A DNA stretch of 54,241 nt, taken from IMG/VR virus record IMGVR_UViG_3300048921_000323, positions 1 to 54,241 of that record. The stretch is one strand, 5' to 3'. The notes under the pieces were generated by a model. The model was given only the letters and a program-made list of their open reading frames with translations. It made no database searches and was not told where the DNA came from. Below, in pieces: positions 1 through 54,241 of the stretch; position 1 is the stretch's first letter, and each line of letters opens with the position of its first letter. This stretch comes from a virus. A program made the position numbers and the translations under genes.

Positions 1-360
1 CCAGATGCATGGCGTGTACATCGGCGAGCACAGGATCCGGTTGGAAACCGTCGACCCGATCAGTACGTGCTTCTCGATGCAGGAACAGCGATCACCGGAC
101 CGGACCGCATGCAACGCGTTCAACGGCCGCTTGAGACCGGCGCTGTTCTTCAGCGACACCCGCGCGTTCGATACGCACCATCTTGACCTTCTGCGCCGCT
201 TCTTCGAGTGCCAAAGCGCGATGGATGATCGCGTGACCTGCTCCTTCGACGTCATGTTTCTCGACAAGCGAACCGGTGTCGGCAGGTTCTGGACGGCACC
301 GGACGGGATGGGGTTGCGGGTCTCACTCGGGGGTGAACTGGAGTCTGCCGGTGAGGGGCC
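1..360. other. Left chromosomal flank, no supportable gene
   Basis: This is host DNA to the left of attL. An open frame on the plus strand enters near the window edge but continues straight through the tRNA terminator copy and the attachment core to 487, so it is probably not a real gene as it stands. I see no recognisable domain on either strand. The stretch is too short to decide. Confidence 0.5.
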
Positions 361-450
361 GGTCCAACGAAAAAGGCCGGAAGCCCTGTTTTTTGCAGGT
401 ATTCCGGCCTTTCGAAGCCCTGTCGGGCTGAATAAGTGGTGGAGCCAAGG
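361..450 (-). repeat. attL: tRNA-Ala 3' end plus terminator copy
   Basis: This 90-bp segment matches 51033-51121 with roughly 90% identity (a handful of substitutions and three single-base indels). Bases 437-450 are an exact copy of the last 14 bases of the tRNA-Ala gene on the minus strand, including the encoded CCA. The rest contains the hairpin terminator found downstream of the tRNA. After base 450 the similarity to the tRNA stops, so the crossover lies within the 14-bp core. By the usual logic of tRNA-integrating phages, this side holds the displaced host tRNA end. Confidence 0.85.
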
Positions 451-511
451 GGAATCCCGGTTGGGCCGGAATCACTTGTGGCAGTAGGGTTTCGCTTCAT
501 CGCTCCCCGTT

Positions 512-534
512 GGTGCCCCCACATATGCCCCCAC
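512..534. promoter_or_regulatory. Candidate integrase arm-type site, left
   Basis: A 23-bp sequence containing ATATGCCCCCAC is repeated in the same orientation at 50973-50995 with two mismatches. The two copies lie about 60 and 110 bp inside the attachment cores, next to the excisionase and integrase genes respectively. That is where arm-binding sites of tyrosine integrases are expected. Confidence 0.5.
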
Positions 535-535
535 C

Positions 536-772
536 TCACGCTGCCTTCGGCAATCCCTCCTCGCTGACCTGCCGGGCGTCCATCTTGGCTTGAATCCACC
601 CGTCGATCTCGTCCTCGGACCACGCCACGCAGTTGCCGCCGAGGTCGATTTGCGCAGGAAACTCTTTTTTTCGCATCCGATCGTAGATGGTGTTTTTGGA
701 AAGCCCGGTACGGGCGGTGACCTCCTTCAGGCGGAGCAGGTTGGGCGTACGACGCGCGGTGGTGCTGCTCAT
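536..772 (-). CDS. AlpA-family regulator / probable excisionase
   Basis: This 78-residue protein has a MerR-like winged helix typical of the AlpA family: a segment reading LLRLKEVTARTGLSKNTIYD followed by a wing ending in VAWSEDEIDGWI. Such proteins act as recombination directionality factors or activators of integrase genes. The start at 772 is chosen because GGAGA lies 6 nt upstream; longer upstream frames have no such site. It is the last gene of the leftward operon and lies next to attL, the usual xis position. Its role in excision is inferred from family and location. Confidence 0.8.
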   Translation of the reverse strand: MSSTTARRTPNLLRLKEVTARTGLSKNTIYDRMRKKEFPAQIDLGGNCVAWSEDEIDGWIQAKMDARQVSEEGLPKAA

Positions 773-819
773 CTTGTCTCCTTCGCCGCGGTGCGCGGCT
801 GATTGGCTTGCGTTCGAGG

Positions 820-2052
820 TCATGCTGCATCTCCAAGGGATAGACCGGGCTGCACGGCGCGGATGCGGGCCTCGGCTATGGCTGCGTATTCGGGGTCCAA
901 TTCGATGCCGACGAACTGGAAGCCTTCCATCAGGGCGGCACGGCCGGTGCTGCCGCTGCCGGCGAAGGGATCGAGCACCAGCCCGCCACGCGGGGTGATC
1001 AGGCGACACAGGTAGCGCATCAGGTCCGTGGGCTTTACGGTGGGGTGATGGTTGCCATTGCGGGTAGGCCAGTTGGCCTGCTCGCAATCGCGCATGGTTG
1101 CGCCGGCGGCGACCGCTGGGACCGCGCCAGCCTCAAGTCCATCGTTCCGGTCCTGCCTACTGGCCTTGGCGCAGTAGAAGAACCGGGCAGCACTGCCGCT
1201 ATCGGAGCGCGCTACAGCGTCACGGGCTGCCCCCATGTCTCCGTAGATTCCGAGGGACGTGCGGGCGCGGCTATGCCCTCGCAGGTCGCCCTGCTGGCCA
1301 GGCGCGAGCGGAAACGCGGCCAGCACTTCGTCACTGCCGTCGTGGATCAGGTTCGCTGGCCAGCGGCCCATTGCTTCACCCTCGCGTTCTGCGCGATAAG
1401 CGCCTTCGGACTGGCGGCTCTCCAGCTTTCCCTCGGCTTGGGCTTGGGCAGCAGTGCGCGTGCTTAGGTGGTTGATCGCACCCTGTCGGCGGGCAACGCT
1501 TGGATTGGTATCTCCGTCCAAATCCACTCGACAGGCGTCGATGTTGAGTGTGCCGGTTCCATGCTCACGCCAGTTGGCTTCTACCGTTCCGTGCAACGGC
1601 TTCCGGGCAACTGTGATCGGCTCGAGCGCAGGCTTCAGCGCTGTGCCGCCCCACTCGCCGTTGTGAGACTTCGGGAAGCCGCTGCCATATACCCACGCGA
1701 TCATGTCGCGGATCTCGAAACCAGCATCTTCAATGCGCACTGCCATCCGGTGCTGGGTACGGGTGCCGGCGAAGGCCAGCAGGTGGCCGCCTGGCTTAAG
1801 TACCCGCAGGCACTCCATCCAGATCTCCACGCTGGGCACGTCGCTATCCCACTTCATGCCCATGAACCCTCCCGGCCCGTTACCGGTCCCGATACGCGAG
1901 CGGCCATACGGGCTTTCCAGATTCACGGACGCAGTACCGGTGCCCCCTTTTTTGTTGGTGGTCAGCCCATAAGGCGGATCGGTCACGATCGCGTCGACCG
2001 AGTCGGCGGCCATGCCGCGCATCACCTCCAGGCAGTCTCCTACGTGGATCAT
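820..2052 (-). CDS. DNA N4/N6 amino-methyltransferase
   Basis: A 410-residue site-specific DNA methyltransferase. The N-terminus has the catalytic motif TDPPYGL (residues about 25-31, motif IV) and the C-terminus has the AdoMet-binding motif DPFAGSGSTG (motif I), which is the beta-class order. Between them lies a long variable region with a KPTDLMRYL segment before motif I. No cognate restriction enzyme is nearby, so it probably protects phage DNA or modifies host DNA. The start at 2052 has GGAG 8 nt upstream and overlaps the preceding stop by 4 nt, showing translational coupling. A longer frame starting near 2148 lacks a good ribosome site. Confidence 0.9.
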   Translation of the reverse strand: MIHVGDCLEVMRGMAADSVDAIVTDPPYGLTTNKKGGTGTASVNLESPYGRSRIGTGNGPGGFMGMKWDSDVPSVEIWMECLRVLKPGGHLLAFAGTRTQHRMAVRIEDAGFEIRDMIAWVYGSGFPKSHNGEWGGTALKPALEPITVARKPLHGTVEANWREHGTGTLNIDACRVDLDGDTNPSVARRQGAINHLSTRTAAQAQAEGKLESRQSEGAYRAEREGEAMGRWPANLIHDGSDEVLAAFPLAPGQQGDLRGHSRARTSLGIYGDMGAARDAVARSDSGSAARFFYCAKASRQDRNDGLEAGAVPAVAAGATMRDCEQANWPTRNGNHHPTVKPTDLMRYLCRLITPRGGLVLDPFAGSGSTGRAALMEGFQFVGIELDPEYAAIAEARIRAVQPGLSLGDAA

Positions 2053-2237
2053 GCGAACAGCTCCGGCTGGATGGGGAGTGCCGACGGCACCGGGCGAGGA
2101 AGGGATTCGGCGCGGAGGCGAGCTGACTGGGCCATGCGGAACATGCACCAGAAGCCGTGCCCCAGCAGCCGCCGGGCGCGCGCTTCGCCGATGAGCACGC
2201 GCGCTGTGTGCTTGGCCTGGGCACCTGGATCAGCCAT
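2049..2237 (-). CDS. Small hypothetical protein
   Basis: A 62-residue protein with a strong Shine-Dalgarno (AGGAGG) ahead of the ATG at 2237. It overlaps the methyltransferase start by 4 nt (ATGA) and the upstream gene by 8 nt, so it is clearly part of the operon. It is rich in Ala and Arg, with a central segment containing RARRLLGHGFWC, and has no recognised domain. The tight coupling to the methyltransferase could mean an accessory role, but nothing in the sequence proves it. Confidence 0.65.
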   Translation of the reverse strand: MADPGAQAKHTARVLIGEARARRLLGHGFWCMFRMAQSARLRAESLPRPVPSALPIQPELFA

Positions 2238-2679
2238 GGTCCACCTCCTGCGGCAGCAGCTTCTGCTCGCGGACGTGCTCGATGATCGTTTGCCCATTGG
2301 CCAGAAGGATGTGCGACAGGAAGGCAGCCTCGAAGGTCAGCATGCCGATCTCGATGGCGGTGACCTGGCCCTTCACCCAGTCCCGCAGGATCGAATAGAC
2401 GGCCACGCCACCGATCCGGAGCGCCTTGGCGTTGTGCTCCGACAGCGTCGACCGCACGCGCGGGCCGTAGGGATGCTCGCGCAGCCAGGCGGCGGCATAG
2501 CCTTTGGCGCTGGCCTTCAGCTGCACCTGCCGGCCGCGGTGCTCGAACTGGATGAAAAGCTCACCCGTCTCGTAGTCCTCGCCGGTGGCGAAGCGCTGGC
2601 AGCCGAACGACCGGAGCATCTTCTGGATGTCGTTGATCGCGTTGTTGCCGCTGGTGGCGTTCTCGTACGGCAGGCTCAC
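2230..2679 (-). CDS. Hypothetical phage protein
   Basis: A 149-residue protein whose probable start is GTG at 2679, overlapping the upstream stop as GTGA. It looks globular: an N-terminal alpha-helical segment with NNAINDIQKMLRSFGC, a beta-rich middle (GELFIQFEHRGRQVQLKAS), then helices. The middle suggests a small alpha/beta fold but I do not recognise the family. Position among early genes suggests a role in host take-over or DNA metabolism, which is only inference. Confidence 0.65.
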   Translation of the reverse strand: MSLPYENATSGNNAINDIQKMLRSFGCQRFATGEDYETGELFIQFEHRGRQVQLKASAKGYAAAWLREHPYGPRVRSTLSEHNAKALRIGGVAVYSILRDWVKGQVTAIEIGMLTFEAAFLSHILLANGQTIIEHVREQKLLPQEVDHG

Positions 2680-3659
2680 GACAGCACCCCCGGCGCTGCA
2701 TCGCGCTGTTCGATCAGGGCAAGCAGGCGTTCGGCCTCGGCGAGCTTCCGCGCTGCCTTCTCCGTTGCATCCGGATTGGTCGGACCCCAGTACATACGAC
2801 ACGCGGTCACGCCGTCTTTTGCCTTCTGCACCAGCAGCTCAACAGCAGGCCGGAACTGCCCCGGGTCGATGCCCTGCGCGGGCTGCTCCGAGAGGAAGAT
2901 CAGGCGCGCGTCGCCGGTCAGATCATGATTGAGCTCGGCGATTTCGCGCGTGCCCCACAGCTTCGGCATATGCCCCGGCTTCTGCGTGGCCCAGCCGGAC
3001 CAACCAGGCACCTGCGCCCCCGGCTGGCGGGCGGCGAGGGCGGCTTTCATCTCGCCGAGTTCGCGGCTAGCCGTGGTGTAGTTCCCGATCCGGATGCTCT
3101 GCTCAATCCGCTCGATCCACGACAGCGCATTCCCCTGCACCTCGCCAACCTGCGCAGCGATTGCCTCACCGCGCTGGTGAAGCATCATGCAGAAGTTGGC
3201 CACGTCGCGCGGGTCGCCTTTCTCTACGTGGTCGCGCAGCAGGCGAGTCAGGTCAACAGCACTGCACTGTGAGGGATCCTCCCAGCCGCCACGGCCCTTG
3301 GCACGCGCGGCTGCCATCTTCGCCTTCATGGCGGCGGCGAACGCATCCACGGCCACGTCGTCGGGGTGCACCTCTCCAACATGCTGCTTGCCAGTCGCGG
3401 CCAGGGAGCGCGATAGCCAGCGGATCCGCTCCTTCGCCGCCGTCAGGTAGACGATCCCCGACAGCGCTTTGCCGGCCACCAGGTCGGCCATGGATGGCTG
3501 TTCGTTGCCGTGCAGGTACACGGCGTTGGCCAGCTCGTCGTCGGTCAGGTGCCCCAGCGCCAGGGCGGCGCGCTCGCAGGCGTAGCGGTCGCCGTGCGGG
3601 TCCGGTAGCCCGTCCCCTGCCCAGCGGGAGGACGGGGTGACCATGTGTTCGGTGCTCAT
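2676..3659 (-). CDS. Early phage protein with Ead-like module
   Basis: A 327-residue protein. Residues about 122-168 read like a module shared by many phage early proteins: GGWEDPSQCS, then a leucine-rich helix, then KGDPRDVANFCMMLHQRGE. The N-terminal 90 residues contain a second common phage segment (ALALGHLTDDELANAVYLHG through SGIVYLTAAKERIRWL). The C-terminal half is unassigned. Fused early modules of this kind are frequent in enterobacterial and xanthomonad prophages, and their function is unknown. The gene overlaps both neighbours by 4 nt. Confidence 0.7.
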   Translation of the reverse strand: MSTEHMVTPSSRWAGDGLPDPHGDRYACERAALALGHLTDDELANAVYLHGNEQPSMADLVAGKALSGIVYLTAAKERIRWLSRSLAATGKQHVGEVHPDDVAVDAFAAAMKAKMAAARAKGRGGWEDPSQCSAVDLTRLLRDHVEKGDPRDVANFCMMLHQRGEAIAAQVGEVQGNALSWIERIEQSIRIGNYTTASRELGEMKAALAARQPGAQVPGWSGWATQKPGHMPKLWGTREIAELNHDLTGDARLIFLSEQPAQGIDPGQFRPAVELLVQKAKDGVTACRMYWGPTNPDATEKAARKLAEAERLLALIEQRDAAPGVLS

Positions 3660-3991
3660 GCCTTGTGCTCCAGCAGGAAGGTGGTATCGATGCGCCAGCC
3701 GGCCTCACGGGCCCCGAGCAGGCGCAGCTCGTTGGTGTCGAAGTCGTCCAGGCCGAGGAACTGCGCGGCGAGGTCGATGTGGTTGGGCGACAACGGGCGG
3801 TCCTCGTAGAACAGGTCGTAGACGTTGTGCTTCGTGCAGCCCCAGGCCGGTGCCAGGTCCTGCATGCGCCGGCCCTCCTCGGCTAGGTGGCGGCGCAGGT
3901 GCGCGCGCACGCTGGTGACCGAGCGCGGTACCCGGATCGGCCTGCCACCGGCGGCCATGCCGTTGTTGGCGTGCTGACGGCGGGCGGTCAT
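3656..3991 (-). CDS. Putative helix-turn-helix protein
   Basis: A 111-residue basic protein. Residues about 28-62 resemble an XRE-type helix-turn-helix (VRAHLRRHLAEEGRRMQDLA followed by a turn and a second helix), and residues 65-90 contain a helix with FLGLDDFDTNELRLLG. It is probably DNA-binding, perhaps regulating the early operon. It overlaps the C5 methyltransferase stop and the downstream start by 4 nt each, so all three are co-translated. The HTH call rests on pattern only. Confidence 0.6.
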   Translation of the reverse strand: MTARRQHANNGMAAGGRPIRVPRSVTSVRAHLRRHLAEEGRRMQDLAPAWGCTKHNVYDLFYEDRPLSPNHIDLAAQFLGLDDFDTNELRLLGAREAGWRIDTTFLLEHKA

Positions 3992-5805
3992 GCCGCGTCC
4001 CTCATCAGGCTCATCACCAGCGCCTTGGCGGTGCGGTTCGGCACCGCGTTGCCGATCTGCTTGGTGATCTCCGTGGCGTTGCCGGCGAAGTCGTACACCT
4101 CGCCCTCGTCATCGAAGGAGGTGGCGCGCGCCAGCTCGCGCCAATGCAGCATCCGGTAGTTGATGTCGATCACGACCTCGTCGGCCAGCTCGGCGGCCGG
4201 CTGGGCCAGGCCGAGTTCACCGCGGTTGGCGCCGGTGATGGTCGGAAGCGGCTCATCCATGCCATGGGTGCGGTGGTCGCCGTGGTGCGTTACGGGCAGC
4301 GCGAAAGGCTCGGCCAAGGCCAGCGATTCGGAGCAGGTGATCGTGGGCATCGGCTCGCTGGCGGTGCGCATGTCGCCAGTCCGGCCGGTACCGACGTTGC
4401 CGCGCATCACGATGGGCTCGGCCAGAGCCATCTCGTTCGAGCCGGTCAGGGCCGGCATCGGTGCATCGGCGTCCAGCACGCGGCTCGCCGGGTCGCGGCC
4501 ATCACTGTCGCCGTGGCCAGCGCGCATCAGCACCGGCTCGGCCAGGCCGAAGCGCGCCTTGGTGGTGACCGACGGCACCGGCTCGGCCACAGAGGCCGCA
4601 GTGAGGCCCGAACCACCGCCGTAGTACGGGGCCACCAGCGGCACGGCCATGGCCTGGTCGCCGCCCTTCGCAGTGGTCACAGTGCGGATCGGATCGGCCA
4701 CCGAGCGCGGCACGCCCGCGCTGCTGCTGTTGGACATTGGAACGATGATCGGCTCGATCAGCTGCGGTCGAGCACAGCCAGGGCGCTCGCTGCCGGCACC
4801 GCCAGTGGTGATCGTCGGCAGCGGCTGATCCAGGTCACGCGCCGCGCCTCCGCTGCCGGTGGACAGCATCACCGGCACACCGGCTTCGACCAGCCCCAGT
4901 TCGATGGCCTCAGCCCGACTGAACACCAGGCGCGGCGCCGTGCCATTCAGCAGCGCCTGCACGGCGTCGATGTAGGGCTTCGGCCAAGAGTACTTCACGG
5001 CACCTGCCGCGATTCGCCGCAGCGTGTTCGGCTTCAGTGGCTTCTTCCTACGGAAGATGCTGTTGCCGGTCATGCTCCAGTCGATGACCTCGCGTGCGCC
5101 GCGCCAGCGCTGCCGTGTGCCAAGCAGGTCGGTACCGCCGACGCGATCGTGGGTGAACTCTGGCCAGGTCAGGCGCTTGCCGTCGCTGCGGCCGATCAGG
5201 AAGAAGCGGCGACGGGTGGTCGGGTCGCCAAAGTCCGCGCAGCAGACGACCTTCCAATCCACCTTGAAGCCGACGGCTTCCAGCGCCGCCACCCAGGCGC
5301 GGAAGTACTCGCCACGCCGGGAAGGGATCGGCCGGCCGGTGACCAGGCTGCAGGGACCCCAGTCCATGAACTCCGGCACGTTCTCCACCAGTATGCGGGT
5401 GACGCGCAGTTCGGTGCACCAGCGCACCACGTGCCACGGGTCCATGCGCTGCTGGTCGTGCACGGGCCGGCCGCCTCGGGCGCGGCTATGGAACACGCAG
5501 GACGGCGCAGCGATCAGCAGGTCTAGACGACCCTCCGGCACCAGCGTCAGCGGAAGCGCCGATTCCAGGTCGGCGCAGTGGATGCGGTCTGCGTCCTCCC
5601 GGTGGTTGCGGCGGTTCGTCTCGATCGCGACCGGCCAGTGATTCACGCCGATCAGCTTCACAGGGCGGTTGAGCTGGCGCATCGCGCGCTTCGCTCCGTT
5701 GGACAGTCCGCCGGCGCCGCAGAACAGGTCGCCGATCAGGGCTGGGCGGGTTCGGCTCTTCGACGTGGTGACGCGGATTTCTGGCGAGCGGGACCCGTCA
5801 GCCAT
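3988..5805 (-). CDS. C5-cytosine DNA methyltransferase
   Basis: This is a 605-residue member of the Dcm family, which transfers a methyl group from AdoMet to C5 of cytosine in DNA. Motif I (DLFCGAGGLS) is at residues 26-35, motif IV appears as APSC with the catalytic Cys at about 103, motif VI as ENV at 141-143, and motif X as KQIGNAVP near 582-589. Motif IV is unusual because most family members have PPC. The region before motif X is greatly expanded with degenerate repeats. The start at 5805 has GGAG upstream and replaces a longer frame. No restriction partner is visible. Confidence 0.9.
   Translation of the reverse strand: MADGSRSPEIRVTTSKSRTRPALIGDLFCGAGGLSNGAKRAMRQLNRPVKLIGVNHWPVAIETNRRNHREDADRIHCADLESALPLTLVPEGRLDLLIAAPSCVFHSRARGGRPVHDQQRMDPWHVVRWCTELRVTRILVENVPEFMDWGPCSLVTGRPIPSRRGEYFRAWVAALEAVGFKVDWKVVCCADFGDPTTRRRFFLIGRSDGKRLTWPEFTHDRVGGTDLLGTRQRWRGAREVIDWSMTGNSIFRRKKPLKPNTLRRIAAGAVKYSWPKPYIDAVQALLNGTAPRLVFSRAEAIELGLVEAGVPVMLSTGSGGAARDLDQPLPTITTGGAGSERPGCARPQLIEPIIVPMSNSSSAGVPRSVADPIRTVTTAKGGDQAMAVPLVAPYYGGGSGLTAASVAEPVPSVTTKARFGLAEPVLMRAGHGDSDGRDPASRVLDADAPMPALTGSNEMALAEPIVMRGNVGTGRTGDMRTASEPMPTITCSESLALAEPFALPVTHHGDHRTHGMDEPLPTITGANRGELGLAQPAAELADEVVIDINYRMLHWRELARATSFDDEGEVYDFAGNATEITKQIGNAVPNRTAKALVMSLMRDAA
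4198..4875 (-). repeat. Degenerate coding repeats in methyltransferase target domain
   Basis: Within the C5 methyltransferase (residues about 311-536) a unit of roughly 40-50 residues recurs at least five times. Each copy carries a variant of PLPTITTG, VRTVTTAKG, PVPSVTTKA, PMPALTGS, PMPTITCS or PLPTITGA, often followed by an LAEP-type segment and a Gly/His-rich loop. This is the target-recognition area of the enzyme. Confidence 0.75.
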
Positions 5806-6121
5806 GGTGTTCTCCGTTGAGGGCGGCGCGAAGGCGTTGTACCTCCGCGCGCCAGAATTCGATGGTTTCTTCGGGGCTGCTGCGCAGCGTTTCGTGGTGG
5901 CCCAGGCTGGCCGCTGCCTCAATCAGGTCGGTCAGCAGCTGGTCGCGTTCGGTGCTGGTGGTGGCGCCCTGGGCGCGCAGCTGGGCGATCTCCGCCTGCA
6001 GCTGCTCGATGCGCTCGCCGGCCTGGACCAGCCACTGCCGCACGGCGTCCTTGGTCGGCTGCCGCATGCGGACGGGCACGCCGGCATCGGCGGTGACCGG
6101 CGCCAGCACCAAGGCCGGCAT
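5798..6121 (-). CDS. Hypothetical coiled-coil protein
   Basis: A 107-residue protein, mostly helical. Residues about 32-55 (GERIEQLQAEIAQLRAQG) form a probable coiled coil, and a second charged helix lies at the C-terminus (EETIEFWRAEVQRLRAAL). Its stop region overlaps the methyltransferase start by 8 nt, and its start overlaps the upstream mini-gene by one base (TGATG). Function is unknown. Confidence 0.65.
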   Translation of the reverse strand: MPALVLAPVTADAGVPVRMRQPTKDAVRQWLVQAGERIEQLQAEIAQLRAQGATTSTERDQLLTDLIEAAASLGHHETLRSSPEETIEFWRAEVQRLRAALNGEHHG

Positions 6122-6258
6122 CAGCGGGCGTCCTTCCTGGCTTCGGCCAGCATCTCGCGCAGGTCCAGCTGCACCTTCAGCTCGGCCTGATTCTCCTGGG
6201 CCAGGCGCACGGCCACCTCAAGGGCGTAGATGCGGTCGTTCGGGTGGATCGCGTTCAT
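6121..6258 (-). CDS. 45-residue early protein
   Basis: A short frame reading MNAIHPNDRIYALEVAVRLA and ending in a charged helix. The stop overlaps the next start by one base (TGATG), which supports translation, and GGAG lies 11 nt upstream. It is likely the first leftward gene after the insertion of the oppositely oriented gene at 6288-6974. It is helical and amphipathic with no known function. Confidence 0.6.
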   Translation of the reverse strand: MNAIHPNDRIYALEVAVRLAQENQAELKVQLDLREMLAEARKDAR

Positions 6259-6287
6259 GGCAGAATCGGCTCCAACAGGGAGGGGTT

Positions 6288-6974
6288 ATGGGAATCGAGA
6301 TCTGTCCGCTCGCAGCGGATGTTGGGAATCTGGCTGACTGGGCTGCAGTAATCGTCGGTCTCGGTGCGGCCATCGGTACGATCTTGGTCGCGTCGGTCGC
6401 AAATCGAACGTCGAAGCGTGCGACCGCGATCGCTGAGGACGCCAAAGCAATAGCGAAGCAGCAGAGTGATCAAGTACTCGCTCAGCAGCGTGCGAACGCG
6501 CAGATACTGGGACGCTTGCTCTTGCACGAAGTGTCTAGCTTGCCGGCACGACTCAGCGCGATGCTCTCGCCGATCAAAAGAGCTGTTCGTGTCGTGGATG
6601 GACAGGTGCTGATCGAAGACCACGATCTGCTCATTGAAGTGCTGGACGATGCAAAGTTCTCGGTTGTTCCACAGTCCGAAAGCGTGCTGGGTCGCATACA
6701 TGATCTTCCCGACGCTCTCGGCCCTGATCTCGCGACTCTGATAGGCCACAGCAGCAACATGAGGAATTTGGCCTACCGTATGCAGGGTCGGGTGGTGGAG
6801 AGCCCACGTCAGTACATTGGCCAGCAGTATCGTTTCGCCTACAAAGGAAGGCCGGACGATTTCGAGCTCCTTGAAGAACATTTGAAATTCTTCAAGGTCC
6901 TCAGTATTGAGTACGCGAACCGCTTCCGCGCCTTCGTAGGGATCGATGCAGAGGACTACTCCCGATTTCAATGA
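6288..6974 (+). CDS. Membrane-anchored accessory protein (moron)
   Basis: A 228-residue protein encoded against the direction of the early operon. Residues about 17-38 form one transmembrane helix (AAVIVGLGAAIGTILVAS), followed by a charged coiled coil (TSKRATAIAEDAKAIAKQQS) and a helical cytoplasmic domain. The start at 6288 follows GGGAGGGG. The gene is visibly less GC-rich than its neighbours, which suggests a separate origin. The layout resembles the gene at 18998-19591. I do not recognise a family; a membrane-linked lysogenic trait such as exclusion is a guess. Confidence 0.65.
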   Translation: MGIEICPLAADVGNLADWAAVIVGLGAAIGTILVASVANRTSKRATAIAEDAKAIAKQQSDQVLAQQRANAQILGRLLLHEVSSLPARLSAMLSPIKRAVRVVDGQVLIEDHDLLIEVLDDAKFSVVPQSESVLGRIHDLPDALGPDLATLIGHSSNMRNLAYRMQGRVVESPRQYIGQQYRFAYKGRPDDFELLEEHLKFFKVLSIEYANRFRAFVGIDAEDYSRFQ

Positions 6975-6982
6975 GCGTGCAA

Positions 6983-7240
6983 TCACGCCGCCACCCCCAT
7001 CGCCGCCAGGTCGATCTCATCCACGCGATCGCGCAAGCGGTGGCAGGCGGCGCGCAAGCCCCGGGCAACTTCCGTGCGTGTGTGGTGCGGCTGGGCGGTG
7101 AAACCCTCGAAGTGCAGGGCCCCGGTGTGGTCGCGGCGGAACAGGCGATAGGCCACGATGCGGGGCAGCCCAATCGGATACCGGCCCCAGCTGAAGCCGC
7201 CGTTCTTCTTCGGTGCGCGGCGGGTGATAAGGCGGCTCAT
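6983..7240 (-). CDS. Hypothetical phage protein
   Basis: An 85-residue basic protein with the pattern GGFSWGRYPIGLPRIVAYRL near the N-terminus and a charged helix at the C-terminus (LRAACHRLRDRVDEIDLAAM). It overlaps the upstream zinc-ribbon gene by 4 nt and is translationally coupled. No family is recognised. Confidence 0.6.
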   Translation of the reverse strand: MSRLITRRAPKKNGGFSWGRYPIGLPRIVAYRLFRRDHTGALHFEGFTAQPHHTRTEVARGLRAACHRLRDRVDEIDLAAMGVAA

Positions 7241-7467
7241 GGGTACTCTCCGGCTTCCATGCGGGCCAGCAATTTCTGCGCGCGGGCCTTGCGACGCGGC
7301 GAATGGCTTCTACGCAGGCGAAGAATGCGGCGTGCTGCTGCGCTCTCGGATGCGTTTCTCGAATAGAGGGAAATGCCCATCTCGCAGCAGGTGATGGCCA
7401 CTGCCTCATAGCCGCAGCCGTTGTCGACGTAGTGGTACGGGTCGCATTTGCAGAACGGGCAGTTCAT
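7237..7467 (-). CDS. Zinc-ribbon mini-protein, Lar-like
   Basis: A 76-residue protein that starts MNCPFCKCDP and has a second Cys pair in AITCCEMGI, so it could form a zinc ribbon. The CPFC opening followed about 20 residues later by a second Cys group recalls the Lar family of phage restriction-alleviation proteins. The second pair (CC rather than CxxC) does not fit well. The C-terminal 35 residues are very basic. It overlaps both neighbours by 4 nt. The Lar assignment is tentative. Confidence 0.55.
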   Translation of the reverse strand: MNCPFCKCDPYHYVDNGCGYEAVAITCCEMGISLYSRNASESAAARRILRLRRSHSPRRKARAQKLLARMEAGEYP

Positions 7468-7688
7468 GCGCCCGCTCCCTTTTTCGCGGCCTTGCGCCGC
7501 TCTGCGCCACCCTCGACCACCTGCCGGCGGCTGATGCCCTTCTTGTCGATGCCGGTGGTGCCGAGCACCTGGACCTTGCCGCCGGCCTTTCGGAAGGCGG
7601 CCACGTCGGCGGCCAGCTGCTCGGCCTCGGCGGCCTTCTGCCGCGCGGTGGCGGCGTCGAACACGGTCTGTGCGTGGATGCTTGTCAT
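7464..7688 (-). CDS. Hypothetical early protein
   Basis: A 74-residue protein with an N-terminal helix rich in Ala, Gln and Glu (FDAATARQKAAEAEQLAADV) and a basic C-terminus (RRKAAKKGAGA). It overlaps the genes on both sides by 4 nt. No known family; the basic tail suggests nucleic-acid contact. Confidence 0.6.
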   Translation of the reverse strand: MTSIHAQTVFDAATARQKAAEAEQLAADVAAFRKAGGKVQVLGTTGIDKKGISRRQVVEGGAERRKAAKKGAGA

Positions 7689-8062
7689 GCGGCTGCTCCT
7701 TCGCAGATTTCGACAACCCGGCGCAGGTCCTCATCGCTCATCCAGCCGATGTGGCAATCACGATCGGACAGGCCGAGCCGCTCGCCGAGCCAGGCGTATG
7801 CCTGCTTTCGCTTCATGGAGCCGGTTTTCCACATCGGGTCGAACGCCGCGTGCGCGTCGATCTTGAGGCGGCGCGTTTCGTCGGTGGCCAGACGCCCGAG
7901 GCGGCGCGTACCGCCTGCGTGGCAGCCAACCCAGGTCCGGCAGGGCAGGCACGCCCAGAACGGCTTGTGGTAAAGGTCCGGGCGGTGCGGATAGATCTCC
8001 TGGCCGCTGACCAACTGCGCCTCGCGGTTGCAGGTCGGGCAGGGACGGCGAACGTCGATCAT
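7685..8062 (-). CDS. DUF3268 zinc-finger protein
   Basis: A 125-residue protein matching the DUF3268 zinc-finger family. It has CPTC near residue 8, then EIYPHRPDLYHKPFWACLPC, GRLATDETRRLKIDAHAAFD, an AYAWLGERLGL helix and CHIGWMSDEDLRRVV near the end. These proteins occur in phages and plasmids and are thought to bind nucleic acid; their function is not known. The start at 8062 overlaps the upstream stop by 4 nt. Confidence 0.8.
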   Translation of the reverse strand: MIDVRRPCPTCNREAQLVSGQEIYPHRPDLYHKPFWACLPCRTWVGCHAGGTRRLGRLATDETRRLKIDAHAAFDPMWKTGSMKRKQAYAWLGERLGLSDRDCHIGWMSDEDLRRVVEICEGAAA

Positions 8063-8289
8063 GCTGCGATCCTCAGCGGCACGCGGCTCACCGGCCCGTG
8101 CCACAGGTTGAAGGTGTTGTTGATCCTGACCTGCACCGGGTCCGGCTTGAGCGCCGGCAGCGGCGTGCGCAACCGGCGCGCGTCGTTGGTGCACATGGCG
8201 CAGGTCGGCTCATGGCCCCGCTTGCCGGCGCGCGGGAACGAATCCAGCGGCAGGCAGCGGTGGCACCCGGTGCAGGTCTTGGTGTCCAT
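8059..8289 (-). CDS. CxxC zinc-finger mini-protein
   Basis: A 76-residue protein with two Cys pairs (CTGCHRC and CAMC) separated by about 20 residues, a typical treble-clef-like or HNH-proximal arrangement seen in many phage early proteins. No HNH catalytic triad is evident. It shares one base with the exonuclease stop and 4 nt with the DUF3268 start. It may bind DNA or protein partners of the recombination module next door. Confidence 0.6.
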   Translation of the reverse strand: MDTKTCTGCHRCLPLDSFPRAGKRGHEPTCAMCTNDARRLRTPLPALKPDPVQVRINNTFNLWHGPVSRVPLRIAA

Positions 8290-10064
8290 CAGGCGGCCAT
8301 CGGGTACTGTTCGGCGGCGCCGCGCAGGCCTTCGATCAGGGCCTCGCACATAGCCGGGAACTGCGACTGGTCATAGAGCTTGGCCGCACCGGTGGCATTG
8401 ATCGGCTTGAACCCGAGCTGGGCCAGGCCGTCGGCCGAGACCGACAGCGGGGCGATGCGCGCGTTGATGTCGCCCAGCTTGATCTTGACCACCTCGCGCG
8501 GGGCGGCCGCTGCCGGCGGTGCGCTGCTGCTGGCGACCGCCGTCGGTACCGGGCGCGGCGTCGGGGCGACCGCCTGCTGCACAGGCGCTGCGGCTTCGAC
8601 CGGGGCAGGGGCCGGGGCGGCAGCAGAACGCTCGGCCGCTTCCCGCTGCTGCTGGGCCACGACTTCATCGGCTGCCAACTTCCGCGCCCTGACTTCTTCT
8701 TCCTCGCGGATCTTCTCCCGCTCGGCATCCAGCTTGGCCTGCTCAGCGCGCTGGTGATCGGCGATGCGCGCAGCAACCAGGTTGCGCAGATCCTCCGGCG
8801 CCTTGTTGGCGCACAGCTGCACGCGGTCGGCGAACAGCGTGGCGTGGTCCGGGTGCTCGGCCAGGATCGCGATGTTGGCCCGGATCCGGTCGGCGGCCCG
8901 GCTGGCGGTGATCTTCGCGTTTGTGGCCACCGCGTCGACGGCGTCCTGCATGCTCGCGAACGAACGCTTTCCCTTGATGGCCGCCTGCAGGTCGGCGATC
9001 AGCGTGGAGGGCACTTGCAGGCCATGCTCGCCCAGCGTCTCGTTGATGCCGCGCACGTGGTCCTGCACAGCACGGCGGGCGTTGTTGCCGATCTCCGTGC
9101 GGCGCTCGTCCTTCCGCTTCGTGACCAGCTTGTCCAGCGCCAGCCGCGTTGCACGGGCCTGCTCGCTGATCGCGTCGATGGTGCGGAACAGCTCGTCGAT
9201 GCTCTCGGTCTGGCTGAGGGCGTGCTGCTTGGCCCCCTTCAGCTGCTCCTCGATCTCGCCGCACCACTTGACGGTCTTCTCGGCGTCGGCGAAGTCCTGG
9301 TCGGTGGTCAGGTCCTTGCTGATGCCCTGGAACACCGCGATGGCCCGTTCCTTCCATTCGGCCAGGTTCGAGGCGGTTACCATGCCGGTAACCTCGATGC
9401 GCAGCGCCGGCATCTGGTCCGGCGCGCGGCCGGCGGCGACCGGTGCTGCAGGTGCTTCCGGTTCGTAGGCAGCAACATCAGCCTCCAGCTGGGCCCAGCC
9501 GGCGACGATACGCGCGCGCAGCTCGGGGTTCGGGGTGTACCAGCAGTGGCGCTCCTCGACCAGTTGCCACTCGCCTTGGCCGTCCTTCTTCCACTTCGAT
9601 GCCATGAACAGCACGCGATCGGCTTCGTCGCTGACCATCAGCTGGTGCTCCATCTGCACCTGGTAGAGCTCCGGAAGCTCAGCACCGGTGCACCCTTCAA
9701 CCATGGCGGCACGCAGCGCGTCGTTCAGCGACTTGTGCTCGAAGGCCATGTCGCCCAGCAGCGTGAGGCCGTCGAAGGAAGCGGAATACGGACCGTCCGA
9801 TCCGACGACCGGGTACAGCTCATGCCCGATGATCTGCTCGGCCACCGGACGCGCCAGCGCCTCAAAGAGGTGCCCATCGTCAAAGCGGCGCTGCGTCTCG
9901 GCGTCGATTTCTTCGCCCGCGCCGGTGGCCAACTCGCGGACCAGCTGCGCGCGGGACTTGTACGGGGACAGGCCCAGCATCGCCGGCGCATCGCTGGCGT
10001 TGAAGTGGCTGGCACGGTGGGCGTGCCATTCCGGGGTGCCCTGGATCAGGCTCACGATCTTCAT
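8289..10064 (-). CDS. YqaJ-type exonuclease with C-terminal coiled coil
   Basis: A 591-residue protein. The first 200 residues are a YqaJ/lambda-exonuclease fold: QGTPEWHAHRASHFNASDAP at the start, SASFDGLTLLGDMAFEHKS with the metal-binding Asp and Glu-x-Lys, then YQVQMEHQL. It should digest one strand of double-stranded ends. The rest is a long charged helical region (about 230-500), an Ala/Pro-rich linker, and a C-terminal domain from about 530. The usual nuclease is about 200-350 residues, so the C-terminal part is an added module. It lies 2 nt after recT, its functional partner. Confidence 0.88.
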   Translation of the reverse strand: MKIVSLIQGTPEWHAHRASHFNASDAPAMLGLSPYKSRAQLVRELATGAGEEIDAETQRRFDDGHLFEALARPVAEQIIGHELYPVVGSDGPYSASFDGLTLLGDMAFEHKSLNDALRAAMVEGCTGAELPELYQVQMEHQLMVSDEADRVLFMASKWKKDGQGEWQLVEERHCWYTPNPELRARIVAGWAQLEADVAAYEPEAPAAPVAAGRAPDQMPALRIEVTGMVTASNLAEWKERAIAVFQGISKDLTTDQDFADAEKTVKWCGEIEEQLKGAKQHALSQTESIDELFRTIDAISEQARATRLALDKLVTKRKDERRTEIGNNARRAVQDHVRGINETLGEHGLQVPSTLIADLQAAIKGKRSFASMQDAVDAVATNAKITASRAADRIRANIAILAEHPDHATLFADRVQLCANKAPEDLRNLVAARIADHQRAEQAKLDAEREKIREEEEVRARKLAADEVVAQQQREAAERSAAAPAPAPVEAAAPVQQAVAPTPRPVPTAVASSSAPPAAAAPREVVKIKLGDINARIAPLSVSADGLAQLGFKPINATGAAKLYDQSQFPAMCEALIEGLRGAAEQYPMAA

Positions 10065-10066
10065 GG

Positions 10067-10909
10067 TCAGCGCTCCACTGCAGTCTGGGTAAGGCCGCCA
10101 GCAGCAGCGGCAACGTCGCTCTGGGGCTCGCCTTCGTCTTCATCCGTCGGCGGGTTCCGGATTTCCTTCAGCTGCTCGGCCGTGAAGCGAGCCTTGGTCT
10201 GCAGCGTCGCGATCAGGTCCTCGGCGGACTTTTTGCCGCTGGCGATGATGTCCCACCACTTCGGCAGGTTCGCGCTGAAATCCACTTCCGAGTAAAGGGG
10301 CAGGGCCTTCTCGGATTTCTCGACTTTGCCTTCGATCGCACCGCGACCAGGCTCACCGGCGGCCGGAATGTCCATGATCTCTTCCGCGATCGGCATGCCG
10401 CGCAGCACGTCCGCGAACACGTCGCGCAGGGCGAAGGCGCGGGCGCGCATCTGACGCATGCGCTTGGGGTAGTTCGTCCAGGGGCCAGCCTTGCCGAGCA
10501 GCCCGGCCACCTTGGCGTCGTCCATGCTGAAAGTGCGGACCTCTTCGGCCTCGCCGCGGCGCTTCACCCGGCAGACTGCCGTGTGACCGTCGTCCGATTC
10601 GGTGATGTATTCGCACAGCGGCGAGCTACGCACCAGCGCGATCACGGCGTCACCCCACAGCGCGGGGCGGCCGTTGATGATCGCGAGGTTCTGCAGCGCC
10701 TGCAGCGGCTTCAGCCCCAGCTCGGCGCCCCACTGCATCGCGATCAGGCAATTGGCCGGCTTGCCCTTGAAGTCCTTGGGCACCAGGTCGCTGTCGGCGA
10801 GGTAGTCGGCGAAGGTCAGGGCCTGCTCGAACGTCTGCGGGCTGAGGTCGAACTGCTGGCGCGGCTGTGCCGCCACCGCATTCTGCTGCTGGACTGCTGG
10901 AACGTTCAT
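10067..10909 (-). CDS. recT: RecT single-strand annealing protein
   Basis: A 280-residue RecT-family annealase that pairs single strands produced by the adjacent exonuclease. Typical segments are visible: LIAMQWGAELGLKPLQALQN and LAIINGRPALWGDA, then a motif with GPWTNYPKRMRQMRARAFAL and LRDVFADVLRGMPIAEE. The C-terminal 80 residues are variable. The start at 10909 has GGAG 10 nt upstream at the edge of the 364-bp non-coding gap. RecT plus YqaJ exonuclease is the classical two-gene phage recombination module. Confidence 0.93.
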   Translation of the reverse strand: MNVPAVQQQNAVAAQPRQQFDLSPQTFEQALTFADYLADSDLVPKDFKGKPANCLIAMQWGAELGLKPLQALQNLAIINGRPALWGDAVIALVRSSPLCEYITESDDGHTAVCRVKRRGEAEEVRTFSMDDAKVAGLLGKAGPWTNYPKRMRQMRARAFALRDVFADVLRGMPIAEEIMDIPAAGEPGRGAIEGKVEKSEKALPLYSEVDFSANLPKWWDIIASGKKSAEDLIATLQTKARFTAEQLKEIRNPPTDEDEGEPQSDVAAAAGGLTQTAVER

Positions 10910-11273
10910 GTCGATGGATCTCCGGCCGGTATGACCGGCGTTGTGGGAATGAGGTGCCCCGTATCGCCGGGACCACGCGGGCTTTGGCTTCCAATGCCCA
11001 TCACGGAATCGAACCGCATCTCGTCTTCACCAGAACGTCGCCACCTAGCGGGAATCGAACCCGCGGTTTACTGGAGGAGAGGGCCGGTGCTGATCTCCGG
11101 CTTGCTGCGATGCGGGACCGAACCGGCGCAGATCAACTGCCTTGCTCCTGCCGGGTGAAGCCTGTTTCGCGCCCTGACTGGTGGGCCACCTTCGCCGTGA
11201 TCGATGCCTCGACTTGGCCGCTTCACCGCTCCCGGACATAGCGCTCAGCTAGCGCATTCCTCTCCGTGGACGG
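10910..11273 (-). other. 364-bp non-coding gap with tRNA T-arm-like sequences
   Basis: This is the only large gap in an otherwise overlapping operon. On the minus strand it holds two tRNA T-arm look-alikes with the loop TTCGATT. The first (11048-11064) has a perfect 5-bp stem, GCGGG/CCCGC; the second (11002-11018) is weaker. Further upstream an 8-bp inverted pair GGTGAAGC/GCTTCACC encloses 58 nt, which is tRNA-sized. I could not complete a cloverleaf for any of these. They may be decayed phage tRNA genes or another structured RNA. Confidence 0.4.
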
Positions 11274-11567
11274 TCAGGCGGCCTGCTGTTCCTCGGCGAC
11301 CTTGCGATACGGGTACTTCGCCGGGAACGCCTTGATGTAACCGCCGAAGTGCTTGCCCAGCGACTCGGCGCCCTTGAAGGCATCGAAGTCGGCGGCGGTG
11401 AAGTTGTCGTAGTGGTAGAGCGAGCCGGGGCCGCGGTTGGCGCCGTATCCCTTGGTAAAGCGAATGGCCAGGGTGTTGGTCGCCGGGTCGTGCCCGATGC
11501 TGTGGATCTGCGAGGAATCGACGTCGAACAGCTGGATGCGGCCAGCGGCCGGGGTGTTGTTGGTCAT
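11274..11567 (-). CDS. KTSC-domain protein
   Basis: A 97-residue protein made almost entirely of a KTSC domain: VDSSQIHSIGHDPATNTLAI, a short beta strand with the G-rich turn, SLYHYDNFTAADFDAFKGAE and GKHFGGYIKAFP. KTSC proteins are short, often phage or mobile-element borne, and may bind nucleic acid; their exact activity is not established. AGGAG precedes the ATG at 11567. It lies between the non-coding gap and a hypothetical gene in the recombination operon. Confidence 0.8.
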   Translation of the reverse strand: MTNNTPAAGRIQLFDVDSSQIHSIGHDPATNTLAIRFTKGYGANRGPGSLYHYDNFTAADFDAFKGAESLGKHFGGYIKAFPAKYPYRKVAEEQQAA

Positions 11568-11621
11568 GCTGTGCTCCTGGGCGGTTGGAGAGTTGCCGGC
11601 GTTGCCCGGCCGGCGCGGGGG

Positions 11622-11647
11622 TGTAGTCCGCAGGGGGACGGACTACA
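11622..11647 (-). other. Perfect 9-bp hairpin between genes
   Basis: TGTAGTCCG and CGGACTACA flank an 8-nt loop between the genes at 11654 and 11567. No U tract follows, so it is more likely an mRNA processing or stability element than a terminator. Confidence 0.5.
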
Positions 11648-11653
11648 GGGGGA

Positions 11654-12178
11654 TCAGGCTGCGAGGTCGGGCTGCTGCTGCTCGGCCTTCTCGCGGCGCG
11701 AGAGGCTCAGGCGGATGTCTTCGCGCAGGAACGCTTCGGTCAGCTCGGCTGCTTCGGAGCTGTCGATCTCGGCGGAGGCGGTGAAGGACAGGTCGACGCT
11801 GCCGCCTTCGCGCGGCGTGGCCACGAACTTCTTCAGCTTCACGTCCACCAGCACGATCGGCTCGGTGCCATCCAGGTGGCCGTCGATCTGCAGCTCATAC
11901 CCGGTGAACTCGTGGTTGAGCTTCAGCGGCTCCAGGCAGGTGTGCTTCACCTCCGTCAGGGCCTCGCCGATCTGCGTCAGCGACTGCTGCTCGCCTCTGC
12001 CGGGCTTCCGGAACAGGTCCTTGCGCAGGGAGGGATCGAACGCGTCCAGGATGTTGTTGGGCGCGCTCAGGTTGAACTTGATGTCGGCGGCCAGCTGCCG
12101 CTCTTCGCCGTGTCGCTGGATGCGGTTGTTGACGTTGGCGATGCTGGCGGGGTGTTCCTTCAACTCGAAAGCAGGCAT
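11654..12178 (-). CDS. Hypothetical protein of the recombination operon
   Basis: A 174-residue protein. It has an N-terminal segment with ANVNNRIQRHGEERQLAADI, a middle with LNHEFTGYELQIDGHLDGTE and a beta-rich C-terminal part (VLVDVKLKKFVATPREGGSV) before an acidic helix. The beta-rich core could suit a single-strand-binding or recombination accessory protein, but this is inference from location only. The start at 12178 has GAGG 5 nt upstream; an upstream ATG at 12205 lacks one. Confidence 0.65.
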   Translation of the reverse strand: MPAFELKEHPASIANVNNRIQRHGEERQLAADIKFNLSAPNNILDAFDPSLRKDLFRKPGRGEQQSLTQIGEALTEVKHTCLEPLKLNHEFTGYELQIDGHLDGTEPIVLVDVKLKKFVATPREGGSVDLSFTASAEIDSSEAAELTEAFLREDIRLSLSRREKAEQQQPDLAA

Positions 12179-12223
12179 GTGGACCTCAGCTATGGGGCCG
12201 GCCACCGCCGGCGGGGTTGGGGA

Positions 12224-12472
12224 TTAGTGGATGTCGTCGGTGCAAATGGCGACCGGCGCGCGCGCGGCGCGGATCTGCCGGATGCGGCGGGCGCGCTGCA
12301 GCACCGTCAGCAGGAAGCGGCACTCGGCAGCCAGCCAGGCGCCGACGAACAGGGCCACCAGCACGACGAACGCCGCGGCGGCGAGGCCCTTGTGCTCAGC
12401 ACAGGCGGCGATCAGAGCCGCGCATGCGCCCAGCAGCACCGAGCACCAAAAGAGGGGTTGGAAACGGCGCAT
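12224..12472 (-). CDS. Small two-helix membrane protein
   Basis: An 82-residue protein with two hydrophobic helices (about 6-27 and 31-52) followed by a basic tail RARRIRQIRAARAP. It begins at ATG 12472, overlapping the previous stop as TGATG; a GTG one codon earlier is also possible. It is probably an inner-membrane protein of unknown role. Confidence 0.55.
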   Translation of the reverse strand: MRRFQPLFWCSVLLGACAALIAACAEHKGLAAAAFVVLVALFVGAWLAAECRFLLTVLQRARRIRQIRAARAPVAICTDDIH

Positions 12473-12594
12473 CACTGCTCCTTTTGCGGAATGGAGAGGC
12501 AGGGCCAGACCAGGTCGGCGAGGTAGAGTCCGGCGACAACGACCAGGACACCGACGCCCGCGCCGTAGCAGAAGCCGGCGTAGAACTCGCTCAT
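12472..12594 (-). CDS. 40-residue membrane mini-protein
   Basis: A short frame MSEFYAGFCYGAGVGVLVVV with one transmembrane helix and a Pro/Lys-containing tail. It overlaps the upstream gene by 4 nt and the downstream start by one base or more, so translational coupling supports it. Such single-helix early proteins are common in phages and may act on the host membrane. Confidence 0.55.
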   Translation of the reverse strand: MSEFYAGFCYGAGVGVLVVVAGLYLADLVWPCLSIPQKEQ

Positions 12595-12827
12595 GCCAGC
12601 CTCGGCTCTTCGCGAGCGGCCAGGCTCAGGTCTGCCTTCATGTCCGCCACGGCGCGCGCGGCGCTCTTCTTCCCTGCGATGACCTCGTCGCGAGCCAGGC
12701 GCGCGGCGCGGTAGGCGAGGTGGTCGGCATAGCCCATGCGGCGAGCCGCGATGTTCACGGCGGCGAAGGCTCCGGCAGCGCGCTGGCAGCGGACGGACGG
12801 GGTGAAGGAGAGGATGACGGCGCTCAT
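12591..12827 (-). CDS. Hypothetical early protein
   Basis: A 78-residue protein, Ala/Arg-rich and helical, with AFAAVNIAARRMGYADHLAY in the middle. It overlaps its neighbours by 4 nt at both ends. No family is recognised. Confidence 0.55.
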   Translation of the reverse strand: MSAVILSFTPSVRCQRAAGAFAAVNIAARRMGYADHLAYRAARLARDEVIAGKKSAARAVADMKADLSLAAREEPRLA

Positions 12828-13243
12828 GCCGCGCGCTCCAGGTCAGCGTTGCCGCGTTGGATTTGGTCGCCGGCAGCCTGCGAAGTGACATCGAAGGGGT
12901 TGGCCAAGCCACGCACGCGGTCGATCAGCTCCTGGCGGGCGTCGCGGCGGCGCTGCAGCTCCAGCGAGGTGATGCCCGAGCGATCGCTGCGTGCGTCGCG
13001 GCCGGTGGCCACGATGTCCATGGCCTCGCCCAGCATCACCAGCTGGTGGCGGCGGGCGGCTTCCCATGCGGTCTGGCAGTCATGAGTAGCCCAGTAAGCC
13101 GCCATGTAGGCGGTGTCGCAGCCCGGCATGTCCAGCCCCTGATTCAGCAGGTGGGTGCGCAGGATGATGGCGATGTTCCGCTGCTGGCGGATCTCGTCGG
13201 CCGGATGGGCCGAGGGCGGGGTTTTGCTGGCGGGCTGGTCCAT
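12824..13243 (-). CDS. First gene of the PL operon, hypothetical
   Basis: A 139-residue helical protein starting at 13243 with GGAGAACGTC before the ATG. It is the first gene behind the PL promoter, the position of lambda N, but it has no obvious N-like arginine-rich motif at its N-terminus. A charged helix (LELQRRRDARQELIDRVRGL) lies near residues 93-112. An early regulatory or antitermination role is possible from position alone. Confidence 0.6.
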   Translation of the reverse strand: MDQPASKTPPSAHPADEIRQQRNIAIILRTHLLNQGLDMPGCDTAYMAAYWATHDCQTAWEAARRHQLVMLGEAMDIVATGRDARSDRSGITSLELQRRRDARQELIDRVRGLANPFDVTSQAAGDQIQRGNADLERAA

Positions 13244-13287
13244 GACGTTCTCCGGCGGCCCGGCACGGTTGCTGGGCGACGGCGGTG

Positions 13288-13316
13288 AGATTAGCGTCCT
13301 AAACGATACGCGTCAA
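13288..13316 (-). promoter_or_regulatory. PL early leftward promoter
   Basis: On the minus strand, TTGACG (-35, at 13311-13316) and TAATCT (-10, at 13288-13293) are separated by exactly 17 nt. Repressor-like palindromes overlap both boxes. The transcript would start near 13281 and reach the first gene at 13243 after a short leader. Confidence 0.8.
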
Positions 13317-13340
13317 GCACCCTAAACGTCTTCGCTAAAC
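13289..13340. promoter_or_regulatory. Left operators (OL1-OL3)
   Basis: Three copies of a GTTTAG-N4-CTWAAC-like palindrome: 13289-13304 (GATTAG N4 CTAAAC), 13312-13327 (GTCAAG N4 CTAAAC) and a weaker half-site copy ending at 13340. The first overlaps the PL -10 box and the second the -35 box. The same motif occurs three times at PR. Confidence 0.7.
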
Positions 13341-13368
13341 AAAAGTTGCTCTACGCCACCGGCGAGGC

Positions 13369-13393
13369 AAAAAAAAGCCCCGACAAGCGGGGC
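13369..13393 (-). terminator. Terminator of the repressor transcript
   Basis: On the minus strand GCCCCG/CGGGGC forms a hairpin followed by eight T residues. It lies between the zinc-ribbon gene at 13415 and PL, so it insulates the repressor transcript from the early operon. Confidence 0.9.
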
Positions 13394-13414
13394 GCTGCTG
13401 GATAGGGAAGCGGG

Positions 13415-13801
13415 CTAAGGGGCACGCCCCCATTTTGCCTGGAAGTCGTCGCGCATCTTCTTGCAGGTCAGAGAATGGAATCTGAGGACGTCAGGGGTGT
13501 ACTGGCGGTCGGCATTCATTCTCTCGTACTCGCTTTCGCAGTACTCAACGGCGTGACGCTCGCGTGCTCTGGTTTGAGCTTCGCCATCGCTCGGGCCGGA
13601 TACTGTCAGGAAAAACACAAGAACTACCACCGCAGCAATGATCAATGCCGCAACAGATGCAGGCGTGAAGGTGACGGCTTTAGGCGTCGCCGGGGGCGCG
13701 GACGGTGCCACATTGCATACGATGGGTGCTCCACAATGCGGACATGACGCCGCCTTGTCGCTCACCTGATTTCCGCACTCTGCACAGTTCATCAATGCCA
13801 C
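13415..13801 (-). CDS. Zinc-ribbon membrane protein co-transcribed with repressor
   Basis: A protein of about 128 residues. It opens with a zinc ribbon (MNCAECGN and CPHCGAP), followed by a Pro/Ala linker, one transmembrane helix (SVAALIIAAVVVLVFFLTV) and a charged C-terminal domain with two Cys. The best Shine-Dalgarno (GGAG, 6 nt) serves GTG 13801; ATG 13792 is an alternative. It follows the repressor on the same strand and ends in a terminator, so it should be made in the lysogen. Lysogenic accessory functions such as superinfection exclusion are often placed here, but no homology supports a specific role. Confidence 0.65.
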   Translation of the reverse strand: MALMNCAECGNQVSDKAASCPHCGAPIVCNVAPSAPPATPKAVTFTPASVAALIIAAVVVLVFFLTVSGPSDGEAQTRARERHAVEYCESEYERMNADRQYTPDVLRFHSLTCKKMRDDFQAKWGRAP

Positions 13802-13823
13802 GTAACGCTCCTTGTGCTTGGTC

Positions 13824-14534
13824 CTAGAACTCTTCCCCACGGCGCATGATTGCACCGCCTACGATGCGCCCAGCCACGTGCAAAGTATCCATCTCACCTG
13901 CTGGAACTACTGCGCTCTGGTACTTTGGGTTCGTGCTCACGATGTGCAGTCCATTCGGCAGCATCTGCAACCGCTTAACCATCGTGTACCCGTTGAGGTT
14001 GATCAGGTAAACGCCGTCGCCTTCGTAATAGCGGCGCGCAGTGTCGACCATCAGCACGTCTCCAGTTCGGATGTCTGGGAACATCGAGTCACCGTGGACT
14101 GTGATCAGCTGGACCCGGCCTTGCTCTGGAAGAAAACCTATCTGGCTTCGAACTTGCCACTCCGCAACATCAACCTCGCGAAGAACCGCAGGGAAGTCCT
14201 GATTGATCACGCCACCACCTCCTGATGCCTGACCTTCCATCATGTGGAAGCGAACATACCCGGTGGGTATCTCAGGAACGGAGACGGAGGAAGAGGGTGC
14301 GGCATCGCCCCGCATTGGTGCTTCCCCATACAGAAGCCACCGGGGCCGAATACCGAGGGCAGAACAAATGCTCTCGACTACGTGAGCCTTGATGTTCTCT
14401 GGTTGCACCTTGCCCTCGGTCTGCCACTGGCTGACCTGGCCCTTCGTTGTTCCAGCGTCTGTGGCAATGTCCTGCAGGGAGCGTCCGGATTCACGGACGG
14501 CCTGGGCCATGCGGGCAGCGAATGAGTCTCTCAT
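13824..14534 (-). CDS. CI/C2-like repressor with S24 peptidase domain
   Basis: A 236-residue prophage repressor. Residues about 8-65 form an XRE helix-turn-helix (SLQDIATDAGTTKGQVSQWQ); residues about 140-225 are a LexA-type S24 domain with Ser150 in HGDSMFPDIRTGD and Lys187 in TMVKRL. It should bind the operators at PL and PR and maintain lysogeny. I see no Ala-Gly cleavage dipeptide in the linker, where the sequence runs GQASGGGG instead. Its own start codon overlaps one operator copy, implying autoregulation. Confidence 0.9.
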   Translation of the reverse strand: MRDSFAARMAQAVRESGRSLQDIATDAGTTKGQVSQWQTEGKVQPENIKAHVVESICSALGIRPRWLLYGEAPMRGDAAPSSSVSVPEIPTGYVRFHMMEGQASGGGGVINQDFPAVLREVDVAEWQVRSQIGFLPEQGRVQLITVHGDSMFPDIRTGDVLMVDTARRYYEGDGVYLINLNGYTMVKRLQMLPNGLHIVSTNPKYQSAVVPAGEMDTLHVAGRIVGGAIMRRGEEF

Positions 14535-14596
14535 TTAGTGAGCTTAACGAGTTGGTCGTTTAGTGGGCTTGCCGTTGTGCGTTTAGCGCACTACAC
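14533..14596. promoter_or_regulatory. Right operators (OR1-OR3)
   Basis: Three copies of the palindrome seen at PL: 14533-14548 (ATTTAG TGAG CTTAAC), 14558-14573 (GTTTAG TGGG CTTGCC) and 14581-14596 (GTTTAG CGCA CTACAC). They are spaced 25 and 23 bp apart. The first covers the repressor start codon and the last two overlap the PR boxes. Confidence 0.75.
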
Positions 14597-14597
14597 T
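14569..14597 (+). promoter_or_regulatory. PR early rightward promoter
   Basis: TTGCCG (-35, 14569-14574) and TACACT (-10, 14592-14597) are 17 nt apart. Transcription would start at about 14604, at the cro ATG itself, so the cro message appears leaderless. Operators overlap both boxes. Confidence 0.75.
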
Positions 14598-14604
14598 TGC
14601 CGCC

Positions 14605-14838
14605 ATGGATATGACCAAACGAGCAGTGAGAGACGCCCTCGGCGGCAAAGATGCCGACGTGGCCCGATTCTTCGGGGTTACCGCTGGTGCTGTTTCGCAA
14701 TGGCCGGACGACGATCCGCTTCCCGAAGGCCGGCAGTGGCAAGCAAGAGCGCTTCGACCGGACCTGTTCGGCGACTACCGGCAGACCCCAGCCAACGACG
14801 AGCCCACCGGCGGCCCGGAGGTGGACCGTGCTGCCTGA
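14605..14838 (+). CDS. Cro-like DNA-binding protein
   Basis: A 77-residue protein divergent from the repressor. Residues about 17-45 form a helix-turn-helix of the Cro/YdaS type (ADVARFFGVTAGAVSQWPDD), followed by a short basic segment. It should compete with the repressor at the shared operators and favour lytic growth. Two in-frame ATGs (14605 and 14611) are possible and neither has a Shine-Dalgarno, in line with a leaderless start. Confidence 0.8.
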   Translation: MDMTKRAVRDALGGKDADVARFFGVTAGAVSQWPDDDPLPEGRQWQARALRPDLFGDYRQTPANDEPTGGPEVDRAA

Positions 14839-15049
14839 CCGCTGGAATCCCCGGATGTGGGCGCAGGCCTGGCTGTTGAGGCCGGGCAGGACGGATGCGG
14901 TCCAGATCAACACCACCGCCCAAGGCAGCCCAAAGGCCGTGGAGTACGGGAATCTCTGCTGCACAAGCGCAGTGACCGGCCCCTTCGTGATCGAAGAGGG
15001 CACGGTCGCCATTCGGCCTGATTCGACTACTCCGGGCGAATCCCGATGA
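14828..15049 (+). CDS. Small hypothetical protein after cro
   Basis: A 73-residue frame starting at GTG 14828, preceded at 6 nt by GGAGG and overlapping the cro stop by 11 nt. Its sequence has a Trp-rich start (RWNPRMWAQAWLLRPGR) and a beta-like remainder. It overlaps the convergent gene at 15027 by 23 nt. No family is recognised; the ribosome site is the main support. Confidence 0.5.
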   Translation: MLPDRWNPRMWAQAWLLRPGRTDAVQINTTAQGSPKAVEYGNLCCTSAVTGPFVIEEGTVAIRPDSTTPGESR

Positions 15050-15341
15050 ACGACGCTCCGGCATCCGGATCTGCAAGTTGCTGGTACGCCTGGTTCCAGA
15101 CGTTGACCACCTCCTGCTGCAGCTCTTCCGGCCATGTGTTGATCGCCGCCAGCGACTTCTGCCCCGATTCCAAGAGCCGCTTGGATACCTCGCTCCGCTC
15201 GTGCCAGCAGCCCCAGGCCAGCACCTCGACGACCTGCTGCAGCGCCATCGTTCGTGCATTCAAGCGGCGGTGGCTGTCTTCCAGCGTCTTCAAGCGCTCT
15301 GCCACTGCCAACAAGCTGATCGGTTCGTTCCCTTGGTTCAT
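15027..15341 (-). CDS. Antisense gene in the early-right region
   Basis: A 104-residue helical protein encoded against PR. It has LLAVAERLKTLEDSHRRLNA followed by a second long helix and a C-terminal helix (EELQQEVVNVWNQAYQQLAD). AAGGAGG stands 7 nt before the ATG, an excellent site, but that site lies in one arm of a 17-bp inverted repeat (15341-15400) and would be buried in the mRNA. No family is known. Its location suggests a regulatory role in the lysis-lysogeny choice, which is inference. Confidence 0.65.
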   Translation of the reverse strand: MNQGNEPISLLAVAERLKTLEDSHRRLNARTMALQQVVEVLAWGCWHERSEVSKRLLESGQKSLAAINTWPEELQQEVVNVWNQAYQQLADPDAGASFIGIRPE

Positions 15342-15400
15342 GTCGCCCTCCTTGCGGGCTGTTCGTGTGGAAACAGCAGCCTACCGCAAGGAGGGCGACA
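15341..15400 (-). promoter_or_regulatory. 17-bp inverted repeat that sequesters a ribosome site
   Basis: 15341-15357 and 15384-15400 are perfect inverted repeats, with a further GCTGTT/AACAGC pair inside the 26-nt loop. In the minus-strand transcript the arm nearest the gene carries AAGGAGG, the Shine-Dalgarno of the gene at 15027-15341, paired to CCTCCTT. This would strongly block translation unless the hairpin is opened. Confidence 0.7.
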
Positions 15401-15486
15401 CCCTCATCCACCCCTGATCTGACCGTATCCATGGTGCCCATCGTGCGCCGCCGACGCCCAGGCGTCTCCAATCGAGAAGTCCGCCC

Positions 15487-15936
15487 ATGAATGTCTCCGA
15501 CGCCGCCTATGACACCGTCCACGAGTACCCCGGCGGCAGCGAGTCTCTCGCGCCCCGCATGTCCAAGGGGATGTCGGCCGCCACACTGCGCGGCAAGGTC
15601 AACCCGAACAACGACCGGAACCTGCTGAGCCTGCAGGAAGCCAACGAACTGATGGGGAAGTCCGGTGACTTCCGCATCCTGCACGCGATGGCGGCAGACC
15701 ACGGCTTCGTGGTGCAGCGGGTGGAGGCGCCGCAGTCGGGTTCGATGATCGGTGCGCTGCTGGCGGCCGCGCATGCCAAGGGCGATCTGTCGCAGCTGAT
15801 CGCTGATGCCCTGGCCGACGGCCAGATCAGCCCCAACGAGGCGGACGAGATCGGCCGGGCCTGTGCGCTGGTCCAGGCCGCGATCGTGCAGGTCGGCCAG
15901 CACGCTGACGCTGCGGCGGAGCGGGGTGGGGCATGA
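15487..15936 (+). CDS. CII-like regulator, Phage_CP76 family
   Basis: A 149-residue protein matching the CP76/YmfL group of phage regulators. It has YDTVHEYPGGSESLAPRM, then GKVNPNNDRNLLSLQEANEL and MAADHGFVVQ; the C-terminal half is a helical domain. Members act as CII-like activators of lysogeny genes. It is the third rightward gene after PR, the normal cII position, and directly precedes the replication genes. Confidence 0.85.
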   Translation: MNVSDAAYDTVHEYPGGSESLAPRMSKGMSAATLRGKVNPNNDRNLLSLQEANELMGKSGDFRILHAMAADHGFVVQRVEAPQSGSMIGALLAAAHAKGDLSQLIADALADGQISPNEADEIGRACALVQAAIVQVGQHADAAAERGGA

Positions 15937-16106
15937 CCGGTACCCAATCGCGCACGTCGCGCCGAGTTCGCAGGCTGCGGGCCACATCCTTCGCCCGAAG
16001 AGAGAACGGGCTTTTCGCGATGGATGCAACGGGCAAGGCAATGGTCAGCGTTCGTCAGCTCTGGCACATCGCCGGCGTTCTGCTGGTACTGAAGGGGGCT
16101 GCATGA
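15933..16106 (+). CDS. Small basic protein between cII and replication genes
   Basis: A 57-residue frame with ATGA overlaps to both neighbours (4 nt each), which supports translation. The N-terminus is very basic (SRTSRRVRRLRATSFARREN) and the C-terminus hydrophobic. No family is recognised. Confidence 0.6.
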   Translation: MTGTQSRTSRRVRRLRATSFARRENGLFAMDATGKAMVSVRQLWHIAGVLLVLKGAA

Positions 16107-16957
16107 GCGTCCAATTCTCGTGGCAGTCGGCCGTGACCAAGTCGAATCTGGAGGGCTCCACGAAGCTGGTGCTGCTGGTGATCGGCACCTACATGAATCA
16201 GCACGGTGATGGCGCTTTCCCGTCCTACAGAACCATCGCGGCGGGTGCATCGCTCAATCGTGCGACGGTCATCCGCCATGTCGAAATCGCGGTGTCACAG
16301 GGGTGGCTCAGGAAGCGCAGCCGCGTTCGTGTGGTTGGCGGATCCGGCCGCATCGAAGCCGACTCGAATACCTACCAGATCGCCTTTCCGGTGGTCGCGC
16401 AGGACGACCAGGGTAGTCGCACAGAACAACCACCCCTAGTCGCACAGGGCGACCACCCTAGTCGCGCAGGGCAACCAGGGGTGGTCGCGCAGGACGACCC
16501 TAACACCCCAGCTTTAACACCCCAAGGAACACAAGAACCCCCCGTACCCCCCAAGGGGGGCGAGGACGTGGGTTCGAAGTCGAAGGTGAAGCGTCCGAAG
16601 CGCGACGGCATCACCTTCCCCAAGTTCGTTGAGGCCTGTCGTGCGGCAGGGGAGCGGATGATCCGCGTTGATGACCCGATCTTCGATTTCGCCGAGGACG
16701 CCGGAATCCCGAAGGATTTCATCGCGCTGGCATGGCGCGAGTTCGCCATCAAGCACCGTGACAGCGGAAAGCAGCAGAAAGACTGGCGTGCACACTTCCG
16801 CGACGCAGTGCGCCGCAACTGGTTCAAGCTCTGGTGGTGTCCCGACGGCGGCGGCTGCGAGCTGACCACAGCTGGCGTGCAGGTGAAGCGTGAGCGTGAC
16901 GCCGAGCGGGAACGGGAGCGGCTGGAACAGCAGGCGCAGCAGGACCAGGCCGCATGA
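16103..16957 (+). CDS. Replication initiator, lambda O-like
   Basis: A 284-residue protein. The N-terminal 90 residues are a winged-helix module typical of phage O-type initiators (FPSYRTIAAGASLNRATVIR and a second helix). A linker repeats VAQDD/VAQGD-type units because its DNA carries iterons. The C-terminal domain (from about 165) includes FDFAEDAGIPKDFIALAWRE and resembles DnaT/helicase-loader regions, ending in an Arg/Glu-rich helix. It is followed by a DnaB helicase with a 4-nt overlap. It should bind the iterons inside its own gene and recruit the helicase. Confidence 0.8.
   Translation: MSVQFSWQSAVTKSNLEGSTKLVLLVIGTYMNQHGDGAFPSYRTIAAGASLNRATVIRHVEIAVSQGWLRKRSRVRVVGGSGRIEADSNTYQIAFPVVAQDDQGSRTEQPPLVAQGDHPSRAGQPGVVAQDDPNTPALTPQGTQEPPVPPKGGEDVGSKSKVKRPKRDGITFPKFVEACRAAGERMIRVDDPIFDFAEDAGIPKDFIALAWREFAIKHRDSGKQQKDWRAHFRDAVRRNWFKLWWCPDGGGCELTTAGVQVKRERDAERERERLEQQAQQDQAA
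16394..16500. repeat. Five iterons, candidate replication origin
   Basis: Five 17-bp copies close to GTCGCGCAGGACGACCA begin at 16394, 16416, 16439, 16461 and 16484, alternating 22 and 23 bp apart. The first and last, with the G that precedes each, form the palindrome GGTCG-N7-CGACC. They are followed by the direct repeat TAACACCCCA (twice, 16501-16524) and a less GC-rich stretch that could unwind. As in lambda, the array lies inside the initiator gene. Confidence 0.8.
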
Positions 16958-18438
16958 TCGCGATGCCCGACTACCTGGACGATGTCGCCCAGCTGCGCAT
17001 GCCGCCCCATTCGGTGCCGGCCGAGCAGTCAGTGATTGGCGCGCTGCTGCTGGTGAGCGAATCGCTGGCCCAGGTCCGCGACCAGCTGGCGCCGGAGGAC
17101 TTCTACCGCCGCGAGCATCAGCTGATCTACCAAGGCATCTGCGGCGTGGCAGACCTGAAGCGGGAGATCGACGTGGTAACCGTGGGCGACTGGATCACGG
17201 CCAACGTGGAGAGCGGCGCGCAGGGACTGATTGCCACGGTGTACGAGCTGGCCGGTTCGACGCCCTCGGCCGCCAACGTCCGCGCATACGCCGACATCGT
17301 GCGCAACAAGGCGTTGCTGCGGCAGCTGATCGACACCACCACGGAGATCGCAGACAGCGCCTACCAGGCCAGCGACGACGAGGCGGAGGAGGTGGTATCT
17401 GCCTCGGCGACGAAGCTGGCCAGCCTGACCGTGAAGTCGAGCGGCAACGGCGGACTGGTGATGGTGCGCAGTGGCGCCCAGAAGGCTTGGGACGAGATGG
17501 AGGCGCGCTTTCACGGCGAAGGGAACCTCGGCATCGCGCCGAAGTGGAGCAGCGTGCGCCGCAAGATCCCTGGCCTGGAACCCACAGACCTCATGGTTCT
17601 GGCGGCTCGCCCATCGATGGGGAAGACCGCCTTGGCCCTGAACTGGATCGAGGACGCCGCGGCCGGCGGCCGGCACTGCGCCTTCTTCAGCTTGGAGATG
17701 TCCGCGGCACAGCTGAGCATGCGGATGATGGCAGCGCACGCCGGCGTCGACCTGAGTCGCATGCGTGAAAAGGGCGCGCTCTCGGACGAAGAGTGGGCGC
17801 GCCTGTCGTATGCGAGGAACTACATGCAATCACTGCCCCTCGCGATCGACGACTGCGGCCATCTCTCGGTGGACGCCATGGCTGCGCGCGCGGCGCGTAT
17901 GCACTCCAAGGTGCCAGGTGGCTTGGGCCTGATCGCGGTGGACTATCTGCAGCTGCTGAGCGGGAAGCCGAAGTCGGAGAACCGAACGGCGGAGGTGTCC
18001 TACATCTCCCGCCAGCTGAAGGGTCTGGCCAAGGACTTGGGATGCCCAGTTATCGCGCTCTCCCAGCTCAATCGTGGGTTGGAAGCTCGGACCGACAAGC
18101 GCCCGGGCATGGCGGACCTGCGCGAGTCCGGCGCCATCGAGCAGGACGCCGATGTGATCGCCTTCCTGTATCGGGACGACTACTACACCAAGGAAGCCTG
18201 CGGCGCGCCCGGAATCTCCGAGCTGATCGTGGCGAAGAACCGCCAAGGCGAGACGGGCACCTGCTACCTGCAACACCGCCTGCAGTGCAGCTCCTTCGAC
18301 GACTACACCGGGCCGCGTCCGAACTACACCGTCAAGGTCGCCGCGGCGTCCGCCGGCGGACAGGACGACTTCGATCTGCCGAAGCCGCGCGGGCGCCGCC
18401 GTAGCAGCCGTGACATGGCCGTAGGAGACGACGAATGA
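16954..18438 (+). CDS. dnaB: Replicative DNA helicase
   Basis: A 494-residue DnaB-family helicase. The N-terminal domain starts with PHSVPAEQSVIGALLL; the Walker A motif ARPSMGKT is at 218-225, SLEMS near 246-250, Walker B in GLIAVDYLQLL near 324-334, and a Q/R finger region in ALSQLNRGLE. Length is close to the bacterial enzyme. It starts within the last codon of the initiator gene (ATGA), so both are made together. It should drive phage fork progression. Confidence 0.95.
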   Translation: MIAMPDYLDDVAQLRMPPHSVPAEQSVIGALLLVSESLAQVRDQLAPEDFYRREHQLIYQGICGVADLKREIDVVTVGDWITANVESGAQGLIATVYELAGSTPSAANVRAYADIVRNKALLRQLIDTTTEIADSAYQASDDEAEEVVSASATKLASLTVKSSGNGGLVMVRSGAQKAWDEMEARFHGEGNLGIAPKWSSVRRKIPGLEPTDLMVLAARPSMGKTALALNWIEDAAAGGRHCAFFSLEMSAAQLSMRMMAAHAGVDLSRMREKGALSDEEWARLSYARNYMQSLPLAIDDCGHLSVDAMAARAARMHSKVPGGLGLIAVDYLQLLSGKPKSENRTAEVSYISRQLKGLAKDLGCPVIALSQLNRGLEARTDKRPGMADLRESGAIEQDADVIAFLYRDDYYTKEACGAPGISELIVAKNRQGETGTCYLQHRLQCSSFDDYTGPRPNYTVKVAAASAGGQDDFDLPKPRGRRRSSRDMAVGDDE

Positions 18439-18989
18439 ACACGACTGCCCTGGCCAAGGCCAAGAAGAAACTGCGCACTCGGGACGTAAACCTGGAGGTG
18501 CGCAAGCTGGTGGACCCCGATACCGGCGAGATGATCGGCGCGCTGGTGCCGGCACATCCGGTTGACCAACGGTCCCTGCGTGAGCGCAAGTTCGGCACGG
18601 GCCGGCTGCTGCGGGCGACGCTGCGCCAGGACCGCAACCCGAAGTTCTACCGCAAGGCCCACGTCTTGGCCGGCTGGCTGGCCGACAACGTAGAGGCGTT
18701 CACCGGCCTGTCCCAACACGACGCGCTGAAGAAGCTGCAGGAAGAGTCCGGCATCGGCTGCGAGGCCGTCGAATACGACCTGCCCGGCATCGGGAAGCTC
18801 ACCCGCACCGAGGCGGAATCGCTGAACTTCGCTGACATGGACGAGGGCCGCTGGAACGAGCTGTGGGACGGCGGTACCGGTGACGGCGGTTGGATCGGCT
18901 GGCTGCGCCGTGAGGTGTTCGGGGGTCTGGCCGCAGAGAGTCGCGAGGCCGTCGAGCTGATCATCCAGAAGCCCCGGGAGGGTTGCTGA
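18435..18989 (+). CDS. DUF1367 family protein
   Basis: A 184-residue protein fitting DUF1367: RSLRERKFGTGRLLRATLRQ, then RNPKFYRKAHVLAGWLADN, a helix with ALKKLQEESGIG, and ESLNFADMDEGRWNELWDG near the C-terminus. The family is common next to phage replication genes and has no established function. It overlaps dnaB by 4 nt. Confidence 0.75.
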   Translation: MNTTALAKAKKKLRTRDVNLEVRKLVDPDTGEMIGALVPAHPVDQRSLRERKFGTGRLLRATLRQDRNPKFYRKAHVLAGWLADNVEAFTGLSQHDALKKLQEESGIGCEAVEYDLPGIGKLTRTEAESLNFADMDEGRWNELWDGGTGDGGWIGWLRREVFGGLAAESREAVELIIQKPREGC

Positions 18990-18997
18990 TGCTGTTG

Positions 18998-19591
18998 CTA
19001 TTCGGCGCCCCCCAAAGTCGCGCGCAGCTGCTCGATAGCCAGATCACAGGCGTCGAGTGCGTGGGTCATGTGCCGGATGTACTGGGCGCTATGCTCCCCC
19101 CAGAGAAGTCCTCCTTGCGCCAGCTCGCGGGCTTCCTGCAGGTGAAAAAGAGCGGACGTAACGGCATCCGACGGGCGGCCGAGCGTATGAAGCGCGGGCG
19201 CGACGTCCCAGAGTGCTTGCGGGATGGTGATGTTCGGGATGGGCTTGCCCTGGGTTTCATGGAATGGCTCGCGCACCTTGTTCGGGGCCTTCAACAGACG
19301 ATTACGCAGCTCTCTCACTTCTCGCAGCACGACAACCCCGAGACTCTTGGCGGCGGACGCGTTGGCCACTTTGCGGTCGGCTCTCTCCACTTGCCGCTGC
19401 CACATGGCGATACCAATGGCAGCGAGTATCGCCAGCACGCTACCAACGGCCTGTACCCACGCGGGCCATTCGATGCTTGCCTTGGCGGGACCAGGGTGAT
19501 CAGACATCAATGCCCAGGCAAGAAACGCGCCGAAACCGAAGCACATCGCGCTAACCACCAGCGAATCCTTGCCGAGTTTGGACCTTTCCAT
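18998..19591 (-). CDS. Membrane-anchored accessory protein on opposite strand
   Basis: A 197-residue protein read against the replication operon. It has two hydrophobic segments (about 9-30, and 46-63 in VQAVGSVLAILAAIGIAMWQ), then a basic coiled coil and a helical cytoplasmic domain. The layout and parts of the C-terminal domain recall the protein at 6288-6974. It sits between complete operon genes, as expected for a moron. Base composition is somewhat less GC-rich than its neighbours. No function is known. Confidence 0.65.
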   Translation of the reverse strand: MERSKLGKDSLVVSAMCFGFGAFLAWALMSDHPGPAKASIEWPAWVQAVGSVLAILAAIGIAMWQRQVERADRKVANASAAKSLGVVVLREVRELRNRLLKAPNKVREPFHETQGKPIPNITIPQALWDVAPALHTLGRPSDAVTSALFHLQEARELAQGGLLWGEHSAQYIRHMTHALDACDLAIEQLRATLGGAE

Positions 19592-19653
19592 TTGCGTTCC
19601 ATGGGGTGCGATGGGCCGATTCTATTGCAATGGCCTCAGATGGGGGCGCGCTG

Positions 19654-20067
19654 ATGAGGCGTGCCATGAAAGCCCCCTCGAAGGTTGAGCTGGCGTATCA
19701 GGACGCCGCTCGGGCACTTGGGTGCGTGGTCTGCCGCTGGCGGCACGCTGCCGGCCTGCAGCGCGGCATCGGCTGTGGTGCGGTCCGGATCCACCACCGG
19801 AACGTCGGCGACCTGCATGGCCAGAAGCAGATCGGCCAGCACGCCGTGGTCGCCATGGGCGACTGGCATCACCAGGGCATCCCGATGCCCGGCAAGAGCG
19901 GTAAGGCCATGTACGCCGTCTATGGGCCCAGCTTCCAGGAGCAGGCGCGCGAGTTCCGCATGTGGACGCTCGACGCGCTGCCCGGCCTTGGCCGCGGAAC
20001 CGAGGCATGGCAGGCCTATCAGGACCAACTACTCCAGCAGTCAGCACTGAAGGACGCAGCAGCATGA
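19654..20067 (+). CDS. Ref-type recombination enhancement nuclease
   Basis: A protein of about 137 residues resembling Ref of phage P1, a RecA-dependent HNH nuclease. It has a Cys pair in ALGCVVCRW, the histidine-rich RIHHRNVGDLHG, and a core HAVVAMGDWHHQGIPMPGKS with a downstream YGPSFQEQAREF. It could cut at RecA-made D-loops and support recombination. The start is uncertain: 19654 is used, but ATG 19666 has GAGG 6 nt upstream. Confidence 0.75.
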   Translation: MRRAMKAPSKVELAYQDAARALGCVVCRWRHAAGLQRGIGCGAVRIHHRNVGDLHGQKQIGQHAVVAMGDWHHQGIPMPGKSGKAMYAVYGPSFQEQAREFRMWTLDALPGLGRGTEAWQAYQDQLLQQSALKDAAA

Positions 20068-20252
20068 ACGACGAAAAGCGATACGCGACCGCCCACGAAC
20101 AGGGCAGGGCAGCCCGCCGCGGCGGTAAGCCGCGCAGCGCCAACCCGTACCAGGGCAGCACCAAGCTGGTACGCGACCTGCACGAGCAGCACGAACTCGG
20201 CTGGCTGGCGCAGGACAGCGAGAACGCGGCCGCGCGCCGGAGGGCACGATGA
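20064..20252 (+). CDS. Rmf/CrpP-like small protein
   Basis: A 62-residue basic protein with AHEQGRAARRGGKPRSANPY, the signature of small proteins grouped with ribosome modulation factor and CrpP. Some family members bind ribosomes; CrpP has been linked to fluoroquinolone modification. Which activity, if any, applies here cannot be read from the sequence. It overlaps the ref stop and the rusA start by 4 nt each. Confidence 0.65.
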   Translation: MNDEKRYATAHEQGRAARRGGKPRSANPYQGSTKLVRDLHEQHELGWLAQDSENAAARRRAR

Positions 20253-20719
20253 GCATCAACCTGACCCTGCCATACCCCATCAGCGCAAACCGCTACTGGG
20301 CGACCCGAGTGATCAAACGGAAGGGTGCCAAGTTTTCGACCGCGATGACCTATGTGACGCCCGAGGCAGAGCGTTACAAGCGCGACGTGCGGTTGATCGC
20401 CGCGACAGCGGGCATCTACGCGCCGCTCCCGGGCCGTATGGCGTTGCTGGTCCGCCTGTTCCCCAATCGGCCACAGGACTGGGCAAAGCGTGCGCGTCGC
20501 GATCCTGGTGGCTGGGATGACACGGTCCAGTGCATTGACCTCGGCAACTGCGAGAAGGTGCTGTCCGATGCCCTGAACGGCGTTGTCTGGGCAGACGACA
20601 AGCAGCTGCGGCGGATCGTCCTGGAGCGGATGGAGCCAGACGAGCGCGGCGCGCGCCTGGAGGTGGCGATCGAACCGGTGGCCGCGGCGCCCTCGCTGCT
20701 GGATGGCCTGGCTGCATGA
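20249..20719 (+). CDS. rusA: RusA Holliday-junction resolvase
   Basis: A 156-residue RusA-family endonuclease, which cuts four-way DNA junctions. It has the N-terminal LTLPYPISANRYW, a variable middle, and the acidic core CIDLGNCEKVLSDALNGVVW followed by ADDKQL, carrying the metal-binding Asp residues. Length is normal for the family. It lies in the rightward operon with ref and a late regulator, a common order in lambdoid phages. Confidence 0.92.
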   Translation: MSINLTLPYPISANRYWATRVIKRKGAKFSTAMTYVTPEAERYKRDVRLIAATAGIYAPLPGRMALLVRLFPNRPQDWAKRARRDPGGWDDTVQCIDLGNCEKVLSDALNGVVWADDKQLRRIVLERMEPDERGARLEVAIEPVAAAPSLLDGLAA

Positions 20720-20940
20720 CCGACAGCGAGGCGATCAGCAACCTGCGGCTGCGAAAGCGGTACAGCCTGCAGCTCCGCAGGCACGGCCGGTGCTGGGCTT
20801 GCCAGTTCCGGCAGCAGGGCGCCGATGGGTACCACTGCAAGGGCTTCACCGCGCGGCAAGGCAGCTGCGATACCGACGGGCGCCTGCCCGTGTTCCGATT
20901 CGATGCTGCCGTACTGGAGGGCCTGCGCGATGCGCAATAA
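20716..20940 (+). CDS. Cys-rich mini-protein
   Basis: A 74-residue basic protein with CWAC, and further Cys at YHCKG and GSCDTDG, giving a possible zinc-binding site. It overlaps rusA by 4 nt and the next gene by 11 nt. No family is recognised. Confidence 0.55.
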   Translation: MTDSEAISNLRLRKRYSLQLRRHGRCWACQFRQQGADGYHCKGFTARQGSCDTDGRLPVFRFDAAVLEGLRDAQ

Positions 20941-21463
20941 CGATCCGCTGACCGAGCAACTCCGCCGCTGGGGCCACGCCCAGGTGAACCGTTTCGCGCT
21001 GAGCCGCGCCGACCGGAGCGTGCACGTGCTGGACAAGGTTCGCGACCACGCCCCGCTGACCCGGGAGCGGGCGATGCAGGACCTGGTGGGGCGGGACGGG
21101 GAATCCCGCCGCCGCTTCATGGCCGCGCGCTCCGGGGTGCAGGGCATGCAGATGCTGCCGACCTGGGCCGTCGACCCGGTGCGCGCGGCCAATGATGCTG
21201 ACAAGCCGCACGACAACGCGGAGATCGCGGTGGATATGGGTACGCCTGACGAGCTGCGCTGGGTTGATCGGGCGCTGGCATCGATGGCGCGGCAGTACCC
21301 GATGCGTGCGCTGATCCTCCGCACGGAGTTCACTGTTTCGGCCAGCCAGGCGGTGAAGGCGCGGATGGTGGCTGAGCAGTACGGTGGGACTTTGACATTG
21401 AGGCAATATCGGTACGAACTGCAAAAGGCGATGCACTGGTTTCAGGGCCGGCTTGCCGCATAG
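20930..21463 (+). CDS. Probable late-gene regulator (antiterminator Q-like)
   Basis: A 177-residue helical protein placed just upstream of the candidate late promoter and its hairpin, the classical Q position. The C-terminal 70 residues look like a helix-turn-helix/sigma-region-4 type fold (ALASMARQYPMRALILRTEF and a final amphipathic helix with QKAMHWFQGRL). It may belong to DUF1133-like antitermination proteins. The family call is tentative; the context is the stronger argument. Confidence 0.55.
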   Translation: MRNNDPLTEQLRRWGHAQVNRFALSRADRSVHVLDKVRDHAPLTRERAMQDLVGRDGESRRRFMAARSGVQGMQMLPTWAVDPVRAANDADKPHDNAEIAVDMGTPDELRWVDRALASMARQYPMRALILRTEFTVSASQAVKARMVAEQYGGTLTLRQYRYELQKAMHWFQGRLAA

Positions 21464-21494
21464 ACTCAGGACTCCGCCCAAAGGAGTGACCGGT

Positions 21495-21689
21495 ATGCGA
21501 GGCAAGTGTCCAAAGTGCGAGAAGCTGGTTATGCATGTGAATACCGATGCCATCGAGGTCCGCAGCGGAGGCAGAACTTTCGCTGGCGTGACGTTCAACT
21601 GCCCTTATTGCTCTACGGTTCTATCAACCTCGATGGATCCATTGGTTCTGCACAACCAGGTCCTGGCGACGATCCAACAAAAGCGTTGA
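21495..21689 (+). CDS. Small zinc-ribbon protein
   Basis: A 64-residue protein with CPKCEK near the start and CPYCST about 32 residues later, a two-pair zinc ribbon. AAGGAG precedes the ATG at 21495 by 9 nt. Its stop codon overlaps the -35 box of the putative late promoter. Function is unknown; it might be a transcription accessory factor. Confidence 0.65.
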   Translation: MRGKCPKCEKLVMHVNTDAIEVRSGGRTFAGVTFNCPYCSTVLSTSMDPLVLHNQVLATIQQKR

Positions 21690-21715
21690 CAAGTGACGTC
21701 ATAGAATGGTCTGAT
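21686..21715 (+). promoter_or_regulatory. Candidate late promoter PR'
   Basis: TTGACA (-35, 21686-21691) matches consensus exactly; 18 nt later TCTGAT (21710-21715) is a moderate -10. It lies after the Q-like gene and before a hairpin and the lysis genes. Confidence 0.5.
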
Positions 21716-21740
21716 TCTGCAACTGTCAAGAATTGTCCCC

Positions 21741-21767
21741 GAAGCCCTGGCCAAAAGCCGGGGCTTC
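21741..21767 (+). terminator. Hairpin downstream of PR' (tR'-like)
   Basis: GAAGCCCTGGC pairs with GCCGGGGCTTC over 11 bp with one wobble and a 5-nt loop. Only a weak T-rich tract follows. Its place about 20 nt downstream of the predicted late start fits a pause or terminator that a Q protein overrides. Confidence 0.5.
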
Positions 21768-21843
21768 TGCGTTCCTGACCCCCAACACCGATTGACCACC
21801 GAGCGACCAGGCCTGAACACCTCGCCGAGAGGCGACAAGGGCC

Positions 21844-21897
21844 GGCACCTACTCCGGGGCGGAGAGCGGCTGGGTCCATGACCCCAGCCAAGGTGCC
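21844..21897 (+). ncRNA. 54-nt predicted three-way-junction RNA
   Basis: An outer 7-bp helix GGCACCT/AGGTGCC encloses two hairpins: CTCCG/CGGAG (852-864) and GGCTGGGTC/GACCCCAGCC (868-889, one bulged C). A GAGA-loop hairpin TCGCC/GGCGA lies just before it (near 21820). There is no gene between 21690 and 21988. Purpose unknown: perhaps a leader element or a relic of a tRNA-like molecule. Confidence 0.45.
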
Positions 21898-21988
21898 TAT
21901 CCAGCGGTGGTGATCGGCCTTCTACGCCCGCGGCCCCCCGGACCAACCATGTCAATTCGCACCAGCCGGTAGCGGGGCGGGCACCTTT

Positions 21989-22063
21989 TGCAGCGTGGAG
22001 AAGAGGCATCTCGCCGGGCTCATAACCCGGAGGTCGCCCGTTCGAATCGGGCCGCTGCTACCA
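21989..22063 (+). tRNA. Initiator-like tRNA-Met(CAT)
   Basis: A full 75-nt cloverleaf with encoded CCA. Acceptor TGCAGCG/CGCTGCT leaves 1:72 as a T-T mismatch. The D stem is GAGA/TCTC with a 7-nt loop. The anticodon arm CCGGG-CTCATAA-CCCGG reads CAT, the variable loop is AGGTC, and the T arm is GCCCG-TTCGAAT-CGGGC. The unpaired 1:72 position, the three consecutive G:C pairs of the anticodon stem and the A11:T24 pair are the classical initiator-tRNA hallmarks. It ends 14 nt before the endolysin start. Confidence 0.85.
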
Positions 22064-22077
22064 ACCACGGAGACACC

Positions 22078-22704
22078 ATGGTGAGCACTGAAACAGTCGC
22101 GGCCGCCATGGGCGCCGGCATGTACGCGCAGCCGCTGGAAGACGTCTGCATCCGATTCGGCATCGTGTCGGCGCTGGAAAAGTCCCACTTCCTGGCGCAC
22201 ATGGCGGTCGAGTCGCAGGGCTTCAGCCGTGTGCGGGAGAACCTCGGCTACAGCGCCGCGAGGCTGCTGGAGGTCTTCCCGGGCCGCAACGGCCTGACGA
22301 CGCTGGCGCAGGCAAAGGCCATCGTCGCCGGCGGGCGCAATGCGATCGCCGAGGCCATCTACGGCGGTGCCTGGGGCGCCGCGAAACTCGGGAACACGCA
22401 GCCCGGCGACGGAGCGCGGTTCTCTGGCCTCAGCCTCATCCACCTGACCGGGCGGGCGAACGTGACGGCCTATTCGCAGGCCCTGTACGGGGACGACCGG
22501 GTGGTGCGCGACCCCAGCATGCTGGAGAAGCTGCCCGACGCGGCGCTGGCGGCCGGCTGGTACTGGGTGTGGCGCGGCTGCGGTGAGCCGGCGCGGCGGG
22601 ACGACCTGCGCGGCAGCACCCGCAAGGTGAACGGCGGCCTCAACGGCCTGGCCGACCGGGCGATCAAGCTGGCGCAGGCCAAGAAGCTGTTCGGCATCGC
22701 ATGA
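22078..22704 (+). CDS. GH19 chitinase-like endolysin
   Basis: A 208-residue glycoside hydrolase family 19 lysin that cuts peptidoglycan. Visible features are FLAHMAVESQGFSRVRENLG with the catalytic Glu, SAARLLEVFPGRNG, AEAIYGGAWGAAKLGNTQPG and FSGLSLIHLTGRANVTAYSQ. No signal peptide is present, so release needs a holin. GGAG stands 5 nt before the ATG at 22078, right behind the tRNA. Confidence 0.92.
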   Translation: MVSTETVAAAMGAGMYAQPLEDVCIRFGIVSALEKSHFLAHMAVESQGFSRVRENLGYSAARLLEVFPGRNGLTTLAQAKAIVAGGRNAIAEAIYGGAWGAAKLGNTQPGDGARFSGLSLIHLTGRANVTAYSQALYGDDRVVRDPSMLEKLPDAALAAGWYWVWRGCGEPARRDDLRGSTRKVNGGLNGLADRAIKLAQAKKLFGIA

Positions 22705-23027
22705 CCGCCGCAAAGAAGAAGCCGCGGCTGTCGCCTGTCAGCCAGCTGCAGGGCGTGCTGGTGGTGCTGGAGAGTCGGAAGGCAAAGAACCCGACCGCTG
22801 AACTGCTGACCGCCATACGCGAGATGGTGAGCGACGCGCTGGCGGTGCTGCAGGAGCCGGACCCCACCAAACAGCGGATTGCCTTCGTGCTGCTGGCGGT
22901 CCAGCAGTCCACACAGGTCGCGATCAAAGAGGTGCGCGGCAAGCGTCTCACCCGGGTGACCGTCACAGACCAGCCCCTGTACCACTGGGCGCTGGAGGAA
23001 ATCCACGCACTGGCAGGTGCCGCATGA
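22701..23027 (+). CDS. Hypothetical lysis-cassette protein
   Basis: A 108-residue helical, basic protein with LQGVLVVLESRKAKNPTAEL and a second helix (KQRIAFVLLAVQQSTQVAIK). It overlaps the endolysin and the next gene by 4 nt. It has no clear transmembrane helix and no recognised family. Confidence 0.6.
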   Translation: MTAAKKKPRLSPVSQLQGVLVVLESRKAKNPTAELLTAIREMVSDALAVLQEPDPTKQRIAFVLLAVQQSTQVAIKEVRGKRLTRVTVTDQPLYHWALEEIHALAGAA

Positions 23028-23239
23028 CCTTCGCAACTCGAAACGTCGGCGCGGCCCGGGTGGGCATCGCCGTCCTGGTGCTGTTCCTTCTCGGCATGGC
23101 CATGGCCGCACTCATCGCGGTGGCTATCCCGCCCGAAAACAAGGATTCATTCGGCATGCTGATCGGCGGCTTGAACAACGCCACCGGCATGGTGATCGGC
23201 TACTTCTTCGGCATGACCCGCAGGGGTTCTGGAGCCTGA
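23024..23239 (+). CDS. Putative holin, two transmembrane segments
   Basis: A 71-residue protein with a strong helix (GIAVLVLFLLGMAMAALIAV) and a second hydrophobic segment ending in TGMVIGYFFGM, joined by a polar turn with PPENKDSFG. This size and layout suit a class II holin or pinholin that triggers lysis. Placement between endolysin and Rz supports it. Confidence 0.6.
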   Translation: MTFATRNVGAARVGIAVLVLFLLGMAMAALIAVAIPPENKDSFGMLIGGLNNATGMVIGYFFGMTRRGSGA

Positions 23240-23240
23240 T

Positions 23241-23384
23241 ATGTACGGCGGAAATGGCAATTGGTTCATCGGCGGCATCGTCCTGGCGATGATTGCGGGT
23301 GCGGCCTTGATGGGCATCCTCTTCTGGCTGGTCCCTCTGCTGTGGGGCTTGATCAAGCCCTGGTTGCACATGGTGACGGGATGA
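23241..23384 (+). CDS. 47-residue membrane protein of the lysis cassette
   Basis: A short frame MYGGNGNWFIGGIVLAMIAG with one or two hydrophobic helices (residues 8-37). It begins right after the preceding stop and overlaps the Rz start as ATGA, so coupling supports it. It may be a second holin, an antiholin or a lysis accessory protein. Confidence 0.6.
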   Translation: MYGGNGNWFIGGIVLAMIAGAALMGILFWLVPLLWGLIKPWLHMVTG

Positions 23385-23905
23385 ACCGGGCAACCATCGC
23401 GGTGCTGGCCTTCATCGGCTGGTCTGCCGCTGCTTTCGGCGCTGGCTGGGCCTGGCGCGGCGACCGCGCCGAGACCGGCGAAGCCCGGCAGGAGGCAAGC
23501 ACCAGCGCTGGGCAGGTCCAGCAGCTCACCCAGACCCGTGCAGTCGAGCACAGCCAGGCCGAGGCGCTGGCCACCATCGGAGCCAAGCATGAAGAAGACC
23601 GCACCGCGGCCACGGCCGTCCCTGCTGCTGTTGCTGCTGGCGTGCGCGATGGCAGCCTCCAGCTGCGCGACGACCTCGCCACCTGCAATACCGCTCGCCT
23701 GTCCCAAGCCGCCGCCGGCGCCGTCGAACGTGACCAGGCAGCCCAACTACGAGCAGAGGTCGCGGGAGCTCTTGTTCAAATCGGACGAGACGCGGACGAC
23801 CACGTCCGTGCCTGCCAAGCCGTGATCGATGCTGACCGCCACGTCGATTTGGGTACAACGGCTAGCGGTTCCCGGGCTCAGGACGCGGCGAAGGACGCTC
23901 CGTAG
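23381..23905 (+). CDS. Rz-like inner-membrane spanin
   Basis: A 174-residue protein with an N-terminal membrane anchor (IAVLAFIGWSAAAFGAGWAW) and a long Gln/Glu/Ala-rich coiled coil, as in DUF2514-type Rz proteins. It should span the periplasm and meet the Rz1 lipoprotein to fuse inner and outer membranes in the last step of lysis. The Rz1 gene is embedded in another frame. Confidence 0.82.
   Translation: MNRATIAVLAFIGWSAAAFGAGWAWRGDRAETGEARQEASTSAGQVQQLTQTRAVEHSQAEALATIGAKHEEDRTAATAVPAAVAAGVRDGSLQLRDDLATCNTARLSQAAAGAVERDQAAQLRAEVAGALVQIGRDADDHVRACQAVIDADRHVDLGTTASGSRAQDAAKDAP
23589..23825 (+). CDS. Rz1-like outer-membrane spanin lipoprotein, nested in Rz
   Basis: A 78-residue frame starting MKKTAPRPRP, with a leucine-rich signal sequence and a lipobox-like AASSC (Cys about residue 26). 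A proline-rich stretch (PPAIPLACPKPPPAPS) follows and then a polar tail. Nested in a different frame within Rz, exactly as in lambda. The lipobox is a variant (ASSC), so processing should be checked. Confidence 0.8.
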   Translation: MKKTAPRPRPSLLLLLLACAMAASSCATTSPPAIPLACPKPPPAPSNVTRQPNYEQRSRELLFKSDETRTTTSVPAKP

Positions 23906-24180
23906 CAGAGCCGCGAAGGCTAGCCCGATGAGGCTCTGGAAGAACTCTGGGGTCATGATGCTTTCCATGGTGGGACTGTTTCCTCTTGTGGGTTTACTGG
24001 TAACCGCAACGCCTGCGGGTCGCTTCTCAGCTGTACGTGTACCGAAACGGTTGCGCGCTCGCCGAAAGGGTCTCTAACCCACGCCACCGGCTCCACTTCC
24101 GCGGTTGCCGCTGGCGTGGGTCCAATGTTCCAAGGCGTCCCAACTCCGTTCCACTTGCGGAATTTCCGCTCTGGACCCCC
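23906..24180. other. 275-bp gap between lysis and packaging genes
   Basis: No convincing gene is present. Two inverted pairs are visible: CCCACGCCA/TGGCGTGGG (about 24078-24120) and GGGTCC/GGACCC flanking the region before the terminase gene. This is where a phage cos or pac site would often lie, next to the small terminase gene, but I see no direct proof. Confidence 0.4.
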
Positions 24181-24663
24181 ATGGCTAAAAAGACTCCCAT
24201 CCAGACGCCGCCGTTGACCCCGAAGCAGCAGCGTTTCGTCCTGGAATACCTGAAGGACCAGAACGGCACTCAGGCGGCAATCCGCACGGGGTACAGCGAG
24301 AAGACCGCCAAGCAGCAGGGTTCCCGCCTGCTGACCTATCCGAATGTCCAGGCAGCCTTGCGCGCCGGGCAGAAGAAGGTGGCCAAACAGGCCGCCGTGA
24401 CAGTGGACAGCCTGATGGCCGAGCTGGAGCAGGCCAGGAAGCTGGCGCTGAGGGAGAAGCAGGCGAGCGCCGCGGTGACTGCCACGATGGGCAAGGGGAA
24501 GCTGGCCGGCCTGCTGGTGGAGAAGCACCGCCATACCGGCGCGATCGGCACCTACGACCTGACCAACATCTCGGATGAAGAACTCGACCGCCTTGAACAG
24601 ATCCTCGGTCCGCTTGCCGACGTTGGCGGAGATCCGGGCGGAGCGGGCGAGGCGAGCGACTGA
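24181..24663 (+). CDS. Terminase small subunit
   Basis: A 160-residue terminase_2/XtmA-like protein that recognises the packaging site. It has LTPKQQRFVLEYLKDQNGTQ, the helix-turn-helix ending GSRLLTYPNVQAALRAG, and a C-terminal oligomerisation segment. The start at 24181 has no good Shine-Dalgarno. The large subunit begins inside its 3' end in another frame. Confidence 0.88.
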   Translation: MAKKTPIQTPPLTPKQQRFVLEYLKDQNGTQAAIRTGYSEKTAKQQGSRLLTYPNVQAALRAGQKKVAKQAAVTVDSLMAELEQARKLALREKQASAAVTATMGKGKLAGLLVEKHRHTGAIGTYDLTNISDEELDRLEQILGPLADVGGDPGGAGEASD

Positions 24664-26146
24664 GCGAGAGCGGGCGCGCATCGCCGAGAACGTTGAGGGC
24701 ATCCGGGCCCGGTCGCAGTCGCTGGAGGGCTTCATACTTGAGCACTGGCACGTGCTGGAGCCGGTCAGGCCGCTGAAGTTCGGATGGGCGCTGCGGGCCA
24801 TGTGCAAGCACTTGGAGGCAGTCACTGAGGGCCGCATCCAGTTCCTACTGATGACAGTGCCTCCGGGCATGATGAAGTCGCTGTTGATGGTGTTCTGGAC
24901 GGCGTGGGAATGGGGGCCGGTTGGTCGCCCGGACCTGCAGATGCTGGCCACCTCCTACAGCCAGCCCAACGTGCTGCGCGACAATCTGAAACTGCGGCGC
25001 CTCATCGAGAACGACCAGTACCAGGCCGCATGGCCGATGAAGCTGCGCGGCGACCAGAACGCAAAGGGGAAGTTCGAGAACACCGGCAACGGCTTCAGCG
25101 AGGCCAGACCGTTCAGTTCGATGACCGGTGGCCGCGGCGACCGGGTGAAGGTGGACGACCCGCATTCGACCGAGACGGCCGAGAGCGACGCCGAGCGCAA
25201 GACCGCGGTTCGGATCTTCCGGGAGGGCATCACCGACCGCCTAAACGACATTACGTCGTCGGCGATGGTGATCATCATGCAGCGCCTGCACCAGCAGGAC
25301 GTCGCAGCGGTGGCCATGGAGCTGGACCTGGGCTTCGTGCACCTGAACCTGCCGATGGAGTTCGAGGCTGAGCGGGTCGACAAGGACGGCAAGAAGTCGG
25401 GCGGCCCGTGCCGTACGTATGTCGACGGGGAGCTGTTCTTCCAAGACCCGCGCACGGTGGACGGCGAGCTGCTGTTCCCGGAGCGCTTCCCGCGCGCCGA
25501 GGTCGACAGGCTGAAGCGCGCGAAGGGCAGCTATGCATACGCCGGCCAGTACCAGCAGCGCCCGACGCCGCGCGACGGTGGCCGGTTCAAGCGGGAGTGG
25601 TTCGAGGTGGTGGAGGCAGCACCGGCGATCGCGTCGGCACGGAAGGTTCGGCGCTGGGACTTCGCTGCCACCGACCCAAAGGAGAAAACCAGCAGCGATC
25701 CGGACTACACCGTCGGTCTGCTGCTGGGGGAATCCGCTGGCACTTACTACGTGCTCGACGTCGTACGCGACCAGGTGTCGCCCGCCGGCGTGGAGCGGAT
25801 GCTGAAGAACACAGCGCTGCAGGATGGCAAGGCCATCAAGGTGCGCATCCCGCAGGACCCTGGCGCCGCCGGCAAGAGCAACGCCGCACACCAGGTGAAG
25901 CTGCTGGCGGGGTGGGACGTCAAGGCGGTGCTGGAATCCGGATCGAAGGAGGTCCGGGCGACCCCGGTTGAGGCTCAGGCCGAGGCCGGAAATATCAAGC
26001 TGGTGAATGGCCCATGGGTGGCGGCGTTCTTGGACGAGATCGCTGAGTTCCCCAACGCTAAACACGATGACCAGGTGGACGGGCTCTCGGGCGCATTCGC
26101 CGAGCTCGTCACCGGCAGCACCTACAATCTCGGGAACGCACTCTGA
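24575..26146 (+). CDS. Terminase large subunit
   Basis: A 523-residue packaging ATPase-nuclease. A Walker-A-like VPPGMMKS lies at about 95-102, and the coupling region includes SSMTGGRGDRVKVDDPHSTE. The nuclease domain starts near RRWDFAATDP with DYTVGLLLG, and a final NAKHDDQVDGLSGAF carries metal-binding Asp residues. It overlaps the small subunit by 89 nt. That start is kept because no later ATG precedes the conserved N-terminal helix; a nearer non-ATG start is possible. Confidence 0.92.
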   Translation: MKNSTALNRSSVRLPTLAEIRAERARRATERERARIAENVEGIRARSQSLEGFILEHWHVLEPVRPLKFGWALRAMCKHLEAVTEGRIQFLLMTVPPGMMKSLLMVFWTAWEWGPVGRPDLQMLATSYSQPNVLRDNLKLRRLIENDQYQAAWPMKLRGDQNAKGKFENTGNGFSEARPFSSMTGGRGDRVKVDDPHSTETAESDAERKTAVRIFREGITDRLNDITSSAMVIIMQRLHQQDVAAVAMELDLGFVHLNLPMEFEAERVDKDGKKSGGPCRTYVDGELFFQDPRTVDGELLFPERFPRAEVDRLKRAKGSYAYAGQYQQRPTPRDGGRFKREWFEVVEAAPAIASARKVRRWDFAATDPKEKTSSDPDYTVGLLLGESAGTYYVLDVVRDQVSPAGVERMLKNTALQDGKAIKVRIPQDPGAAGKSNAAHQVKLLAGWDVKAVLESGSKEVRATPVEAQAEAGNIKLVNGPWVAAFLDEIAEFPNAKHDDQVDGLSGAFAELVTGSTYNLGNAL

Positions 26147-27936
26147 TGGGCAAAATCGCACAGATCAGGGACGGCCTCGTCAACCTGGTTGCCAACCTGG
26201 GCACGCCTCGCGACAAGGCGGCTTCCTCGTTCTACGGCCTGCCGCTCCTGACGGAGGCAGACGCAAACAATGCCTACCGCGGCACCTGGCTGGCGCGGAA
26301 GGTCATCGATATCCCTGCAATGGACAGCTGCCGCAAGTGGCGCGGCTGGAGCGCTGACCAGGCCGAGATCTCAGCCATCGAGGCAGAGGAAAAGCGACTC
26401 GGCCTCCAGCAGAAGATGCTCGAAGCGCTTACGCGCGCACGTCTCGCCGGCGGTGCTGCTCTCTACATCGGTACGGGGCAGTCCGACCCGCTGAAGCCCC
26501 TGAACCCGGAATCGGTGGGCAAGGGCGGCATCAAGCACATCAACGTGCTGTCCAAGCGGGTGCTGCAGGCAGGAGAGCTGGACCGTGACCCCGAATCACC
26601 AGGCTACGGCCGGCCCGCGTACTACAACCTCAGCAGTGGCACTGCCGGGCAGCTGCGGATCCATCCAAGCCGGCTGGTGATCCTGCAGGGCGCCACGAAG
26701 CCGGATCCGGAGCTGGACACTGGTGACGGATGGGGCGATTCGGTGCTGCTGGCGATCAGCAAGGCCATCAAGGACGCCGACAGCACGGCCGGCAACATTG
26801 CTTCACTGGTATTCGAAGCGAAGGTCGACGTTATCAAGATCCCGAACTTCATGTCGATGCTGTCCGACCCGGCCTACGAAGCGCAGATGCTGAGCAGGAT
26901 GCAGCTGGCCATGATGGCCAAGGGCATCAACGGTGCGCTGCTGCTGGACGCCGAGGAACACTACGAGCAGAAGCAGCTCCAGTTCGGCGGCCTGACCGAC
27001 GTCCTGATGGCCTTCCTACAGCTATCCTCGGGAGCGTCCGACATCCCGATGACTAGGCTGCTGGGCCAGTCGCCGGCAGGGCTGAACTCCACGGGCGAGG
27101 GCGACCTGCGCAACTACTACGACCGGATCAGCTCCGGGCAGGAGCTAGTGCTGACGCCGGCACTGCAGGGGCTGGACGAGTGCCTGATCCGCTCGGCATT
27201 GGGCAGCAGGCCGCCGGAGGTGTTCTACAACTGGCGCAGCCTGTGGCAGACCACCGACACGGAGCGGGCGACCATCGGCAAGACCACGGCGGACACGATC
27301 AAGACCATTGCCGACACCCGCCTGGTGCCCGACGCGGTCATGTCTACTGTGGCAGTGAATATGCTGACCGAGGCCGGCGTCGTGCCTGGCCTGGAAGCAG
27401 AAATGCTGGAGTGGGCGCAAGCAAACCCGGACGGGATCGATCAGGAAGAGGACGATCTGGAGGAAGGCGGCGCGCCGGTGACTCCGGTGGTCGATGCCGA
27501 ACCCCGGTCGCTCTACGTACACCGGAAGGTGGTGAACACCAGCGACATCGCGGCTTGGGCGGAGGACCAGGGCATAACCGACCTGCGGGACGATCTGCAC
27601 GTGACAGTTGCTTACTCGCGGCAGGCCTTCGACTGGATGAAGGCAGGCAACGCCAATGACTGGGGCACCGATGGCTCTGACCAGCTGGTGGTTCCGGAAG
27701 GCGGTCCTCGGGCAGTAGAGCCGCTGGGTGGCATGTCCGCGGTGCTGCTGTTCGCGTCTTCGCAGCTGAGCTGGCGCCACGAAAGCATCATCCGCGCCGG
27801 CGGCTCGCACGATTACCCGGACTACACGCCGCACATCAGCCTGACCAAGGCGCCTATCGATCTCACCAAGGTCGAGCCGTACCGCGGCCGCATCGTGCTG
27901 GGGCCGGAAATCTTCGAAGACATCCGAGAGGACTGA
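26146..27936 (+). CDS. Portal protein with C-terminal Acb1-like 2H phosphoesterase domain
   Basis: A 596-residue protein. Residues about 1-440 are a DUF1073-type portal, the ring through which DNA enters the head (AYRGTWLARKVIDIPAMDSC, the SGASDIPMTRLLGQSPAGLN region). After an acidic linker (about 430-452) comes a separate domain with LHVTVAY (His485-x-Thr487) and PHISLTK (His563-x-Ser565), the paired HxT/S motifs of 2H phosphoesterases. Acb1, which destroys cyclic nucleotide signals of CBASS defence, belongs to this fold, and DUF1073 proteins carry the same association. The stop of terL overlaps the ATG by one base. Confidence 0.88.
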   Translation: MGKIAQIRDGLVNLVANLGTPRDKAASSFYGLPLLTEADANNAYRGTWLARKVIDIPAMDSCRKWRGWSADQAEISAIEAEEKRLGLQQKMLEALTRARLAGGAALYIGTGQSDPLKPLNPESVGKGGIKHINVLSKRVLQAGELDRDPESPGYGRPAYYNLSSGTAGQLRIHPSRLVILQGATKPDPELDTGDGWGDSVLLAISKAIKDADSTAGNIASLVFEAKVDVIKIPNFMSMLSDPAYEAQMLSRMQLAMMAKGINGALLLDAEEHYEQKQLQFGGLTDVLMAFLQLSSGASDIPMTRLLGQSPAGLNSTGEGDLRNYYDRISSGQELVLTPALQGLDECLIRSALGSRPPEVFYNWRSLWQTTDTERATIGKTTADTIKTIADTRLVPDAVMSTVAVNMLTEAGVVPGLEAEMLEWAQANPDGIDQEEDDLEEGGAPVTPVVDAEPRSLYVHRKVVNTSDIAAWAEDQGITDLRDDLHVTVAYSRQAFDWMKAGNANDWGTDGSDQLVVPEGGPRAVEPLGGMSAVLLFASSQLSWRHESIIRAGGSHDYPDYTPHISLTKAPIDLTKVEPYRGRIVLGPEIFEDIRED

Positions 27937-27938
27937 CC

Positions 27939-29063
27939 ATGGTGTTCCTGACTGATCGCGTCTCGGTGTCGGCTCCCCGCCGCACCGCGGACGGTTACCT
28001 CGTGGCTGATGCCTACGTGGCCCGCACCGGCATCCAGGAATATCTGGGTGAGGAGCTTGGGCGGCCCGACCTGCTGAAGGTCAACGTCTACCGGGCCCCG
28101 GAGGAGGTTTTCTCTGACGCGACGCTGCGCAGCTTCGCTCACCGCCCTATGACCAACGATCACCCGCCGGAGATGGTCACTGCCGACAACTGGAAGAAGT
28201 ACGCGGTGGGGCAGACCGGCGACGAGGTGTCGCACGACGAGACCCGCATCCGCGTGCCGCTGGTCCTGATGGATCAGGCGGCAATCGCTGACTGGGAATC
28301 CGGCAAGCGCGAGCTATCGCAAGGCTACTCGGCCGAGATCGTCTGGGAGGACGGCGTGACGCCCGAAGGCGAGCCTTACCAGGCCAAGCAAACCAACATC
28401 CGCAACAACCACCTGGCCATGTGTCGCCGCGGCCGGGCCGGCTCTCAGTTTCGCATCGGGGATGGGCGCACCCCCGGTGCACCGGATCCAAGCGCCCATC
28501 CACAACCGCAGGAGAACCACATGAGCGACAAGACCATCTTGGTCGATGGGCTGTCCGTCGTCACGAACGACGCCGGCGCCCAGGCGATCAACAAGCTGCA
28601 GCAGCAGCTGAAGGATGCACAGACCGCAGCGGGCACCGCCGAGGCGGCGCACCACGCCGCCATCACCGCCAAGGACGCGGCCATTGCCAAAGCCGAAGGC
28701 GAGCGCGACGCGCTCAAGGCGCAGGTACTTAGCGACGCCGACCTGGATACGCGCGTCCAACAGCGCGGCGACCTGGTGGCCAAGGCCAAGGCCGTGCACG
28801 ACACGGACTACAGCGGCAAGACCGATGCCCAGGTGCGCCAGGCTGCCGTGGTGGCCAAGCTCGGCGACGCGGCGGTGGCCGGAAAGCACGAGGCGTACGT
28901 GGAGGCGCTGTTCGACGGCCTCTACACCAACGCCAAGCCGCAGGACCCGGTCGTGCAGGCCATGCGCGACAGTCGCTCGCAGCCGACCCAGGTCAAGGAC
29001 AACGGCTATGCCGCATCCGTGGCCGGTCTGGATTACCGCACCGCCAACCAGAAGGAGGCCTAA
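27939..29063 (+). CDS. DUF2213 head protein, probable protease-scaffold
   Basis: A 374-residue protein. Residues 1-180 match DUF2213 (GYLVADAYVARTGIQEYLGE, LRSFAHRPMTNDHPPEMVTA, REKELSQGYSAE-like region and NNHLAMCRRGRAG), thought to be a head maturation protease. After a Pro-rich linker the C-terminal 180 residues form a coiled-coil scaffold. An internal Shine-Dalgarno and ATG at 28521 allow separate synthesis of that part. GAGAGGACTGACC precedes the start. Confidence 0.82.
   Translation: MVFLTDRVSVSAPRRTADGYLVADAYVARTGIQEYLGEELGRPDLLKVNVYRAPEEVFSDATLRSFAHRPMTNDHPPEMVTADNWKKYAVGQTGDEVSHDETRIRVPLVLMDQAAIADWESGKRELSQGYSAEIVWEDGVTPEGEPYQAKQTNIRNNHLAMCRRGRAGSQFRIGDGRTPGAPDPSAHPQPQENHMSDKTILVDGLSVVTNDAGAQAINKLQQQLKDAQTAAGTAEAAHHAAITAKDAAIAKAEGERDALKAQVLSDADLDTRVQQRGDLVAKAKAVHDTDYSGKTDAQVRQAAVVAKLGDAAVAGKHEAYVEALFDGLYTNAKPQDPVVQAMRDSRSQPTQVKDNGYAASVAGLDYRTANQKEA
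28521..29063 (+). CDS. Internal in-frame scaffold protein (Nu3-like)
   Basis: This in-frame start inside the DUF2213 gene has CAGGAGAACCAC directly before the ATG and would give a 180-residue coiled-coil protein (KLQQQLKDAQTAAGTAEAAH and the following helix). The layout mirrors lambda C/Nu3, in which the scaffold is made from an internal start. Supported by the ribosome site and the domain boundary, not by experiment. Confidence 0.6.
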   Translation: MSDKTILVDGLSVVTNDAGAQAINKLQQQLKDAQTAAGTAEAAHHAAITAKDAAIAKAEGERDALKAQVLSDADLDTRVQQRGDLVAKAKAVHDTDYSGKTDAQVRQAAVVAKLGDAAVAGKHEAYVEALFDGLYTNAKPQDPVVQAMRDSRSQPTQVKDNGYAASVAGLDYRTANQKEA

Positions 29064-29066
29064 CCC

Positions 29067-29534
29067 ATGGCCCTGCAGACCACTTACCCGGACACCCAGC
29101 CCGTCGCAATCGCTGGTGCGCCGGCCACCATGCTTCCGGCCACCGAGATCTCCCGCACCGTCGAAGGTGCTGCCATCGCCTTCGGCAAGGCCGTCGAGCA
29201 GGGCGCGACCGACAAGTCGGTGAAGGCTTTCGCCGGCGGCAAGTACGTCGGCATCGCCCAGCTGGACCGCTCGGCATCCGGCCTGACCGTGACGGCTGGC
29301 CAGGTCAACGGTCGCACGCTCGATGCCTTCGGCGTGGGCGAGTCGGCGCGCATCCGCACCAAGGGTGACATCTGGGTCGTCGCCTCGGTCGCCGTTGCCG
29401 CGCGCGATGCGGTGTACCTGACCGCCGCCGGCGCCTTCACCAACGTCACCACCGGGAACACCGCAGTTCCCGGTGCCAGCTGGGACACCAGCACCACCGC
29501 CGCCGGCCAGCTGGCCGTCGTTCGTCTCGGCTAA
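29067..29534 (+). CDS. Capsid cement/decoration protein
   Basis: A 155-residue beta-rich protein resembling Gp24-like structural cement proteins: EGAAIAFGKAVEQGATDKSV, GIAQLDRSASG, an RTKGDIWVVASVAVAARDAV block and an N-terminal TYPDTQPVAIAGAPATMLPA. It would stabilise the expanded capsid. It sits just before the capsid gene, the standard place. Confidence 0.78.
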   Translation: MALQTTYPDTQPVAIAGAPATMLPATEISRTVEGAAIAFGKAVEQGATDKSVKAFAGGKYVGIAQLDRSASGLTVTAGQVNGRTLDAFGVGESARIRTKGDIWVVASVAVAARDAVYLTAAGAFTNVTTGNTAVPGASWDTSTTAAGQLAVVRLG

Positions 29535-29546
29535 GGAGCCAATCCC

Positions 29547-30482
29547 ATGTTTGGAGCAACCCCACTGTTCGATGCCCAGGCCGCCCTGGGCTTCGTTATC
29601 GCGCAGGCCTCGATCATCGAGCCCGGCGTTTATCGCACCGTGTACCCGGACGTCCAGTACCGGTCGCTGGTGCCGGTTGATACCTCCGGCAGTGAGTTCG
29701 CCACCTCGGTGACCTACATGTCGCAGGACCAGTACGGCCGGGCCGACTGGATCAACGGTAACGCTGACGACATTCCCAAGGCCGGCACCGTTCGAGCAAA
29801 GTTCGAGACTCCGGTGTACACCGCGGGCATCGGCTATGGCTACGGCTGGGAAGAGGTTGGCCGCGCCCGGCTGCTGGGGATCAGCCTCTCCACCGAAGAT
29901 GCTGCCGCCGCGCGCCGGGCGTCGGAGGAAATGGTCGACCGCGTGGCATTGCTCGGCGACACCAGCAAGGGCTTCACCGGCCTGTTCAATGCGGCCGGCG
30001 TTACCCCGGTTGCGGCACCCACTGGTGGCTGGGATGCGAGCACGGACACGAACCTCATCACCGCCACGCTGAACCAGGCGCTGCTGAACGTGTTCAACGG
30101 CACCAACACCGCGTCCATCGCCAACACGATGCTGCTGCCGTGGTCGAAGTACCTCCTGATCGCCACCCGCAAGATGAGCGACCAGAGCGACATGACCGTG
30201 CTGCAGTGGTTCATGGCCAACAACGTCTACACCGTCCAGACAGGTCAGCAGCTGACCCTGCGCGGCGTACGCGGCCTGGATACGGCCGGCGTTGGCAGCA
30301 CCACCCGGCTGGTGGCCTACCGCAACGACCCGCAGGTGCTGAAGTTGCACATTCCGATGCCGCACCGCTTCCTGCCCGCGTACCAGAGCGGCCCGCTTCG
30401 CTGGGACATCCCGGGCGTGATGCGCCTGGGCGGCCTGGACGTCCGCCTGCCGAAGGAAGTCGTCTACCTCGACGGCATCTGA
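29547..30482 (+). CDS. Major capsid protein, DUF2184
   Basis: A 311-residue protein of the DUF2184 capsid family. It has an N-terminal FDAQAALGFVIAQASIIEPG, the segment AGIGYGYGWEEVGRARLLGI, MLLPWSKYLLIATRKMSDQS and a C-terminal LPKEVVYLDGI. AAGGAGCC precedes the start. It forms the icosahedral shell together with the portal and the cement protein. Confidence 0.88.
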   Translation: MFGATPLFDAQAALGFVIAQASIIEPGVYRTVYPDVQYRSLVPVDTSGSEFATSVTYMSQDQYGRADWINGNADDIPKAGTVRAKFETPVYTAGIGYGYGWEEVGRARLLGISLSTEDAAAARRASEEMVDRVALLGDTSKGFTGLFNAAGVTPVAAPTGGWDASTDTNLITATLNQALLNVFNGTNTASIANTMLLPWSKYLLIATRKMSDQSDMTVLQWFMANNVYTVQTGQQLTLRGVRGLDTAGVGSTTRLVAYRNDPQVLKLHIPMPHRFLPAYQSGPLRWDIPGVMRLGGLDVRLPKEVVYLDGI

Positions 30483-30489
30483 TCACCAC

Positions 30490-30512
30490 GGCCCCGGCGA
30501 TCTGCCGGGGCC
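30490..30512 (+). terminator. Hairpin after the capsid gene
   Basis: GGCCCCGGC and GCCGGGGCC form a perfect 9-bp stem with a 5-nt loop 8 nt after the capsid stop. No T tract follows, so it may protect the capsid message or reduce read-through rather than fully terminate. Confidence 0.55.
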
Positions 30513-30527
30513 TCACTGGAGCGAAGC

Positions 30528-30884
30528 ATGAAGATCACGAACAACCACACCGGTCCCCTCGGGCTTCCGGACGGCACCATCCTGCCGCCGGGCGAGCAGA
30601 CTCCGGTCGCGAACTGGGAGCAGCTGAAGAAGAACTCGGTGGTTCAAGGCTGGGTGAAGGCCGAGATCCTGAGCATTACCAGTGGCGATCCCAGTGGCAG
30701 CGGCCCGGCTGCCGGCAGCAACCCGGGCGGCGAGGGCGGTGCCGACAAGGACGCACTGATCGCGCGCGCCAAGGAGCTGGGCATCGACGCCAAGGGCAAC
30801 TGGGGTCTGCCGAAGCTGCAGGCTGCCATCGCTGATGCCGAGAAGGCTGCGGCCGGCACCGGCAACCCGGGCGGCGAGGGCTGA
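30528..30884 (+). CDS. Head-associated protein with C-terminal SAP/HeH-like motif
   Basis: A 118-residue protein. The N-terminus has a GPLGLPDGTILPPGEQTPV segment typical of small capsid-associated proteins, a Gly/Ser-rich linker follows, and the C-terminus KDALIARAKELGIDAKGNWG looks like a small HeH/SAP nucleic-acid-binding helix pair. It lies between the capsid and connector genes. It may be a head fibre or completion protein; the identity is uncertain. Confidence 0.6.
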   Translation: MKITNNHTGPLGLPDGTILPPGEQTPVANWEQLKKNSVVQGWVKAEILSITSGDPSGSGPAAGSNPGGEGGADKDALIARAKELGIDAKGNWGLPKLQAAIADAEKAAAGTGNPGGEG

Positions 30885-30886
30885 CC

Positions 30887-31399
30887 ATGTACGGCACGCT
30901 GGAAGGCGCGGACAGCTACCACCAGGCGCGCGGCAACGCCGCCTGGGCAGCGGGATCGGACGACGCTCGGACCGGCGCGCTCGTCCGCGCCACGGACTAC
31001 ATCGACGGCCGGTACCGGGTGCTTCTCGCCTCCGGCCGCTGGTCGTCGCTGTTCCCCGGCGTACGCACTGCCGGGCGGGGCCAGCCGAACGAATGGCCCC
31101 GCACCGGTGCTGTGGACTACGACGGTGACCCGATCCAGCCCGATGAGATCCCGGATGAGGTCGAACGTGCTACCTACGAGGCGGCGCTGCGCGAGCTGGC
31201 CAACCCTGGCAGCCTGTCGCCTGACTTCGTCGCGGTGGAGCAGGTCACCAAGGAGAAGGTGGGTCCGATCGAGGTCAACTATGCCGATGGCACCGCCGCC
31301 GGCGCGACCCCGAACCGGCCGATCATTTCCGCCATCGATGAGATCTTGGCGCCGCTCCTGCACACGCCCGCGGTCGGTCCGACGGTGCGGGTCGTATGA
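30887..31399 (+). CDS. DnaT-like head completion adaptor
   Basis: A 170-residue protein similar to phage DnaT-like (DnaT_2) connector proteins: GTLEGADSYHQARGNAAWAA, RATDYIDGRYRVLL and EVERATYEAALRELANPGSL. These sit between the portal and the tail in siphophages. The genes for a stopper, minor head protein and tail terminator follow with overlapping ends. Confidence 0.72.
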   Translation: MYGTLEGADSYHQARGNAAWAAGSDDARTGALVRATDYIDGRYRVLLASGRWSSLFPGVRTAGRGQPNEWPRTGAVDYDGDPIQPDEIPDEVERATYEAALRELANPGSLSPDFVAVEQVTKEKVGPIEVNYADGTAAGATPNRPIISAIDEILAPLLHTPAVGPTVRVV

Positions 31400-31752
31400 G
31401 CGCCTTCTACGACCGAATGCAGGCCACGGCCACGCGGCTGATCGACCGTTACGGCTTCGCCGCGCAACTGGAGCGAGACGGCGCGCCCAACGGCCCGCCA
31501 CACAATCCGCAGCCCGGCACGCCGACGCTGCACAGCTGCAGGGCGGTGGAGCTGGAGTACAGCCTCACCAACCGCGATACCACGCTGGTGCTGCAGGGCG
31601 ACAAGCTCGGCCTGATCTCCACCGCGATCGACATTTCGCCGACCAAGGACGACCGGATCCTGCTGGGCGGCCAGCCTTTCCATTTCGTTGACCTGCAGCC
31701 GCTCTCCCCGGGTGGCCAGGTCCTGCTCTACGAATTCCACGCCCGACGCTGA
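31396..31752 (+). CDS. Head-tail stopper-like protein
   Basis: A 118-residue protein: an N-terminal helix with MQATATRLIDRYGFAAQLER, then a beta barrel-like sequence with DDRILLGGQPFHFVDLQPLS. Similar small proteins close the portal channel and join the tail. It overlaps the neighbouring genes by 4 nt and 1 nt. Confidence 0.6.
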   Translation: MSAFYDRMQATATRLIDRYGFAAQLERDGAPNGPPHNPQPGTPTLHSCRAVELEYSLTNRDTTLVLQGDKLGLISTAIDISPTKDDRILLGGQPFHFVDLQPLSPGGQVLLYEFHARR

Positions 31753-32828
31753 TGGCAAACCTCACCCCCCGCGAGCTGGAGATGCTGGCCAGGCGGCTGG
31801 AGCCGGCCATCCGCCGCGCGTTCGAGCAGGCCGTCGCTGGCGTGCGTTCGCAGGTGCAGTTGGACCTGCTCGCGGAGCTGCTGCGTGTCGGCCAGGTGGA
31901 TGCGGTGCTGGACGCGCTGGGCTTCGATGCGGAGCGATTCTCCCCGGTCGCCGAGTCGGTGCGGCAGGCGTTCGTTGCCGGCGGCGATGCCGGGCTGAAG
32001 GAGCTGCCCACCCTGTCCCTGCGGCAGCAGGTGCGCGGCGGCTACAACCCGTCGACCAACACACCGCTGTTGCGGTTCGGGTTCGACATGCGAAACCAGG
32101 GCGTGGAGACCTGGCTGCAGCAGAACTCGTCGCGCCTGATCACCGGCGTGGTGGAGGATCAGCGGGTGCTGGTGCGGCAGCTGCTGACGCGCGGCATGGC
32201 AGCCGGGATCAACCCGCGCCAGACCGCACTGGAGCTGGTGGGGCGGGTGGGCGAGACCGGTAGGCGTAGCGGCGGGGTGGTTGGCCTGACGGCGCAGCAG
32301 TCGCAATTTGTCGCGAACGTGCGGCAGCAGCTGGCCAGCGGTGACCCGGGGCAGATGGCGGCGTACTTTGACCGGCAGCGACGGGACAAGCGCCTGGATG
32401 GCATCGTTAAGCGGGCCATCGCCGCCGGCAAGCCGGTGTCGCAGGCTGACATCGACAAGATCGCCGGCCGCTACTCCGACCGCCTGCTGGCGCTGCGAGG
32501 CGAGATGATCGCCAGGACGGAGTCGCTGACGGCGATGAACGCCGGTCGAGATGAGGCCTACAGGCAGCAGATCGAGGCCGGCCGCCTGGCACCCGAGAAC
32601 GTCACGTGCGGCTGGTCGGATACGGGCGACGACCGGACCCGAAACAGTCACCGGGCCATGAACGGGCAGAAGCGCAGGTTCGGCGAGCCGTTTCAGACCC
32701 CGAGCGGGGCGTTGTTGCGGTTCCCCGGCGATACCGCCTTGGGCGCCGGGCCGGAGGAAACGATTGGCTGCCGCTGCACGAAGACGTATCAGGTGGACAT
32801 GGCGGCTGAGGTGAGGCGTGGCCAGTAA
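31752..32828 (+). CDS. Minor head protein (MuF/SPP1 gp7-like)
   Basis: A 358-residue protein with a helical N-terminal part and a C-terminal phage Mu protein-F domain: MIARTESLTAMNAGRDEAYR, then WSDTGDDRTRNSHRAMNGQK and the terminal ETIGCRCTKTYQ. These proteins enter the head and help DNA delivery or assembly. The usual MuF gene lies beside the portal; here it follows the connector genes. Confidence 0.82.
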   Translation: MANLTPRELEMLARRLEPAIRRAFEQAVAGVRSQVQLDLLAELLRVGQVDAVLDALGFDAERFSPVAESVRQAFVAGGDAGLKELPTLSLRQQVRGGYNPSTNTPLLRFGFDMRNQGVETWLQQNSSRLITGVVEDQRVLVRQLLTRGMAAGINPRQTALELVGRVGETGRRSGGVVGLTAQQSQFVANVRQQLASGDPGQMAAYFDRQRRDKRLDGIVKRAIAAGKPVSQADIDKIAGRYSDRLLALRGEMIARTESLTAMNAGRDEAYRQQIEAGRLAPENVTCGWSDTGDDRTRNSHRAMNGQKRRFGEPFQTPSGALLRFPGDTALGAGPEETIGCRCTKTYQVDMAAEVRRGQ

Positions 32829-33243
32829 GTTCAGCGCCCAGGTCCGCGCCTTTGCGGAGAAGGCCAAGGCCATGCAGCTGGCCGTCTTCCGCGAGTCGGC
32901 GCAACGCCTGATGGAAGAGGCGGGAACCCCCGAGGGCCAGGGAGGGAGGATGCCGGTGGATACCGGGTTCCTTCGAAACTCCCGGGCGGCCTCCCTCGAG
33001 GGCATGCCCACCAACGGCGCGATGGATCCCACGCTGGTGTTCGCCAGCATGGAGTTGGGCCAGACGGTGTGGGCCGGCTGGACTGCGGCCTATGCAATGC
33101 GCATGGAGCATGGGTTCTATGGCGAGGACAGCCTGGGCAGGACCTACGCCCAACCAGGTAAGGGATTCGCTCGGGCTGCGGCACAGCGCTGGGACTTCAT
33201 CGTGGCCGAGGTCACCGCAGAGGTGAAAGGACGGATGGGATGA
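32818..33243 (+). CDS. Tail-completion protein, HK97 gp10-like
   Basis: A 141-residue protein starting at GTG 32818 with GTGAGG upstream, overlapping the minor head gene by 11 nt. It has RMPVDTGFLRNSRAASLEGM, and TAAYAMRMEHGFYGEDSLGR in the middle. The PVDTGFLR segment is typical of the HK97 gp10/tail-completion group. It joins the tail tube to the head. Confidence 0.65.
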   Translation: MASKFSAQVRAFAEKAKAMQLAVFRESAQRLMEEAGTPEGQGGRMPVDTGFLRNSRAASLEGMPTNGAMDPTLVFASMELGQTVWAGWTAAYAMRMEHGFYGEDSLGRTYAQPGKGFARAAAQRWDFIVAEVTAEVKGRMG

Positions 33244-33644
33244 CGGACACCGAGATCTATGATGCCTTCGCCGGGCTTGTGGCCACCTTCGCCACGGCGG
33301 TCGGTTTGCCGTGCGCTTACCCCGGGCTGGGCTTCACGCCCCCGGCCTCGGGTGCATGGCTGGAGCTGCAGTGGTTCCCGAACCGAACGCAGAACTACGG
33401 CCTGGCCGATGACGGCCCGTCCCTGAAGCAGGGCTTCGGCCAGCTGGCGGCCTGCTATCGCCCCGGGAAGGGGATCATGGTGGGCACGGCGATCACGGAC
33501 AAGATCATTGCAGCCTTCGGGAAGGGGACCAAGTTCGCCGGCATGTCCGTCTACGAGATGCCCTCAACCAGCAGCATCATCCCGGACCCGGAGCGGATCA
33601 TGCACCCGGTGACCATCAGGTGGCGGGGGTTCGTGTCGGGGTAG
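33240..33644 (+). CDS. Tail terminator-like protein
   Basis: A 134-residue protein: an N-terminal helix (TEIYDAFAGLVATFATAVGL), the strand WLELQWFPNRTQNYGLADDG and KQGFGQLAACYRPGKGIMVG, then a strand with HPVTIRWRGF. This fits tail terminator proteins (DUF4128-type), which cap the tail tube at the right length. The gene overlaps its upstream neighbour by 4 nt. Confidence 0.68.
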   Translation: MTDTEIYDAFAGLVATFATAVGLPCAYPGLGFTPPASGAWLELQWFPNRTQNYGLADDGPSLKQGFGQLAACYRPGKGIMVGTAITDKIIAAFGKGTKFAGMSVYEMPSTSSIIPDPERIMHPVTIRWRGFVSG

Positions 33645-33653
33645 AATCCGGCC

Positions 33654-33893
33654 ATGAGCCCCAAGCCGCCCAAACTGCACCTGGTCAGCAGCGAGATCCC
33701 CAACGAGGGTGAGCTGCAGGCCATGCGCGATGCCATCACCCGCATGAAGCGGAACCGGCAGCTGCTGGATGAGTTCTGTGCGGAGCAGGCGCGGCTCGTC
33801 CGGGCCGAGTATCTGGCCTACGTCGAGGCGGGATTCACTCGGCCGCAGGCTATGCAGCTTGTGGCGGCGAAGCTGACACCGACTCCTAAGTAG
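33654..33893 (+). CDS. Small hypothetical structural-region protein
   Basis: A 79-residue helical protein with a basic N-terminus and two helices (LLDEFCAEQARLVRAEYLAY and QAMQLVAAKLT). No recognisable family. It may be a small tail assembly factor, or part of the inserted accessory segment that follows. Confidence 0.55.
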   Translation: MSPKPPKLHLVSSEIPNEGELQAMRDAITRMKRNRQLLDEFCAEQARLVRAEYLAYVEAGFTRPQAMQLVAAKLTPTPK

Positions 33894-33929
33894 CCCACAA
33901 TGCGCTCATCACATGGATGAGGTACTGCA

Positions 33930-34301
33930 ATGAGTGGTCTGCATTTGAAGTTGACGGAATCTGACGGTCGTGGCCCCACTGGTATCGACATGGTGATCGA
34001 GGTTGCCCTGAGTGCAGCACCCGTGTCGCCGGTCACCTTGGGGAGCTACCACGGAGCGGTCGGTCTTGTTGCGGATGCGTTCGCATCCGACCAATCTCTA
34101 CCGACCAATGGTTTCTCTGTCGAGTTCGACGCGCAGGGCGAGGATGAAGTTGTGGTCTACGCCACGGATGTCCACGGCAGAAAATGGAAGCCGGTGTACA
34201 CACTGAAGTGTCACGGATCCGTTAGCCCGAGCACATTGGTTTCATGCGAGCCGTTTACCTACGGGCAAGGGAGGAAGGTCCGAAACCTCTACGTTGACTG
34301 A
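33930..34301 (+). CDS. Inserted accessory gene in the tail region
   Basis: A 123-residue beta-rich protein (GLHLKLTESDGRGPTGIDMV and DEVVVYATDVHGRKWKPVYT) with no known family. Its codon use and GC content are lower than those of the structural genes around it. It is followed by two strong terminators before the tail tube gene. This pattern (own composition, own terminator, no place in the virion order) is that of a moron expressed independently of the late operon. A promoter could lie in 33894-33929, but I see no convincing boxes. Confidence 0.6.
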   Translation: MSGLHLKLTESDGRGPTGIDMVIEVALSAAPVSPVTLGSYHGAVGLVADAFASDQSLPTNGFSVEFDAQGEDEVVVYATDVHGRKWKPVYTLKCHGSVSPSTLVSCEPFTYGQGRKVRNLYVD

Positions 34302-34359
34302 GTGTCTCTGCTCCTTTGACCTAGCAAGAGCAGGTTAGAAGTCCCAAGTGTTTACAACT

Positions 34360-34383
34360 GGCCCGCCCATAAGCGGGCCTTTT
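34360..34383 (+). terminator. First of two tandem terminators
   Basis: GGCCCGC pairs with GCGGGCC over 7 bp with a 6-nt loop, followed by TTTT. It ends transcription from the inserted gene just upstream. Confidence 0.85.
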
Positions 34384-34397
34384 GCTTTCCCAACGAC

Positions 34398-34420
34398 CCC
34401 GCCCCGTGGCGGGTTTTTTT
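34398..34420 (+). terminator. Second of two tandem terminators
   Basis: CCCGCC pairs with GGCGGG around a 4-nt loop, followed by seven T residues, a strong intrinsic terminator. Late transcription must read through it to reach the tail genes, which fits Q-type antitermination. Confidence 0.88.
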
Positions 34421-34445
34421 ACGCCCATCGCGAGGAGATACGGCT

Positions 34446-34916
34446 ATGGCCGCTGAAGCAAAGACCAACGCAGGTTCCAAGCTCTACATTTGCGTTACCC
34501 CCAAGAACGAAGAGCTGACGGAGAGCCAGTTCAAGGCCTTGCAGTACGTGCAGGTCAAGAAGGTTGGCAGCGTCGGCGAGCGTGGCATCAACACCAATAT
34601 CGTCACCTACGACACCTGGGACACCTTGGTCGCCCTGAAGGGCAAGGGCATCACCAACGCCGGCGACCCGCCGGTGGAAGTGGCCGAAGACCTGACCGAC
34701 CCGGGCCAGGTGGCGATGCGTGCTGCTGGAGCCCCGAATGTCGCGGACGCCTATGCCTTCAAGGTGGAGCGCGCCGACGGCTCCGTCGAGTACCTGCGTG
34801 GCCTGGTCGCCGGCCCGAATACCCCCGGTGGCCGCAACGAGGACTTCGTGCTCAACACCTACGTGCTGGGTCTGAACCAGGTGCCGATCGTGGTACCCGC
34901 CCCGGTCACCCCGTAA
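34446..34916 (+). CDS. Major tail (tube) protein
   Basis: A 156-residue protein that forms the tail tube. It has AGSKLYICVTPKNEELTESQ, then QVKKVGSVGERGINTNIVTY and TWDTLVALKGKGITNAGDPP. The GAGGAG-like site before 34446 and its position before the tail chaperones and tape measure fit. This family of short tube proteins is common in xanthomonad and pseudomonad siphophages. Confidence 0.8.
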   Translation: MAAEAKTNAGSKLYICVTPKNEELTESQFKALQYVQVKKVGSVGERGINTNIVTYDTWDTLVALKGKGITNAGDPPVEVAEDLTDPGQVAMRAAGAPNVADAYAFKVERADGSVEYLRGLVAGPNTPGGRNEDFVLNTYVLGLNQVPIVVPAPVTP

Positions 34917-34922
34917 CCGAAT

Positions 34923-34981
34923 ACCGGCGGGGTAGGGCGCGCGCCTGAAAGGCTGCCTGATCCGACAGCTTCCCCGCCGGT
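34923..34981 (+). other. Long-loop inverted repeat after the tail tube gene
   Basis: ACCGGCGGGG and CCCCGCCGGT are perfect 10-bp inverted repeats separated by 39 nt. No T tract follows. The structure could stabilise the abundant tail tube message or limit read-through to the chaperone genes. Confidence 0.55.
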
Positions 34982-35011
34982 TCCCTCTCGGATCGCAACA
35001 AGGATCACGAC

Positions 35012-35404
35012 ATGACGGAACTGACCAACATCGTGGCGGCAGAGCGCCGCCTGGAAATCCTGCACCCGGGCAACGAGGAGGAGGTGGGGCTGGTGCTGCT
35101 CCTGCTGCCCGACAGCCACCCGCAGGTGCGCGCAGCGGCTCGCAAGTCGGCCAACGAGCGCATGGCCTACCGCGGCAAGGTGACGGCAGAGCAGCTGGAA
35201 GCCGCCCGCATGGGCATGCTCACTGCATCCATCAGCGGCTGGGAGTGGAAGGGGGAGCTGACCTTCCACGGCGAGAAGCCCGCGTTTGACCAGCACACCC
35301 TGACCGCCCTGCTCAAGGAGCTGCCCTGGGTTGCGGAACAGGCCGACATCGCCCTGAGTGACCGGGCTGCGTTCTTTCGCGGGCCTGACGAAGAAGGCGG
35401 CTGA
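35012..35404 (+). CDS. Tail assembly chaperone (gpG-like)
   Basis: A 130-residue protein between tail tube and tape measure, where siphophages encode their first assembly chaperone. It has VLLLLPDSHPQVRAAARKSA, a helix EQLEAARMGMLTASISGWEW, and a C-terminal end with EQADIALSDRAAFF. It would coat the tape measure before tube polymerisation. It overlaps the next frame by 47 nt. Confidence 0.7.
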   Translation: MTELTNIVAAERRLEILHPGNEEEVGLVLLLLPDSHPQVRAAARKSANERMAYRGKVTAEQLEAARMGMLTASISGWEWKGELTFHGEKPAFDQHTLTALLKELPWVAEQADIALSDRAAFFRGPDEEGG

Positions 35405-35732
35405 CGCCACCTACATCGCCGTCCGCTACGACATGGCTGATGAGAACGGCGAAACCCGGCGCCAGCGCAACGCGCGCTTCGATGCCAAGTCCCCAGAGCT
35501 ACAGGTCCCGGACGCGATTACCCACGTCTGGGAGTGGTTCTGGCAGCTCTCCGGCCGCCGACACAGCGGCCCGGAGGCGTTGACGTTTGCTGACGTGGGC
35601 GAATGGAGTCGCCTGCTGCAAATCGACCTCCTGCCAGAGGAGGTGCAGATGCTCCTGGCGATGGATGACCAGTACCTCCGCGCGGTGCGCGAAGACCAGA
35701 AAGCCGCGCGTGAGCGGGCACAGCAGCAGTAG
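35358..35732 (+). CDS. Second tail chaperone frame (DUF1799-like)
   Basis: A frame of 124 residues beginning with GTG 35358 inside the previous gene and ending just before the tape measure. It carries ITHVWEWFWQLSGRRHSGPE and WSRLLQIDLLPEEVQMLLAM as in DUF1799 and other T-frame proteins. In many phages this region is made by ribosomal frameshift from the upstream gene. Here the second frame is +1 (or -2) relative to the first, not the usual -1, so independent initiation or an unusual shift must be considered. Confidence 0.65.
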   Translation: MTGLRSFAGLTKKAADATYIAVRYDMADENGETRRQRNARFDAKSPELQVPDAITHVWEWFWQLSGRRHSGPEALTFADVGEWSRLLQIDLLPEEVQMLLAMDDQYLRAVREDQKAARERAQQQ

Positions 35733-35746
35733 AACGGGAGCCCCAG

Positions 35747-38700
35747 ATGGATATCGCCGAGCTTGGCTACAAGGTCGACAGCAGTGGCCTGGTCGAAGGC
35801 ACGAAGGCACTGGACGAGAACGCAGCGGCCGCCGATCGCGCCGGTGGTGCTGCTGATCGTCTGGACCGGGACTACCAGTCGCTGGCTAGGACCGTAGAGC
35901 GCTCCTCCAGCGTGCTTGGGGACCGCCTCGGTGGTGCCCTGGACCGCATCGGCACCGGTACCGGCGCGGTCATCGGTGAGCTGCAGCTGCTCAACCGGAC
36001 CAACACCGAGATCCTGGCTTCGCTCGGGGCGCTGGATGGGAAGCTGGCCAGCACCGCCGGGCAGGTTCAGGCCTACGGTGCCGCCGGCAGCGCGGCAGCT
36101 GCCTCCACGGCGCAGGTGGCCACCGCCAGTCAGCAGTTGGAGCAGCAGCTGGGCCAGCAGGAAGCCCGCTACAAGGCGGTGGCCCAGCAGGCAATGGCGT
36201 GGACCCAGAGCAATCAGGCAGCGAACCTGTCCGAGCGCGCACTGGCTGAGGCCGCAAGGGACGCGGCCCTGGGCATCGACCACAAGGCCCGCGTCATGGC
36301 CATGGCGGGTAGCGAGCAGGAGCGGATGACTGCCCGCGCGCGCGCCCTGCAGGAGGCCGAGGCCCGGTCGGCCAATGAGGCCCGGCAGGCCGCTGCCGCG
36401 GTCGAGGCTCAGAAGATCAACCTGCAGCAGCTGCTGGGGCAGATCGACCCGACCGTGGGTGCGCTGAACCGGTTGGCGGCCATGGAAGAGCGGCTGGAGC
36501 GCGCGCACAAGGCAGGGCTGGTGAACCCGGCGATCTTCGATCAGTACCAGACCAAAATCGACGCCATGCGCACGTCCGTGCTTAACGCCACTGGTGCGCA
36601 GAACGGCATGGGGCAGTCGGCCAAGCAGCTGCAGAACAACCTGCGCATGATCCCCATGCAGGTGACCGACATCACCACCAGCCTGATCAGCGGCCAGCCT
36701 GCGTGGATGGTGGCGATCCAGCAGGGCGGGCAGCTGAAGGATCAGTTCGGCGGCATCGGCCCGGCTGCCCGCGCCGTGGGTGGCTACGTGATGGGCCTGA
36801 TCAACCCGCTGACCCTCGGGGCTGCTGCCTTGGCGGCCATGGTGCTGGCTGCAAAGCAGAGCCAGGAGCAGCTGTTCGACTTCCAGAAGGAACTGATCCT
36901 CAGCGGGCAGGGTGCCTTGATCGGCGTGGATGGCTTCGAAGCGCTGGCCAGTAGCATCGACCGACTTGAAGGCGTATCGCGCGGCGGCGCTGTGTCGGCG
37001 CTCACCGAGACGGCGAAGGCCGGCCGCTTCGCCGGTGAGCAGTTTGAACTGGTGGCCGCCGCTGCTGCGCGCATGGAGGCTTCTACGGGGCGCGCTGCGT
37101 CTGCGACGGTCAGCGCCTTCCAGGCCATCGCCAAGGATCCGGTGGAGGGCCTGCTGAAGCTCAATGACGCAGAGCGGTTCCTCACGACGGCGCAGCTGCA
37201 GCGCATCACCGCCCTCCAGGAAGAGGGCAGGTCCCAGCAGGCGGCCAGCGAGGCGATCCAGATCTACGCAACGCACTTGGACGACGTGGCCAACCGCACC
37301 GAAGCGGTCATGCCGGGAATGTCGAAGTGGTGGCGTGACCTGAAGGACGACATCGGCGGCGCATGGAGCGCCATCGGCAACGTCACCGGGGCCATCAATG
37401 ACCTGGCCGGAGAATGGGGCGTACTGGCCCGCCTGCCGCGGCTGAGCGACATGCTGGGGCTGGGCGTGGCCGGCAGCACCTTGGTGAAGAACCTGGGCCT
37501 GCCGTCGCTCACCGACGCGCTGAACGGCGTCTCCTCGCGCATTCGCGGCCTGCCTCCCATGCCGGCTGCCATCGATGAGGGCGGCTTGGACCCGCAGACC
37601 GCCCGTGACTTGGCTACGGTCAGCCAGGAGCGAGCCACGGCTGAACGGTCCGCTGCTGAGGCCATCAATGCGCAGGTGGCCGGCCTCGACCGCGCCACGG
37701 CGAAGGAAGCGGCCCGGCTGAAGATCATCGCCCAGTACAACCGGCTGGCCGACAACGACGCACGACACTTCGACGGGTCCATGCAGCGGCTGATCGCCAA
37801 GGCCCAGGGTGACGTCGACAAGCAGTTCAACCGCGCCGCTGGTGTGGGCAAGCGCAATGCAGACGACAACGCAGCGCAGACCATGCTCGCCAACGCTCAA
37901 CGGCAGATCCAGGCCAACGAGCAGTTGCTGGACACCGGGGTCAAGCTGACCGAGAGCGAGCGCCTGGCCGCCAAGATCAAGCAGGAGCTGGACCAGAAGA
38001 CCAACACCATGACTGCTTCCACGCGGGCGCTGCTGGTGGCCGAGCGGGAGCAGCTGCTGGCCTCGGGGCAGAAGGCTGCCGCGTTCGAGAAGGAGCGGCA
38101 AGCCACGGAGGCGCTGGCGCGGCAGCAAGCCATCCTCAACCAGGCCAGCAGCAACCGGGACCGCTCCAACGAGCTGGACCTGATGGGCATGGGGCGAGGC
38201 GGTGATGCTGTGGCCATGCTCCGCCGACAGCTGGACATCCAGCGCGAGTATCAGGACGAGCTGAAGCGCCTGGGCAGCCGCGACGTCGCCAAGGACAAGG
38301 AGACGTGGGACCTGATGGCTGCCAACGCGGCATCGTTCCGTGACCAGGAGCTGGCCAAGGAGCGTGTGTTCCAGGAGGCCCGTTTGGGGATGCTGGGCGA
38401 CTGGCGCGCCGGTGCGCGGCGTGCGTGGGAGGACTACGCCTTTGCCGCCAACAACGCCATGGAGAACGCCAGCGGCGTCATAAACACCGCGCTATCGGGC
38501 TGGGAGGACGCATGGGTACGGTTCGCGCAGACCGGGAAGCTGTCGTTCAAGGACCTGGCCAACTCCATCGTGGCCGATCTCGCACGCATCGCAGCCAAAC
38601 AGGCCGCGGTGGGCATCATCAATGCGGTGGCCAGTGCTTGGGGTGGGGGCGGCGCATACACCGGCAACGGTGCCGGGGCTGGGTCCATCGGTGGGTTCGG

Positions 38701-39079
38701 CAACAACCTCGGCAACTTCGGCGGTGGCAGGGCCAACGGCGGCCCGGTACGCGGCTCGACGCTCTACGAAGTGGGCGAGGGTGGCAAGCCGGAGCTTTTC
38801 GATGACGGCAGCGGGCGCACCTACCTCATCCCGGGCAACGACGGTCGTGTCATCCCCGCCGCGCCTGCCGCAGCTGGAGTCGCCGCGTCCGGCGTAACGC
38901 AGGTGAGCGTCCAGGTGATCGTCAACAGCGATGGCACCACCGACGTCGACGGCGATACCTCGCTGATGCAGCAGTTCGGTCAGGAGCTGGGTCGTTTCGT
39001 AGAGGGCAAGTACCGAGAGCTGCAGATGAAGGACATGCGCCCTGGCGGCGCCCTCCACGCGATGGGAGCCCGCCGATGA
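35747..39079 (+). CDS. Tape measure protein
   Basis: A 1110-residue protein that sets tail length and travels down the tube. It has a coiled-coil N-terminal part full of Ala and Gln, a membrane-prone segment near 345-370 (LINPLTLGAAALAAMVLAAK), long helices through 800, and a C-terminal lambda-H-like domain with WVRFAQTGKLSFKDLANSIV and LYEVGEGGKPELFDDGSGRT. The length predicts a tail of roughly 160 nm by the usual 0.15 nm per residue rule. Confidence 0.9.
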   Translation: MDIAELGYKVDSSGLVEGTKALDENAAAADRAGGAADRLDRDYQSLARTVERSSSVLGDRLGGALDRIGTGTGAVIGELQLLNRTNTEILASLGALDGKLASTAGQVQAYGAAGSAAAASTAQVATASQQLEQQLGQQEARYKAVAQQAMAWTQSNQAANLSERALAEAARDAALGIDHKARVMAMAGSEQERMTARARALQEAEARSANEARQAAAAVEAQKINLQQLLGQIDPTVGALNRLAAMEERLERAHKAGLVNPAIFDQYQTKIDAMRTSVLNATGAQNGMGQSAKQLQNNLRMIPMQVTDITTSLISGQPAWMVAIQQGGQLKDQFGGIGPAARAVGGYVMGLINPLTLGAAALAAMVLAAKQSQEQLFDFQKELILSGQGALIGVDGFEALASSIDRLEGVSRGGAVSALTETAKAGRFAGEQFELVAAAAARMEASTGRAASATVSAFQAIAKDPVEGLLKLNDAERFLTTAQLQRITALQEEGRSQQAASEAIQIYATHLDDVANRTEAVMPGMSKWWRDLKDDIGGAWSAIGNVTGAINDLAGEWGVLARLPRLSDMLGLGVAGSTLVKNLGLPSLTDALNGVSSRIRGLPPMPAAIDEGGLDPQTARDLATVSQERATAERSAAEAINAQVAGLDRATAKEAARLKIIAQYNRLADNDARHFDGSMQRLIAKAQGDVDKQFNRAAGVGKRNADDNAAQTMLANAQRQIQANEQLLDTGVKLTESERLAAKIKQELDQKTNTMTASTRALLVAEREQLLASGQKAAAFEKERQATEALARQQAILNQASSNRDRSNELDLMGMGRGGDAVAMLRRQLDIQREYQDELKRLGSRDVAKDKETWDLMAANAASFRDQELAKERVFQEARLGMLGDWRAGARRAWEDYAFAANNAMENASGVINTALSGWEDAWVRFAQTGKLSFKDLANSIVADLARIAAKQAAVGIINAVASAWGGGGAYTGNGAGAGSIGGFGNNLGNFGGGRANGGPVRGSTLYEVGEGGKPELFDDGSGRTYLIPGNDGRVIPAAPAAAGVAASGVTQVSVQVIVNSDGTTDVDGDTSLMQQFGQELGRFVEGKYRELQMKDMRPGGALHAMGARR

Positions 39080-39405
39080 CCGACACCTTCATTTGGAAGC
39101 CGACCAGCACAGGCGGCGGCACGGCCAACGCTGCCGTGCGCCGGGTGCAGTTTGGGGATGGCTACCGGCAGGTGGCGCCCGATGGACTCAACCCGCGCAC
39201 CCGCAGTTACCAGCTCACCTTCACCGGCTCGCAGGCGCGCATCAACGAGATCATCGACTTCCTCGATGCGCATGTCGGCCGCTCCTTCTACTGGCAGGGC
39301 CCTCGTGGGTTGCTGCTCTTCGAATGCCCCACGCACAGCGAGCCGTTCCCGACCGGCTTGGTGCACACCGTCACCGCCACCTTTGAACAGACCTTCCAGC
39401 CTTAA
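39076..39405 (+). CDS. Minor tail protein M
   Basis: A 109-residue protein matching the lambda gpM family (Phage_min_tail): FIWKPTSTGG, RRVQFGDGYRQVAPDGLNPR, then LDAHVGRSFYWQGPRG. It contributes to the tail tip. It overlaps the tape measure stop by 4 nt. Confidence 0.88.
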   Translation: MTDTFIWKPTSTGGGTANAAVRRVQFGDGYRQVAPDGLNPRTRSYQLTFTGSQARINEIIDFLDAHVGRSFYWQGPRGLLLFECPTHSEPFPTGLVHTVTATFEQTFQP

Positions 39406-39414
39406 GGAGCCGAC

Positions 39415-40368
39415 ATGGCACGCCAAGTAATCGACACAAATCCCCCAGTCGGGACACCGGCACCGACCGCGTTCGGAATGGTCAATGCCATGTTCGCCGA
39501 GATCTATGGCTGGGCCGGGACGGGGGCGCTCGCGAAGCTGATTGGAGGCAATTCGTTCCAAGGAAGTCAGACTGTCAGCGCCGGTAATTTCCGGGTTCAG
39601 GTTATTGCGGGCCAGGACCAGTTTTTCGTACGTGAACTGGGGTCAGACGGCAGGGTCGTGGTGGACGCAGTCAACGCCGATAACACGGCGTTTCGACCGC
39701 TCACTCTTCGTGGCTCTGCATTGAACTTCGCTACCCCGGCCGCCTTCGCATCTACCTTGGAAGGGCCCAGTTTGACCGCGACAGGTGCCGGTGCCACCTT
39801 GGGCTTCGTCGATCGTACCGACTTCACCCGTGTCTGGAACTGGTACAGCAGCGGTGCCATCTCACGCTTGTGGTACACGGGGATTGGTGACCGCCTGAGT
39901 GTCAATGCGAGTAACGGCCAGGTCAGTGCCGTATCGTTCAACCCCACGTCGTCCGCCGACGTCAAGGACTATCTGGAGGGATATGCCGGGGATGCCTGCG
40001 AAGAGCTGGATAGGCTGGTTGTGGTCACCTATCGCTACCGGCCTGAGTTTGGTGGACCCGAAGGCACAGTCGCTGGCCTGCTGGCGGAAAACGTGCAGTC
40101 AGTTTGGCCTAACGCCGTGGGTGGCGATTACGACGAAGAGCGGCCAGAACCTGTGTTGGCGGAGGACGGTACTCCGATGTTCGACGCGGAAGGGGAGCCC
40201 GTAACGGTGATGCGCACGCATCATGTGCCGATGAACATCGACATGATGCAGACCCTGGCCCGCTGCGTTCGTGCCCACCAGCAGAAGAGCCGCCGTATCC
40301 GTAACCTGGAAGCGACCGTAGTAGCTCTCCAAGACGCTATCGCGGAACTGCAGGGCCGTGCTGCGTGA
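39415..40368 (+). CDS. Tail fibre-like protein with S74-type chaperone domain
   Basis: A 317-residue protein. The N-terminal part includes a collar-like segment (PAPTAFGMVNAMFAEIYGWA), the middle is beta-rich, and the C-terminal third resembles an intramolecular chaperone: SSADVKDYLEGYAG, then VAGLLAENVQSVWPNAVGGD and a final long helix of charged residues. It is inserted between the M and L genes, not downstream of J where fibres normally lie. GC is somewhat lower in its 5' half. Confidence 0.72.
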   Translation: MARQVIDTNPPVGTPAPTAFGMVNAMFAEIYGWAGTGALAKLIGGNSFQGSQTVSAGNFRVQVIAGQDQFFVRELGSDGRVVVDAVNADNTAFRPLTLRGSALNFATPAAFASTLEGPSLTATGAGATLGFVDRTDFTRVWNWYSSGAISRLWYTGIGDRLSVNASNGQVSAVSFNPTSSADVKDYLEGYAGDACEELDRLVVVTYRYRPEFGGPEGTVAGLLAENVQSVWPNAVGGDYDEERPEPVLAEDGTPMFDAEGEPVTVMRTHHVPMNIDMMQTLARCVRAHQQKSRRIRNLEATVVALQDAIAELQGRAA

Positions 40369-41060
40369 TCACCGCCGATGTCCAGCAGCTTGAGCCCGGG
40401 GGCCGCATCACGGTCTACGAGCTCGACGCCAGCAGCTTCGGTGCAGACCAGCTGTTCTTCCACCAGCACCTCCAGACGGGGGTGATCTGGTGGCAGGGCC
40501 AGGAATACGGCGCCTGGCCCATCGAGGCCACCGGCTTTGAGCGCACCAGTGACCAGCCGCCAAGCCCGCGGCTTCGCGTGAGCAACCTGGACGGGCGCAT
40601 CGGGGCGCTGTGCATGCTGTTCGACGACATGGTCGGCGCGCGCATCATCCGCCGGCAGACGCTGGTGAAGTACTTGGACGCGGCGAACTTCACGGACGGC
40701 AACCCGACGGCGGATCCCGGCGAGCATTTCCCTGATGAGATCTGGTTCATCGAGCGCAAGGTGTCGGAGGACTTCGCAACCGTCGAATTCGAGCTGACCA
40801 CCGCCATCGACCTCAACGGGGAGCAGCTGCCGGGCAGGCAGATCATCGCCGGCATGTGCGGCTGGATTATCCGCGGTGGGTATCGCGGGCCGTACTGTGG
40901 CTACAACGGCCCGGCGGTGGCCGATGCCGATGACAACCCGACCACGGACCCGTCACGGGACCAGTGCGGCGGGCGTGTGGTGAGCTGCAAGCTGCGCTTC
41001 GGTGCGGACAACCCGCTGCCCTATGGCGGCTTCCCGGCTGCCGGCCTGCTGCGCACCTGA
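40365..41060 (+). CDS. Minor tail protein L
   Basis: A 231-residue homologue of lambda gpL. It has GFERTSDQPPSPRLRVSNLD, a metal-binding C-terminal region with Cys165, Cys178, Cys201 and Cys208, and the end motif NPLPYGGFPAAGLLR. The four Cys suit the iron-sulphur cluster described for gpL. Needed for tail tip assembly. Confidence 0.9.
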   Translation: MITADVQQLEPGGRITVYELDASSFGADQLFFHQHLQTGVIWWQGQEYGAWPIEATGFERTSDQPPSPRLRVSNLDGRIGALCMLFDDMVGARIIRRQTLVKYLDAANFTDGNPTADPGEHFPDEIWFIERKVSEDFATVEFELTTAIDLNGEQLPGRQIIAGMCGWIIRGGYRGPYCGYNGPAVADADDNPTTDPSRDQCGGRVVSCKLRFGADNPLPYGGFPAAGLLRT

Positions 41061-41095
41061 CGACCTGCAACTCACATCGCCGAACCAACAACCCC

Positions 41096-41118
41096 AGCCC
41101 GCCCCGTGCGGGCTTTTT
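41096..41118 (+). terminator. Terminator between L and K genes
   Basis: AGCCCGC pairs with GCGGGCT around a 5-nt loop and is followed by a T run. It lies inside the tail operon, directly ahead of the K-like gene whose ATG follows at 41120. Confidence 0.8.
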
Positions 41119-41119
41119 C

Positions 41120-41872
41120 ATGGGCGAAGACATGCAACAGAGCACCCTCGAAGCGATCCAGGCGCATGCCGTGGCTGAATACCCGCGCGAGTGCTGCGGG
41201 CTGGTGGTGGCCGCTGCCGCCGGCGAGCAGTACGTTCGGTGCCGGAACATGGCCGAAACCCCCAGCGAGCACTTCCGCCTGCCGGGAGAGGACTATGCCG
41301 CTGCTGAAGACCTGGGCGAGGTGCTGGCGCTGGTGCACAGCCACCCGAACGCCGCGGCCACGCCGTCCGACGCCGACCGCGTGATGTGCGAGGTCAGCGG
41401 CCTGCGCTGGCACATCGTCAGCGTGGGCCAGGCCGACGGCGTGGCACCGGAATGCCCGGACCTGCAGACCATCGACCCGTGCGGCTACGAAGCGCCACTG
41501 GTGGGCCGCCAGTTCGCGCACGGCGTGCTGGACTGCTACACCCTGGTGCAGGACTTCTTCGCGCGGGAACTGGGCGTGGTGCTGTCCCAGTACGAGCGCG
41601 ACGACGACTGGTGGGAGAAAGGCCAGCAGCTCTACAGCATGGACCGGCTGCGCGCTGAGGGCTTCCAGCCCATCGAGGGCGACATGCAGCGCGGCGACAT
41701 GATCCTGATGCAGATCCGCGCGGCCGTGCCCAACCACGCCGGCGTCTACCTGGGCGATGGCCAGATGCTGCACCACCTGCATGGCCGGCTGTCCGAGCGC
41801 GTGCCCTACGGTGGCATGTGGGCCGAGCGCACCTGTTATGTCGTGCGGCACAAGGCGGTGAGCCATGACTGA
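41120..41872 (+). CDS. Tail assembly protein K (JAMM + NlpC/P60)
   Basis: A 250-residue protein with two peptidase-like domains. The JAMM/Mov34 part has EYPRECCGLVV and HSHPNAAATPSDAD. The NlpC/P60 part has the catalytic Cys in LDCYTLVQDFF and His in PNHAGVYLGDG. Homologous to lambda gpK, which helps the tip assemble and may open the cell wall. The start could also be ATG 41132; neither has a strong ribosome site. Confidence 0.9.
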   Translation: MGEDMQQSTLEAIQAHAVAEYPRECCGLVVAAAAGEQYVRCRNMAETPSEHFRLPGEDYAAAEDLGEVLALVHSHPNAAATPSDADRVMCEVSGLRWHIVSVGQADGVAPECPDLQTIDPCGYEAPLVGRQFAHGVLDCYTLVQDFFARELGVVLSQYERDDDWWEKGQQLYSMDRLRAEGFQPIEGDMQRGDMILMQIRAAVPNHAGVYLGDGQMLHHLHGRLSERVPYGGMWAERTCYVVRHKAVSHD

Positions 41873-42467
41873 TCGTCTCCGTACCGTAATCCTCTCCGGG
41901 CCGCTAGGCCGCGAGTTCGGCCGCGAGTTCCAGCTGGTGGTGAACAGCCCCGCAGAGGCCGTGCGGGCCCTGTGCATCCTGGTGCCGGGCTTCCAAGGCT
42001 TCCTGACCAGCGCAAAGCAGAAGGGCCTGGAGTTCGCCGTGTTCATCGGCCGGCAGAACGTGGGCCGCGAGCAGCTGCACGACCCGGTCGGCCAGGACGT
42101 CATCCGCATTGCCCCGGTGCTGGTGGGCGCCAAGCGCGGCGGCGTGCTGCAGACCATCATCGGCGTCGTTCTGATCGTCGTGGGCGTCTGGATGAACATC
42201 GTGGCTCCTGGCTCAGGTGCTGGGTTCGTTCAGATGGGCGTCGCCATGGCGATTGGTGGCGTAGTGCAGATGCTGTCGCCACAACCCAAAGGCCTCGGTG
42301 CGAAGGACAGCCCGGAGAACGCGCCCAGCTACAGCATGAACGGTACGGTCAACACCCAAGCTCAGGGCGGGCCTGTGCCGGTCGCCTACGGCGGCCATGA
42401 CAGCAAGGGCATGCTGGTTGGCTCTGCGGTCATCAGCGGCGGCATCTTGGCGGAGGATCAGCAATGA
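41865..42467 (+). CDS. Tail assembly protein I
   Basis: A 200-residue lambda gpI homologue. It has an N-terminal ubiquitin-like part (TVILSGPLGREFGREFQLVV), a central glycine-rich hydrophobic helix (VLQTIIGVVLIVVGVWMNIV) and a C-terminal PVPVAYGGHDSKGMLVGSAV. It works with K and J during tip assembly. It overlaps K and J at its ends. Confidence 0.88.
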   Translation: MTDRLRTVILSGPLGREFGREFQLVVNSPAEAVRALCILVPGFQGFLTSAKQKGLEFAVFIGRQNVGREQLHDPVGQDVIRIAPVLVGAKRGGVLQTIIGVVLIVVGVWMNIVAPGSGAGFVQMGVAMAIGGVVQMLSPQPKGLGAKDSPENAPSYSMNGTVNTQAQGGPVPVAYGGHDSKGMLVGSAVISGGILAEDQQ

Positions 42468-45400
42468 ACTGGCCTATGGCGCTGGGCGTGCCCAAAGAGC
42501 TGGCCCTGGCCACGGCGTGTCGTGATCTTGTTGGCGCCGGCGGCAAGGGCGGCAGCAATGCCCGTCAGCCGGTTGAAACCCCAGACAGCCTGCGGTCCAT
42601 CGCGCGTGCGCGCATCCTCGATTTGGTCAGCGAGGGCGAGATTCGAGGCCTTGTCGCGGGCAACCAGTCCATCTACCTGGACCAGGTTCCCGTCCAGAAT
42701 GCCGACGGCACCTTGAACTTCGACGGGGTGCGGATCGAGACTCGATCGGGAACACAGGACCAGACCTATATCGCCGGCTTCCCATCCGTCGAGAACGAGA
42801 TTGCGGTCAACGTCGAGCTGCGCGGCGAAAGCCCTGTCGTGCGCTCTGCCACCGGCTCCCAGCTGTCCGCGCTGCGCCTGCGTCTGGCGGTGCCCGGCCT
42901 GCAAAAGATCAATGCCGAAAACGGCGACACGAACGGCTACAGCATCAGCTACGCCATCGATCTGTCTACCAACGGCGGCCCGTACAACACGGTGCTGAAC
43001 ACGGCCTTCACTGGCAAGACCACCACCCAGTACGAGCGCAGCCACCGCATTGACCTGCCGACGGGCACTTCCTGGCAGGCGCGCATCCGCCGCCTGACGC
43101 CCAACGCCAACAGCGGCACGGTAGCCGACACGGTGAACGTGTTGTCCATGACCGAGGTGGTCGACGTCAAGCTGCGGTATCCGAACTGTGCACTGGCCGC
43201 CATCGAGGTAGACGCGAGCCAATTCCAGAACATCCCGACGCGCTCTTACCGCATCTGGGGCCGCATCGTTCGGGTGCCGAGCAATTACGACCCCATCACC
43301 CGCAACTACAGCGGCGTGTGGGACGGGACGTTCAAGCCGGGCTGGACCAATAACCCGGCGTGGATCTTCTTCGACATGGTTACCAACGACCGCTTCGGGC
43401 TGGGGCACCGCATACCCGCCGATTGGGTGGACCGCTACAGGCTGTACCAGATCGCCCAGTACTGCGATCAGCTGGTGAGCAACGGGGAGGGCGGCATGGA
43501 GCCGCGCTTCACCTGCAGCCTCTACATGCAGACCCGCGCCGATGCCTACAAGGTGCTGCAGGACATGGCATCCATGTTCCGCGGCATCAGCTTCTACGCA
43601 TCGGGCTTGGTTATGGCGTCGGCCGATATGCCGGCAGATCCCAAGTTTGAATACAACCAGTCCAACGTCATGGGCGGTCGTTTCACCTACGAAGGCAGTG
43701 GCCGCAATACCCGGCACACCGTGGCGCTGGTGTCCTGGACCGACCCCGACGACTTCGGTCGACAGAAGGTCGAGCCGGTGCAGTACCTGCCAGGCGTGCA
43801 GCGCTACGGCATCCAGCAGACCGAGGTGATCGCCGTCGGCTGCCATTCCAAGTCCCAGGCACAGCGAGTGGGCAACCACATCTTGTATACCGAGAACCTG
43901 GAAACGGAGACCGTGACTTTCGTGGTTGGTCTGGACTCGCTGGCGTGCATGCCGGGCGACATCATCAACATCGGCGACCCGAAGCGTGCAGGCCGTCGCA
44001 ACGGCGGCCGGGTGAAGAGCGCCACCGCCGACACGCTGGTGCTGGACCTGGTGCCCGAGGCCATTGCCCCCGGCGACACCCTCCGCGCCACGCTGCCCAC
44101 CGGACTCAGCCAGGCCCGCACCGTTGAGTCGATCTCCGGTAGCACCGTAAAGGTGACCGCACCGTGGTCGGCCATTCCCGTGTCGCAGTCCGTGTGGGCC
44201 GCGGAAAGCGCCGAGCTCGCCTTGCAGCAGTTCCGCGTGCTGGGAATCGCCGAGAACCCCATCACCGCCGAGGACGGCATCACCTATCGGATCACCGCAC
44301 TGAAGCACGTGCCAGGCAAGTTTGCCGCCATCGACGACGGGACGAAGCTGGAGCAACCGCCCATCAGCATCGTGCCGCCCAGCGTTCAGCCGCCACCGAC
44401 CAATGTGCAGCTGTCCTCGCATTCGGTCATCGACCAGGGCATTGCCACGCACGTGCTGACCATCGGCTGGGACGCTGCGGACAAGGCCATCGCCTACGAC
44501 GTGGAGTGGCGCCGTGACGACCTGGACTGGGTGAGGGCAGGGCGGGTGTCTGCGGCAAGCATCGAGGTGCGCGGCATCTACGCCGGCAAGTATCTCGCCC
44601 GGGTGCGTGCAGTGAACGCTCTCAACGCAGTGTCCAGCCCGGCCATGAGCGCGCTGACGCTGATCCAAGGCAAGACCACGCCGCCGCCCGCGCTGACCTC
44701 GCTCACAACCACCAGCCAAGTCTTCGCGATCGCGCTGGCTTGGGCCTTCCCGACCGGCGCCAGCGACACCCAGCGCACTGAGATCTGGTACGGGCCGTCG
44801 CCGAACCGCGCCGCGGCGATCAAGCTGGGCGACTTCGCTTATCCGCAAGCCCGGCACCAGATTAACGGCCTGGCCGCTGGCTCCCGGTTCTACTTCTGGG
44901 GCCGGTTGGTCGACCGCAGCGGGAACATCGGCCCCTGGTATCCCGCAGAGACCAGGGTTATGGGTGAAGCCAGCACCGATCAGGGCCAGTACGACGAGTA
45001 CTTCTCCGGCCGCATCACCGAGAGCGCCTTGGGACAGGAGTTGCTGTCGAAGATCGAAACGATCGACAGCCTTCAGCCGCTTTTGCCCCTGCTCTGGAGC
45101 GAGGATGGCATCTACGCTCAGGGCCAGACCGTTGTGTGGAACGGGCGCACCTACAGCTGGACCAAGCCTAATGCTGGCAACAGCGAGCCGCCCAGCGCCG
45201 ATTGGCAGGATGTCGGCGCCGGCATGGCTACCTATGAAGCGGTGGTGAGCCAAGTCAACCTCAACAAGCAGAACATCAGCAACATCGATGGCGTCGTTAC
45301 TGCCCAAGGGCAGCAGATCTCTGGCATTACCGCGCAAATTTCGCCAAAGGGCGCAGGGGACGCCACCTGGGGCGCGGGCAGCACCAATGTGTTCGCCGGC

Positions 45401-46072
45401 ACCATGACCATCCAGAGCGTGTTCGCCAATGCCGATCTGGCGCAGGCCATTCGGACGGATCAGGTGCAGGCCGGGCTGGGGCAGACGAATGCAGCGGTGC
45501 AGTCGGAGGCCGTCGCGCGCAGCACGGCAGACACGGCCCTTGGCAGTAGGGTGGACACCACCAACGCCAACTTGGCCGGCACGAACGCCACGGTGCAGGC
45601 CGTCAATCAGTCGGTGGTGACCTTGAACGGAAAAGTCACCGCCACGTACACCATCCGAGCCCAAGTGACGGCTGGGGGCCAGATCTATGCGGCCGGCATG
45701 GGCCTGGGCGTCGAGCAGCAGCCAGATGGCTCCTACCAGTCGCAGTTCCTGGTGCAGGCCGATCGGTTCGCGGTCATCAACGTGGTGAACGGCAGCGTCA
45801 CGTCGCCCTTCGTGATTCAGGGCGGCCAGACCTTCATCAGCCAGGCGCTGATCGGCACCGGCTGGATCCAGAACGCCATGATCGGGGACGTGATCCAGTC
45901 AACCGCCGTGGGTGCCGGCGGCTTGCCGCGGTGGAAGCTGGACAAGAACGCCTCGCTGACGATGCGCGGGGTCAATGCGAATGGGGGATTCATGGAGCTG
46001 ACAGACAGCGCGCTGCGCTTCTGGAACAGCGCGGGCAACGTGGCTTTGGTCGAACTCGGGGAGCTGCTGTAA
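42464..46072 (+). CDS. Central tail hub / host-specificity protein J
   Basis: A 1202-residue gpJ homologue that forms the tail tip and contacts the host receptor. The N-terminal region has RARILDLVSEGEIRGLVAGN, the middle contains FDMVTNDRFGLGHRI and VALVSWTDPDDFGRQKVEPV. Two fibronectin-III-like repeats follow (near 640-840), then a DUF1983-type C-terminal domain with coiled coil and receptor-end sequence. The C-terminal end probably determines host range. Confidence 0.93.
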   Translation: MNWPMALGVPKELALATACRDLVGAGGKGGSNARQPVETPDSLRSIARARILDLVSEGEIRGLVAGNQSIYLDQVPVQNADGTLNFDGVRIETRSGTQDQTYIAGFPSVENEIAVNVELRGESPVVRSATGSQLSALRLRLAVPGLQKINAENGDTNGYSISYAIDLSTNGGPYNTVLNTAFTGKTTTQYERSHRIDLPTGTSWQARIRRLTPNANSGTVADTVNVLSMTEVVDVKLRYPNCALAAIEVDASQFQNIPTRSYRIWGRIVRVPSNYDPITRNYSGVWDGTFKPGWTNNPAWIFFDMVTNDRFGLGHRIPADWVDRYRLYQIAQYCDQLVSNGEGGMEPRFTCSLYMQTRADAYKVLQDMASMFRGISFYASGLVMASADMPADPKFEYNQSNVMGGRFTYEGSGRNTRHTVALVSWTDPDDFGRQKVEPVQYLPGVQRYGIQQTEVIAVGCHSKSQAQRVGNHILYTENLETETVTFVVGLDSLACMPGDIINIGDPKRAGRRNGGRVKSATADTLVLDLVPEAIAPGDTLRATLPTGLSQARTVESISGSTVKVTAPWSAIPVSQSVWAAESAELALQQFRVLGIAENPITAEDGITYRITALKHVPGKFAAIDDGTKLEQPPISIVPPSVQPPPTNVQLSSHSVIDQGIATHVLTIGWDAADKAIAYDVEWRRDDLDWVRAGRVSAASIEVRGIYAGKYLARVRAVNALNAVSSPAMSALTLIQGKTTPPPALTSLTTTSQVFAIALAWAFPTGASDTQRTEIWYGPSPNRAAAIKLGDFAYPQARHQINGLAAGSRFYFWGRLVDRSGNIGPWYPAETRVMGEASTDQGQYDEYFSGRITESALGQELLSKIETIDSLQPLLPLLWSEDGIYAQGQTVVWNGRTYSWTKPNAGNSEPPSADWQDVGAGMATYEAVVSQVNLNKQNISNIDGVVTAQGQQISGITAQISPKGAGDATWGAGSTNVFAGTMTIQSVFANADLAQAIRTDQVQAGLGQTNAAVQSEAVARSTADTALGSRVDTTNANLAGTNATVQAVNQSVVTLNGKVTATYTIRAQVTAGGQIYAAGMGLGVEQQPDGSYQSQFLVQADRFAVINVVNGSVTSPFVIQGGQTFISQALIGTGWIQNAMIGDVIQSTAVGAGGLPRWKLDKNASLTMRGVNANGGFMELTDSALRFWNSAGNVALVELGELL

Positions 46073-46365
46073 TGCCCATCGGATTCCGCCAGCGCGACCC
46101 CTCCGGCAACATCCTGGTCGATATCACCACGCGGCTGCCCAGGATCATGGGGCGGGTGGCCATCTCGCCTGGTGTCAGTGGATCCGTTGTTGTTCCGCCC
46201 AGCGGCACCAACCCTATCTTCTGCTACTTCGCCGGGACAAACGTTCCTGGGCGAGAGGCAGGATCGCCGGCCATCACCGTGAACGATGGAACTAACACCA
46301 TCTCGTGGTCATATCCGGGCTCGACATATTATTCCGGCGGCACGCTGGCATACGGGAGATATTGA
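46072..46365 (+). CDS. Tail-tip associated protein
   Basis: A 97-residue protein (IGFRQRDPSGNILVDITTRL, then a beta-rich GVSGSVVVPPSG) starting within the J stop codon. It resembles small phage proteins found after J with a common beta pattern, possibly an adhesin component. No exact family is assigned. Confidence 0.62.
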   Translation: MPIGFRQRDPSGNILVDITTRLPRIMGRVAISPGVSGSVVVPPSGTNPIFCYFAGTNVPGREAGSPAITVNDGTNTISWSYPGSTYYSGGTLAYGRY

Positions 46366-47097
46366 GTGGCTGTCGGCGCACGTATCCGGAACGAGGGCGG
46401 CTCCCTCGTGCAAATAGATCCCCTCTACGAAAATCTATGTCTTCGCGAAAAGGGGGTAGTGCGAACGTCTGCATTCGGTGCCAGCGGTGCAGCGGCAAAC
46501 GCCGGCGTAGCCACGATCCAGCTAGCCGGCTGCAACGAGCCGTTGCTGATGATCCGCTGCAACGGTGTATTCGTGGGGCTGAGATCTAGGAATCAAGTGG
46601 GGGGCACGTATACCTGGCAGTTGATTACCAGCAGCCCGGTGGTGGATGTTGAATATTGGGTATTCGATACGACTGACGTTGCGCAGATGGCCTTTGTAAC
46701 GACGAAGGGTATGCGTATCCGAAACCCAAACAACGGCAGGGTGGTGTTCGACTCGCGCTACAAGTACATGCGAGTGCTGAGCATGATCAACACTGCAGTC
46801 GGCACCGGAGGCCAGCCATACCCCGTGCCGATCACGTCAGGCTTCGCAGTTGGCTTCGCAAATGCGTCCCTGAGCACGATCATTGCTGGCGGCCCTATCA
46901 GCGGCGGCAGCTTCTGGCTATTTCAGGTGACCGTGCAGGTCGCTGGATTCATGACCACCAACAACGGCGAGGTTCAGTGCCGTGCAATCACGATCAACTC
47001 GTTTACCAATGAGGGGCAGGGCACACCCCCCTATGGCGGCGGCATCATCGGGTCACTTAGCGCGATTGCCCTGATCTGCGATATCAGAAACTACTGA
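46366..47097 (+). CDS. Putative tail-tip or receptor-contact protein
   Basis: A 243-residue protein starting at GTG 46366 with GGGAG 7 nt upstream, immediately after the preceding stop. It is beta-rich with an N-terminal segment AVGARIRNEGGSLVQIDPLY and the later VFDSRYKYMRVLSMINTAVG. Composition is less GC-rich than in the tail genes. It may be part of the host-contact module. Its 3' end overlaps the convergent secreted-protein gene by 14 bp. Confidence 0.6.
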   Translation: MAVGARIRNEGGSLVQIDPLYENLCLREKGVVRTSAFGASGAAANAGVATIQLAGCNEPLLMIRCNGVFVGLRSRNQVGGTYTWQLITSSPVVDVEYWVFDTTDVAQMAFVTTKGMRIRNPNNGRVVFDSRYKYMRVLSMINTAVGTGGQPYPVPITSGFAVGFANASLSTIIAGGPISGGSFWLFQVTVQVAGFMTTNNGEVQCRAITINSFTNEGQGTPPYGGGIIGSLSAIALICDIRNY

Positions 47098-47524
47098 CGT
47101 TGCGAGGGCGCTTACTGACCCCGTCCTGGTGCTTCACCGACCACGGCGTGATCAGGTATCCGGCGCGCTTCCAGTTCTCTTGGGAGAAGTGATTCTCGCG
47201 CGCGTCGACAGCGGTCCCGTTCACCAACAAGTAGGGCTGCTGGGTCTTCGGAAGATCGCAGGCACCCATGTAACCGTCGGTCTTGACCCGGACCATGAAA
47301 GGGCCGATTCCCTCGATCTGGCCGCATACCGCGGCGCGGGCGGTCTTGGATGCTTCAATCGCGCGAGGCGCAACGCGTACCACGAATGCGTCGAGGCTTT
47401 CGCCCGGGATCGACTCTTCCTGGTACAGGTCAACGGTTCGCCCATGGATGACGCCAGTATCGTTGGCCGCAGCGGGGCCGGCGGCGGCGATAGCCATAAT
47501 GGTGGTGATCAACACTGCGCGCAT
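47084..47524 (-). CDS. Secreted accessory protein
   Basis: A 146-residue protein with a signal peptide (AVLITTIMAIAAAGPAAAND, cleavage probably after AAA). The mature part holds two Cys (AAVCGQIEG and MGACDLP), probably a disulphide, and is otherwise beta-rich. The start at 47524 has GGGAG 7 nt upstream; a longer frame reading in from 48415 lacks this. It points against the late operon, as expected for a lysogenic conversion gene. The target and role are unknown. Confidence 0.7.
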   Translation of the reverse strand: MRAVLITTIMAIAAAGPAAANDTGVIHGRTVDLYQEESIPGESLDAFVVRVAPRAIEASKTARAAVCGQIEGIGPFMVRVKTDGYMGACDLPKTQQPYLLVNGTAVDARENHFSQENWKRAGYLITPWSVKHQDGVSKRPRNVSSF

Positions 47525-47622
47525 GACGCTCTCCCTGTGTGGTGTTTCGAACAACACCAGCGTATCTCCGAAAATAGGCCGTTGCCTGTGCGAGAACCAT
47601 TCGCGTCTCCATGGGCCGAATG

Positions 47623-48288
47623 TCAGGCCACCGGCTCGAGCAGTTCCTCGCGGTTGTTGCGGGGCGTGTTCACCGCGCGGCTGACGCGATAGGCCTCCAT
47701 CGCCGGCGGTTCGCTGGCCAGCAGCATCGCCATGGCATCGTCGGGCGATGCGGCAATCCATTCCGCAGCCTGGCCGGGTGCAAGCCATACCGGCATGCGG
47801 TCGTGGATGTCGGCCGACACGCCGCTGCTGTCGCCGGTGATCACGGTGAAGGTTCCCCGGTTGTCCGGGGCGAGTAGGGGGCTCGTGTCTTCCCAAAGGC
47901 CGGCCGCCCAGAGCGGCGTCGCTGCGTGGATGAACCAAGGGTCCTTCTTCCCGTCCTCGGCGCTCACCGACCACTCGTAGTAGCCCGCCATGGGGATCAG
48001 GCACCGGCGCGCCTTGAACGCGCTGCGGAACGCCGGCTTCGTGGCCACCGTCTCGATCCTGGCATTGATCGTTGACCCCTGCAGGCCCTTCGCCTTCGCC
48101 CAGAAGGGCAGCAGCCCCCAGGCCAGCCGCTGCAGCTGCAGGCCGTCGCCCCGATCCAGCACCACGGCCGCGCGCTGGGTCGGCGCCAGGTTGTAGCTGG
48201 CCGGCATGGACAGCAGGTCGCCCACCAGCTGGGGGAAGCCCAGGCTGGCGGCGTCTCGGATCGGGGTCTGGACGAATCGGCCGCACAT
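47623..48288 (-). CDS. SRAP (HMCES/YedK-like) protein
   Basis: A 221-residue SOS-response-associated peptidase. Its catalytic Cys2 begins MCGRFVQ, Asn in INARIET, Glu in PMAGYYEW, and His in DIHDRMPVWL are all present. SRAP proteins form covalent adducts with abasic sites in single-stranded DNA and shield them. Normal length. GGGGAG precedes the ATG. It sits among accessory genes at the right end, so it may protect phage DNA or act in the lysogen. Confidence 0.92.
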   Translation of the reverse strand: MCGRFVQTPIRDAASLGFPQLVGDLLSMPASYNLAPTQRAAVVLDRGDGLQLQRLAWGLLPFWAKAKGLQGSTINARIETVATKPAFRSAFKARRCLIPMAGYYEWSVSAEDGKKDPWFIHAATPLWAAGLWEDTSPLLAPDNRGTFTVITGDSSGVSADIHDRMPVWLAPGQAAEWIAASPDDAMAMLLASEPPAMEAYRVSRAVNTPRNNREELLEPVA

Positions 48289-48557
48289 GGCCGAACCATA
48301 CTCCCCGCTGCCGGCCCTGACCTTCGCGCGGCGTGCACCCTGACGAACCGGGCGGGCTGAGCCCTACGCCGCCGTGCTGCGTCCCCCGGTGGGCGGCCCT
48401 GCCGCGGTGGCGCAACCTATACCTGTCGGACCCGGGGCCATTGGCCGCTCAACCCGGGAGCGCCTGAGCCGCGCCCCGCCGACGCGTCGTCGCAATGTGT
48501 GAGACGCCCGGGCGTATCCTGCTGAGCATGCGCCCGCCCTGCGACCAAACTGGATTC

Positions 48558-48908
48558 ATGACCGCCCCCCGGCCACAGGGCTGGGTGCAGTTCGGCGAGT
48601 CTTGGTGCCTGTGGTGGAACGGCCGGCAGATCGCCAACGTCCAGCCAGGTGCCGACGGCATCACAGTGATCCTCGCCTGTCGGAAGCTCTGGCAGGAGAA
48701 GCGGGTCGGCGCGGCGAGTGTGAGCCAAGGCAAGCGCTACGCCGAGCGGTGGTGTGCGGCCCGGATTCTGGAGGGGGTGCCGCTGCGACAGGCGGTGCAG
48801 CAGCTGACGGCGAAGGATGACGAGCCAGCACCGCCGAAGCGCTCGGCCACTCAGCTGCAGCAGGAACGACGGCTGAGCGAAGCGCTGAAGCTACCGGGCG
48901 AGCGGTAG
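48558..48908 (+). CDS. Hypothetical accessory protein
   Basis: A protein of about 116 residues with WVQFGESWCLWWNGRQIANV at the start and a helical C-terminal part rich in Arg, Gln and Leu (ATQLQQERRLSEALKL). Upstream ATGs at 48528 and 48495 are also possible; no start has a clear ribosome site. It lies between the SRAP gene and the membrane gene. Not recognised. Confidence 0.5.
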   Translation: MTAPRPQGWVQFGESWCLWWNGRQIANVQPGADGITVILACRKLWQEKRVGAASVSQGKRYAERWCAARILEGVPLRQAVQQLTAKDDEPAPPKRSATQLQQERRLSEALKLPGER

Positions 48909-48919
48909 AGCTCCGTCGG

Positions 48920-49678
48920 TCAGCCCCCGTTGCCTGCGTGTCGCCCCGCGCGACTTGGGGCTTCCATTGAAAGTTCGGTTACTGCCACGACGCGGAATAT
49001 CCGATTTCCTTTGAGGGGTTCACTGAATATCAGTGCGCGTTCATATGGAATGATCCTCGCAAGGCGATAGGTATCAGTGGAGCCCTTAACGAAAACACGC
49101 TGGCCCCGGCCTTCCTCTTGCCCAAGGGTCTCTTGAGCGTGCGATCGCCCGCGATCGCCTGAGAAACTGAAGACGGACCAAGCTGCAAGGATTGCTATCA
49201 CGATCGAGCCCCAGGCTATTCCTTGCGCGGCTAATATTCTGTGCACCACCTTGGTCGCCAAAGTGCATGCAGCCACAAACGCTAGGAAATAGGCGGGCCA
49301 ATTGAAATACGACCGATAGGAAGTGGCGAACTTCTCTATCAGTAGATGAACTCCATAAAAGGTGGACGCGGCAATGATCGCCAAGAGGATTGTTCGAGTT
49401 TCTGGCTCGCTTTTCGAAGCGGCTGGATACACGTTCCAGATCAAGAATCCTACGGAAGCTACAATGACAGCAACTGGGGCTGCGGTTTGGATAATTTGAG
49501 TCGGCGGATAGAGGTCAATCGCCCAGTCGCAACCCAATGCAGCGAAAAATGCAGTGAGATATTTGTATGCGACGATGTAGGCGAATGCAGTCAATACGCT
49601 AATCGCCCCTGCAATCAACGCTAGTGTTGCGCTTGCGGTGCTGATTGCCTGCTGGGTTGGAGACGGCTGTGCTTCCAT
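48920..49678 (-). CDS. Five-helix membrane protein near the integrase
   Basis: A 252-residue protein with about five transmembrane segments (near 13-45, 60-83, 96-113, 122-145 and 155-175) and a C-terminal soluble beta-rich domain (GQRVFVKGSTDTYRLARIIP). It is distinctly less GC-rich than the surrounding phage genes. Accessory genes next to integrase often serve the lysogen, for example in exclusion or defence. No family is recognised and the role is inferred from position only. Confidence 0.68.
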   Translation of the reverse strand: MEAQPSPTQQAISTASATLALIAGAISVLTAFAYIVAYKYLTAFFAALGCDWAIDLYPPTQIIQTAAPVAVIVASVGFLIWNVYPAASKSEPETRTILLAIIAASTFYGVHLLIEKFATSYRSYFNWPAYFLAFVAACTLATKVVHRILAAQGIAWGSIVIAILAAWSVFSFSGDRGRSHAQETLGQEEGRGQRVFVKGSTDTYRLARIIPYERALIFSEPLKGNRIFRVVAVTELSMEAPSRAGRHAGNGG

Positions 49679-49712
49679 GCTGAATGCCTATGCCGGAGCC
49701 GAGGAAGTCGCA

Positions 49713-50951
49713 TTATGCGGCGATTTTGAGGGGATCACCTAGGCGAAGTCGATCAAGGTAGTCCGCCCATTCCTGCATCATCCGGGTGCGTTCCTCCAGG
49801 TGCGTGGTTCGATTGTAGGCCCGGCCATTGGGATCTCGCACGGCATGCGCCAGCTGGTGTTCGATGATGTCCGGCCGGAAGCCCAGCACCTCGTCCAGGA
49901 TGGTGCGGGCGATGGCGCGGAACCCGTGCCCGGTCATCTGGTCACTCTCGAAGCCCATTCGGCGAAGCGCCGTGTTCACTGTGTTCTCGCTCAGCGGGCG
50001 GTGGGCGCTGTTGCGACCGGAAAAGACGTATCGGCCAGCACCCGTCGCCATGGATCCCGCCGCAGGCTCCCGGTAGGTAAGCGGCCGGATCTCCCGTAGG
50101 ATCGCCAGCGCTTGCCGAGACAGGGGAACCATGTGCTCGGCGCGCATCTTCATCCGGCCGGCAGGGATCACCCACACGCCCGCGTCCAGATCGAACTCGG
50201 ACCATTCCGCCTGCCGCAACTCCCCCGGCCTCACGAACACGAGCGGGGCCAGTGCCAGTGCCCAGCGCGTCACCGGCCGGCCCTGGTAGGCATAGATGGC
50301 GCGCAGCAGAGGTGCCAATTCCTTCGGCTCGGCCAAAGCCGCGTAATGGCGCTTCGGCTTGGGCTGCAGTGCGCCGCGCAGGTCGGCGACGGGGTTGCGT
50401 TTGGCGATGCCCGAGGCGATGGCATAGCGCATGATCTGGCCGCAGTTCTGGATGACTCGGTGCCCAGACTCGATGGCGCCGCGGCGCTCCATCCGCCGTG
50501 CGATCGACAGGAAGTCCGGAGCCTCGAGCTCAGCGGCCTGGCGCGAACCGATCCACGGGAACACGTCGTTCTCCATCCAAGCCTCAACCTTGATCCGGTA
50601 CGACGGCGCCCAGATCCGGCCCTTCATCCATTCCCGGCCGATGGACTCGAACGTCAAGGCGTCCAGACCGGCCTTCGCCGCTGCCGCGTCCTTCTTCTGC
50701 TGGCCGGGGTCCGTCCCTTGCGCCAGCAGTCGCCGGGCATCTTCTCTGCGGTTTCGCGCCAAGGCCAGCGTGACCTCGGGATACACCCCCAGCGCCAGGC
50801 GCTTCTCCTTGCCGCCGAAGCGGTATTTCATCCGCCACCAGCGGCCGCCGGCGGGCGAGATCTCCAGGTAGAGGCCGCCGCCGTCGAACAGCTTCTGGGT
50901 TTTACCGGTCGGCTTGGCGCGCCGAATCGCGAGATCGGAGAGTGGGGGCAT
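49713..50951 (-). CDS. int: Tyrosine integrase, P4 type
   Basis: A 412-residue site-specific recombinase. It has the DUF4102 N-terminal domain ([40 protein letters not shown]), the core-binding domain and a catalytic domain with Arg in [10 protein letters not shown], His-x-x-Arg in [10 protein letters not shown] and the nucleophile Tyr in RAYNRTTH. It drives integration at the tRNA-Ala end and excision with AlpA. It is read away from attR and ends close to the five-helix gene. Confidence 0.95.
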
Positions 50952-50972
50952 CGGTTTTGGGGGCAGAGAGCA

Positions 50973-50995
50973 GGTGCCCCAAAATATGCCCCCAC
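50973..50995. promoter_or_regulatory. Candidate integrase arm-type site, right
   Basis: This is the second copy of the 23-bp sequence containing ATATGCCCCCAC found at 512-534. Two inverted short copies of TGGGGGCA are visible just inside (50943-50950 and 50958-50965), overlapping the start of int. Together they look like the multiple arm sites of tyrosine integrases. Confidence 0.5.
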
Positions 50996-51032
50996 AGTCT
51001 CACCAGCTGCAACGTGCCGGCTCGTCCTCGGC

Positions 51033-51121
51033 GGTACAACGAAAAAGGCCGGAAGCCCTGTTTTTGCAGGTGTTCCGGCCTTTCGAGTGCCCGGTCGGGC
51101 TGAATATTGGTGGAGCCAAGG
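51033..51121 (-). repeat. attR: tRNA-Ala 3' end and terminator
   Basis: Bases 51108-51121 form the attachment core shared with attL, and the repeat extends on to 51033 through the hairpin. Since the tRNA here is intact, this side carries the phage-derived 3' end and a phage-borne terminator copy. Confidence 0.85.
51041..51084 (-). terminator. Terminator of tRNA-Ala
   Basis: GGCCGGAA and TTCCGGCC flank an inner pairing of CCTG with CAGG. On the minus strand a T run (TTTTTC) follows the hairpin. It ends the tRNA transcript. A near copy lies in attL. Confidence 0.8.
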
Positions 51122-51183
51122 AGGATCGAACTCCTGACCTCGTCGATGCGAACGACGCGCTCTCCCAGCTGAGCTATGGCCCC
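51108..51183 (-). tRNA. tRNA-Ala(CGC), integration target
   Basis: A complete 76-nt tRNA with acceptor GGGGCCA/TGGCTCC, a standard D arm, anticodon loop TTCGCAT (anticodon CGC), T arm with AGTTCGATCCT and encoded CCA. The prophage has recombined with its 3' end; the 14-bp core restores the gene. Its promoter lies in the right chromosomal flank. Confidence 0.95.
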
Positions 51184-51226
51184 ACGGATGGTACAGACCG
51201 CGTGGGCGTTGCCTCGCGATGCACCT

Positions 51227-51256
51227 AGTCTAGCGCCGTGAATGGGCCGCTGCCAA
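51227..51256 (-). promoter_or_regulatory. Promoter of tRNA-Ala
   Basis: On the minus strand TTGGCA (-35, 51251-51256) and TAGACT (-10, 51227-51232) are 18 nt apart, about 40 bp upstream of the tRNA. Confidence 0.65.
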
Positions 51257-51479
51257 GGGGCGGCGGCGCTGGCAGGTGTACAACGCAACGCGGGCGGAGG
51301 GCGCAGGCGAGGCGGTCTTGGCCTGGGGGCCTTCAGTCCGCGCGCGGCGCTCCGTTCTCGGCCGCCGCTCCCATTTCTGAACGCAGATCGGGGTTTGTGA
51401 AGACTTGTCACGATCCAATACAAGCAAAAACAAGGACTTGGCGTTTTGCCCTAGTACGAAAGGACTAGCCCGGAAAAGG

Positions 51480-51507
51480 TAAAGAGGACCAAAAAGGGTG
51501 CCGATAA
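51480..51507 (+). promoter_or_regulatory. Sigma-28 (FliA) promoter of the chemoreceptor gene
   Basis: TAAAG (51480-51484), a 15-nt spacer and GCCGATAA (51500-51507) match the flagellar sigma factor consensus exactly. It lies about 45 bp before the chemoreceptor start codon. Confidence 0.9.
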
Positions 51508-51552
51508 GAAGTGTGACGAACATCCCACACTTTTTCCCTTCGAGTACCAACG

Positions 51553-54102
51553 ATGACGACCCGTGCCGCCACCGTTTTCTCCTCCTCCATCGGCGCGCGT
51601 CTCGCGCTGCTGATGGGCCTGATCACTGCCGTTGCCTTCGTCCTGCTGGCGGCGCTGATCTACCGCCAGGTTGCCCACAGCTACGAACAGCGCGTGCAGG
51701 CCGGCCTACAGTCGTCCACCGCATTGATGCGTGATTCGGTCGAGCTGTACGACCGCAGCCTCAGTGACAGCACCGAACGCATGGCCGGCACCTTCCGCGC
51801 GCTGTTGCCTGATGGCGAGGCCAGCCTGGATGCCGCCGCCCCGGTCACCGTGGGCGAGCGCCAGGTGCCGACGCTGCGCCTGGGCACGCAGGCGATCAAC
51901 CTGCAGGAATCGGCGGTGGACCGCTTCGCCGCCGCCACCGGCGGCGTGGCCACCGTGTTCGTGCGCGAAGGCGACGACTTCGTGCGCGTGTCCACCTCGC
52001 TGCGCAATGCCGAGGGCGCCCGCGCGCTGGGCACCGCGCTGGACCACGCCAACCCGGCCTACGCCTCGCTGTTGAAAGGCGGGCGTTATACCGGCCCTGC
52101 GCGGTTGTTCGGGGTGGACTACATGACCCACTACACGCCGATCACCAACGCGGCCGGCGAGGTGGTGGGCATCGCGTTCGTGGGGCAGAACTATTCCGAC
52201 GGTCTGGCCGCATTGAAGGCGCGCCTGCGTACCGCGCAACTGGGCAAGCAGGGTCATTTCCTGGCCGTGGATACCCGGCCAGGCGAGCGCTTCGGCAGCC
52301 TGATCGCTGCACCGTCGGCCGAGGGCGAGCTGTTGGCCACGCAGGTGGACGCGGCGGACCTGCCCGCGCTGGAGGCGCTGCTGGCTGGCCAGGCCGAGCA
52401 GACCACGCTGCACCTGCGCACCGCGGCCGATGGCCCGGCGCAGGCCTATTTCGTGTCGGCCCAGGCGTATGGCCCCTGGAAGTGGGCGGTGCTGGGGCTG
52501 GAGCCGGTGTCGGTGCTGCAGAGCGTGCTGCACCGGCTGATGCTGCACATCGCGCTGGTCGCCGGATTCGGGCTGCTGGCGGTGATCGTCGCGCTGCTGG
52601 TGGTGGTGCGGCGCATGCTGAGCGTGCCGCTGGCGCAGGCCGGGCAGGTGGCGCGCGATGTGGCCGCCGGTCGCCTGGACCGGACCATCGTGGTCCAGCG
52701 CCAGGACGAGGTGGGCCAGTTGATGGGCGCGCTGGCGCAGATGAAGGGCAAGCTGCGCGAGATCATCGATGCGCAGAACGACATGAGCCGGCGCCATGCC
52801 GACGGCGCGATCAGCCACCGTATCGATGCCAGCCGCTTCGAGGGCGAGTTCGGCACCATGGTGAGCGGCACCAATGCGCTGGTCGATGCCCACATCAGTA
52901 CCAAGTTGCGCATGGTCGCGCTGGTCCGGGCCTACGCCGACGGCGACCTGTCCGAGGCGATGGAAGCACTGCCCGGCGAGAAGGCGCGCATCACCGAGGC
53001 GGTGAATGGGGTGCGCGGTCGCCTGCAGGCGATCAACGGCGAGATCAAGCGGCTGGTCGCGGCGGCGGCGGACGGCGATTTCAGCGTGCGCGGCGACGCC
53101 GATGCCTACCAGCACGACTTCCGCGTGATGGTCGAGGGCCTCAATACCCTGATGGTCACCGCCGACCACAACCTGGCGGCGCTGTCGGGGCTGCTGCGCG
53201 CGCTGGCCGATGGTGACCTGCGCGGGCGCATCGAGGGCGAGTTTCAGGGCGTGTTCGCCACCATGCGCGATGACGCCAATGCGACCGTGGCGCAGTTGAC
53301 CGCCATCGTCGGTGACATCCAGCAGGCCGCGGTGTCGGTGTCCACCGCCTCGGCGGAGATCGCCGCTGGCAACGAAGACCTGTCGCGCCGCACCGAACAG
53401 CAGGCGGCCAGCCTGGAGGAATCGGCCGCGTCGCTGGAGGAGCTGACCGCGGCGGTGAAGCAGAACGCCGACCATGCCCGCCGAGCCGACCGGCTGGCCG
53501 CCGAGGCCGCCGAGGTGGCGGCGCAGGGCGGTGCCGCCGTGGCGCAGGTGGTGCAGACCATGGCCGGCATCGAGGGGGCGTCGGTGCGTATCGCCGACAT
53601 CACCACGGTGATCGACGGAATCGCCTTCCAGACCAACATCCTGGCGTTGAACGCGGCGGTGGAAGCGGCACGGGCCGGCGAAGAAGGGCGCGGGTTTGCC
53701 GTGGTCGCCTCCGAAGTGCGCGCGCTGGCGCAGCGTTCGGCCCAGGCCGCGCGCGAGATCAAGGGACTGATCGAGGCCTCCAGCACCCAGGTGGCCGAGG
53801 GCAGCCAGCTGGCCCACCAGGCCGGGCAGACGCTGCAGCGGGTGGTGGCGTCGGTGGGTGAGCTGGGCGGGCTGATCGAGGAAATCGCCAGCGCCAGCCA
53901 GGAGCAGGCCGCCGGCATCGAGCAGGTCAACCAGGGCATCGTGCAGATGGACGGGGTGACCCAGCAGAACGCGGCGCTGGTGGAAGAAGCCTCGGCAGCG
54001 GCCCGCGCGTTGAACGCGCAATCGGCCGATCTGCAGCACACGGTGGGCCGTTTCCAGCTGGCCGCCCCGGCGGCCGCCGTGCGCCGTCCGGCCGCGGCCT
54101 GA
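51553..54102 (+). CDS. Methyl-accepting chemotaxis protein
   Basis: An 849-residue chromosomal chemoreceptor. TM1 is at about 16-36. A large periplasmic Cache-type sensor (about 40-325) contains [20 protein letters not shown], and TM2 is near 330-352. HAMP-like repeats follow, then a signalling domain with [20 protein letters not shown] and [20 protein letters not shown]. The C-terminus ends in an Ala/Pro tail without a pentapeptide tether. The sigma-28 promoter upstream ties it to flagellar gene control. It is host DNA beyond attR. Confidence 0.93.
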
Positions 54103-54241
54103 GCCTGCCTGGCGGCGCGCGCAGCCCCGGCCGCGCGCGCCGCTGACCAGATCCGGCACAGCGTCAAGCCTACCGGCCACTGCGCCGAGCGGGCATAATC
54201 CGCGCCAGAATTCCCGGCGGCTCAGCCAGCAGACCAGGGTA
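54103..54241. other. Intergenic DNA after the chemoreceptor gene
   Basis: The last 139 bases hold only very GC-rich sequence with short inverted stretches (CGCGCGCAGCCCCGGCCGCGCGCG region). No gene or clear terminator with a T tract is visible before the window ends. Confidence 0.5.

Follow-up and report, generated by a model that had tools for sequence, protein, structure and literature searches.

An initiator-like tRNA gene in the late leader of a prophage, directly ahead of the endolysin gene

A 54,241-base virus record (IMG/VR IMGVR_UViG_3300048921_000323), the whole of which is referred to here as the window, reads as an integrated prophage and carries a complete tRNA gene with anticodon CAT and the determinants of an initiator. 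These determinants are conserved among phage relatives, and the tRNA occupies a slot in the leader of the late genes. The leader also occurs without a tRNA, and elsewhere the slot contains a different tRNA or is followed by a different lysis gene; the tRNA is therefore optional cargo of this slot and not a dedicated partner of the endolysin gene that follows it, and the link between the two is positional.

The prophage encodes a CI-like repressor, replication proteins resembling O and DnaB, NinB, and RusA, followed by lysis, terminase, head, and tail genes (Table 1). The closest relatives of the endolysin are encoded in Stenotrophomonas genomes (90% identity in S. rhizophila, L211; 84% in Stenotrophomonas sp. 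278, L212). Since the nearest relatives sit in these genomes, the host of the prophage is probably Stenotrophomonas, and a temperate Stenotrophomonas siphovirus forms part of the explanation that we consider best.

Table 1. Features of the prophage window, in order of position.
Feature	Position	Strand	Basis or remark
att-like repeat, left, 45 nt	371..415	.	repeat search
177-aa gene, weakly antiterminator-Q-like	20930..21463	+	phrog_79, E 0.0028; also phrog_35346, unknown function
Possible late promoter, TTGACA, 18 nt, TCTGAT	21686..21715	+	sequence; TTGACA conserved in relatives
GC hairpin GAAGCCCTGGCCAAAAGCCGGGGCTTC, terminator-like (tR'-like), weak T run	21741..21767	+	folding; conserved in relatives
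Element b, conserved leader RNA with a multibranched fold, closing helix CCGATYRACCACCG/CGGTGGTRATCGG	21788..21917	+	folding, covariation
Element c, conserved hairpin GCCCGC..CCCC..CCGGAYCAACC..CCGG..GGGGCGGGC, ~57 nt	21926..21982	+	pattern search, comparison
tRNA-fMet-like gene, CAT anticodon, encoded CCA, 7-nt D loop	21989..22063	+	ARAGORN, Rfam, sequence
Putative Shine-Dalgarno of endolysin, GGAG	22069..22072	+	starts 6 nt after tRNA CCA
Endolysin, 208 aa	22078..22704	+	PHROG 181, E 2.4e-49
Rz-like spanin, remainder of lysis cassette	23261..23905	+	family match
Terminase small and large subunits, start of packaging module	24037..26146	+	family match
Integrase	49713-50951	-	family match
att-like repeat, right, 45 nt, between integrase and tRNA-Ala	51042..51086	.	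repeat search
tRNA-Ala	51108-51183	-	ARAGORN; intact

Fold, initiator marks, and relatives of the tRNA

An initial annotation of the window had proposed a full tRNA with three initiator signatures in the late transcript; the tRNA and its signatures are confirmed, and a position in the late region is supported. ARAGORN calls a tRNA-Met(CAT) at exactly positions 21989-22063 of the plus strand, and the covariance model Rfam RF00005 scores it at 57.8 bits (E 5.9e-10 in the window) against a gathering score of 29. The minimum free energy (MFE) fold of the isolated tRNA is the cloverleaf (-30.5 kcal/mol). Position 1:72 is unpaired (T1:T72) and the six remaining acceptor pairs form; the D stem (GAGA/TCTC) contains A11:U24, and three G:C pairs (G29-31:C39-41; stem CCGGG/CCCGG) adjoin the anticodon loop CTCATAA. 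The T arm is GCCCG/CGGGC, position 73 is A, and the encoded CCA (22061-22063) is separated by 14 nt from the endolysin ATG (22078). The gene lies in the late region, between the weakly Q-like gene and the lysis and terminase genes. A cloverleaf with CAU and CCA, no Watson-Crick pair at 1:72, A11:U24, and three G:C pairs at 29-31:39-41 together support an initiator-type tRNA, for which formylation and entry into the P site are predicted.

The fold and the initiator features are confirmed to be beyond chance. In an alignment of 13 sequences (the window tRNA, 11 phage relatives, and the host initiator), cloverleaf pairs form in 95.6% of cells and both-sided changes occur at 10 of 21 pairs, compared with a shuffle mean of 4.7 (0/500 shuffles reach 10). 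Only 1:72 fails to pair in most of the sequences (unpaired in 11 of the 13 tRNAs), and the anticodon-stem pairs 30:40 and 31:39 are invariant.

Two further observations concern the flanks of the tRNA. The MFE structure of the segment 21923-22100 (element c, the tRNA, and the start of the endolysin gene) is an alternative fold that breaks the cloverleaf, in a calculation that ignores co-transcriptional folding and modification; it possibly reflects competition between hairpin and tRNA, or merely GC richness. An N-terminal extension of the endolysin in frame through the tRNA (ORF 21988-22704) was rejected because the tRNA-to-ATG gap varies from 13 to 16 nt among relatives and does not keep the frame.

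The window tRNA shares about 79% identity with the Stenotrophomonas host initiator and 83-84% with the tRNAs of phages D3 and BUCT566, and its D loop has 7 nt, as in other phage tRNAs, compared with 8 nt in D3 and 9 nt in the host initiator. Given these identities and the short D loop, the tRNA belongs to a phage lineage and is not a recent copy of the host gene. The host initiator resembles it in T1:T72, A11:U24, GGGCTCATAACCC, and an encoded CCA, but differs in its D loop and in several base pairs that are swapped by compensatory changes.

A degenerate pattern, which fixed R11, Y24, the anticodon, and a pyrimidine at position 33 but set no constraint on 1:72 or on positions 32, 37, and 38 of the loop, identified 69 IMG/VR stretches with an initiator-like tRNA. 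Among 58 unique well-folded phage tRNAs, 1:72 is unpaired in 49 and forms only A:U or U:A, never G:C, in nine, and the anticodon loop is other than CTCATAA in 35; these sequences are related and the counts are not independent trials. Position 1:72 is paired in 118 of the 119 other tRNAs of the loci. The CTCATAA loop is kept in all 40 host initiators recovered by pattern search (found in 39 of 41 Xanthomonadaceae genomes), and altered loops in so many phage tRNAs are odd if host initiation must be served. By pattern, most Xanthomonadaceae genomes have one initiator gene and some have two, in draft assemblies that may hide copies.

Loop changes U33C, A37U, and A38U were observed in the phage tRNAs of L302, L306, L301, L141, and L001 (phage D3), at positions that do not vary among the host initiators seen. 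Bordetella phage PHB09 (L316:3003-3077) has a tRNA-Met-like gene, absent from its annotation, that combines T1:T72 and GGG:CCC with C11:G24 and is located directly 3' of a terminator-like hairpin and ahead of the terminase genes. Genes downstream of general IMG/VR initiator tRNAs, listed without family assignment, showed no clear preference for lysis functions; in some of these contigs the tRNA may belong to flanking host DNA.

The late leader and its contents

A consensus scan of the window called neither the possible late promoter nor the terminator-like hairpin that precede the tRNA. The Q-like gene ahead of the leader matches phrog_127, an antiterminator-Q-like family, in relatives (E 9e-22 in L294; E 8e-13 in L138), and the AlphaFold model of the window protein was unusable (mean pLDDT of 36). 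A terminator was detected ahead of 7 of 80 short-D-loop tRNAs, compared with 2.2% in the control, and is clear in D3 relatives and in L295. D3 relatives, together with a few others, account for the seven cases, and the layout is not general. The tRNA is probably read mainly by antiterminated late polymerase.

The leader of the window as a whole has a folding z-score of -2.55 and comprises two conserved elements. Element b, of about 130 nt, was identified with or without the tRNA in L301, L292, L212, L303-L305, L308, L309, L311, and L323. In ten phages, 97.5% of its 24 assigned pairs are kept, with 8 double-changed cells, and no shuffle reached its covariation score. No Rfam match was obtained for element b, and the covariance-model search for it over 397 genomes, in which few candidates were scored per genome, gives a lower bound.

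Element c was an unexpected find beside the tRNA. Its pattern matches 103 viral stretches. In Stenotrophomonas phages (the window; L392-L485, L489-L498) the element stands ahead of lysis genes that belong to several unrelated types, mostly leaving 17-22 nt between its end and the start codon. The genes that follow it (n = 102) comprise 54 lambda-R-like endolysins, 16 of the window type, 8 GH108 endolysins, 5 holin-like genes, 3 M15 genes, 12 that are unclear, and 4 off the contig end; family matches of representative genes are to endolysins or holins. tRNAs flank the element, with Gly or Tyr upstream and fMet downstream. Two compensatory exchanges were noted by eye (CCGG:CCGG to CCAG:CTGG and CCCC:GGGG to CACC:GGTG). 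Because the arms are otherwise nearly invariant, partly since the search pattern fixed them, it is conservation of sequence rather than of structure that is well established for this element. We found no description of it: it matches no Rfam family, and a search of 50,697 named phage records with its commonest form gave no hit. Element c was seen in 3 of 150 Xanthomonadaceae genomes, all three within the Stenotrophomonas set. That lysis genes with no relation to each other share it suggests either a regulatory RNA or a boundary sequence at which modules are exchanged.

The slot itself is variably occupied. A gap of 13-16 nt separates a tRNA-Met from the endolysin start in L211, L301, L216/L294, L302, L306, and L141, and more distantly in L213. 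The leader lacks a tRNA in L212, L303, L304, L305, L308, and L309, and the same endolysin type follows the tRNA-less leader in L212, L303, L304, L305, and L308. Other isotypes lie upstream of related endolysins (tRNA-Gly in L138 and tRNA-Trp in L131), and tRNA-Tyr is also among the occupants in relatives. Conversely, the same tRNA precedes GH19-like, GH108 (L311), and M15 endolysins, the M15 case being a close variant of the tRNA in L375, where the gene that follows is similar to the L414 M15 endolysin. Across 160 related loci, the density of tRNAs upstream of the endolysin is about 11 times that elsewhere (9 in 78 kb versus 12 in 1174 kb). The close tRNA-less relatives show that the tRNA is dispensable, and with these natural matched leaders with and without it, any influence of the tRNA on burst size or on the timing of lysis is directly testable.

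Possible roles of the tRNA

We place at about even probability the explanation that the gene encodes a functional initiator tRNA of the phage, a late-expressed spare that would be cut from the late transcript. The gene would be an optional module in the leader of a Q-controlled late transcript, such that late polymerase passing the terminator would transcribe the leader, the tRNA, and the lysis genes. RNase P and 3' processing would then excise the tRNA just before the endolysin Shine-Dalgarno, and host enzymes would charge and formylate it. The presumed benefit to the phage would be a spare initiator pool confined to lytic growth, the hosts seemingly having one or two initiator genes. We prefer this explanation because the initiator determinants are conserved, although a tRNA that was purely a processing signal could do without them, and because the hosts seem to have few initiator genes.

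A broader proposal, speculative and rather unlikely, is that the late leader of these Stenotrophomonas phages comprises undescribed structured RNA modules (b and c) together with tRNA slots, that element c would act in cis to control lysis genes of any type, and that excision of the initiator tRNA would tune the timing at which the lysis message becomes translatable.

It is unlikely that the phage tRNA serves as a backup against host anticodon nucleases, standing in for host initiator tRNA that VapC-type toxins have cleaved and itself protected by changes in the loop. Such a role has been hypothesized for phage tRNAs (PMC10264068), and it would accommodate the loops changed in 35 of 58 phage tRNAs versus 0 of 40 Xanthomonadaceae host initiators, including those of L301, L302, and L306 with changes at positions 33, 38, and 37. 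However, these changes occur only in relatives, and the loop of the window tRNA is the same as that of the host. Moreover, phages are reported to lack, as a rule, a tRNA-fMet gene of their own where this tRNA is a target of VapC (PMC10264068), and PIN/VapC-type proteins were identified in 2 of 6 tRNA-bearing hosts versus 6 of 6 hosts of tRNA-less leaders, a small sample with a trend opposite to the prediction. On this trend, VapC presence was rejected as a driver of tRNA carriage.

The suggestion in the initial annotation that the tRNA is a processing signal that frees the lysis message describes a possible role and a real rival to the spare initiator. In its fuller form, RNase P cutting at the tRNA would detach the lysis message from the structured leader upstream and set the 5' end and timing of that message, which we regard as unlikely. 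The short distance from the CCA to the Shine-Dalgarno, the differing isotypes in the same place (Trp in L131, Gly in L138), and the concentration of tRNAs upstream of the endolysin speak for such a role. Yet processing is not required, because natural tRNA-less leaders (L212, L303-L305, and L308) carry the same endolysin type, and RNase P has no need of conserved initiator determinants.

Quite improbable is the view that tRNA genes gather at the early/late module boundary through recombination as neutral or selfish cargo, with no benefit to the phage. This would account for the optional presence, the several isotypes, and the shuffling of modules before unrelated endolysins, as well as for the tRNA-Met of phiLM21 at the same boundary, but not for base pairing and initiator features that are maintained across phages through compensatory changes.

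Finally, it is highly improbable that the tRNA replaces or derives from a host attB tRNA, whether through tRNA-dependent lysogeny as known in actinobacteriophages (PMC10865867) or as the attachment-site relic once suggested for it: the prophage does adjoin a tRNA gene, but this is an intact tRNA-Ala, so that integration has not disrupted an adjacent host tRNA of the same isotype, the att-like repeats are some 21 kb and 29 kb away from the tRNA-fMet, and both halves of the latter are complete, with ~79% identity to the host initiator. Integration may use the terminator of the tRNA-Ala and not that tRNA itself. The att-like repeats are able to fold into a hairpin (GGCCGGAA..TTCCGGCC) immediately 3' of the tRNA-Ala.

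Relation to known systems

The purpose of phage tRNAs is an old open question, and a lone initiator tRNA cannot provide the usual codon compensation. Stx phages, which are lambdoid, likewise have tRNAs in their late region, near the Q, stx, and lysis genes. Those tRNAs differ in comprising Arg and CAT-anticodon isotypes, for which codon use is the usual explanation, and are not known to be initiators. Closer parallels are Pseudomonas phage D3 together with BUCT566, Haboob, and phPA-G, which encode a short-D-loop initiator-like tRNA-Met with C1:T72, A11:U24, and GGG:CCC. At the early/late junction of D3-type phages, TTGACA and a GC hairpin with a T run are followed 9 nt later by the tRNA-Met, before the lysis and terminase genes. 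Unlike in the window, this tRNA does not abut the endolysin and is annotated merely as tRNA-Met, and D3, Haboob, and phPA-G carry further tRNAs (Gly, Asn, and Thr).

Sinorhizobium prophages of the phiLM21 type carry a lone tRNA(CAU), designated tRNA-fMet in some of them, with antiterminator/HNH genes on one side and terminase genes on the other (PMC12429752), but the tRNA of phiLM21 is on the opposite strand and no lysis gene adjoins it. Phage-borne tRNA-fMet is thus already known from previous reports (PMC12429752), as is tRNA-Met at the early/late boundary in D3 and phiLM21. What is unexpected to a specialist is the optional arrangement in which the tRNA abuts the lysis gene, together with element c.
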